This document shows positions 1 to 33,927 of a DNA stretch of 33,927 nucleotides, one piece after another; within the stretch, counting starts at the first letter, position 1, and the number at the start of each line of letters is the position of its first letter. Source of the DNA: a virus; IMG/VR virus record IMGVR_UViG_3300010883_008291, positions 1 through 33,927 of that record. One strand, given 5' to 3'. The position numbers and the translations under genes were made by a program. The notes below the pieces were generated by a model that was given only the letters and a program-made list of their open reading frames with translations, did not search any database and had not been told where the DNA came from.

Positions 1-2
1 TC

Positions 3-635
3 AAAGTTGAAGAAGCTAATAAAGCATTTGAAGATGCAATGCTAGCTGAAATCTATTGGAAGGTTGACATTAAAGGAATGCCAGCTGTTTACGTGGATAA
101 GCAAGGCGCTGGAATGATCAGAGCTGAGTTAAGGAAGGTTCTGAAGTCACCAGAGAAGAATATCATCGGTATTGAGAGAGCTCAAATATCAGATGTTAAG
201 AAATATTTCAGAAACGCAGCTAAAGATCCTAAGAAGAATCAGCAAGCTAACGAAAATATTGATACATTTATGAAATCATTCTTCAGCGACTATGAAGAAA
301 TATTTGAAGAAAAAGGCAGAGGTCCTACAGGAATAGCTTATACAGTATCTCAAGGACATCCTGATGCAGAAAATCCTAAAACAAGAAAGAAACATCCAGA
401 AAGACAAACAGCTGAATATAAAGCAAAATGGAAAAAGACTAGCAAACCTGGCCTAGGACAATATACAGAAGATGCAGGCGCTGGAGAAATCGGCACACCA
501 ATGCTGACTAAGAAATATAAATTAGCTACTCCAGGTCAGGGTAATGGTGTACTAACATTTGCAGTTGCTGTAGATGGTGTACCACATGCAGATGGATCAG
601 GAATAGGCAAACCGCACCTGTGGAATAAAAGCTAA
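3..635 (+). CDS. Phage protein of unknown function, 5' end outside window
   Basis: The reading frame is open to the left edge of the window, so the first ATG at 39 is probably internal and the true start lies upstream. About 210 residues are visible. The N-terminal half is charged and helical. The C-terminal half (from about residue 90 of the visible part) is rich in Lys, Gly and Pro and ends in a Gly-rich segment. There is no signal peptide or membrane segment. I do not recognise the family. Its position directly before late, structural-type genes suggests a virion or assembly role, but this is inference only. Confidence 0.75.
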   Translation, partial: KVEEANKAFEDAMLAEIYWKVDIKGMPAVYVDKQGAGMIRAELRKVLKSPEKNIIGIERAQISDVKKYFRNAAKDPKKNQQANENIDTFMKSFFSDYEEIFEEKGRGPTGIAYTVSQGHPDAENPKTRKKHPERQTAEYKAKWKKTSKPGLGQYTEDAGAGEIGTPMLTKKYKLATPGQGNGVLTFAVAVDGVPHADGSGIGKPHLWNKS

Positions 636-655
636 ATTTAAATTCAGGTTATATT

Positions 656-1582
656 ATGAAATGGTACTTTGATGGGTGCTCCTATACAAGGGGGCACATG
701 CTCCCAAAACAAGCTTTAATAAAACCTTTCCCAGGTATTGAAAACTACGCTTGGCCACGTCAACTTGCTGATGGTTCCTGTGATGATTATTCACAGATCG
801 CTAGATCAAATGATGCTATATTCGAGACGTTTATAAGTAACTATAATAATCTTGATTCAGATTCTAATGTGTTTATACAGTGGTCTCACGCTGAGAGGTT
901 CGCTGTCAGGCTTCATGACCGGCCTGCAGTATTCTTAAAATACGAAAAGAATCAGCTCACCCGCAACCAAACCCCTCCACTAGATGATAAAGATATCTTT
1001 AATCAATACAACCGCCATTTAAATAAAACAATGGGATATATGAAAGCAGTACAAGAGATGTGTGCAGCTAAAGATATCAATTATAGATGCTGGACAGTAG
1101 ATAATATGTCAAACTTTAAAGATGCATCAGTCCTCCATCCTATAATAAAGCGTACATATGATTCAATAGATAGACGTCTTATATTCAATTGGGCTGAGGA
1201 TGGATCTTATCTAGAGACATATAATACAAACGATGCCCCCTTTATTGTATATTGGGCTACAAGAACTTTCCCGATATGCTTTGGTTTAGCTTTTGGCGGT
1301 GAAGTTGATACAGATCAAAAACATCTTACTAACACAGGCCATAAGATATTAGCTGATCAATTACGGGAATGGATGGCCAACCCAGACTTAGATTTAGAAT
1401 ATAACCTAACAAAGGTTTCTATAGCACAAGCTGATGTGTTTAAAGACCTAACAGCATGGTCCAATATGTACCATCCGCTGTTTAAAGACAGTAAAGAATC
1501 AAAACATTGGGTGGAAAAAGACATAATGAATTACCTTGAAACCATGGCTAAAAAGTCAAGTAATTTCATTTACGAGTCTTAG
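656..1582 (+). CDS. SGNH/GDSL-hydrolase-like protein
   Basis: 308 residues. The N-terminus carries FDGCSYT, which resembles block I of SGNH hydrolases (Gly-Cys-Ser, with Ser as nucleophile). Near residues 225-235 the segment DQKHLTNTGHK resembles block V, where Asp and His complete the triad. Members of this superfamily are esterases, often acting on acetylated sugars, and similar proteins occur in marine T4-like phages. The ribosome-binding site is weak. It is followed by a CTAAATA motif, a small membrane gene and a second SGNH-like gene. The fold assignment is moderately sure; the substrate is unknown. Confidence 0.7.
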   Translation: MKWYFDGCSYTRGHMLPKQALIKPFPGIENYAWPRQLADGSCDDYSQIARSNDAIFETFISNYNNLDSDSNVFIQWSHAERFAVRLHDRPAVFLKYEKNQLTRNQTPPLDDKDIFNQYNRHLNKTMGYMKAVQEMCAAKDINYRCWTVDNMSNFKDASVLHPIIKRTYDSIDRRLIFNWAEDGSYLETYNTNDAPFIVYWATRTFPICFGLAFGGEVDTDQKHLTNTGHKILADQLREWMANPDLDLEYNLTKVSIAQADVFKDLTAWSNMYHPLFKDSKESKHWVEKDIMNYLETMAKKSSNFIYES

Positions 1583-1587
1583 TGCGC

Positions 1588-1594
1588 CTAAATA
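1588..1594 (+). promoter_or_regulatory. Putative late promoter (CTAAATA)
   Basis: CTAAATA in the context cgcCTAAATAta, 48 bases before the ATG at 1642. T4-like phages use a TATAAATA-type late promoter, and marine relatives a CTAAATA-like form. The same motif precedes four other genes in this window (2743, 5160, 6314, 27444). Confidence 0.6.
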
Positions 1595-1602
1595 TAGTGG
1601 AA

Positions 1603-1621
1603 GAGGTAGATGAATTACCTC
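1603..1621 (+). other. Small hairpin in leader of 1642 gene
   Basis: GAGGTA and TACCTC form a 6-bp stem around a 7-base loop, between the late motif and the AGGAG ribosome-binding site near 1628-1632. The left arm contains a Shine-Dalgarno-like GAGG that the stem would hide. No T-tract follows, so it is not a terminator. Confidence 0.35.
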
Positions 1622-1641
1622 AGATATAGGAGAAATGTTTT

Positions 1642-1812
1642 ATGAATATAAAAGCATGGCTATCTAAAGTAGTAAAAGAGCGAACAACTCTTGATGGTAT
1701 GACAATTGTCATAATCTGTGGAAGTGTTATATTATTGGGCGGACTTGCTAAGTGGTTAGCATGGGCAGGACTCGCTTATGGAATTTATACTTTAGTCAAA
1801 ACAGAAAGTTAA
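1642..1812 (+). CDS. Small membrane protein, 56 aa
   Basis: ATG at 1642 follows AGGAG with good spacing. The product begins MNIKAWLSKVVKERTTLDG and then has two short hydrophobic stretches (about residues 21-35 and 39-50) rich in Gly, Ala, Ile and Leu, ending in a charged tail. This layout, a conserved basic N-terminus followed by a Gly-rich hydrophobic part, matches a small protein common in marine T4-like phages as I recall it. Function is unknown. It lies under its own late motif between two SGNH-like genes. Confidence 0.75.
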   Translation: MNIKAWLSKVVKERTTLDGMTIVIICGSVILLGGLAKWLAWAGLAYGIYTLVKTES

Positions 1813-1827
1813 TAATGTCTTACATCT

Positions 1828-1848
1828 CTGGGCCCTAAAAAAGCCCAG
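1828..1848 (+). other. Intergenic hairpin
   Basis: CTGGGC and GCCCAG pair over a 9-base A-rich loop, just after the stop of the 56-aa gene and before the ATG at 1869. There is no run of T after the stem, so an intrinsic terminator is unlikely; an mRNA-stability or processing element is possible. Confidence 0.35.
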
Positions 1849-1868
1849 GTGAATTTCGGAGAAATATA

Positions 1869-2723
1869 ATGGCGACAATCGCACTACACGGTGATTCAAC
1901 AGTTGATGAAAATCAATGGAAACTCACACTCGCAGTTGACGAGACAAAAACAGAAGAAGATACACAAAAATGTTATCAGAACATATTACGTTCTGCTGGG
2001 CATGAAGTAACATCGTTCGGAGAATCAACAGTAGGGTTAATGCATGTTGATAAGACCTTACAAGAAAACAAAGATAAATTTGATTATCATGTAATCAAAG
2101 TACCAAGTCCTAATAGAATTGACTTCATTGAGTCACAATTCACCGGTAGCTGGCGCGCCATGCTGCATGATGACTTTCATCATGGAGATCCTCAAAGCTC
2201 TCCTAATTTTGAATCTGCATATGCTCAATACGCTCAACAATATGCAAGACATGTTACAAAAGAATTCTTAACAAGACGGTGGGATCTATTTACAGCTGAT
2301 TGGGAAGCACCAAACGTGTTGTTAATGGTTAATTATGGTGACTATGCTAATGGAGCTGTTAAAGACTCTAAGAGAGCAGTTCTACCATGTCCTATTATGT
2401 TTGCAGGTTCATGGAGAGATGAAATAAAGGCTTGGCAAAGAGCTTTCTATGAAAAATATCCAAATGCACCAAAGCCATTTAGACCGAACCCATCACTATC
2501 TAATCTATTATTCCATAGACACTTTAATCATATTCCTTATGACGCTCATACAGCAAATGCTAATTTCATACTGCATTGGATTAACACAGGTGAGATACTG
2601 CCTCCTGCTAATATACCTGAATATGGATACTGGAAAGAAGGATGCTGGGTATCGGATGCTATGATGAAACACAGCTCAGGTGAGGAAATATTCAATTTTG
2701 ATGATTTCCCTAATCCTTTATAG
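1869..2723 (+). CDS. Second SGNH/GDSL-like protein
   Basis: 284 residues. It opens with IALHGDSTVDENQ, a GDS block I with the candidate nucleophile Ser10. Near residues 218-235 the segment FNHIPYDAHTANANFILHW has the Asp-x-x-His pattern of block V. The middle is Trp- and Tyr-rich with little resemblance to the gene at 656, so it is not a simple tandem copy. The start follows CGGAG with good spacing. Esterase or deacetylase activity on host surface glycans would fit a virion-associated enzyme but is inference. Confidence 0.6.
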   Translation: MATIALHGDSTVDENQWKLTLAVDETKTEEDTQKCYQNILRSAGHEVTSFGESTVGLMHVDKTLQENKDKFDYHVIKVPSPNRIDFIESQFTGSWRAMLHDDFHHGDPQSSPNFESAYAQYAQQYARHVTKEFLTRRWDLFTADWEAPNVLLMVNYGDYANGAVKDSKRAVLPCPIMFAGSWRDEIKAWQRAFYEKYPNAPKPFRPNPSLSNLLFHRHFNHIPYDAHTANANFILHWINTGEILPPANIPEYGYWKEGCWVSDAMMKHSSGEEIFNFDDFPNPL

Positions 2724-2742
2724 AATTGAGTGTTTAAAATAG

Positions 2743-2749
2743 CTAAATA
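2743..2749 (+). promoter_or_regulatory. Putative late promoter (CTAAATA)
   Basis: CTAAATA in an A-rich stretch 27 bases before the ATG at 2776, in a 52-base gene-free gap. It is one of five such sites in the window that precede structural-type genes. Confidence 0.6.
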
Positions 2750-2775
2750 AAAGTATAAAATACAAAGGGACCACT

Positions 2776-3543
2776 ATGAAATTTTCAGATAAGTTACTAG
2801 CTTCAGTATCCTCGATACTAGAAACAAGACCAACCATGAAGTTCGACAATGAAGGCGCGCACGTTTATAACAAAGCTGGAAAAAAAGTTAAGAGCTTCGA
2901 ACGTAAAGACCACGGAACAGACTTCAGAAAGCACGCAGACGTATATATGGCTAAGAATGTAAGAGAGCTATATGGATCCGGTAACGGACTTAATCAGACT
3001 GTTGCTCTAAACGAAGAAGATAACATTAGTGAAGAAGCAGATGCACCTAAAATGTGTTCTGCTGATTGTTGTGGAAAAGACACCCCTGCTTCAGAGTGTA
3101 AATGTCCTGCAACTTGTGAATCATGCGAATGCAATGCTCAAGAAGATAGTAAAGAAGAAGCTTCAGAAGCTATTACGAAAAAGCATTTAAAGCAAGCTAA
3201 AGGTATTGCTTTTGATAAGAGATATAAAGGCGGTAACTATTCAAGCGCTGCAAAAGTTATGGATAAGATTCATCCAGGATTGTCTGATCATCCAGTAGCC
3301 ATGAAACATCTAAAGCATGCTAATGAAGCTACAATGGTTCCTGGTTTCATAGGAGCTGATGGTAAAGCAACATCTAAGCCTACTAAGAAAGACTTTGCAG
3401 CTAATAAAGAATATCAGGGCATGAAGAAGAAACTAGGAGATAGAATTCCTGGACCTAAGGCTACAAAAGAAGAGAAGTATACTTTAAGTCAAGAAGATAT
3501 TGATTTCCTGGCTAAGCTTAATGCAGGCGAGACTCAGGAGTAA
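2776..3543 (+). CDS. Structural-type protein with Cys cluster
   Basis: 255 residues, highly charged, no membrane segment. Residues 94-119 contain eight cysteines (C94, C98, C99, C108, C110, C114, C117, C119) in a Cys/Glu/Ser/Pro-rich stretch, while the rest of the protein has none. After it, residues from about 134 carry a Lys/His-rich motif (KKHLKQAKGIAFDKRYKGG) of a kind that recurs in marine T4-like phage proteins near the head and tail genes. The Cys cluster suggests metal binding or disulfides; no family assignment is certain. It is followed after two bases by the 537-aa gene and is headed by a late motif. Confidence 0.7.
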   Translation: MKFSDKLLASVSSILETRPTMKFDNEGAHVYNKAGKKVKSFERKDHGTDFRKHADVYMAKNVRELYGSGNGLNQTVALNEEDNISEEADAPKMCSADCCGKDTPASECKCPATCESCECNAQEDSKEEASEAITKKHLKQAKGIAFDKRYKGGNYSSAAKVMDKIHPGLSDHPVAMKHLKHANEATMVPGFIGADGKATSKPTKKDFAANKEYQGMKKKLGDRIPGPKATKEEKYTLSQEDIDFLAKLNAGETQE

Positions 3544-3545
3544 AT

Positions 3546-5159
3546 ATGAACTTAGCAGAAACTTATAAGAAAATGCATCAGGCGCCCGTCGCCGTAGTAG
3601 AAGCTGAAGAGCCTAAAGAAGACATTACTGAGGTTGTTGGACAAACAATCGAAGGATTTGATATATTAGCTGAAAAGAAAGCTGATAAAGAGCCTTCTCA
3701 AGATGAAGAAGAGCAACAAGACGGCAAGGATGCCGGACCTAAATTAAAAGGTAAGAAGTCTAAGAAAGTAGATGACACAGATGACGTCGACGCTGGAGAA
3801 GGCGGAGTAGCAGAAGCAACTATCGAAGATTTAGAAGAACTAGAATGGGAAGAAAGCGATCTACCTAATCAATTCGAAAGCTGGAATTCATTAACAAATA
3901 ACGATAAAGATAAGCTTATCAAGATGCACAGAATGATGAACAAAGAAAAGAAAGCTAGAGATCTTCAAACAATTAAAAAGAATATGGGTGCTGCTGTTAA
4001 GGATGCTAATGCAAGACTTAATAAAGAAGAAACTGAGCAAGTAAATGAGATCTCAGATGACATGAAGAAGCGATACATTACGAAAGCTAATAAAGAGATC
4101 ACTCGAAGAGAAAAAACTAGATTAAAACCAGGTTTATCCTCTTTGCCACAAGATAAAGATAACAAGAGACGAAAAGGTGTTGCTCAAGCTAGAAGTAATT
4201 TAAATAGCCCAGTCAAAGATCAAAATGATAATTATGCTGTTAATAAAGAAGAAATAAACTCAGACATGGATCACTATGTAACAGAGCTTTCAAGTCTGTT
4301 GAAAAAAAGGTATGTTAAGAAAGCAAGTAAAGAAATAAAGCTCAGAACAAAGGTTGCAGATCAGCATAGGGCAAGGAAACAGCCGCCTGCTTCCATTATT
4401 AACTATCACGATACTAAGATCGACAAAAGAAAGAAAGGGATTTATCAAGCAAAAGAAGAAGTTGCAACCGAAGCTACTGCTGCTCAAGTATTTAAAGCGA
4501 GATATTCATCTGATAATACAGATGATACTCCACACAACACTTCGAAGACAGGGCCTGGTATGTACAAAAGTCATGCAAAAGGATCAATAGAATCCAAGAA
4601 AGGAAAGACTGCAGCTCTGAAAAAGCAACACGCAAGACGCCCTAAAGACTATCAAATCGATGGTAAACATGACCCGCTCTATCCTGCTAACAAAAGTGAC
4701 TCGCCTCATCACGATAGAAAATATGGAGGAAGTGGCCACAACAACTCGCGAAAGTTTGAGCAAACAGAGAGTACCTTAAAAGGAAATTTGCTAAATATAT
4801 TAAAGTCAAACGCTTTTGATTTAGTAAATGATAAGAAGGTAGAAATAGCTTCATTTGGAGATTTTAAAGAAGCATATTCAAGAAAGTCCGTAATTAATTC
4901 TAAAGACAGACACACAGGTGCAGACGATCACATAGTCATGCAACTACGTAATGCTCAAGATTTAGGCGGCAAGAAAAAGGTGAAATTTCATACGGGAGAT
5001 TCCAAAGGAAATAAACATCATGAATTGCATCCAGATCACATTAAAAAAGTTTTAGATTGGCATGATCATCCTCAAAGAACACCGAGAGAAAAGAGAATGC
5101 TACGCGTAGGAATAAAAAGTCATGACCATTTTAAAAGAGTGGCAAAGGCAATTAAATAG
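3546..5159 (+). CDS. Large charged phage protein with internal repeat
   Basis: 537 residues. Residues 20-105 are strongly acidic and low in complexity; the rest is very Lys- and His-rich. Two diverged copies of one module occur at residues about 168-217 and 246-305, each beginning with a KKRY[IV]xKA core and followed by KRRKG or KRKKG and QA(R/K). Repeats of this type occur in virion-associated proteins of marine T4-like phages as I recall. There is no enzyme motif. The C-terminal 120 residues are basic with many His. It probably forms a late operon with the gene at 2776. Confidence 0.75.
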   Translation: MNLAETYKKMHQAPVAVVEAEEPKEDITEVVGQTIEGFDILAEKKADKEPSQDEEEQQDGKDAGPKLKGKKSKKVDDTDDVDAGEGGVAEATIEDLEELEWEESDLPNQFESWNSLTNNDKDKLIKMHRMMNKEKKARDLQTIKKNMGAAVKDANARLNKEETEQVNEISDDMKKRYITKANKEITRREKTRLKPGLSSLPQDKDNKRRKGVAQARSNLNSPVKDQNDNYAVNKEEINSDMDHYVTELSSLLKKRYVKKASKEIKLRTKVADQHRARKQPPASIINYHDTKIDKRKKGIYQAKEEVATEATAAQVFKARYSSDNTDDTPHNTSKTGPGMYKSHAKGSIESKKGKTAALKKQHARRPKDYQIDGKHDPLYPANKSDSPHHDRKYGGSGHNNSRKFEQTESTLKGNLLNILKSNAFDLVNDKKVEIASFGDFKEAYSRKSVINSKDRHTGADDHIVMQLRNAQDLGGKKKVKFHTGDSKGNKHHELHPDHIKKVLDWHDHPQRTPREKRMLRVGIKSHDHFKRVAKAIK

Positions 5160-5166
5160 CTAAATA
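5160..5166 (+). promoter_or_regulatory. Putative late promoter (CTAAATA)
   Basis: CTAAATA begins one base after the stop codon of the previous gene and lies 20 bases before the ATG at 5186, with an AGGAG ribosome-binding site between. Confidence 0.6.
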
Positions 5167-5185
5167 GTTACAATAGGAGAAAATT

Positions 5186-5671
5186 ATGGCATTATGGGGA
5201 AATAAAGACAGCAAAACAGCATCGGGTACAGTCCGATTGTTTGCTAATGGTCTTGTAACAGGCGTAAGCACAAGTTTTACCACGGAAACAGCTGTTAATG
5301 ATTATATTAAAATCGGAAGCGATTATATAGTTAGCAGCATTACTAATACTACATCATTGCATGTGGTTAGTGGTACAGCAGGCGGCACAATTACAGCTAA
5401 TGCAGCAGGAACAGCTTACACATTATCCGAGAAGCCAATTTCAATAACGTTCTCAGAAGTACCAAAAACTAAAGGATCAGGTCAACCATCTGAAGTCTTT
5501 GGTGTAGATACTACTGAGGTAGGTGTTACTCACGGAGCAGGTCATGCTGGCTGGGTAAGACGTATTGCAGGTACAGGTGGAAGAAATGGGAGAGTGCAGT
5601 ATGAAACTCTTGTAGCTGGTTCTTCAATTACTGGCGACCAAGCAGACGATACTGAATTTGCAGATTCTTAA
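5186..5671 (+). CDS. Conserved marine-phage virion structural protein
   Basis: 161 residues, beta-rich, Gly/Thr/Ser-rich. It starts MALWGNKD and has the patterns EVFGVDTTE, HAGWVRR, GTGGRNGRVQYETLV and GD.ADD near the C-terminus. These match a family that is very widespread in marine T4-like phages and is usually annotated as a virion structural protein. A strong AGGAG ribosome-binding site and a late motif precede it. The exact place in the particle is unknown. Confidence 0.85.
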   Translation: MALWGNKDSKTASGTVRLFANGLVTGVSTSFTTETAVNDYIKIGSDYIVSSITNTTSLHVVSGTAGGTITANAAGTAYTLSEKPISITFSEVPKTKGSGQPSEVFGVDTTEVGVTHGAGHAGWVRRIAGTGGRNGRVQYETLVAGSSITGDQADDTEFADS

Positions 5672-5685
5672 TAAGGGTTTAAATT

Positions 5686-6303
5686 ATGGCTACTAAGATA
5701 AGTGAGCTAACTGCGGTCACAGCAGCGACAGGCGACGATATTATCATGATAGTAGATAATGTTGCGAATTCGAGTAGCATTGAAACCAAAAAGATAACAG
5801 TAAATAATTTCTTTGGGTCATTAGGTACGACTGGATCTAACTCGGTAAGTGCGAGTATTTCTGGTAACACCTTAACGATCTCATTGAATGCACCTGTGAT
5901 CAATAAGTATATGGTTACATCTGCAGACGTTGCGTCTCAGCTGAACGTAGCTCCATATACTAATACGCTAACAACAACAACTACAAACGCTACAACAACA
6001 GCCAATGCATCTACTCTTAGATTCTCTTTTGATGGATCTATAAAAGGTACTTCAACAGTAAATGCTAACGGTGAGCCAACAATAACTATATCATCATCCC
6101 ACGATTCTGTCATTCAGAATCCTCAATACAACACAGCGAGAGTTAAGAAATTAAACTTTAATACAGTTGCTACTCCATCGAATAGCTCATATGTTAACTC
6201 TACTTTTGAAGTCAAAGGCGGCGACGTCTTCTATGACACGTCCTATATTTATGTCGCAGTATCAAACACAGAGATCAAAAAAGTCGCCCTATCAGCATTC
6301 TAA
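5686..6303 (+). CDS. Fiber/appendage-like structural protein
   Basis: 205 residues, poor in charge and rich in Thr, Ser, Asn and Val with many predicted beta strands. The N-terminus (KISELTAVTAATGDDII) resembles the short ISELT segment that opens many phage fiber and structural proteins. A Thr-rich stretch lies at about residues 98-112. Fifteen bases separate it from the previous gene, so both probably belong to one late transcript. A small fiber or decoration protein is the best guess. Confidence 0.65.
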   Translation: MATKISELTAVTAATGDDIIMIVDNVANSSSIETKKITVNNFFGSLGTTGSNSVSASISGNTLTISLNAPVINKYMVTSADVASQLNVAPYTNTLTTTTTNATTTANASTLRFSFDGSIKGTSTVNANGEPTITISSSHDSVIQNPQYNTARVKKLNFNTVATPSNSSYVNSTFEVKGGDVFYDTSYIYVAVSNTEIKKVALSAF

Positions 6304-6313
6304 TCTAGTCCGC

Positions 6314-6320
6314 CTAAATA
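6314..6320 (+). promoter_or_regulatory. Putative late promoter (CTAAATA)
   Basis: cgcCTAAATAta, the same extended context as the site at 1588, lies 28 bases before the ATG at 6348. Genes from here to about 10.8 kb follow with only small gaps or overlaps, so this site may drive the whole lysis and lipid block. Confidence 0.62.
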
Positions 6321-6347
6321 TAATTAGGAAATGAGGAATAGTTAATT

Positions 6348-6761
6348 ATGAATGATATGGAATTATTGAACAACGCGAATGCATCCTTGTATGCAGCTAA
6401 GCATTACGACAACCCGTCATGCTCAGATATAGTAGAATTTTATGATGATTTGAAACGCTTCAAATACATTAAAAGACTATTCAACAAATACAGAGAGACT
6501 GGTAACTTAAAATATAGATTGATTCTCAATCATATTATTGTTATATACAATCAATTTGGCCAAGAAGCAGGTACTAGACTGTTGTTTTTAAAGCTAGATG
6601 ACTACTACGCTGAGCTTTTACCCTTCTTACTTTTCCTAAATAGAGTACCAGAGGTAGTTTACCAAATAGGGTTACCACCTCAGAATATAACAACTGATTA
6701 TATTAAACCAGATATAAGAGTTGTCGAGATTTTAAACAAAGAGTTAAAATATGAAAGTTGA
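6348..6761 (+). CDS. Conserved T4-like marine phage protein (DUF7207-like)
   Basis: 137 residues, helical. The centre has KRFKYIKRLFNKY followed by LKYRLILNHIIVIYNQFG and a hydrophobic LLPFLLFLNRVPE, which is the pattern I recall for DUF7207, common in marine T4-like phages near structural genes. No catalytic motif is visible. The last 11 bases overlap the next gene. Family recognition is from memory; function is unknown. Confidence 0.75.
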   Translation: MNDMELLNNANASLYAAKHYDNPSCSDIVEFYDDLKRFKYIKRLFNKYRETGNLKYRLILNHIIVIYNQFGQEAGTRLLFLKLDDYYAELLPFLLFLNRVPEVVYQIGLPPQNITTDYIKPDIRVVEILNKELKYES

Positions 6762-7461
6762 GTTAAATGAAGGTGTAGTAAGCTTATTTGTAGTTTACCA
6801 CTTTATCAAAAGACTAGCCACTCCCTTTAAAAGTTGGGATGCGTATAAGACTGGCGTTATTGATGATAAGGGTAATATTCTTATCAAAGCAAAAGATCGA
6901 CACAAGATCGCTGAAAGACAATCTTTCACGAAAATGGACCTTTTAGTTTTAAAGCTTAAGAGGATTTTAGGTAAAATTCCAGGTGGTAAGACTAAGCTAG
7001 CGAGTTACGCTGCTGCACTATACTTACTTAAAGAAGACTGGAATGAAAAAACATATGAGGATATAGAAAATGTTGAATTGGATAAAGAATTTATGGAATT
7101 ATTTGAGCACGTACGAGAGTCCGAGCTCAGCGAAGACGCAGGAATCGTCATCGCAAACCACACCGGCGGCCACATCGCAGGCGGCGGCTACACAGGCAAA
7201 GACGACGTCAAAGTCTCCCGCAAAGCCCAAAAGAAATACAAAGAAAAAGCAAAAGGCGGGCGCAAAGCAGCCTTCATCAACTTCGAAGAGTTCTGCGAAA
7301 TCCAAAGCCAAGAAGCCGAAGAAAGCTTCCTAGCACAATTCGAACCTGAGTATTCAGAAAAGAAGAGAGCGATAGGTAATAAATTGAGATCAAAAGTTGG
7401 GCTTAAAAAGAAGCCTGTTCTAAACTGGAAGAAAGACCGAAATCTTGGTGGAGCAACATAA
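6751..7461 (+). CDS. Conserved phage protein, possible head/core protein
   Basis: 236 residues. Residues 10-100 (VYHFIKRLATPFKSWDAYK, then KLKRILGKIPGGKTKLASYA) form the conserved part, a pattern I recall from T4-like marine phages in the structural region. The middle (residues 130-170) is Gly- and Lys-rich; the C-terminus is basic. Codon use changes abruptly at residues 120-194 (7108-7332): no codon there ends in T, although T and A endings dominate on both sides. A +1-frame ORF lies in the same stretch. Function is unknown. Confidence 0.75.
   Translation: MKVELNEGVVSLFVVYHFIKRLATPFKSWDAYKTGVIDDKGNILIKAKDRHKIAERQSFTKMDLLVLKLKRILGKIPGGKTKLASYAAALYLLKEDWNEKTYEDIENVELDKEFMELFEHVRESELSEDAGIVIANHTGGHIAGGGYTGKDDVKVSRKAQKKYKEKAKGGRKAAFINFEEFCEIQSQEAEESFLAQFEPEYSEKKRAIGNKLRSKVGLKKKPVLNWKKDRNLGGAT
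7070..7333 (+). CDS. Candidate overlapping gene inside 6751-7461
   Basis: 87-codon ORF in the +1 frame of the host gene. ATG at 7070 has GAGG at 7057-7060 with 9-base spacing. The product starts with an amphipathic, aromatic segment (MLNWIKNLWNYL) and then becomes wholly hydrophilic and disordered, rich in Ser, Thr, Ala, Gln and Lys, with a Lys/Ser/Pro tail. Its stop at 7331-7333 matches the end of the codon-use anomaly of the host frame. It may be a real overlapping gene or a by-product of unusual C-ending codons; see findings. Confidence 0.35.
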   Translation: MLNWIKNLWNYLSTYESPSSAKTQESSSQTTPAATSQAAATQAKTTSKSPAKPKRNTKKKQKAGAKQPSSTSKSSAKSKAKKPKKAS

Positions 7462-7739
7462 TGGCTCGCATTAAGAACTTCTTTCGCGCCATTGGACATA
7501 AGATCAGACGAGCATGGTATTGGATTCTAGGTCTATTTGAGAGACATCAGAACCTTTACGTATCTCATAATCAGTATAATTCTGAAGGTGAGATTATTGA
7601 CGTACTAGAGAAGAAATTTGAAGTACGCAAATTTTATAAACAAACTGCTAAACATATGCGGTTTAAAACCATGACAGGAACCATAGTTGAGCTCAAGACT
7701 GCAACTCCTATGGACTTCATGACGGAGACATTACGATGA
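7461..7739 (+). CDS. Small basic phage protein of unknown function
   Basis: 92 residues. The N-terminus is basic and aromatic (KNFFRAIGHKIRRAWYWILG), like an amphipathic membrane-associated helix, and the rest ends with a short beta-rich part (FKTMTGTIVELKTATPMD). Similar short proteins occur in marine T4-like phages as I recall. It overlaps its neighbours by 1 and 4 bases, so it is translationally coupled to the acyl carrier protein gene that follows. No function can be assigned. Confidence 0.65.
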   Translation: MARIKNFFRAIGHKIRRAWYWILGLFERHQNLYVSHNQYNSEGEIIDVLEKKFEVRKFYKQTAKHMRFKTMTGTIVELKTATPMDFMTETLR

Positions 7740-7957
7740 GTATAATAGACATATTAAAGGACAAACTAAATGTTCAGGAAGAGCAGATTAAAGATAACTC
7801 TTTAATTGTAGAAGATTTAGGAGCTGATTCCTTAAGCGTAGTTGAAATAATAATGGATGTTGAAGAGGAGTTTGATATACAAATTCCTGATGAAGATGCA
7901 GAGTTAATTTTAACAGTAAAAGACCTAGCAGATTATATAGCTGAGAATGGGTCATGA
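7736..7957 (+). CDS. acpP: Acyl carrier protein
   Basis: 73 residues, the usual size of ACP. It is acidic and four-helical, and carries LGADSLSVVEIIM at residues 28-40, with Ser32 of the DSL motif as the site for the 4'-phosphopantetheine arm. ACP carries growing acyl chains in fatty-acid synthesis and donates them to acyltransferases. The gene overlaps both neighbours by 4 bases (ATGA junctions), embedding it between a small basic protein and the spanin pair. The lipase and desaturase lie 0.9 and 2.1 kb downstream. Charging would depend on a host phosphopantetheinyl transferase. The family call is secure; its role in the phage is not known. Confidence 0.93.
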   Translation: MSIIDILKDKLNVQEEQIKDNSLIVEDLGADSLSVVEIIMDVEEEFDIQIPDEDAELILTVKDLADYIAENGS

Positions 7958-8349
7958 ATCAATTCTTTATAGCAATTATATTAATTTTAGGCTTAGGTTG
8001 CTGGTGGTTATACAGCGAAAACCAAACGCTACAATTTAATAACATGCAATTAGAAGTTGCTGTTAAACAACAAGAAGAAGCAATCGCAGTAATAAAAGAG
8101 AGCTATGAAAAACAAGGTGCAGCCTTAAATCAGTTAGCTTCTAAAAATGCAATTATAGAAGAAGAAATGAATGGGTACTTGGATATATTTAGAAGACATA
8201 ATCTAAATAACTTAGCAATAGCTAAACCTGGCCTGATTGAAACAAGAGCGAATGATGCTACATCATCCGTCTTTAGGAGTATAGAAAATGATAGTAAAGA
8301 ACTTGACACGCTGGATGATCCTAGCGCCGATATTAATCCTAACAACTAG
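7954..8349 (+). CDS. Inner-membrane spanin-like protein (Rz type)
   Basis: 131 residues. Residues 3-21 form one N-terminal transmembrane helix with no clear cleavage site, followed by a coiled-coil region (about 22-75, rich in Gln, Glu, Ala) and a charged tail. This is the classic i-spanin plan: anchored in the inner membrane, it spans the periplasm and joins the o-spanin to fuse the membranes at lysis. The 3' end overlaps the lipoprotein gene by 62 bases in another frame, as in Rz/Rz1 pairs. Identification rests on layout and context. Confidence 0.75.
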   Translation: MNQFFIAIILILGLGCWWLYSENQTLQFNNMQLEVAVKQQEEAIAVIKESYEKQGAALNQLASKNAIIEEEMNGYLDIFRRHNLNNLAIAKPGLIETRANDATSSVFRSIENDSKELDTLDDPSADINPNN

Positions 8350-8821
8350 TTGTAGTTTATTTAAGGGAGGTACCGCTCCTATAACAATAACCTCGGCACC
8401 GATAGAGATTGAAATTATTCAACCTACTATGCCCAGAGCTATTAATTTAAAAGATCCAGAATGGCATGTAGTGTCTACAGCCAAGATTGCTAATCCATGC
8501 GTAAAGAATGAAGAAGGTAAAAGACCTAGACAAAAGATAGACGATGTATGGGTATGTGATTTAGGAAAAGAGAACGATTGGCCTGATGGCTATACTTATT
8601 TAGATCAGTTTCTAGATGACGTAAAGAAAAAGAACAATGGTGATATAGTATTCTTTGCTATATCAGTTGAAGATTATGAGCTTATGGCTTATAACATGCA
8701 AGAGCTTCGCAGATATATAAGAGAAGTTCAAGAAGTTGTGGTGTACTATCGCAACGTAACAATAAAAACTCCTGAGGGAGATGTAGACGCGAAGGGCGCG
8801 GCTGTAAAGATAAAACAATAA
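8288..8821 (+). CDS. Outer-membrane spanin-like lipoprotein (Rz1 type)
   Basis: 177 residues. The N-terminus is a lipoprotein signal: basic start, hydrophobic ILAPILILTTSC, with Cys22 as the likely lipidated residue (the lipobox is slightly off consensus, Thr at -3). The mature part continues with a Pro/Ile/Thr-rich linker, then a globular domain with VFFAISVEDYELMAYNMQELRRYI, a pattern I recall from o-spanin-like proteins of marine T4-like phages. It starts inside the i-spanin gene. It is longer than typical Rz1 (60-90 residues). The pair would carry out the last lysis step in a Gram-negative host. Confidence 0.75.
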   Translation: MIVKNLTRWMILAPILILTTSCSLFKGGTAPITITSAPIEIEIIQPTMPRAINLKDPEWHVVSTAKIANPCVKNEEGKRPRQKIDDVWVCDLGKENDWPDGYTYLDQFLDDVKKKNNGDIVFFAISVEDYELMAYNMQELRRYIREVQEVVVYYRNVTIKTPEGDVDAKGAAVKIKQ

Positions 8822-8833
8822 ACGGAAGAAGTT

Positions 8834-9661
8834 ATGATAGACATGCTCAGGAAGAGAGCATCTATCTTATGGGAGAGTACAATGGCACGTCAGACGAAAG
8901 GACGCATAAAAGATTCTAAAACAAAATGGGAAAGAGCCCTCATAGCAGCACAACTAAGTGCATATGCATATAAGAGCGCCGGACCTGCGGTATCAGCGGC
9001 CAAGAAACTCGGCTTTACATGGGCGAAATTACTCTCTAAAGGTGATGCAGAAGTACTTATAGCAAAAGACAGGACAGATATGTTCTTTGCATTTAGAGGG
9101 ACCGAGCCATCGAAACTCAACGACGTTCTAGCTGACCTTAAAGTAATGCAACAGACAGCACTGGCTGGTGGTAAAGTGCACTCCGGATTCAAAGAAGAGG
9201 TTGATGATCTTTGGATGGATATATTAGCTGAACTAGAAAGCAACGATCAATTAAAAGTAAGAAAAGATGTATACTTCTGCGGCCACTCACTTGGAGCCGC
9301 GATGGCGACAATTGCTACAACTCGATATTCTAAGACTGAAGAACTATTTACATTCGGATCACCAAGAGTAGGAGGGCCTAAGTTTATTAAGAACGTAACA
9401 GTTCCTCATATGAGATTTCAAAACAACAATGATATAATAACAAGAATTCCTCCAGCATGGCTAGGCTATAGACATCACGGAGCTATGATATACTTTAATT
9501 CAGATGGAGTGGTTGCTCCCAAGGCAACGTGGAAAGACCTCTTCCGAGGTATTATAAATAGTTGGAAGAGATTTAAGTTCTTTGATGGAATTGTAGACCA
9601 CGGCATCCCTAATTATGTATTTGCTATCAAAAAGATCATAAAATCAGAAAATAAAAAATAA
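8834..9661 (+). CDS. Class 3 lipase (alpha/beta hydrolase)
   Basis: 275 residues. GHSLG at 150-154 is the nucleophile elbow (Ser152). FRGT at 87-90 supplies the strand next to the oxyanion hole. D200 in NNNDIITRIPP and H256 in VDHGIP complete the triad at the spacing usual for lipase class 3, the fungal-lipase-like family that cleaves acyl esters of glycerides or phospholipids. There is no signal peptide, so it would act in the cytoplasm or after membrane damage. GGAAG precedes ATG 8834; a second ATG at 8882 is possible. It sits directly after the spanins. Family call is secure; substrate is unknown. Confidence 0.9.
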   Translation: MIDMLRKRASILWESTMARQTKGRIKDSKTKWERALIAAQLSAYAYKSAGPAVSAAKKLGFTWAKLLSKGDAEVLIAKDRTDMFFAFRGTEPSKLNDVLADLKVMQQTALAGGKVHSGFKEEVDDLWMDILAELESNDQLKVRKDVYFCGHSLGAAMATIATTRYSKTEELFTFGSPRVGGPKFIKNVTVPHMRFQNNNDIITRIPPAWLGYRHHGAMIYFNSDGVVAPKATWKDLFRGIINSWKRFKFFDGIVDHGIPNYVFAIKKIIKSENKK

Positions 9662-9680
9662 TTTAAGAACGGGGAAGTTC

Positions 9681-10097
9681 ATGGCGACGCAAGCTGAAAA
9701 GATTAATCAGTTGGATATAAGGATCTCACAGGTAGCTGGGGAATTACGATTTAACGAGACAATGGTTATTCGAACGGATGCCCTCGTACAAGATATCGCA
9801 GAACTCTCATACGAACATAAAGCCAGAGCAGATGTATTAGATGAACGCATGATATCAATGATGGATGCGCTAAAACATAACCATGAAGATATAGAATCAT
9901 TAAGACGAGATGCAATAAAAGCTGATACACAAGTCATTAATGAAATCAAGGCCTTGGAGATGCGAGCAGCTGTAAGATTTGATAAGCTTGGAAAGAGACT
10001 GCAAAGACTAGAAGCCTATAGATGGTATCTAGCAGGCGGCATATTAGTAATAGCATTCTTTGCATCGATGGCGGATTTTAGTAAATTATTTGGGTAA
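9681..10097 (+). CDS. Coiled-coil tail-anchored protein (DUF7201/XhlA-like layout)
   Basis: 138 residues. Residues 1-110 are almost all helical and charged with heptad-like spacing; residues 113-133 form a single C-terminal transmembrane helix, and only five residues follow. This plan matches small proteins common in marine T4-like phages (DUF7201 as I recall) and resembles XhlA, a membrane protein that helps lysis in Bacillus prophages. Because it lies between the lipase and the desaturase and near the spanins, a holin or holin-helper role is possible, but this is inference from layout. Confidence 0.65.
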   Translation: MATQAEKINQLDIRISQVAGELRFNETMVIRTDALVQDIAELSYEHKARADVLDERMISMMDALKHNHEDIESLRRDAIKADTQVINEIKALEMRAAVRFDKLGKRLQRLEAYRWYLAGGILVIAFFASMADFSKLFG

Positions 10098-10103
10098 GAG
10101 ATT

Positions 10104-10814
10104 ATGAAGCAGACATTAAAAGCTGCAATACTGACATTAGGACAATTAACCCTAATCCCAGCAATAGTCTTATCTATACTCTATCCTCCTTCCACAGGAT
10201 GGATAGTCACAACAGTAATCTTCTCATATATATTCAGCGTCATTGGCTGGATAATAGCACAGCATAGATTATTCTCACACAAACAATTCAAAGTAAATAG
10301 ACCAACAGAGATAGTTTTATCTTTAATTGGTGTTATTGGCACATGGCAATCACCTATTGAATGGGCTGCAATCCATTTAAAGCATCACAAGCATTCAGAT
10401 ACAGAGCTAGATATTCACAGCACTAAGTATCTTGGATGGAAAAATGCTTTCTTTATATTCCATAATCCAGGCGATTTTAAAATGAGCATGGCTATTGGTA
10501 GACTAGCTAAAGATAAGTGGCATCTATTCTTAGTATATTCTAAGTATATACTCATTGCACTCTATGCTGGAATAGTATATAATATGTATAATATAGAAGG
10601 AATAATTTATCTATGGCTTGTGCCAACAGCATACAGCTTCTTATCACAAATATTGATTGTTCTCAATCATCATCAAGGTGAACCTATTAACTCTTCTTGG
10701 GTAAATTGGGTTACACTAGGCGAAGGAAATCATAAAAATCATCACGATAACGCCTCCTCTTACCAGACTGATTATCTTATCAAGCCTATCATAGATACCC
10801 TAAAAATCAGTTGA
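10104..10814 (+). CDS. Membrane fatty-acid desaturase
   Basis: 236 residues with four or more hydrophobic segments. All three histidine boxes of the membrane desaturase family are present: HRLFSH at 54-59, HLKHHKH at 91-97 and HKNHH at 210-214, the last inside GEGNHKNHH as in delta-9 type enzymes. These bind the di-iron centre that uses O2 to insert a cis double bond in an acyl chain. It is shorter than most relatives (about 300), mainly at the N-terminus. It is the last gene of the late block; an early promoter -35 box overlaps its stop codon. Acyl-lipid, acyl-ACP and acyl-CoA substrates are all possible; the ACP gene nearby is suggestive. Confidence 0.92.
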   Translation: MKQTLKAAILTLGQLTLIPAIVLSILYPPSTGWIVTTVIFSYIFSVIGWIIAQHRLFSHKQFKVNRPTEIVLSLIGVIGTWQSPIEWAAIHLKHHKHSDTELDIHSTKYLGWKNAFFIFHNPGDFKMSMAIGRLAKDKWHLFLVYSKYILIALYAGIVYNMYNIEGIIYLWLVPTAYSFLSQILIVLNHHQGEPINSSWVNWVTLGEGNHKNHHDNASSYQTDYLIKPIIDTLKIS

Positions 10815-10839
10815 CTTAAAGCCGAAAAGCTACTATAAT
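10811..10839 (+). promoter_or_regulatory. Early sigma70-type promoter P1
   Basis: TTGACT at 10811-10816 and TATAAT at 10834-10839 with a 17-base spacer. A start about 7 bases past the -10 box falls on the primase ATG at 10846, so the transcript may be leaderless. It shares AAAGCTACTATAAT with the promoter at 23536. Confidence 0.85.
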
Positions 10840-10845
10840 AATAGT

Positions 10846-11877
10846 ATGAGCGATCTTTGGTTAGACACGAAATATATTAACCTGATGAGTAATCAATTCA
10901 GGAACTTTAAGCGTAAGAATGACACGCTTTATAACCTATCATGTCCAGATTGTGGAGACTCAACTAAGCACAAATTCAAAGCTAGAGGATACTTTTTTCA
11001 AGTAAAAGGTACATGGTTATATAAATGCCATAACTGTGGCTATTCAGTAGCCCTTCGCTCCTTCCTAAAGAAACATAGCCCAACATTGTATAAGGAGTAC
11101 TCGTTAGAGGCGCTTAGACAGGGGGATACTAAGGGAGACATAGAGGATTTCGTTGAGGCACCAGTGAAAGCTACTAGTACTGTAGAAGGCATACAGCCTC
11201 TAAAGAAGATCAATAAGATCTCACAGTTACCGCATTATCATAGTGCTAAGAAGTTCATCGACGAGCGTCAGATACCAACAACATTCCATCATAAATTATT
11301 CTATACCAACGATTTTGTTGAGTTTACGAATGAGCTAATCCCCGATAAATTACCCGTGCATACCAAGAAAGATCCTCGCGTGATCATACCTCTAATGGAT
11401 GAAAATCAGACTCTTTTTGGGTTTCAAGGTCGGTCAATATTGAAAGATTCGATACGATATATAACTATACTACTTAATGAAAACAGGCCTAAAATCTACG
11501 GATTAGACGCTATAGATTTCTCAAAAACTATCTATTGCTTCGAGGGCCCTTTTGACTCTATGTTTATTCCTAACAGCCTTGCTGTATGCGGGAGTGATAT
11601 TATTCAAGCACTGAGTGAAGTACCAAAAGTAGTGAAAGAAAGGGTAACATTGGTATACGATAATGAGCCTAGGTCAGACATAATTAATAAAAAGATTGCA
11701 TCTGCAATTGATTTAGGTTATAATGTATGTCTATGGCCTGCATCCTATACTAATGCTAAAGATGTTAATGATATGATTTTGGAAGGTACTCTTCCAGCTC
11801 ATATCAAACAAACTATTGATACAAATACGTACAATGGTTTAAGCGCTAAAATGGCGCTGTCAGCATATAGGAGATAA
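10846..11877 (+). CDS. DNA primase, T4 gp61-like
   Basis: 343 residues. A zinc ribbon lies at the N-terminus (C33, C36, C61, C64 in CPDCGDS and CHNCGY). A Toprim-type core follows: CFEGPFDSMF with E233, and LVYDNEP with D272. In T4, gp61 works with the gp41 helicase to make RNA primers for lagging-strand synthesis; the length fits. The start at 10846 is chosen because the conserved N-terminal part begins there, although there is no ribosome-binding site and promoter P1 ends only 6 bases upstream. The stop lies in the first arm of a three-arm hairpin before the nuclease gene. Confidence 0.88.
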   Translation: MSDLWLDTKYINLMSNQFRNFKRKNDTLYNLSCPDCGDSTKHKFKARGYFFQVKGTWLYKCHNCGYSVALRSFLKKHSPTLYKEYSLEALRQGDTKGDIEDFVEAPVKATSTVEGIQPLKKINKISQLPHYHSAKKFIDERQIPTTFHHKLFYTNDFVEFTNELIPDKLPVHTKKDPRVIIPLMDENQTLFGFQGRSILKDSIRYITILLNENRPKIYGLDAIDFSKTIYCFEGPFDSMFIPNSLAVCGSDIIQALSEVPKVVKERVTLVYDNEPRSDIINKKIASAIDLGYNVCLWPASYTNAKDVNDMILEGTLPAHIKQTIDTNTYNGLSAKMALSAYRR

Positions 11878-11900
11878 TTTATCTCCGTATAGGAGATAAA
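11866..11900 (+). promoter_or_regulatory. Three-arm alternative hairpin over nuclease RBS
   Basis: The 12-base sequence TATAGGAGATAA occurs at 11866-11877 and again at 11888-11899. Between them lies the complement TTATCTCC (11879-11886). The complement can pair with the first copy (7 bp, 3-base loop) or the second (8 bp, 5-base loop). The first copy contains the primase stop codon; the second is the AGGAG ribosome-binding site of the GTG start at 11901. A ribosome ending primase translation would cover the middle arm and free the second copy, so this looks like a coupling switch. Confidence 0.6.
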
Positions 11901-12332
11901 GTGCACGAATATAGAGTTAAGGTTGTTAAAGTAGTAGATGGTGATACCATCGATGTAGATTTCGACTTAGGGTTTGGAGTATGGTTAAAGAAGCAGAGAA
12001 TAAGATTATTAGGAATAGATACACCAGAATCAAGAACAAGAGATCTAGATGAAAAGAAATATGGATTAATGGCAAAAGCATATCTAAAAAATAAGATTGA
12101 AACAGCTAGCCATGTTGTTCTTAAAACATCCAATAAAGATTCAAGAGGAAAATTCGGCCGTATACTCGGTGAAGTATTTGTACCAGGTGTCGGTACTGAA
12201 TGGCCTGACGAATTAATAAACGTCAATCAAGATATGATCAATAAACACCATGCTGTAGCTTACTTCGGCCAGAGCAAAGAGGATATAGCTGAAGAGCATA
12301 TTACGAATAGAACAAAAATAAAAATAAACTAA
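11901..12332 (+). CDS. Staphylococcal-nuclease (thermonuclease) homologue
   Basis: 143 residues with the SNase fold: VVDGDTIDVDFDLGF (calcium-binding acidic residues), then IRLLGIDTPES with R35, D40, T41 and E43, and RGKFGRILGEV with R87. These match the catalytic Arg, Glu, Arg and calcium ligands of SNase, which cuts DNA and RNA using calcium. No signal peptide is seen, so it acts inside the cell; host DNA breakdown for nucleotide recycling would fit the neighbouring nrd genes. The start is GTG with AGGAG at 11891-11895, inside the switch described above. Confidence 0.9.
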   Translation: MHEYRVKVVKVVDGDTIDVDFDLGFGVWLKKQRIRLLGIDTPESRTRDLDEKKYGLMAKAYLKNKIETASHVVLKTSNKDSRGKFGRILGEVFVPGVGTEWPDELINVNQDMINKHHAVAYFGQSKEDIAEEHITNRTKIKIN

Positions 12333-12340
12333 GGTACATT

Positions 12341-14617
12341 ATGGAAATTACTGTTGTCAAGCGCGACGGAAAGCGAGAGCCTCTCAATATTGAGAAGTTT
12401 CATCGAGTAGTCGAATACGCATGTGAAGGAATCACTGGAGTCTCGAGCTCCCAAGTAGAATTGAAATCTCATATCCAATTCTATGATAAGATAACATCAG
12501 AAGAAATTCAAGAAACAATTATTAAAGCAGCTGCAGATCTCATTGATGAGCATAATCCTAATTATCAGCAAGTTGCTGGCAGGCTTATATCATATGATCT
12601 AAGAAAGACAGTTTACAAAAAGTTTGAGCCTGTCTCACTATACAAACATGTTAATAGAATCATCAAGAAAGGGTTCTATGAGCCTGAATTATTGAAATGG
12701 TATACAAAGCAAGAATTTGAGATAATGAATCAATGGATTGATCATACTAGAGATGAGAATCTAACTTACGCAGCTATGGAACAGCTGAGAGGTAAGTACT
12801 TAGTTAAGAATAGAGCTACTGGAAGAATTCATGAGACGCCTCAAATGGCTTTCATGTTAATTGCTGCAACTCTATTCCACAAATATAATAATGGAGAGAG
12901 ATTAACTTATGTTAAGGATATGTATGATGCATTATCTAAACTTGAAATCAATTTGCCTACTCCTGTGATGGCTGGAGTTAGAACTTCAGTAAGACAGTTC
13001 TCCTCATGTGTCTTAATTGAGACAGGTGACTCCTTAGACTCTATAAATGCTACATCTAGCGCAATAGTAAAGTATGTTAGCAAAAGAGCTGGGATTGGTA
13101 TTGGTGCCGGTAAGATAAGAGCATTAGGCTCACCTATTAATGGTGGACATGCTACTCATACTGGTACTATACCATTTTTTAAAATGTTTCAATCAGCAGT
13201 TAGATCTTGCTCTCAAGGCGGAGTGAGAGGAGGAGCAGCAACCTTATACTATCCTATATGGCACTTCGAGGTGCAAGATCTTCTAGTGTTAAAGAATAAT
13301 AAAGGGACTGAAGACAATAGAATAAGACATTTAGATTATGGAGTTCAGTTCAATAAGGTATTCTATGAGAGGCTATTAAATGGACAAGACATTACGTTAT
13401 TTTCCCCATCAGATGTACCGGAGTTCAACGATACTTTCTACACCGATGTCGATAAGTTCCGTGAGCTCTACGAAGCTGCAGAGAGAAAGACTTCCATACG
13501 GAAGAAGAAAGTACCTGCGATCGAAATATTCTCATCCTTTATGCAGGAAAGGAAGGATACTGGACGTATATATTTAATGAATGTAGATCATGCTAATGAT
13601 CATAGCTCATTTATTAAAGAAAAAGCTCCTATTAGAATGTCTAACCTATGTTGTGAGATAGATCTACCAACTAAGCCATTAGAAGATATAAATGATCCAG
13701 CTGGAGAGATATCTTTATGCACATTAGCAGCTGTTAACTGGGGCAATATTAAGTCTCCAGCTGACTTTAAAAAACCAGCTGATCTATTAGTAAGAGCTCT
13801 AGATCAATTATTAAGTTATCAAGAATATCCAGTAATAGCAGCTCAAATGGGTACTAATGCAAGACGTCCTTTAGGGATAGGCATTATTAACTTTGCTTAT
13901 TGGATGGCCAAGAACAATATGACATACACAGCTCCTAATTTAGAGTTGATAGATGAGTACGCAGAAGCATGGTCATACTATTTAATTAAAGCATCAGCTG
14001 ATCTAGCTATTGAGTATGGAGCATGTCCTAAGAACCATGAGACAAAATATAGTCTAGGGATAACTCCTAATCAGACTTATAAGACAGACGTTGATGAGTT
14101 AGTTCCTCATAAAGAAAGACAAAATTGGGATGAACTAAGAGCTCAATTAAAAGAGACTGGAATAAGAAATAGTACTCTAATGGCTCTCATGCCATCAGAG
14201 ACATCAAGCCAGATCTCAAATGCAACAAATGGTATTGAACCTCCTAGAGCTTTAGTATCAGTTAAACAATCTAAAGACGGCATACTAAAACAAGTAGTGC
14301 CAGCTATAGCACATATGAAAAATAAGTATGAGCTTCTATGGGATCAAAAATCACCAGAAGGTTATATGCAGATCTGTGCTATATTACAGAAATATATTGA
14401 TCAAGGTATCAGTGTTAATACATCGTATAATCCAGTAAATTATCCTGATGAAAAGATACCTATGAGTGCTATGCTGAGAGATTTAATCCTCTTTTATAAG
14501 TATGGTGGAAAGCAATTATATTATTTTAATACATTTGATGGTTCAGGAGACGAAGAAATGCCTGAACTGCAGCAAAGTGAGATCGATGAAGATGACTGTG
14601 AAGCCTGCATTATTTAG
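12341..14617 (+). CDS. nrdA: Ribonucleotide reductase class Ia, large subunit
   Basis: 758 residues, full length. An ATP-cone-like N-terminus (VVKRDGKREPLNIEKF) is present. C223 (RQFSSCVLIE), N435, C437 and E439 (SNLCCEIDLPTKPL) and C460 (GEISLCTL) are the active-site residues, and the C-terminal CEAC pair recharges the site. The enzyme reduces ribonucleoside diphosphates to deoxy forms with NrdB. It resembles the Escherichia coli/T4 type. AAGG precedes the ATG. The last 32 bases overlap the methyltransferase gene. The glutaredoxin at 22273 is a likely electron donor. Confidence 0.97.
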   Translation: MEITVVKRDGKREPLNIEKFHRVVEYACEGITGVSSSQVELKSHIQFYDKITSEEIQETIIKAAADLIDEHNPNYQQVAGRLISYDLRKTVYKKFEPVSLYKHVNRIIKKGFYEPELLKWYTKQEFEIMNQWIDHTRDENLTYAAMEQLRGKYLVKNRATGRIHETPQMAFMLIAATLFHKYNNGERLTYVKDMYDALSKLEINLPTPVMAGVRTSVRQFSSCVLIETGDSLDSINATSSAIVKYVSKRAGIGIGAGKIRALGSPINGGHATHTGTIPFFKMFQSAVRSCSQGGVRGGAATLYYPIWHFEVQDLLVLKNNKGTEDNRIRHLDYGVQFNKVFYERLLNGQDITLFSPSDVPEFNDTFYTDVDKFRELYEAAERKTSIRKKKVPAIEIFSSFMQERKDTGRIYLMNVDHANDHSSFIKEKAPIRMSNLCCEIDLPTKPLEDINDPAGEISLCTLAAVNWGNIKSPADFKKPADLLVRALDQLLSYQEYPVIAAQMGTNARRPLGIGIINFAYWMAKNNMTYTAPNLELIDEYAEAWSYYLIKASADLAIEYGACPKNHETKYSLGITPNQTYKTDVDELVPHKERQNWDELRAQLKETGIRNSTLMALMPSETSSQISNATNGIEPPRALVSVKQSKDGILKQVVPAIAHMKNKYELLWDQKSPEGYMQICAILQKYIDQGISVNTSYNPVNYPDEKIPMSAMLRDLILFYKYGGKQLYYFNTFDGSGDEEMPELQQSEIDEDDCEACII

Positions 14618-15563
14618 ACCACACCCTACAACTGAATTTACACGAACAGGGCCTGGGAACGAAAGGCCAATCATTAAAGATGGCCCTGCTTGCTGGGAAA
14701 TTAGATGCGCTCTTGATCCAGAAAAGATGTGGGCATATGATGCTTACCTAGAGAAGTATGCTAGAGATAAAGTTGTAATAGACGTAGGGTCTGGTTCTGG
14801 TATCATGGGATATCTAGCTCTTAAACATGGAGCTAGGAAAGTAATAGCGATAGATTATAATGAAAAATATATTCCTATAGTTAAAACTATGCTGGAACAA
14901 TTTGGAGATAGAGTTGAGATAGGTCTGGATAATGCAAGAAGCTTTATAGTGCCACCTTGCGATATTATTATCCATGAGATCTTTGGTCATAATATATTTG
15001 ATGAATATGTAGCTCAAATTGCTAAGAACTTAGCTAGTCAAGATCAATTACATAAAGTAGTTCCTAAGACAATTGAATGGCATGAGATGTATTGGAAACG
15101 AGGAGTATCTCCAGGTGGCCAGAGAGCAGTAAATGCATTAGAGTATGTACCAGATAACTTTCCACTCATGGTACAAGAGTTTTTTAAAGAGTATGATGAG
15201 AAGGTTGAGAGTGTAAATGGGATATCAATACAAAACATACCGTATTATAATCCAGAATGGTTAGAGCATAAAATAGGTAAGGTTATAGGAAAGACTGATC
15301 TAACAGATTCAGATTGCCATAATATGGTCCCACCTGAGTTAAGAAGAGTTGGAGATGAAGACTTTGATCCCTGCCAGTCATACGCTTGGTTTGCTTATCT
15401 AGATGATAATATTGGTTATGGTAACTATCCTCGTCAAGGTAATAATTGGTCACCAATGCCTGCTGATTTAAATAGTAAAAATCGCTTCCTAAGTGAAGCA
15501 CAGTTTAGGGTTAATAAGAACCCGCTAAATAAAAAGAGTAAAGAATGTCCGTTTTTAAAGTAA
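14586..15563 (+). CDS. PRMT-like SAM-dependent methyltransferase
   Basis: 325 residues from ATG 14586 (14592 is an alternative). DKVVIDVGSGSGI at 61-73 is the SAM-binding motif I, and GARKVIAID at 82-90 ends with the ribose-binding acid. HEIFGHNIFDE carries E131 and E140, nine residues apart as in the double-E loop of protein arginine methyltransferases (E144/E153 of PRMT1), and KVVPKTI follows where PRMTs have a similar strand. Later, YAWFAYLD and NNWSPMPADL resemble the WF strand and the THW-loop region of the PRMT beta barrel. It would methylate a protein side chain, but the target is unknown. It lies between nrdA and nrdB, overlapping both. Family call is good, specificity uncertain. Confidence 0.75.
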   Translation: MKMTVKPALFRPHPTTEFTRTGPGNERPIIKDGPACWEIRCALDPEKMWAYDAYLEKYARDKVVIDVGSGSGIMGYLALKHGARKVIAIDYNEKYIPIVKTMLEQFGDRVEIGLDNARSFIVPPCDIIIHEIFGHNIFDEYVAQIAKNLASQDQLHKVVPKTIEWHEMYWKRGVSPGGQRAVNALEYVPDNFPLMVQEFFKEYDEKVESVNGISIQNIPYYNPEWLEHKIGKVIGKTDLTDSDCHNMVPPELRRVGDEDFDPCQSYAWFAYLDDNIGYGNYPRQGNNWSPMPADLNSKNRFLSEAQFRVNKNPLNKKSKECPFLK

Positions 15564-16636
15564 ACAATAGTCCATCAAAAGAGAGAAAAATGTTCTTTGA
15601 TGGCCAAGTCGATATCGCTAGATTCGATGATGTGAAATATCCTCAGTTTGAAAAACTAACTGATAAACAATTAGGCTTCTTCTGGAGACCAGAGGAAGTA
15701 GATATCTTACGTGACGCAAAAGATTTCAAAGCTTTGACAGCATCAGAGCAGCACATATTTACCTCTAACTTAAAGAGACAAATACTACTAGATTCTATTC
15801 AAGGGAGGGCACCTAATCTTGCATTACTACCTATCGTATCTTTACCGGAAGTTGAAACGTGGATTGAAACTTGGTCCTTCTCTGAGACTATCCATTCTAG
15901 ATCTTATACACATATCATTCGTAATATTTTTTCTGACCCTTCCGTTGTTTTTGACGGTATCTTAGACATACCACAAATAACTGATTGTGCAGATAGTATA
16001 TCACAGCACTATAATCTGTTAATGGATTTCAATGAGATGAGCACACATACAGCTAATAAGGGATACGGGTCATATAAACATAAGAAAGCTTTATGGATGT
16101 GTATTAATGCTGTTAATGCATTAGAGGGAGTAAGATTCTATGTATCATTTGCATGCAGTTGGGCTTTTGCTGAACTTAAGAAAATGGAAGGTAATGCTAA
16201 GATAATTAAACTGATAGCTAGAGATGAGAATGTTCACCTAGCGTCTACTACTTCAATGCTTAAATTATTAGTAAATGAAGATAAGGATTTTGCTAAATTA
16301 CAATTAGAATGCGCTGATGAGGTCTTAGAGATGTTTGAAGATGTCGTTAAGCAAGAGAGCGACTGGGCTGACTATCTATTTAAAGATGGTTCTATGATTG
16401 GCCTAAATGCTAATGTACTTAAAGATTATGTGCAATGGATAGCAGCTAAGAGATGCTCAGCAATCAAACTAGCTCATACGTTTAAGGGTGGTACTAACCC
16501 ATTACCTTGGACTCAGAGTTGGATAACCGGGTCGAGCGTTCAAGTCGCTCCCCAAGAAACAGAAATTTCATCATATATCGTTGGCGGTGTAAAGAAAGAT
16601 GTTGACGATAATACATTTAAAGGATTTGAACTATGA
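15545..16636 (+). CDS. nrdB: Ribonucleotide reductase class Ia, small subunit
   Basis: 363 residues. The di-iron ligands are D83, E114, H117, E194, E228 and H231, and Y121 in SETIHSRSYTHI is the radical tyrosine; this stretch matches the Escherichia coli protein. NrdB makes the tyrosyl radical passed to NrdA for each reduction. The start overlaps the PRMT-like gene by 19 bases and the stop overlaps the zinc-ribbon gene by 4. All catalytic residues are present, so the enzyme should be active. Confidence 0.97.
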   Translation: MSVFKVNNSPSKERKMFFDGQVDIARFDDVKYPQFEKLTDKQLGFFWRPEEVDILRDAKDFKALTASEQHIFTSNLKRQILLDSIQGRAPNLALLPIVSLPEVETWIETWSFSETIHSRSYTHIIRNIFSDPSVVFDGILDIPQITDCADSISQHYNLLMDFNEMSTHTANKGYGSYKHKKALWMCINAVNALEGVRFYVSFACSWAFAELKKMEGNAKIIKLIARDENVHLASTTSMLKLLVNEDKDFAKLQLECADEVLEMFEDVVKQESDWADYLFKDGSMIGLNANVLKDYVQWIAAKRCSAIKLAHTFKGGTNPLPWTQSWITGSSVQVAPQETEISSYIVGGVKKDVDDNTFKGFEL

Positions 16637-16827
16637 GTCAAGTAAAACATACCATCTGTACGGCTTGTGATGCGGAGTATGAGTTAAGATGGGAAGACCC
16701 ATCATTTGAAATGCTACATTGCCCCTTCTGTAAAGAAGATATAGAAGAAGAGCATATAGAAGAGTTAGATGGGTTCACAATACCTATTGACGATTTTGTT
16801 GATCTAGATTTGGATAAGAATTACTGA
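16633..16827 (+). CDS. Small zinc-ribbon protein
   Basis: 64 residues. Two CxxC knuckles (C9, C12 and C30, C33) form a zinc ribbon; the C-terminal half is highly acidic (Asp/Glu about half of residues 34-64). It overlaps nrdB by 4 bases (ATGA). It might bind nucleic acid or a protein partner, but no family is certain. Its translation is probably coupled to nrdB. Confidence 0.75.
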   Translation: MSQVKHTICTACDAEYELRWEDPSFEMLHCPFCKEDIEEEHIEELDGFTIPIDDFVDLDLDKNY

Positions 16828-16828
16828 T

Positions 16829-17248
16829 ATGTGGTTATATAATGATGAAGAGTTTGTGCTGCAAGAAGATAGCGATTGGTATGGATTTGTATATGTAATT
16901 ACTAATATGACTAACGGAATGAAGTATGTGGGTAAGAAGTTCTTCTGGTCTAAGAGAATACTACCAATAACAAAATCAAGAAAGAGACGTAAACATACTC
17001 TTAAAGAATCAGATTGGATGACCTATTTTGGATCATCTAAGCATCTTGTCGAAGACATGGAAACAGACGAGATGCACAGAGAAATTATTCACCTATGCAA
17101 ATCTAAAGGTGAGTGTGCATATATGGAAGCTCAAGAGCAATTCGATAGAGAAGTATTGCTTAGAGATGATTATTATAATGGGATTATTAATTGTAGAATT
17201 GGTGGTCCTTCAGTGAGGGATATGAAACGTGTCAAAACATCTAGTTAA
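16829..17248 (+). CDS. GIY-YIG-like endonuclease domain protein
   Basis: 139 residues. GFVYVITN and KYVGKK at about residues 19-38 are variants of the GIY and YIG strands, and a basic segment (KSRKRRKH) and SDWMTYFGSSK follow as in phage GIY-YIG proteins. Such nucleases cut DNA; some are homing enzymes, others are free-standing phage genes. No intron is evident nearby. A Glu-rich segment (YMEAQEQFDRE) may supply the metal-binding Glu. It overlaps the next gene by 20 bases. Activity is inferred only from the motif. Confidence 0.7.
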   Translation: MWLYNDEEFVLQEDSDWYGFVYVITNMTNGMKYVGKKFFWSKRILPITKSRKRRKHTLKESDWMTYFGSSKHLVEDMETDEMHREIIHLCKSKGECAYMEAQEQFDREVLLRDDYYNGIINCRIGGPSVRDMKRVKTSS

Positions 17249-18143
17249 ATATAAACCAGGACTCGGTGGTGAGTTCTTTAATTGTTTTATAAGCTATCTG
17301 AAAGGTGGCACCATGCTGGCGAATGAGCAAATGGCGCATCTTAACAGATGGTCATCAGCAAAGAATGGCCAAGGTCATCTAGATGTAGGTTGCTTTAACA
17401 GATACTACTGGCCAGAAGTATATAAAGATAATCCTAACATGCTTGACTATTACTATGATTTTGCACATCTGTTCCCAAGTATATATAATGGATCTATTAC
17501 TAACGGTCAAGGACGTGATGATCAATTTAAGGTTGGTGAATCTGTCTCAATGCATACATGGAATAAAGTTATAATTAACTATGCTGCATCACAAGGCTTT
17601 AAGAAGTGTGTAGTAATATCAGAGCATACTCCGAGTTATACTCTAGGATACTCTGTTGCTAGACATCTACGTGATATTAAGGTAGGCACAGATCCTATAT
17701 TACTTAAACAACTACAGAGAGTATGTAATTGTGATGAGCCAACAGCTTTAAGAAAGCGCGCTGGGTATGGAATTGTAGCAAGACACATATCAGAGGTGTA
17801 TTCAGATACGCTAAATAATACTGTACTCGCTAAAAAAGCTTTTAATGTGCTTGACGTCAGTTACGATGATCTATATCGTAGCGATTATAAAACATTTAAA
17901 AACATCTGCGCATTCCTTGATGCAGATTGTAGTAAGGAGCAATATAAAATTGTAGAGGAATATTCAGCTAAGAATGATAATCTGATTAGCTGGGCACTGG
18001 ATCCAATGACTTATATAACAATGAATCATGGAATTACATCGGTCGATGAGGCCAAACTTGAATACACATATGAAAAGGTGAAAAATGAAAAAGATGATAC
18101 TAATAATGGCGATGTTCTTCGCTATTCTACCAACAACGCTTAA
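17229..18143 (+). CDS. P-loop sulfotransferase-like protein
   Basis: 304 residues. The N-terminus (VKYKPGLGGEFFNCFIS) resembles a P-loop that binds a nucleotide cofactor such as PAPS. The C-terminal third (LDVSYDDLYRSDYKTFKNI, CAFLDADCS, EEYSAKNDNLI) follows the order seen at the C-terminus of sulfotransferases: YEDL, then a helix, FL, then Y..KN..LI. These enzymes move sulfate to sugars or other acceptors. It overlaps the barrel protein gene by 59 bases. The call is from pattern only and could be a related phage P-loop family. Confidence 0.45.
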   Translation: MSKHLVKYKPGLGGEFFNCFISYLKGGTMLANEQMAHLNRWSSAKNGQGHLDVGCFNRYYWPEVYKDNPNMLDYYYDFAHLFPSIYNGSITNGQGRDDQFKVGESVSMHTWNKVIINYAASQGFKKCVVISEHTPSYTLGYSVARHLRDIKVGTDPILLKQLQRVCNCDEPTALRKRAGYGIVARHISEVYSDTLNNTVLAKKAFNVLDVSYDDLYRSDYKTFKNICAFLDADCSKEQYKIVEEYSAKNDNLISWALDPMTYITMNHGITSVDEAKLEYTYEKVKNEKDDTNNGDVLRYSTNNA

Positions 18144-18675
18144 AGCAGCAGAACAGACAGAGATAGATATAAATCTGAAAGGCGATAGCCAGTTCTTCCA
18201 ATTCCGGAAGCAGATGAATGCCTATAACTGGCACTTTGAGTTCTATCAGAAGATAGGCAAGGGCTGGACTTACGGGCTAATATATCAAGGAAGAGACGGC
18301 AAAGATCTTCAGTGGCATCAGATGATATATGCATTTAAGCCAATGAACAAAGGCAAATGGATGGCCAAGTTTGAGTTTAAAGCTAACTATATTCCAGGTG
18401 ATCACTCAGTACATCCAGGACACGCTCCTGATGCTGACTGGGGCATACATCCTAGGTTCACAACTCACTATAGATTTACACCAGACACAAGAGCTAATCT
18501 TTTCATAGAGCCTAGATGGCAAGGATCTACCTATATTGGTAACAGATCCAGACTTACTATCGACCAGAAACTCAGTGATAAAGACACAGTGTCATTTGGA
18601 CTGATCAATCATGGTAATCACGATAAACTCTCTAAGGAGATTCAATATGTTGTTATGTATACGAGGAGCTTCTAA
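18085..18675 (+). CDS. Secreted small beta-barrel outer-membrane-like protein
   Basis: 196 residues. A clear signal peptide (basic MKK, hydrophobic core, cleavage after LKA at residue 21) is followed by about 175 residues with no hydrophobic helix but alternating polar/aromatic strands (for example WHFEFYQ, WTYGLIYQG, ANLFIEPRW, TVSFGLINHG). The chain ends in Phe (YVVMYTRSF), the signal used by the BAM machinery for outer-membrane proteins. An 8- to 10-strand barrel is likely. Its stop overlaps the symporter ATG (TAATG). Phage outer-membrane proteins such as Lom of lambda are precedents. It may be a channel, a receptor-blocking protein or a surface factor. Confidence 0.7.
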   Translation: MKKMILIMAMFFAILPTTLKAAEQTEIDINLKGDSQFFQFRKQMNAYNWHFEFYQKIGKGWTYGLIYQGRDGKDLQWHQMIYAFKPMNKGKWMAKFEFKANYIPGDHSVHPGHAPDADWGIHPRFTTHYRFTPDTRANLFIEPRWQGSTYIGNRSRLTIDQKLSDKDTVSFGLINHGNHDKLSKEIQYVVMYTRSF

Positions 18676-20084
18676 TGGACTTATTTCCAGTATTTGACGC
18701 TTGGGCAGGATGGGCTTTACTAGCATTGTATGCTGGTGTAGCTTTATATTTAACTAATAGATATGCAGCAGGTTTTGCAACAGACAAGGAGTCATTTCTA
18801 TTAGCAAGAAGAGATCTAGATGCTAAGCAAGGCTCATTATCTATCGCAGCTGCTTGGTTATGGGCACCAGGACTGTTTATATCAGCACAACAAGCTTATA
18901 TTAATGGATTAGTAGGACTATTCTGGTTCTGCTTAGGTAACTTTATCACATTAGGATTGTTCTCAATATTCGCTAAGAAGATTCGGGCCAGTCAACCAGA
19001 TGGCTTTACAATGTCTGGATGGATTAAACAAAAGTTCTATGGGCCAGCTTATTGGTTCTATAGAGTAGAGATGCTACTACTAGCTGTATGTGCATTCGCA
19101 ATTAATTTGATAGCAGGTGCAACAACAGTTGAACTCTTGTTCGGAATAAGCTATAATTATATAACAATCGCGATGGCCGCGGTTGCATTATTATATGCTT
19201 TTCGAAGCGGGTTAAAGGCTACAGTTGTTACTGAAATCATTAAAATACTTGTTGTTTGGTTCGGCGTTCTACTTCTTGTACCCCTGGTCGTTTATAATTC
19301 TGGCGGGTTGGATACTGTTATATCTGGTTTGGGAGGTCGTACGGGTGCTGGCAGTTCCATTATTGGTACTTCTTTTGCTTGGGGTGTTTTTACTTCTTTT
19401 GGTATTACTGCTTTCCTTGGACACCTTGGCGGAACTTGGCGTGATAATTCATTCTTTCAGCGTACTTTCGCTCTAAAGGAAGGATCAATCATACCTGCAT
19501 TTGTAGGAGCTTCATTCGTCTTTATTGTAATCCCTTTAATGATGGGTGTACTAGGATTTGTAGCTGCTGGTTCAGGCATGGTGATAGGCGACGAGTTCAT
19601 AGGTGTTACTAATGCTATTGTTATAGCACAGTTCTTACCGTCTCCCTTAGTAGCTTTGTTCTGCTTCATGGTATTCGCTGGGTTGATAGCTATATTAGAT
19701 AGTCAGATGGCGTCTATAACGAATTTAATTGGTAATGATTTTGCTATACCAGAACAAGCAATCTCAAGAGCCAGATATGCAATGGTTGTATTGGCAATAT
19801 TAGGAGTAATATTAGCTAACTCAGGTGTCACTATTACACAATTGTTTATATTCTTCAGCATGATGGGTGCTACATTATTCATACCATCAGCTACAGCAGT
19901 ATTTAAACCACACTTCTTTACAGGAAATGGTTTAGCTTTAGGACTAGTAGTAGGATTGGTATCCTCAATGCTAATCAAATATGGCATGGGATTAAACTTT
20001 GAAGCAACCTTAGTGGCTGTATTCGGAACACCGCTAGTATGTAAACTAGCTAGCTACTCAGAGACATTAGAAAATTATGGCTAA
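18675..20084 (+). CDS. Sodium:solute symporter (SSF family)
   Basis: 469 residues, about 12-13 transmembrane helices, normal SSF length. The segment FAGLIAILDSQMASITNLIGND (split here as FAGLIAILDSQ and MASITNLIGND) matches the conserved Ser/Thr-containing helix that forms the Na2 site, and an N-terminal FLLARRDLDAKQGSLSIAA matches the family's first core helix. SSF carriers import solutes such as sugars, amino acids, urea or carboxylates with sodium. The substrate cannot be read here; the LDS pattern is somewhat like urea/Dur3-type members. It is translationally coupled to the barrel protein. Codons at about 19216-19476 mostly end in T, unlike the A-ending codons around. Confidence 0.88.
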   Translation: MDLFPVFDAWAGWALLALYAGVALYLTNRYAAGFATDKESFLLARRDLDAKQGSLSIAAAWLWAPGLFISAQQAYINGLVGLFWFCLGNFITLGLFSIFAKKIRASQPDGFTMSGWIKQKFYGPAYWFYRVEMLLLAVCAFAINLIAGATTVELLFGISYNYITIAMAAVALLYAFRSGLKATVVTEIIKILVVWFGVLLLVPLVVYNSGGLDTVISGLGGRTGAGSSIIGTSFAWGVFTSFGITAFLGHLGGTWRDNSFFQRTFALKEGSIIPAFVGASFVFIVIPLMMGVLGFVAAGSGMVIGDEFIGVTNAIVIAQFLPSPLVALFCFMVFAGLIAILDSQMASITNLIGNDFAIPEQAISRARYAMVVLAILGVILANSGVTITQLFIFFSMMGATLFIPSATAVFKPHFFTGNGLALGLVVGLVSSMLIKYGMGLNFEATLVAVFGTPLVCKLASYSETLENYG

Positions 20085-20682
20085 GAGACTATTAATACTT
20101 ACAGGCCCTCAGGGCGCAGGTAATCATCTGTGGTCTAAGATCTTTAACACTCATTGGAAATCTAATGGATGGAATAATGAAGAATATTGGGAGGGGCATA
20201 ACAAAGAACCATTTAATAAGTATTGGGCTGATCCGTCTCTCATATATCCAGGCCTGTTTGAAGAAGAGTTTAATGTCACATCTATCTCATGTCCATACTG
20301 GAGAAATGGTGCACCACAAATTCCTATGTATAACCAGTTTATTATGCAGATGGATCAGCTTGAGATTGATGTAACACTCTGTGTTCTGTCACGTGACAAG
20401 AATATACTTGAAGCACAGCAGAAGAGAGTAAGAGGTAATGTCACAATGGACACATTCATTAGACAGCTTCCACATCTATATGCTGATTACTTCTTATCAT
20501 ACGAGACATTGCAGGTATTCAAACATGAGTACTTACAGAAGGTCCAAAAAGACTTGGATTGGCCTATTGATATAAGGAAGTGCTCTGAGATTATCGAAGA
20601 AGATGCTAATAAGAAGTATGTACAGTCTGTTAGATCACAGCCTCTAGATGCGGTTGTTAAACAGGCGTGTCGTGACTCTTAA
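20077..20682 (+). CDS. P-loop NTPase/kinase- or sulfotransferase-like protein
   Basis: 201 residues. LLILTGPQGAGNHLWSKIF at residues 5-22 holds a Walker A-like loop in which Asn replaces the usual Lys (GPQGAGN), so classical ATP hydrolysis may be impaired. Similar proteins exist in marine T4-like phages as I recall, and the loop is also like that of some sulfotransferases. No Walker B is obvious; a Trp/Tyr-rich middle follows. It begins 8 bases inside the symporter gene. Function is unknown. Confidence 0.6.
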   Translation: MAKRLLILTGPQGAGNHLWSKIFNTHWKSNGWNNEEYWEGHNKEPFNKYWADPSLIYPGLFEEEFNVTSISCPYWRNGAPQIPMYNQFIMQMDQLEIDVTLCVLSRDKNILEAQQKRVRGNVTMDTFIRQLPHLYADYFLSYETLQVFKHEYLQKVQKDLDWPIDIRKCSEIIEEDANKKYVQSVRSQPLDAVVKQACRDS

Positions 20683-21061
20683 AGAGTATTTCAGTGGCAT
20701 CTGGAAGCAAGCACCAGATTCAAAATATGTGTTGACTGGGATGGATCTGCTAAATAAGATACACCCCGGCGAGAGAGTACTTGATGTCGGATGCGGATAC
20801 AATCAATTTAAATCGCATTTTGGTGAACGCTTACTAGGTATCGATCCTTATAATGATTGTGCAGACATCAAAGTAGCAATAGAAGACTTTGATTTAAGCC
20901 CTAATCAACAAGAGTTCGATGTAGGATTAGCATTAGGATCTATTAATTTTGGTAATGAACTAAAGATTAGGATACAAGTGACCAACTTTGTAGATCAAAT
21001 TAAACCAGGTGGTAGAATATACTGGAGACAAAATCCTGGCATTGCTGATCATCCCTTTTAA
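20648..21061 (+). CDS. SAM-dependent methyltransferase, cut short by in-frame TAA
   Basis: 137 residues to the stop. VLDVGCGYNQFKSHFG at residues about 44-59 is the SAM-binding motif I, GIDP the acidic end of the next strand, and KPGGRIYWRQNPG a late strand of class I methyltransferases. The frame then meets TAA at 21059-21061 but stays open for 53 more codons to 21223 with a sensible continuation (VEDIDFYHWTF, NRIYAEWRKG) such as intact relatives carry. So the gene is probably a 191-codon methyltransferase with one nonsense codon. GTG at 20672 is an alternative start with AGG upstream. The target is unknown. Confidence 0.75.
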   Translation: MRLLNRRVVTLKEYFSGIWKQAPDSKYVLTGMDLLNKIHPGERVLDVGCGYNQFKSHFGERLLGIDPYNDCADIKVAIEDFDLSPNQQEFDVGLALGSINFGNELKIRIQVTNFVDQIKPGGRIYWRQNPGIADHPF

Positions 21062-21223
21062 GGAGTCGAAGATATAGACTTCTATCATTGGACATTTGCT
21101 GAGAATATTAGACTAGCAGATGATAACGGTTGTGAAGTAGTTCACCTTGAATGGGATACCGGCAATAGAATATATGCCGAGTGGAGAAAAGGGTATGAAC
21201 TTTCTAATAATACTAGCACTTAG
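21062..21223 (+). pseudogene. In-frame C-terminal remainder of methyltransferase
   Basis: Directly after the TAA at 21059 the same frame encodes 53 residues and ends with TAG at 21221-21223. The content (EDIDFYHWTF, CEVVHLEWDTGNRIYAEW) fits the last helix and strands of the class I methyltransferase fold. The next gene begins at 21195, inside this stretch, which is the usual overlap spacing in this genome and supports 21223 as the ancestral end. The causes could be a nonsense mutation, readthrough or an assembly error. Confidence 0.6.
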
Positions 21224-21509
21224 AAGTATACTGAGCAGCGTGATAGGCAGCAGTTTTTATAAGTGGTTTCAGAATACAAAGACAGGTGTATGGTTTCAAT
21301 TAAAGGTAGATACCTTCATGGAATACCTGGCAGATAAATATAATATAGAGATAGCAAAGAAGGACGCTAAGTGGAGAGTAGATTATCCATTACTAGCTGA
21401 GAGAGTAGATAGCTTAGAGGCTATGGCTCATCCAGATAGAGAAGCAGCATTTCAGAAGAAGATGAAAGCTATAGACAAAAGAATTAAACAATTAGAGAAA
21501 GGTAACTAA
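21195..21509 (+). CDS. Membrane-anchored coiled-coil protein
   Basis: 104 residues from ATG 21195, which has GGAG/AAGGG just upstream; an ATG at 21147 in the same frame is less likely. Residues 2-20 form a hydrophobic N-terminal segment, followed by a soluble helical part and a Lys/Glu-rich coiled-coil end (FQKKMKAIDKRIKQLEK). Similar short proteins occur in marine T4-like phages. Function is unknown; an inner-membrane-bound protein facing the cytoplasm or periplasm is likely. Confidence 0.65.
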   Translation: MNFLIILALRSILSSVIGSSFYKWFQNTKTGVWFQLKVDTFMEYLADKYNIEIAKKDAKWRVDYPLLAERVDSLEAMAHPDREAAFQKKMKAIDKRIKQLEKGN

Positions 21510-21511
21510 TC

Positions 21512-21916
21512 ATGGGATGGACAGTACAATCAACATTAACAATGCCACCTAGTTCAGAGCTGAATACGGAAGGTGAGAATACACCTGCAGCTCACGGAGC
21601 GGTATGGAGAGCAGAGCTACTTGCCCTGTGTCCTGATATCACACTACCTAATCCATATCTAGTGAGCCTATTTAATGCTAACTATTTTGCATCAGGCAAT
21701 ACAACTTATGGTGATGATGTAACCTTTGAGATTATTAATCCTGGTAGAACAACTTCAGTATCGCCTCAAGGGATGTATACATATCATTTCTCAACCGAGG
21801 CCAACAAAGACTTGTTCCTCACTCAATCAACCCCGCATGAAGCAGAGCGCGCTGTGTTTTATGCCAACCTAGTGTCTGGTTCTATATCAATCAGCACCCA
21901 GGATATATCATCTTAA
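21512..21916 (+). CDS. Hypothetical protein, 134 aa
   Basis: Two bases after the previous gene. The product is beta-rich, with many Thr, Ser and Asn, and no signal peptide or membrane segment. A short middle part (DDVTFEIINPGRTTSVSPQG) and the end (NLVSGSISISTQD) look like strands of a compact sandwich. I do not recognise the family. The composition is closer to structural proteins than to enzymes, although it lies in the early block. Confidence 0.6.
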   Translation: MGWTVQSTLTMPPSSELNTEGENTPAAHGAVWRAELLALCPDITLPNPYLVSLFNANYFASGNTTYGDDVTFEIINPGRTTSVSPQGMYTYHFSTEANKDLFLTQSTPHEAERAVFYANLVSGSISISTQDISS

Positions 21917-21926
21917 ATTATACATT

Positions 21927-22139
21927 ATGCCTATCAAATTCAAACCATCGCAAACAACCAGGAGAAGAGGTGAAAGCCACTCAACTACGACTCACTATTG
22001 GATAAAGGGAACTCCTAAAGAGGAGCTCTTTAAATATATAAACGAAGGCCCGAAACCAAAAGTAAAACAGAAGTGCTTAAATGAACTAGCACGAAGAGGA
22101 ATAGCGATAACATGGAAGGACATAGAGCAAGGATTGTAA
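21927..22139 (+). CDS. Conserved small phage protein, 70 aa
   Basis: The pattern HYWIKGTPKEELFKYINEG then KPKVKQKCLNELARRGI is one I recall from a short family shared by marine T4-like phages. It is basic and helical, without catalytic motifs. It overlaps the next small membrane gene by 28 bases. Function is unknown; nucleic-acid binding is possible given the basic charge. Confidence 0.7.
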   Translation: MPIKFKPSQTTRRRGESHSTTTHYWIKGTPKEELFKYINEGPKPKVKQKCLNELARRGIAITWKDIEQGL

Positions 22140-22210
22140 TATCATTAGTACTAGGCCTCTGGTGCGGATGTATATTAGTAAACTACATTATTAACAGCAT
22201 AAATATATGA
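22112..22210 (+). CDS. Candidate 32-aa single-span membrane peptide
   Basis: ATG at 22112, in another frame inside the end of the 70-aa gene, follows AGGA by about 11 bases. The product has a basic start (EGHRAR) and one hydrophobic helix (about residues 8-28, with Trp and two Cys). It fills the stretch before the glutaredoxin gene, which otherwise would be empty for about 130 bases. Size makes it uncertain. Confidence 0.45.
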   Translation: MEGHRARIVISLVLGLWCGCILVNYIINSINI

Positions 22211-22272
22211 TGACACATGATATTACGAATGTAAAGATACATTCACGAACATTGAGACAGATAGAGGAAGAC

Positions 22273-22527
22273 ATGCTAATTGAAATATTCGGAAAGACGC
22301 AATGTCCTTTCTGTGATAAAGCAAAGTACCTAGCACAACTAGCAAAGGATGAGTATCCTGAGCATGTTGAATTCACGTACAAACAACTAGATAAAGATTT
22401 TACACGAGAAGAACTATTCGAACAGTTTCCTACTGCTCGTACCTTTCCCCAGGTGCGAATAGATGGTGAAGCGATCGGTGGCTATGAACAGTTCTCAGAT
22501 TACTTAGAAATGCTGCCTTATGATTAG
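22273..22527 (+). CDS. Glutaredoxin
   Basis: 84 residues from ATG 22273, chosen because GAGGA precedes it at good spacing and the fold starts there (MLIEIFGKTQCPFC); the frame is open to ATG 22207. C11 and C14 form the CPFC redox site, TFPQV carries the cis-proline, and IGGYEQF the glycine pair that binds glutathione. It is the same size as T4 NrdC and would reduce the C-terminal Cys pair of NrdA, using glutathione. It lies in the same early transcript as nrdA and nrdB. Confidence 0.92.
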   Translation: MLIEIFGKTQCPFCDKAKYLAQLAKDEYPEHVEFTYKQLDKDFTREELFEQFPTARTFPQVRIDGEAIGGYEQFSDYLEMLPYD

Positions 22528-22535
22528 GATATATT

Positions 22536-23549
22536 ATGAAACTAGAAATCGTAGACACCAAGCCTGGTGTTGAAACAAATGAGTTAGATAGAAACGCACA
22601 TGGCGGCACCGAGCTAATGAAATATGGCTTGGCTGAACGTCTTGACCCAGAATTGTTAAATCAATTTCAGATTATCCCTTCAAGAGTGAGAGAGATAGAT
22701 GAGACTAAGCAGCAGATTTTATGGCTGCATGATCTACCTAATGATCCTGAATCACAGCATCTTAAAGATGGCGTCCCTGACGGCGTCAGAGGATGGGATA
22801 AATTCTCAAAACTAGTATTTGTATCTCACTGGCAGCTACAGCAGTACCATAATTATCTTGGAGTACCTTATAGTAAATCTGTAGTATTAAAGAATGCTAT
22901 TGTACCAATAGCTCATCAAGATAAACCAGATCCTGAGAAGCAGCTAAGACTAATATATCACACTACACCTCATAGAGGCTTAGAGATATTATTTCCAGTG
23001 TTTCAAGAGATAGCTAAGATGTATCCAAATTTACATCTAGATGTATTCTCATCATTCGATGCTTATGGATGGCCAGAAAGAGATAAAGAATATGAAGAGC
23101 TGTTCAAGCATTGTGAAGATCATCCACAGATCACATATCATGGATTCCAACCTAACACAGTAGTCAGAGACGCTCTACAACAGTCTCACATCTTCGCTTA
23201 CCCATGCATTTGGACTGAGACTAGTTGCATATCATTAATGGAAGCAATGAGCGCAGGCCTTATGTGCGTGCATTCTAACCTAGGTGCTCTACCAGAGACA
23301 GCAGCTAACTGGACATATATGTATCAGTTCAATGAAGACATTAATGAGCATGCTAGAGTATTTGGTACATGTCTGATAGAAGCAATAGAGCTCTATCTGA
23401 ATAAAGACAAAGCAGCTCTTATGGGTCAGAGATTAGGAATGCAGAAGGTGTATGCTGATAGCTTCTACACATGGGATGCTCGTCAAATAGAGTGGAAAGG
23501 CCTGCTAGAATCACTCGTCATCGAAACCGACACAGTTGCCATAAAGTAA
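22536..23549 (+). CDS. Glycosyltransferase, GT4/GT-B type
   Basis: 337 residues. The N-terminal part has GGTELMKYGLAERL, as in GT4 enzymes; the C-terminal Rossmann domain has YHTTPHRGLEIL, and TSCISLMEAMSAGLMCV is the nucleotide-sugar binding E-x7-E type segment. Such genes are common in marine T4-like phages. They may add sugar to phage DNA, phage proteins or host surface glycans; the acceptor cannot be told. The -35 box of the next early promoter lies in its last codons. Confidence 0.87.
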   Translation: MKLEIVDTKPGVETNELDRNAHGGTELMKYGLAERLDPELLNQFQIIPSRVREIDETKQQILWLHDLPNDPESQHLKDGVPDGVRGWDKFSKLVFVSHWQLQQYHNYLGVPYSKSVVLKNAIVPIAHQDKPDPEKQLRLIYHTTPHRGLEILFPVFQEIAKMYPNLHLDVFSSFDAYGWPERDKEYEELFKHCEDHPQITYHGFQPNTVVRDALQQSHIFAYPCIWTETSCISLMEAMSAGLMCVHSNLGALPETAANWTYMYQFNEDINEHARVFGTCLIEAIELYLNKDKAALMGQRLGMQKVYADSFYTWDARQIEWKGLLESLVIETDTVAIK

Positions 23550-23564
23550 GAAAGCTACTATAAT
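23536..23564 (+). promoter_or_regulatory. Early sigma70-type promoter P2
   Basis: TTGCCA (23536-23541), 17-base spacer, TATAAT (23559-23564). It shares AAAGCTACTATAAT with the promoter at 10811. A leader of about 64 bases follows, ending in AGGAG before the ATG at 23635, and contains a weak 6-bp hairpin (TCTTTG/CAAAGA). Confidence 0.8.
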
Positions 23565-23634
23565 AGGATATCTAAACAGTTCTATCTTTGTATTTCTCAA
23601 AGAAAGTAACGGACGTATATACTAGGAGTTTATT

Positions 23635-24216
23635 ATGGCTTATAAGAAAAAGAGAGAGATCACACCTGAGCAGAAAGAGGTGCTGGTTGCTAGATTAGCG
23701 GAGGCTAGAAAGAAGAAAGGTCCTCCCAAGTATGTTCATTATGCTGAAAGCGTTGTAGCATTACCAGATGACGATCCATTGTCATTAGTAAATGTTAGAT
23801 CTTGGATCAAAGAGGTCAAGGAGCATGCATCAGCAGCTCACAAAGCCTACAAGTGGGGGTCGGATAAGAAGGCACTAGGAAGATATACAACCTGGAAGTC
23901 CTATCAGAACCAGCTAGAAGGATACTTACGTAGTGGAAGCTACACATCACTATTTCAAGGGCCGAATATGGACAAGAAGACTAGATTCACATGCGTAGCA
24001 ATGGCTTACCATCACGGTGAAGATAAGAAGAAAGGTGTACTACCTAATCGACCTAAGAGAAGCATTGGAGTGCACTACCCTGACGTAGGAGTTGTATGGA
24101 CAGCAGAGATGGATAATGATGAGAGAAGAGCATTCGGCTTAAAACCATTACCACATCGTGGTACAGTAAAAGCTACAGGAGAAGGTGTTGTTAAGTCAAA
24201 AAGAAAAGCTAAATAA
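23635..24216 (+). CDS. Conserved marine T4-like phage protein, 193 aa
   Basis: The N-terminus is Lys-rich (KKKREITPEQK, ARKKKGPPKYVHY), followed by VVALPDDDPLSL, VRSWIKEVKE and near the end IGVHYPDVGVVW. This order matches a family I recall in most marine T4-like phages. Its function is not known to me. It has no membrane part. It is the first gene after promoter P2 with a good AGGAG site, which suggests early expression. Confidence 0.78.
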   Translation: MAYKKKREITPEQKEVLVARLAEARKKKGPPKYVHYAESVVALPDDDPLSLVNVRSWIKEVKEHASAAHKAYKWGSDKKALGRYTTWKSYQNQLEGYLRSGSYTSLFQGPNMDKKTRFTCVAMAYHHGEDKKKGVLPNRPKRSIGVHYPDVGVVWTAEMDNDERRAFGLKPLPHRGTVKATGEGVVKSKRKAK

Positions 24217-24220
24217 TAAT

Positions 24221-24550
24221 ATGGGACAAGTAATACCATTCCCTGGCACCAAGCTTACAGCGGACCAGAGGAAACTCAATGCGATCGAAGAGACAGATAA
24301 TCTTATTATCGATGTAGCTCTAGATATAAGTCTGGGGGTATTCAACCGACTCGATTCTGCAAACATCCCATCAGTTGAAAATCAATATATTCAACGCGAC
24401 CTATTGCTGATTCACGAAGCAATTAAATCAACAATATCAAGAATCTATGGACGTAAACATTCATTACAAGATTATGCTATGGAACATATAAACCCGTTAA
24501 ATGCTGATATAACCTTCCAAATGGAAGACGAGTTCTTTGACGACGAATAA
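24221..24550 (+). CDS. Conserved small phage protein, 109 aa
   Basis: ATG 24221 is chosen (MGQVIPFPGTKL); the frame extends upstream to 24185 but that part overlaps the previous gene without a ribosome-binding site. Residues 30-90 are helical (DVALDISLGVFNRL, RDLLLIHEAIKSTISRIYG, HSLQD) and the end is acidic. A similar protein occurs in marine T4-like phages as I recall. Function is unknown. Confidence 0.7.
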   Translation: MGQVIPFPGTKLTADQRKLNAIEETDNLIIDVALDISLGVFNRLDSANIPSVENQYIQRDLLLIHEAIKSTISRIYGRKHSLQDYAMEHINPLNADITFQMEDEFFDDE

Positions 24551-24553
24551 CAG

Positions 24554-24582
24554 TTGACTTCACACTTAAAAGTTCATATAAT
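24554..24582 (+). promoter_or_regulatory. Early sigma70-type promoter P3
   Basis: TTGACT (24554-24559), 17-base spacer, TATAAT (24577-24582). The predicted start lies near 24589, giving a leader of about 26 bases with GAGG before the GTG start of RNase H at 24615. Confidence 0.82.
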
Positions 24583-24614
24583 ATATAATGAGTACATTGA
24601 GAAGAGGTGAGTAA

Positions 24615-25472
24615 GTGATTATAGTAGATTTGAATCAAGTAATGATCTCCAATCTGATGGCACAGATTGGATCACATCATAACATACCGATGGATGAGAG
24701 TATAATCAGACATATGGTATTGAATGCTATCAAAGGATATCGTAAGAAGTTCTTCGAAGAGTTTGGTGAGTTAGTTATAGCAACTGATGATAAGCATTAC
24801 TGGCGTCGAGACGTCTTTCCATACTACAAAGCACATCGCAAGGCTTGGAGAGATAAGTCAGAGCTAGACTGGACAGCTATTTGGTCAGCTCTTAACAATA
24901 TTAAAGGAGAGATAAGAGATATCTTTCCGTATAAGTTTATAGAGGCCTCAGGTGCAGAAGCTGATGATATCATCGGTGCACTCTGCCACAAATTTGGAAA
25001 GCCTTTAAACACTGGAGAGCCTATTTTAATTCTCTCTGGTGATAAAGATTTTGTACAACTACAGAAGTATGCGAATGTAAAACAATACAATCCTGTGCTT
25101 AAGAAGTTTGTTACATCCTCGGAACCTGAGAAGTTCTTAATTGAACATATACTCAAAGGTGATAGAGGAGATGGTATACCAAATATACTATCTAAGGATG
25201 ATTGTTTTATTAACAGTCGTCAAAAGCCCTTACGTAAGACGTTTATTAATAAAGTCGTACAAGAGAATGGAGATGTTCATCTGGAGTCAGAAGAGCATAA
25301 AAGAAACTTTGCCCGTAATAAGATGCTTGTTGATCTGACAGAAACACCTGAAGAGATCAAGCTAAATATATTAGAGCAATTTGAAAAGCCTGCTAATGGT
25401 AGAGAGAAGCTATTTAATTACTTCATCGAATACAAGTTAAAAGGTTTAGTTGAACACATTGGAGAATATTAA
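24615..25472 (+). CDS. rnh: T4-type RNase H (5'-3' FEN-like exonuclease)
   Basis: 285 residues. Metal-binding acids occur in order: VDLNQ (D5), ATDDKHYWRRD with the basic HYWRR, SGAEADDIIGAL, LSGDKDFVQL and KGDRGDGIPN, as in T4 RNase H and other FEN-1-type nucleases. The enzyme removes RNA primers and adjacent DNA from Okazaki fragments. Length is close to the T4 protein (305). The start is GTG with GAGG 7 bases upstream; promoter P3 lies just before. It complements the gp61-like primase. Confidence 0.93.
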   Translation: MIIVDLNQVMISNLMAQIGSHHNIPMDESIIRHMVLNAIKGYRKKFFEEFGELVIATDDKHYWRRDVFPYYKAHRKAWRDKSELDWTAIWSALNNIKGEIRDIFPYKFIEASGAEADDIIGALCHKFGKPLNTGEPILILSGDKDFVQLQKYANVKQYNPVLKKFVTSSEPEKFLIEHILKGDRGDGIPNILSKDDCFINSRQKPLRKTFINKVVQENGDVHLESEEHKRNFARNKMLVDLTETPEEIKLNILEQFEKPANGREKLFNYFIEYKLKGLVEHIGEY

Positions 25473-25474
25473 TT

Positions 25475-25945
25475 ATGTCAACAGGAAATACAAAAGGCGT
25501 CTATGAGTTATTTAACACATGCGTCTCATACAGCCCTAGAGCGAAGCAAGTAGCATACCTACAACAGGTTTGTGACAACTACGCAGTTAGGACAATACTA
25601 CAAGGAGCATTCAGCTCTAATATCAAGTTCTTACTACCTGATAGTCAGCCACCTTATTCAGAAGGTGACAGCACTATGGTAGAAACTAGATTACTAAATC
25701 TAGCTAAGAAGTTAGATATATTTGTAGAGAATGGAAGGCCAGTAGCGACTCAGTCTAAAAGAGAACAGCTTTGGCTTGAATTGTTAGAGTCAGTTCATCC
25801 ACAAGATGCTAAACTACTTATCAGAATGTCTCAGAAGCAAGAGCCTGTCAAAGGTATCACTGAGTCGCTAGTAAGAGAAGCATTCCCAGACTTACTACCT
25901 GCTGTAGTAAAGAAAGCCGCGAAGAAAACTAAGAAAGCAAGCTAA
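25475..25945 (+). CDS. DUF6433-like conserved phage protein
   Basis: 156 residues. KQVAYLQQVCDNYAVRTILQGAF, cited here as AYLQQVCDNYAVRTILQGAF, then IKFLLPDSQPPYSEGD, REQLWLELLESVHPQDAKLL and TESLVREAFPDLLP match a family I recall as DUF6433, found in T4-like marine phages near replication genes. The C-terminus is a short Lys/Ala tail. Its start is two bases after RNase H. Function is unknown, but co-location points to replication. Confidence 0.75.
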   Translation: MSTGNTKGVYELFNTCVSYSPRAKQVAYLQQVCDNYAVRTILQGAFSSNIKFLLPDSQPPYSEGDSTMVETRLLNLAKKLDIFVENGRPVATQSKREQLWLELLESVHPQDAKLLIRMSQKQEPVKGITESLVREAFPDLLPAVVKKAAKKTKKAS

Positions 25946-26775
25946 TGCTAAATGGTCCTGCTGATGCCAACACCATCAGCGATACAGATTACTTTGATAA
26001 CTTTACTGGTATAAAGAACCATTCACAAGGCTTAAGTGGATGGTATCCTGCTATGCATGAAGGTAAGCTAAGGCTTAATTACACATACTATAATAACCAA
26101 CCGGTTATGCAGAGAATCTTTGCGTGGTATAATGCTATTGATCCTGATGGTAAGTACTTTGAATACACAGTAATCGATGATGGCTCTCAAGAGTATCCAC
26201 TCATGGAATCTTATGTACCTGACCACTGGTCAGTGATTCACATACCAGAGGACCTGGGATGGAATAACGAAGGTGCTAGGAACTGTCTCATGAAAGAGAC
26301 TCAGAACAAATGGAACCTGCTGATAGATTCTGATTGGGTCGTCACTCTTAATAATCTGATGGCGATAACACGAGTACTTCCTGTACTCGATGATGAGTAT
26401 GTTTACATGCCTGGTAACTATGGTCCTAAGATTGGCCGCAATTCCTTTCTAGTCTCTGTTAATGAGTTTCATAACAGAGGAGGCTACGATCAAGCCTTCA
26501 TAGGATATCATGGTAACGACTACTCATTTCTACGCTTCGGCCTAAAATATGATTATTCAGAGTTCTTCTGGTTCTCAAGATTAGTGCAGGATGTGGTAGA
26601 TCCACATGAGAAGGATCGACTGACGAGAGTAAAGGAATTCCATGCGCATATGCTCGACCTAGAATCACGTGGATTAGGTAGGACCTGTGCACATGATCAT
26701 CAAGACTTTGAGTGGAAAGATGAAGAATCACATCTAACTCATTGGAAATCAATAAGATATAATGTCATAAGATAG
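25945..26775 (+). CDS. Glycosyltransferase, GT2/GT-A type
   Basis: 276 residues. VIDDGSQE (D78, D79) binds the nucleotide, NNEGARN at 107-113 follows as in GT2 enzymes, and LLIDSDW has the DxD metal site (D128, D130). The C-terminal part holds FHAHMLDLE and CAHDH. It would transfer a sugar from a nucleotide donor. Its ATG overlaps the previous stop by one base. As with the GT4 gene at 22536, the acceptor is unknown; DNA, capsid or host glycans are possible. Confidence 0.85.
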   Translation: MLNGPADANTISDTDYFDNFTGIKNHSQGLSGWYPAMHEGKLRLNYTYYNNQPVMQRIFAWYNAIDPDGKYFEYTVIDDGSQEYPLMESYVPDHWSVIHIPEDLGWNNEGARNCLMKETQNKWNLLIDSDWVVTLNNLMAITRVLPVLDDEYVYMPGNYGPKIGRNSFLVSVNEFHNRGGYDQAFIGYHGNDYSFLRFGLKYDYSEFFWFSRLVQDVVDPHEKDRLTRVKEFHAHMLDLESRGLGRTCAHDHQDFEWKDEESHLTHWKSIRYNVIR

Positions 26776-26786
26776 GTAAATAACAG

Positions 26787-26815
26787 TTGCCTTAAATCCG
26801 GATATCGGTTATAAT
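26787..26815 (+). promoter_or_regulatory. Early sigma70-type promoter P4
   Basis: TTGCCT (26787-26792), 17-base spacer, TATAAT (26810-26815). The stretch TTGCCTTAAATCCGGA is identical to that of the promoter at 29229, including spacer bases. Leader about 18 bases to ATG 26840. Confidence 0.85.
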
Positions 26816-26839
26816 ATATGTATAATAAAGAACTAAGCT

Positions 26840-27442
26840 ATGACTATGACTAAAAAGATAATAACAGATTGCGATGGAGTGCTCCTTGATTGGGCTTATT
26901 CATTTGATAAATGGATGAAATTCCACTTTGGACTAACACCACAAAATCCCACAGCTTACGATATACAGCACAAATATGGTCCAGAAGCTCCAGTTGGACA
27001 ACCTCAAGAGTTGTTCTATTTACCTAGAGTGTTTTGTAACTCAAGCAGAATAGGAAGCTTAAAGCCTCAAGGCGATGCTGTTAAGTACGTTAAGAAGCTA
27101 TATGAAGAGATGGGTATTACACTTGATGTAGTTACTAGCCTCTCATTAGATCCAGAGACAGTTAAGCTGAGAAAGCATAACCTAGAGAAGCATTTTGGTA
27201 ATGCTATTGATAGAGTGATCACACTTGATACAGGCTCTGATAAAGATGGAGCTCTTGATGAGTGGAGAGATACAGAAGCTATCTGGGTTGAAGATAAGCC
27301 AGATAATGCCATGGAAGGTGTCAAGATGGGAATGGATGTATTCTTAATAGATGCTCCTTATAACAGAGATTGGAAAGAGCCTTGGCAGGTAAAAAGAGTT
27401 CAAGGATGGAAGGAAATCTATGAATATGTTAACGGTGAGTAG
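26840..27442 (+). CDS. HAD-family phosphatase, 5'-nucleotidase-like
   Basis: 200 residues. ITDCDGVLLDW has the DxD pair (D10 nucleophile, D12 acid) of HAD phosphatases; VVTSLS gives motif II and WVEDKPDNAMEG motif IV. Layout and length resemble 5'(3')-deoxyribonucleotidases, which remove phosphate from nucleoside monophosphates; other small-molecule phosphatase roles are possible. ATG 26840 or 26846 could be the start; neither has a strong ribosome-binding site. It is the first gene after promoter P4. Confidence 0.8.
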   Translation: MTMTKKIITDCDGVLLDWAYSFDKWMKFHFGLTPQNPTAYDIQHKYGPEAPVGQPQELFYLPRVFCNSSRIGSLKPQGDAVKYVKKLYEEMGITLDVVTSLSLDPETVKLRKHNLEKHFGNAIDRVITLDTGSDKDGALDEWRDTEAIWVEDKPDNAMEGVKMGMDVFLIDAPYNRDWKEPWQVKRVQGWKEIYEYVNGE

Positions 27443-27443
27443 C

Positions 27444-27450
27444 CTAAATA
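27444..27450 (+). promoter_or_regulatory. Putative late promoter (CTAAATA)
   Basis: agCCTAAATAaa begins two bases after the HAD stop and lies 25 bases before the ATG at 27475. It is the only late motif in the right half that sits at a gene start. Confidence 0.58.
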
Positions 27451-27474
27451 AACACATGAGAGGTAACTACTAAT

Positions 27475-27789
27475 ATGCCAACTTATGCTTTTGAAGATGA
27501 GATTACCGGCGAGCAGCATGAAGCCTTTCTATCTATGTCGGAGAGATTAACTTATCTAGCTGACAATCCGAACCTTAAACAAATCATAACACATGCACCC
27601 AGATTCTCCGGCGATACTGTCGGTCTCGGTTTGACTAAAAATGACAGCGGATTCAATGACATGATGAAGCGAATAGGTGATGCTAACCCCAACTCGAAAG
27701 TTGACAAACAATATAACACCAGATCATCCAAGCGTATTGCGATCGATAAAGTCGCAAATAAGCATGGTTTCTCCGGAGGTAAAGGTTAA
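27475..27789 (+). CDS. FmdB-like small phage protein
   Basis: 104 residues. MPTYAFEDEITGEQHEAFLSM resembles the start of FmdB-type domains (PTY.F.....G), split here as MPTYAFEDE and TGEQHEAFLSM, but lacks the zinc-binding cysteines. Then YLADNPNLKQI and DSGFNDMMKRIGDANPNS match a family I recall in marine T4-like phages. A late motif precedes it, so it may be made late and be part of the virion. Function is unknown. Confidence 0.7.
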   Translation: MPTYAFEDEITGEQHEAFLSMSERLTYLADNPNLKQIITHAPRFSGDTVGLGLTKNDSGFNDMMKRIGDANPNSKVDKQYNTRSSKRIAIDKVANKHGFSGGKG

Positions 27790-27807
27790 TGTTCTCAAGG
27801 AGTATTA

Positions 27808-28704
27808 ATGTCTCGAAACAAACCTCGACTCACCAGAAAGCAATCACGTTCACTAAAGATGCAGAATGTTCTAGATCAGAACACCAACTACACACGTCAA
27901 TTCAGACCAAGGATAATCAATCCAGTAACAGACAACCAACAGAAGGTATTCGATGCTTATGAAAATAAGAAGCATCTTCACCTCATGGGTTATGCTGGCA
28001 CTGGCAAGTCTTTCCTTAGTTGCTATCTTGGCATACGCGATGTCCTTGACGGCTACTACGATAAACTTATTATTGTTCGTAGTGCTGTACCTACTCGTGA
28101 TATTGGATTCCTTCCTGGTAAGCAAGATGATAAGACAGCAGTATATGAAGCACCTTATAAACAAATTTTCGGGCAATTATTCCAAAGAGGGGACGCGTAC
28201 GAGATTTTAAAGCAGAAGATGTCAGTTGAATTCCTTCCTACATCTTATGTCAGAGGCATTACAATAGATAATGCAGTAGTAATGGTAGATGAGTGCCAGA
28301 ACATGAACGATCATGAAATGAACTCAATCATAACTAGATTAGGAAGGAATTGTAGATTAATAGTTTGCGGAGATATGAGACAATCTGATCTGTATAGAGA
28401 AGAGTCAGGATTTAAACAAACAGTTGAAATATTCTCGAAGATGAAGAGTATGGCAATGATAGAGTTCCAGAAGGAAGATATAGTCCGATCTGGTTTTGTG
28501 AAAGAGTATATAATAGCGAGAGAATATGTTAGAGAATCAAACATTCAATATAGACCTAGTAGAGTTTCCAAAGCTCAAGAGAGTAACCTTCAACGGGAAG
28601 CGACATTACGTGAGGCCGGACGAAAAAGAATATCGTCCGTATCCATCAGTGACGTCGATAACCTCGATGAAGTCGCGGAAAGCTATCAAGGAGTGGCGAG
28701 CTAG
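27808..28704 (+). CDS. phoH: PhoH-like ATPase
   Basis: 298 residues. Walker A is GYAGTGKS (61-68), Walker B VVMVDECQN (DECQ 161-164), and IIVRSAVPTRDIGFLPG is the PhoH signature after the first motif. PhoH proteins bind ATP and have been linked to RNA handling; phage versions are common in marine phages but their job is unclear. The last 60 residues or so (from about 240) are encoded in DNA shared with the exonuclease gene and are polar and low in complexity, unlike the core. Codons at about 27974-28130 favour T/C endings. Confidence 0.93.
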   Translation: MSRNKPRLTRKQSRSLKMQNVLDQNTNYTRQFRPRIINPVTDNQQKVFDAYENKKHLHLMGYAGTGKSFLSCYLGIRDVLDGYYDKLIIVRSAVPTRDIGFLPGKQDDKTAVYEAPYKQIFGQLFQRGDAYEILKQKMSVEFLPTSYVRGITIDNAVVMVDECQNMNDHEMNSIITRLGRNCRLIVCGDMRQSDLYREESGFKQTVEIFSKMKSMAMIEFQKEDIVRSGFVKEYIIAREYVRESNIQYRPSRVSKAQESNLQREATLREAGRKRISSVSISDVDNLDEVAESYQGVAS

Positions 28705-29221
28705 AGTTGGCGATGCTGCAGCGAATGCAATAACTAAGAAGGCTACCAATCAAGGGACTAAAGCTCATATACTGATTGAGCATTATCTGGTCGGTGATGA
28801 TCTCCCTGAGCATATGCCTAACGAGTATGATTTATTTCAACAGTTTAAGTCCGAGGCGAACGATAAAATAAATAATATTAAGTCGATCGAGGGTCAGATG
28901 ATGTCAGACTATCTTAGAGTCGCCGGAACGGTAGACCTGATAGCAGAGTATGACGGAAAACTATCAGTCTTAGACTGGAAGACCTCGGCAAGACCAAAGA
29001 AGGAAGAGTGGGTAGATGGATACTTCATGCAAGCAGCTGCTTATGCTGTCATGTATGAAGAGAATACAGGCACTCCTATATCTCAGTTAGTACTCATCAT
29101 TGCATGTGCAACAGGTGAGAAGCAGATCTTCATTGGTAAGCGTGACGAGTGGATTCAAGAGTTCATCAAGTGGCGCGACCAGTGGGAGTTAGAAGCTGGA
29201 GTCACAGAGGCTGTAGGATAA
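28526..29221 (+). CDS. PD-(D/E)XK exonuclease, MGME1-like
   Basis: 231 residues. LKRVTFNGKRHYVRP and YPSVTSITSM near the start are conserved in phage MGME1/RecB-type nucleases. GTKAH (77-81) is the RecB His motif; GTVDLI (D137) and LDWKTS (D150, K152) form the PD-(D/E)XK core, with A.QAAAYAVMYEE following. It would degrade single-stranded or end DNA with magnesium. The first 179 bases overlap phoH in another frame, and the conserved N-terminal motif lies in this overlap, which supports the start at 28526. Confidence 0.87.
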   Translation: MLENQTFNIDLVEFPKLKRVTFNGKRHYVRPDEKEYRPYPSVTSITSMKSRKAIKEWRARVGDAAANAITKKATNQGTKAHILIEHYLVGDDLPEHMPNEYDLFQQFKSEANDKINNIKSIEGQMMSDYLRVAGTVDLIAEYDGKLSVLDWKTSARPKKEEWVDGYFMQAAAYAVMYEENTGTPISQLVLIIACATGEKQIFIGKRDEWIQEFIKWRDQWELEAGVTEAVG

Positions 29222-29228
29222 TGAGTTG

Positions 29229-29257
29229 TTGCCTTAAATCCGGAGATCCGCTATAAT
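29229..29257 (+). promoter_or_regulatory. Early sigma70-type promoter P5
   Basis: TTGCCT (29229-29234), 17-base spacer, TATAAT (29252-29257); nearly identical to P4 at 26787. The predicted start, about 29264, is next to the ATG at 29265, so the transcript would be leaderless or nearly so. Confidence 0.85.
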
Positions 29258-29264
29258 ATAAGCT

Positions 29265-29789
29265 ATGAATCGGGAACAAGAGCACCCAAGCGATACCAGG
29301 GGAAATAGATTGATCATTACTGAAGTCCGCGGACGTATAGGTAAGAAAGACAAAGCACGAGTAGAAGAATTCGTGTATAACATATTGAGCTACTTTAATG
29401 TAGCAAAGAGACTAAGGCGCACAGTAGAAGTTGATGTGCACTTTGTCGACACTCTAGAGAAAGGAGGTATTCTTGGATACTGCTGGGGTGATAAATCTGA
29501 TATCAAGATACAGTTAGCAAGACGCTATACTAAATCAGAAAGAGCAGGAGCTAAGAAATGGCTAACAAAAGAGCGAGACTTATTTGTCAATATCGCACAT
29601 GAGGTTGTCCATGCTAAACAGTTTATATTCGGTGAGATCAATCTCACTAAAGATAGTATTTACCGCAAAGGTGACTACAAATTTGATTGTCAGTTAACAG
29701 AATACAGACAACAGCCTTGGGAAGTTGAGGCTTACGGTCTAGAGGATGTGCTGACTCACTTATATTATGATAGAGAATGGGAAGACTAA
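29265..29789 (+). CDS. HExxH zinc metallopeptidase-like protein
   Basis: 174 residues. NIAHEVVHAKQF holds HEVVH (H112, E113, H116), the zinc and catalytic site, and PWEVEAYG (E153 or E155) offers a third ligand as in SprT-like and related families. Similar free-standing proteins are frequent in marine T4-like phages. It might act as a protease on host or phage proteins; no substrate can be proposed. The promoter leaves no leader for a ribosome-binding site. The stop overlaps the next gene by 13 bases. Confidence 0.75.
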   Translation: MNREQEHPSDTRGNRLIITEVRGRIGKKDKARVEEFVYNILSYFNVAKRLRRTVEVDVHFVDTLEKGGILGYCWGDKSDIKIQLARRYTKSERAGAKKWLTKERDLFVNIAHEVVHAKQFIFGEINLTKDSIYRKGDYKFDCQLTEYRQQPWEVEAYGLEDVLTHLYYDREWED

Positions 29790-30304
29790 AGAAATCTAAT
29801 ACAGTTGTATACGGTTACGCTTCAATGCTCGCAGACACGTTCTATGAGCTGTTTGCTAGTGAGCATCGCATGTGGGTTAAGGAACCAGTAAACCAGAAAG
29901 CTGTTACTGGTCTTAATAGTTTCCATATGTCTGAAGAAGGTCGTAAATTAGCCTTCCACCCATCAATTAGGTTTTCACAATACAAGCCTGTCCACAATGC
30001 AATCATCGGTAAGATTCAGAAAGAGTATTTTCTTGATCTCATGAAAGAGTGTGATGGACAATCGGTGAGAGTATTAGTACTGCCGCCAGCGAATGCTGAA
30101 ATGAAAGAGCTGCTTAAGAAGGATTATCCAAAACTTGATATCACATTTGTCGAGACTAACATGCCAGATACAACAGATGGACTATATCTGATTAAAGAGA
30201 TCAAACTAAGATCCTCGGATACCGTAGCATATAAATATTGGACTCAGTTCTTAGGAGCTGTCTTACCATTTTGTCAATACCGGGAGGTCACTAATGAAAC
30301 TTAA
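29777..30304 (+). CDS. Hypothetical protein, 175 aa
   Basis: Mixed alpha/beta, no signal peptide or membrane segment. The C-terminal half has VRVLVLPPANAEMKELL and LDITFVETNMPDTTDGLYLI, like strands and helices of a Rossmann-type fold, but no nucleotide-binding motif is clear. Overlaps the metallopeptidase by 13 bases and the endolysin by 11, so it is translated in that operon. I do not recognise the family. Confidence 0.6.
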   Translation: MGRLKKSNTVVYGYASMLADTFYELFASEHRMWVKEPVNQKAVTGLNSFHMSEEGRKLAFHPSIRFSQYKPVHNAIIGKIQKEYFLDLMKECDGQSVRVLVLPPANAEMKELLKKDYPKLDITFVETNMPDTTDGLYLIKEIKLRSSDTVAYKYWTQFLGAVLPFCQYREVTNET

Positions 30305-30920
30305 CAGAACAGATATCGGCATAGGATTACTATCCATTGCTGCAATAGCTCTAGCACTACTCACAATGCCTCAGTCAGCAGCTACAGTAGAATCTCCAAT
30401 GACTACCTATCATGGGCATGAAATTGGACCATTAGATTATGAATGGCCAAGGCCTGATCTATTGAAGATGACTCCAGAAGAAGAGATCTTATACATAGAT
30501 CCTCTTCCACAGCAGACTGAATGTCTAGCTTTGAACATCTACTATGAGTCAGGCAATCAGCCTCTAGCAGGAAAGCTAGCCGTAGCTCATGTAACAATGA
30601 ACAGGATGTGGCATAGATCATATCCTAATACAATCTGCGGAGTAGTATATCAAGCTCAGTGGAGAGAGAATTGGAGAGGCGTTGAAGTGCCTGTCCGTAA
30701 CAAATGTCATTTCAGCTGGTTCTGTGATGGCAAATCAGACATACCTACAGATAGTATAACATGGGATGAGTGTGTACTCATAGCGACCAATTTCTTAGAC
30801 GGGCCTATATTTGACTTCACTGAAGGATCAACTCATTATCACTCTGACGCTGTGTCACCTTATTGGAACAGCTCACTCAACGAAACGGTTGTGATCAATA
30901 ATCACATATTTTATAAATGA
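30294..30920 (+). CDS. SleB-like cell-wall hydrolase (endolysin)
   Basis: 208 residues. Residues 8-25 form an uncleaved-looking signal anchor (SAR-type or signal peptide), then a linker and a Hydrolase_2/SleB domain from about residue 75: CLALNIYYESGNQPLAGKLA (E85 is the likely catalytic acid), VAHVTMNRM, TICGVVYQ and CHFSWFCDGKSD. SleB enzymes cut the glycan strands of peptidoglycan as lytic transglycosylases. With its own membrane signal the protein could reach the periplasm by Sec, without a large holin pore. It is far (21 kb) from the spanin genes. Confidence 0.85.
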   Translation: MKLNRTDIGIGLLSIAAIALALLTMPQSAATVESPMTTYHGHEIGPLDYEWPRPDLLKMTPEEEILYIDPLPQQTECLALNIYYESGNQPLAGKLAVAHVTMNRMWHRSYPNTICGVVYQAQWRENWRGVEVPVRNKCHFSWFCDGKSDIPTDSITWDECVLIATNFLDGPIFDFTEGSTHYHSDAVSPYWNSSLNETVVINNHIFYK

Positions 30921-31663
30921 AAAGAATACTACTTACAGGCGGAAATGGATTCATAGCATCCACTTTCTTTGAGAAATACAAAGACAAATATGATATAGAT
31001 CTGTATGAAGGATTTACATCTGACTCAAGACCTACATGGGGTGAGTATAGCATTGACTATGATATCATCCTGCACTTAGGTGCTGAAGCTGGAGTCAGGA
31101 GATCGCATGATGCTCCAGAGCTCTTCTGGGAAAGGAATGTTGTAGGAACTCAGAAGGTTATAGAGATTCAAGATGATCAGCTCAAGCCATGTAAACTCAT
31201 ATATGCTAGCAGCTCAAGTATCTACGATTGGCACATGAGCCCATATGCTACGACTAAGAAGGTATGTGAGATGATGTGTGAGAAGCTAGATGCAGTAGGC
31301 TTAAGATTCCATACAGTTTATGGGCCAAATAGCAGAAAGGATATGTTCTTTGATGCTCTACTGAACGATAAGATTAAATATGTAACAGATCATACTAGAG
31401 ATTGGACACACGTTGATGACGTCTGTACAGCAATCGATATTATAATAGAAAAAGGCAGACATCTAAGAGGAGCGATAGATGTAGGCACCGGATTCCCTGT
31501 CAGCGTAGCTGATATGGTTAAGCATTTCGGAAAAGGACCATTCCCAGTGAAGAAGGTCACAGGTGAGCGTGAACACACTCATGCAAGGCCTGTTGAGCTA
31601 CTTGATCTAGGATGGACACCAGCTCATCATATACTAACGGAGAAACTAAAAGACTATGTATAA
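30917..31663 (+). CDS. NAD-dependent sugar epimerase/dehydratase (extended SDR)
   Basis: 248 residues. GGNGFIAS (8-15) binds NAD; SSSSIYD and SPYATTKK hold the Ser/Tyr110/Lys114 triad; FHTVYGPNSRKDM is the conserved R-x-x-N/YGP segment of extended SDRs, and WTHVDDV follows. Such enzymes change nucleotide sugars. It is shorter than typical relatives (about 310), mainly in the C-terminal part. It may supply sugars for the two phage glycosyltransferases. Overlaps the endolysin by 4 bases and rpsU by 8. Confidence 0.87.
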   Translation: MKRILLTGGNGFIASTFFEKYKDKYDIDLYEGFTSDSRPTWGEYSIDYDIILHLGAEAGVRRSHDAPELFWERNVVGTQKVIEIQDDQLKPCKLIYASSSSIYDWHMSPYATTKKVCEMMCEKLDAVGLRFHTVYGPNSRKDMFFDALLNDKIKYVTDHTRDWTHVDDVCTAIDIIIEKGRHLRGAIDVGTGFPVSVADMVKHFGKGPFPVKKVTGEREHTHARPVELLDLGWTPAHHILTEKLKDYV

Positions 31664-31961
31664 AAGCGATAAACCAAGAGGAAATTTCAACGCCAACAAC
31701 CGCACAGGTGGAGGGTATAGAAATAAGTTCCAGAAGAAGCATGATGGTCCGCCTCCTTTTGATGTGCTGTTAAGACAGTTCAAGAAGAAAGTTGAACGAT
31801 CAGGTCTTTTAAAGGATTTAAAGAAGTATGAGTTTTATGAGAAGCCAGCTCAAAAGAGAAGGCGTAAGAAAGATGAAGCTATCCGAAGAAATAAGAAAGA
31901 GCTAAGAATGGAAGCTCAGGCTTTTGATAGAGGCCGCCAGAGATCTAATCGCTTACAATAG
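31656..31961 (+). CDS. rpsU: Ribosomal protein bS21 with extensions
   Basis: 101 residues; bS21 is usually about 60-71. Residues 35-82 match bS21: FDVLLRQFKKKVERSG, LLKDLKKYEFYEKPAQKRRR and KKDEAIRR. The 33-residue N-terminal part is Gly/Asn/Arg-rich and disordered, and about 18 residues are added at the C-terminus. bS21 sits on the 30S platform near the anti-Shine-Dalgarno end of 16S rRNA and helps mRNA selection. Phage bS21 is known, notably in the SAR11 phage HTVC008M. The 3' end overlaps a small minus-strand ORF by 17 bases. Confidence 0.9.
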   Translation: MYKSDKPRGNFNANNRTGGGYRNKFQKKHDGPPPFDVLLRQFKKKVERSGLLKDLKKYEFYEKPAQKRRRKKDEAIRRNKKELRMEAQAFDRGRQRSNRLQ

Positions 31962-32025
31962 ACCAAACATTTTCAATTCGTGCTTCGAGCATGATAGAAT
32001 CGATATAATTAAACAGTTGTTGCAT
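31945..32025 (-). CDS. Candidate 26-aa minus-strand peptide
   Basis: On the minus strand ATG at 32025-32023 follows AGGAG (32031-32035) at 5-base spacing, a stronger site than most in the window. The ORF runs 26 codons (starts MQQLFNYIDSIMLEARIE) to TAG at 31947-31945 inside the end of rpsU. The peptide is amphipathic-helical. It is the only supported minus-strand coding candidate here and fills most of the gap between rpsU and the ribbon-helix-helix gene. Function is unknown. Confidence 0.45.
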   Translation of the reverse strand: MQQLFNYIDSIMLEARIENVWSIVSD

Positions 32026-32094
32026 TGGTTCTCCTATGATATATAGATAAGCTATATATTAAATATATATAATAACTGTAATTTGAAGAAAAAT
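32026..32094 (+). promoter_or_regulatory. AT-rich divergent control region
   Basis: An AT-rich stretch between the minus-strand ribosome-binding site and the ATG at 32095. Weak promoter-like pairs occur on both strands (for example TTGTTG at 32017 with TATATA at 32040 on +; TTCAAA then TATATT on -), none as good as P1-P5. An inverted repeat at 32039-32059 lies inside. Confidence 0.4.
32039..32059. promoter_or_regulatory. Perfect inverted repeat, candidate operator
   Basis: ATATATAG (32039-32046) and CTATATAT (32052-32059) are exact inverted repeats with the 5-base spacer ATAAG. Symmetry and place, just upstream of a ribbon-helix-helix gene and across from a minus-strand ORF, suit an operator for a dimeric regulator. 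AT-rich content makes chance symmetry possible. Confidence 0.4.
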
Positions 32095-32319
32095 ATGAAA
32101 GAGAAACGTGAAAAGCAGTTACTGATCAAAGTAACCCATGAAGAGAAGCATTCATTTAAGGATGCGTGTGAAGCCAACGACACATCTGTTAGCAGAGAGT
32201 TGAGAGCCTTCATGAAAAACTATGTAGATAGAAACAGCTCCCATCGTCCTATATTGTCTGTTAAAGATCTGAAAGAGATGACTCAAGAGTCAAACATTAA
32301 TTGGAAGGTTGACCAATGA
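32095..32319 (+). CDS. Ribbon-helix-helix (Arc/CopG-like) DNA-binding protein
   Basis: 74 residues from ATG 32095 (an in-frame TTG at 32083 is possible). KQLLIKVT (residues 7-14) forms the DNA-contacting strand with alternating polar residues, then a helix (EEKHSFKDACEAN) and TSVSRELRAFMKNYV as the second helix with the usual SxSRxLR pattern. Such proteins bind operators as dimers; many repress their own gene. The rest is a short tail. An inverted repeat lies 36 bases upstream. The stop overlaps the next gene by 4 bases. Confidence 0.75.
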   Translation: MKEKREKQLLIKVTHEEKHSFKDACEANDTSVSRELRAFMKNYVDRNSSHRPILSVKDLKEMTQESNINWKVDQ

Positions 32320-32594
32320 GATGGTATGACAGAAGAGGCCTCAGCAGATACTATCAACTAGGCAAGAAGCAGTTCAGAGGAATAGGCCTAAAGAACAAAG
32401 GCGTTAATTTCTCGCTTGTAGATACTGCTCTATCAACCCTAATTAACTTTACGGTGAACGTAGCACTGTTAACCTTTATAGCCTATAAAGGACTGAGTCC
32501 AATAGAAGGATCAGTTGTAGCTACTGTCATCTTTTTCACCCTAGCCATCGCTCGTAAGACATGGCTGTTTAACAGGTATCACAATAATGGCTAA
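32316..32594 (+). CDS. Small two-span membrane protein (DUF7220-like)
   Basis: 92 residues. A basic N-terminal 30 residues (RWYDRRGLSRYYQLGKKQFR) is followed by FSLVDTALSTLINFTVN and a first hydrophobic helix (about 40-60), then a second (about 66-82) and a basic end (ARKTWLFNRYH). This resembles short marine-phage membrane proteins I recall as DUF7220. Starts inside the ribbon-helix-helix gene (ATGA). Function unknown. Confidence 0.65.
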   Translation: MRWYDRRGLSRYYQLGKKQFRGIGLKNKGVNFSLVDTALSTLINFTVNVALLTFIAYKGLSPIEGSVVATVIFFTLAIARKTWLFNRYHNNG

Positions 32595-32904
32595 GCCCTT
32601 TGATAAATCAAACTATAGACCACTACCAAGACCGCTAACGATCATGAATTCACGAGTAGAAGGCCTTGGAGTTATATCTCAAGACTTTATCAAAGCAGGA
32701 GTCTACTTAGGTGAGACTCATATATGGGAAACTAACAGAAGCGAATGGATAAGAACACCGCTAGGCGGCTTCCTTAATCATTCAGAGAACCCTAATTGTT
32801 ATATCGTTACGAATGTACATTACCATTACGGTGATCAGCGAGAACTATATACAACTAGACCAATTGAACCAGGAGAGGAGATTACAGTCTACTATACATT
32901 ATGA
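32587..32904 (+). CDS. SET-domain protein (lysine methyltransferase-like)
   Basis: 105 residues, a minimal SET domain. LTIMNSRVEGLGVISQDFI is the opening strand with GLG; LGGFLNHSENPNC (residues 59-71) holds the NHS..PNC pseudoknot segment that binds SAM; RPIEPGEEITVYY (91-103) is the C-terminal GEEI.xxY strand with the catalytic Tyr. No pre- or post-SET cysteines are present. SET enzymes methylate lysine in proteins. It is one of two protein-methyltransferase-like genes here. Known in other marine phages; target unknown. Starts 8 bases inside the previous gene. Confidence 0.85.
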   Translation: MAKPFDKSNYRPLPRPLTIMNSRVEGLGVISQDFIKAGVYLGETHIWETNRSEWIRTPLGGFLNHSENPNCYIVTNVHYHYGDQRELYTTRPIEPGEEITVYYTL

Positions 32905-33242
32905 TTATTTACGTAGGAAGCTCAGGTCTCGGGCTCGACAAATTAGAGACAAACCATCGCAATGCTGGAATGATAAGAGGCTACACGATGACCAAATTTA
33001 GAAAAGCATTGAAAGATGACTGGAAGTTTGAGTGGTTGGTAACACCAGCTATGAGAACAGAGCTTCAGATATTAGATCTCGAAGCAAAACTAATCATGAA
33101 GTATCTTCCAAGGTACAATGAACAATACGATACAGTAGGAGCTAAACGTGGCAATCTAGACATGACCTACAAATATCGCGGAGTGTATGGCGTTGAGTTT
33201 GACTGTCCATATAATTTAATGGAAAGAGAGGTGTCTAAATGA
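32901..33242 (+). CDS. GIY-YIG-like nuclease domain, shortened
   Basis: 113 residues. It opens directly with IIYVGSSG, like the YIG strand of GIY-YIG nucleases, but the first GIY strand is missing. FRKALKDDWKFEWLV, then LDLEAKLIMKYLPRYNEQYD contains the Glu and the KYLPRYN part common after this domain. The loss of the first strand may mean it is inactive or a divergent type. Overlaps the SET gene by 4 bases (ATGA). Confidence 0.5.
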   Translation: MIIYVGSSGLGLDKLETNHRNAGMIRGYTMTKFRKALKDDWKFEWLVTPAMRTELQILDLEAKLIMKYLPRYNEQYDTVGAKRGNLDMTYKYRGVYGVEFDCPYNLMEREVSK

Positions 33243-33520
33243 TACAATTAATAAGGCTAACTAGCGGCGAAGAGTTAGTTGGAGAAGTAGAACAATTTAA
33301 CGATCACCTAGTGGTCACAAAAGCAGCAAGCCTGATGCCTACCGGAGACGGTAAGCTAGGATTCATGCCATTCATGAGCTATGCTAAGGCAGGACCTGTT
33401 TCTATCAAGAACGAGCATCACATGTTCACACTTGAATGCGAAGACGCGATGATAGAAGCTTACAACGGCATCATGAATCCGAATCTGATCCATGCGCCTG
33501 TTAAGAAGATTATAGTCTAA
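33239..33520 (+). CDS. Sm-like (LSm-fold) phage protein
   Basis: 93 residues. IRLTSGEELVGEVEQFND is the Sm1-type opening (strand, GE, strand), followed by VVTKAASLMPTGDGKLGFMPF. Proteins of this kind are found in most marine T4-like phages. The fold suggests a ring-forming RNA- or protein-binding role, not proven. Overlaps its neighbours by 4 and 1 bases. Confidence 0.7.
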   Translation: MIQLIRLTSGEELVGEVEQFNDHLVVTKAASLMPTGDGKLGFMPFMSYAKAGPVSIKNEHHMFTLECEDAMIEAYNGIMNPNLIHAPVKKIIV

Positions 33521-33885
33521 TGCCTTCCGTACCTAAGAACTGGCATGGCGGCAAAGGGAGCGAGCGTCGAAGCTCTGATGAGAAGTCCTATAGCACAAAC
33601 TATGACAAAATTGACTGGAATACCAATGATGGTCGAGATGAGTCAGATGATCTTGAAGATGCAAAGCGAGTAGAAATAGAGGAAGATCATGATACGATGC
33701 CTGACGTAGAGGTACTCGAGAAGATAGTAAAAAAAGAATTGAAGAAGCTTGAGCCCGAAATCTTTAAAGATCATGGGAGAGAAGATCCTTATGACAACGA
33801 TGAATATAAGAGATCACATGACAGCACTGAATCAGAGAAAATGCAAGCCGAATTGGAGCCAATAGATAATGACAATGCCAAGTGA
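33520..33885 (+). CDS. Acidic phage protein with GKGS N-terminus
   Basis: 121 residues. The start (NWHGGKGSERRSSDEKSY, NYDKIDW) resembles a short family widespread in phages (GKGS.RR...Y..N+D.IxW) that normally ends about there. Here some 85 very acidic residues follow (Asp/Glu-rich, with EKIVKKELKKLEPEIF as the one helix). No known function. It shares 17 bases with the next gene. Confidence 0.62.
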   Translation: MPSVPKNWHGGKGSERRSSDEKSYSTNYDKIDWNTNDGRDESDDLEDAKRVEIEEDHDTMPDVEVLEKIVKKELKKLEPEIFKDHGREDPYDNDEYKRSHDSTESEKMQAELEPIDNDNAK

Positions 33886-33927
33886 AAGAAGATGGGCTGT
33901 TAATAATACTAGACAATTTCTAGTTGA
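33869..33927 (+). CDS. Start of a small phage protein, cut by window edge
   Basis: ATG at 33869 follows GGAG by 11 bases and the frame is open to the window end (19 codons seen: MTMPSERRWAVNNTRQFLV). This resembles the start of the short BPSL0761-like family (MTMPSERTRAV..T..FL). The rest is outside the window. Confidence 0.6.
   Translation, partial: MTMPSERRWAVNNTRQFLV

Follow-up and report, generated by a model that had tools for sequence, protein, structure and literature searches.

A predicted PRMT-fold methyltransferase encoded between the ribonucleotide reductase genes nrdA and nrdB of a phage

A gene lying between nrdA and nrdB in a phage genome from IMG/VR encodes a predicted enzyme with the fold and core residues of protein arginine methyltransferases (PRMTs). 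The explanation we favor, to which we give a probability of about 0.6, is that this protein represents a phage branch of the PRMT fold and uses SAM to methylate a guanidino nitrogen, most likely that of a protein arginine. PRMTs are a family conserved in eukaryotes, and we found no report of a phage PRMT in the openly licensed literature of PubMed Central. The predicted enzyme combines the PRMT fold and core residues, with some residue changes, in a phage setting.

The window, by which we mean the whole 33,927-base stretch that was analyzed, is an IMG/VR record of a virus of bacteria. The open reading frame at 14586-15563 (+) encodes 325 aa and contains every motif quoted in an earlier sequence-only reading of this DNA (DKVVIDVGSGSGI, GARKVIAID, HEIFGHNIFDE, YAWFAYLD and NNWSPMPADL). 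That reading had placed the gene between nrdA and nrdB, overlapping both, and the Pfam and PHROGs matches of the flanking genes bear this out (Table 1). Its reading frame stands and its start is to be revised: the ATG at 14592 ("MTV...") is likely preferable to 14586, six bases upstream in frame, because two relatives point to it; the product is then 323 aa long. L001, the one relative retrieved by a close-range scan of IMG/VR (34% identical, likewise between nrdA and nrdB), uses the homologous ATG as its start, with AAGGAG ahead of it, and L179 shows an ATG in the corresponding position. Given the gene overlaps, the methyltransferase is probably co-translated with NrdA and NrdB, and the enzyme would therefore be made alongside the nucleotide-synthesis genes. 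The window NrdA has an intact C-terminal CxxC tail, and NrdB is nearest to the NrdB of large myoviruses (for example XbC2 and GAP32, 60-61%). Shortly 3' of nrdB lies a SegE-like GIY-YIG endonuclease (16829-17248; PF19835), a family for which the PHROG 447 label, NAD synthetase, looks wrong.

Table 1. Coordinates of the nrd locus and of the methyltransferase motifs in the window
Feature	Position	Strand	Basis or remark
nrdA	12341..14617	+	Class Ia ribonucleotide reductase large subunit; PF02867 8e-123, phrog_84 E=0
nrdA-end/methyltransferase-start overlap	14592..14617	+	26 nt; equal length in L001 and L179
PRMT-fold SAM-dependent methyltransferase (P0001), predicted	14592..15563	+	Sequence profiles, predicted fold
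DPEKMWAY, residues 44-51	14715..14738	+	Putative counterpart of PRMT helix motif D..RT..Y
DKVVIDVGSGSGI, residues 61-73	14766..14804	+	SAM-binding motif I (definition PMC8619983)
KVIAID, residues 85-90	14838..14855	+	Post-motif I acidic residue Asp90
Double-E hairpin E131-IFGHNIFD-E140	14976..15005	+	HMMER alignment to CARM1/PRMT1 double-E loop
Predicted C-terminal barrel region, ~residues 162-307	15069..15506	+	AlphaFold model; VIA-align ranges 30-302/307
NNW, residues 286-288	15441..15449	+	Putative counterpart of PRMT THW loop
Methyltransferase-end/nrdB-start overlap	15545..15563	+	19 nt; equal length in L001 and L179
nrdB	15545..16636	+	Class Ia ribonucleotide reductase small subunit; PF00268 1.7e-46, phrog_86 7e-142

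In sequence searches of the PDB, PRMTs came first with P0001 alone (1.2e-7), with the L001 protein (6e-15) and with a two-sequence profile of both (2e-17). A 39-sequence profile of the family reached 5.9e-31, all 60 matches listed being PRMTs or PRMT-like entries, and its alignment to PRMT9 covered profile positions 18-268 of 303, past the SAM core. When this profile was calibrated in two bacterial genomes, other methyltransferases scored at most 61 bits, with matches limited to the SAM core; a PRMT scores 111 bits. Homology searches thus put PRMTs first, rather than the small-molecule methyltransferases whose kinship would have spoken against the sequence-only reading. The Pfam barrel family PRMT_C (PF22528) had no match in the window, nor in the control genomes of that search, and did not figure in the 25 Pfam families found most often in 39 members of the phage family. 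We found no specific PHROGs family for the methyltransferase, and GenBank phages held no clear homologue of P0001, L001, L138, L076 or L141. Weak core-only matches in GenBank (Acinetobacter prmA, Streptococcus ubiE-like) were set aside, as were weak and partial plasmid matches, and two bacterial loci were rejected as encoding proteins that we read as TlyA-like and that match mainly over the SAM core. One bacterial phylum, scanned over 101 genomes without a positive control, gave no strong match, and a degenerate NYPR..NNW DNA pattern returned the known relative and chance matches only.

The predicted fold points the same way. A first AlphaFold model, built from two sequences, had a pLDDT of 44 and was discarded; a model from a deeper alignment reached a pLDDT of 73.5 and a pTM of 0.79, with pLDDT falling to 50-70 over some stretches of the barrel and to less than 50 at either end. 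The best 50 Foldseek matches of this model were all PRMTs (E 5e-12), as were the best 50 of VIA-align, among them T. brucei PRMT7 (Z 17.0, rmsd 3.9 Å over 227 residues, model 30-302). With only PRMTs among the best 50 of both methods and an alignment that spans model 30-302, the match takes in the barrel region in addition to the core, and the model predicts a PRMT-like barrel joined to the Rossmann core. Global Foldseek TM-scores to PRMTs were 0.42-0.51 with large rmsd, so that core and barrel need not pack as they do in PRMTs. The sequence-only reading had proposed this comparison, with a barrel-less fold as the contrary outcome; the barrel region was found, at moderate pLDDT and with uncertain packing. 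A model helix (residues 194-206) lies near the expected place of the dimerization arm, an assignment that would need coordinates. Eukaryotic PRMTs are therefore the best solved-structure matches of the phage protein both by sequence and by predicted fold, barrel region included, in agreement with the PRMT likeness first proposed. Among viral predicted folds, the closest was BFVD D6PIP9 (E 8e-17, TM 0.72 on target), and A0A6J5L7A5 from an uncultured Caudovirales phage was also close (E 2.5e-13); these entries are without name or annotated merely as AdoMet methyltransferases.

We counted conservation in an alignment of 39 family rows, five of them from the nrd locus (group I below), with PRMT motifs defined as in PMC8619983. 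The loop HEIFGHNIFDE (residues 130-140) had been likened to the double-E loop of PRMT1, and the likeness holds: Glu131 and Glu140 lie nine apart, both are invariant in 39/39 relatives down to ~20% identity, the spacing of 9 is kept in 38/39, and HMMER aligns the window hairpin to CARM1 "SEPMGYMLFNERML". SAM motif I of P0001 reads VIDVGSGSG (V.DVGSGTG in the PRMT pattern), and its glycines are invariant in 39/39. The post-motif I acidic position, at the end of GARKVIAID (residues 82-90), is E or D in all 39 rows and Glu in 36; D126 and P160 are further invariant positions. In the helix motif, D44 is invariant in 39/39 and the window protein keeps both D44 and Y51, while the residue in the place of the PRMT Arg is Arg in 34 of the 39 rows; the remaining five rows, which are those of group I, all have Lys. 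NNWSPMPADL, compared earlier to the THW-loop region, may also belong there: NNW aligns with SHW in group III and with FSNTPRIGNNW in L138, the Trp being kept and the His replaced by Asn, and the group II column being of uncertain alignment. We take the L138 stretch to resemble the one preceding the PRMT1 THW loop, as a lead only. These motifs are not a product of chance, since the double-E is invariant, the gene recurs in the nrd slot of four phage lineages and the relatives are under purifying selection. Nevertheless, activity could be altered, because the helix Arg has become Lys and the THW His has become Asn.

Set beside PRMTs (PRMT1, CARM1 and PRMT6 of type I; PRMT7; PRMT9), the phage enzyme shares SAM motif I, the acidic post-I residue, the double-E spacing of 9, Asp and Tyr in the N-terminal helix motif, the Trp of the putative THW loop and, by predicted fold, the barrel. 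It differs in having Lys where the PRMT helix has Arg and Asn where the THW loop has His, in a barrel unrecognizable by sequence and in its phage-encoded nature. The mechanism that we propose is borrowed from PRMT chemistry. The architecture would consist of a Rossmann SAM core, a helix with the invariant Asp of the D..R..Y motif, the double-E hairpin and a C-terminal barrel whose NNW loop would stand in for the THW loop. Motif I would bind SAM, the ribose of which would lie at Asp90, while the two glutamates E131 and E140 would grip the guanidinium, a nitrogen of which would attack the SAM methyl. The acceptor would most likely be an arginine of a phage or host protein, modified during infection. 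The replacement of Arg by Lys and of His by Asn would preserve some polar contacts, and the rate or the product may change. We put the odds slightly above even that the enzyme N-methylates a guanidino nitrogen, probably on protein arginine.

The window protein belongs to a family that is little noticed and spread over uncultured T4-like phages. Searching with L001 as query opened this larger family, and ~70 relatives were recovered from uncultured phages in IMG/VR. Group I, at the nrd locus, comprises the window, L179, L001 and L138/L139/L140, in which the methyltransferase occupies the nrdA-nrdB slot of four related phage lineages; the L179 protein is 42-43% identical to that of the window and directly precedes nrdB. 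Group II comprises ~40 distinct proteins from T4-like phages (L080-L136), and group III (L141-L147, L164-L174) lies mostly between putative small and large terminase genes, labels that we read from sequence and gene order. Group IV (L148-L157) consists of short versions in the terminase slot that have lost the double-E and the barrel and are possibly re-purposed or decaying. In two further loci (L175:2460-4214 and L176:2469-4211), a single ORF between nrdA and nrdB joins a PHROG 2954 domain, in front, to a group III methyltransferase. PHROG 2954 is labelled ferrochelatase, a label that may be wrong because the domain shows, by our own reading, an HxD...H pattern as in 2OG oxygenases. In the tree, group I forms one clade (100/96) and L175/L176 group with L171/L174 from the terminase slot (100/99), which makes two or more arrivals of related enzymes at the nrd slot probable. 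Support for the branches that join groups I, II and III is weak and the tree contains long branches, and we therefore restrict statements to relations within groups. We consider it an even bet that the PRMT-like proteins of uncultured T4-like phages form a diverse clade of true PRMTs and that proteins in infected bacteria carry methylarginine, some of it added by a fusion enzyme with an oxygenase-like domain in the ribonucleotide reductase (RNR) operon.

The main competing explanation is that a PRMT-fold enzyme has a small molecule or the amine of a glycan as its substrate, which we regard as unlikely, though the strongest of the alternatives. Natural-product arginine methyltransferases are known: SznE, which served as a query in PMC12637814, methylates arginine in a natural-product pathway, and guanidino-nitrogen methylation is what we predict for the phage enzyme, likened here by description. 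The genomic context of group II, the largest phage group, also leans this way. Its members sit in a cassette of an SGNH-hydrolase-like gene (a label read from sequence, without a Pfam match), the methyltransferase and a PIG-L deacetylase, with both neighbors present in 50/58 loci, a conserved arrangement that hints at chemistry on sugars or small molecules in group II. However, the cassette was not found at the nrd locus, and the window has no neighbors completing a guanidino-metabolite pathway. SznE-type enzymes lie in natural-product clusters, whereas no biosynthetic cluster is seen around the phage gene in the window.

Within the protein arginine methylation that we favor, a special case would be an enzyme that serves specifically to modify NrdA or NrdB and thereby tune the phage RNR, and this we hold to be rather improbable. 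The overlapping position is conserved in the window, L001 and L138-L140 and, at the nrdB end, in L179; in L175 and L176 a related enzyme, joined to an oxygenase-like domain, probably entered the nrd slot independently; and 2OG-Fe(II) oxygenases likewise occupy this slot. Most related nrdA-nrdB pairs, however, are without the methyltransferase. We retrieved 53 loci by the similarity of their NrdB. Where nrdA and nrdB are both present, they for the most part lie almost side by side, and tblastn detects the methyltransferase in none of these loci. A few of the 53 hold 2OG-Fe(II) oxygenases or other short genes in between: L025 and L027 have a 2OG-Fe(II) oxygenase (PF13759) there and L029 a similar ORF. 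In GAP32 the gene in the slot looks GIY-YIG-like and was rejected as a methyltransferase. The nrdA-nrdB gap is thus a slot for accessory genes, and the family itself is also found between terminase genes and in the PIG-L cassette. Because the family moves among slots beside core genes and the gap accepts unrelated genes or nothing, position names no substrate, and the suggestion that NrdA or NrdB is the target, drawn from gene position, is not supported. Nor did bS21 gain support as a target. The window's bS21 homologue (31656-31961; PF01165) has an RG/GGYR-containing N-terminal extension that is missing from the bS21 of the L138 phage, and hence there is no association between bS21 and the methyltransferase.

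A decaying or non-catalytic PRMT-like protein, acting for example by partner binding only, is more doubtful still. The Arg to Lys and His to Asn changes could be read in this way, as could the truncated group IV proteins of the terminase slot and a pace of evolution far above that of nrdA and nrdB (32-43% identity for the methyltransferase vs ~76%). Against this, the protein retains motif I, the acidic residue, D44 and the two Glu. Most close pairs of relatives have a dN/dS of ~0.2, a sign of purifying selection that argues that the protein does something. For the L138/L139 pair, dN/dS is 0.20 for the methyltransferase and 0.02 and 0.05 for nrdA and nrdB; from its faster evolution, the partner or substrate would seem to change or to be loosely constrained. 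Least probable of all is a conventional class I methyltransferase akin to PrmA, RsmD or RNA-modifying enzymes, PRMT-like in the shared core only: the best Pfam and NCBIfam matches are indeed generic or PrmA (ribosomal protein L11 methyltransferase, with which the class I SAM core is shared; top Pfam match 1.5e-6), but these are weak and cover the SAM core only (residues 59-148 for PrmA; TIGR00406 equivalog 30 bits vs a cut-off of 183), whereas PRMTs outrank other enzymes in PDB searches and fold and the double-E is invariant.

If the widespread PRMT branch in phages that we favor is real, it would add protein modification to the tools of phage takeover, could provide a deep outgroup for PRMT evolution and would offer small single-gene enzymes for studies of arginine methylation. 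It also makes testable whether methylarginine occurs in phage-infected bacteria.

The window carries other cargo. An acyl carrier protein (7736-7957), a class 3 lipase (8834-9661) and a fatty acid desaturase (10104-10814) occur in one stretch, which suggests lipid remodelling. A sodium:solute symporter (18085-20084; PF00474) is unusual for a phage and follows a small protein that likely has a signal peptide and is possibly an outer-membrane barrel. At 32587-32904, a small SET-domain protein (PF00856, 7.7e-11) constitutes a second protein methyltransferase fold of eukaryotic type in the same phage.
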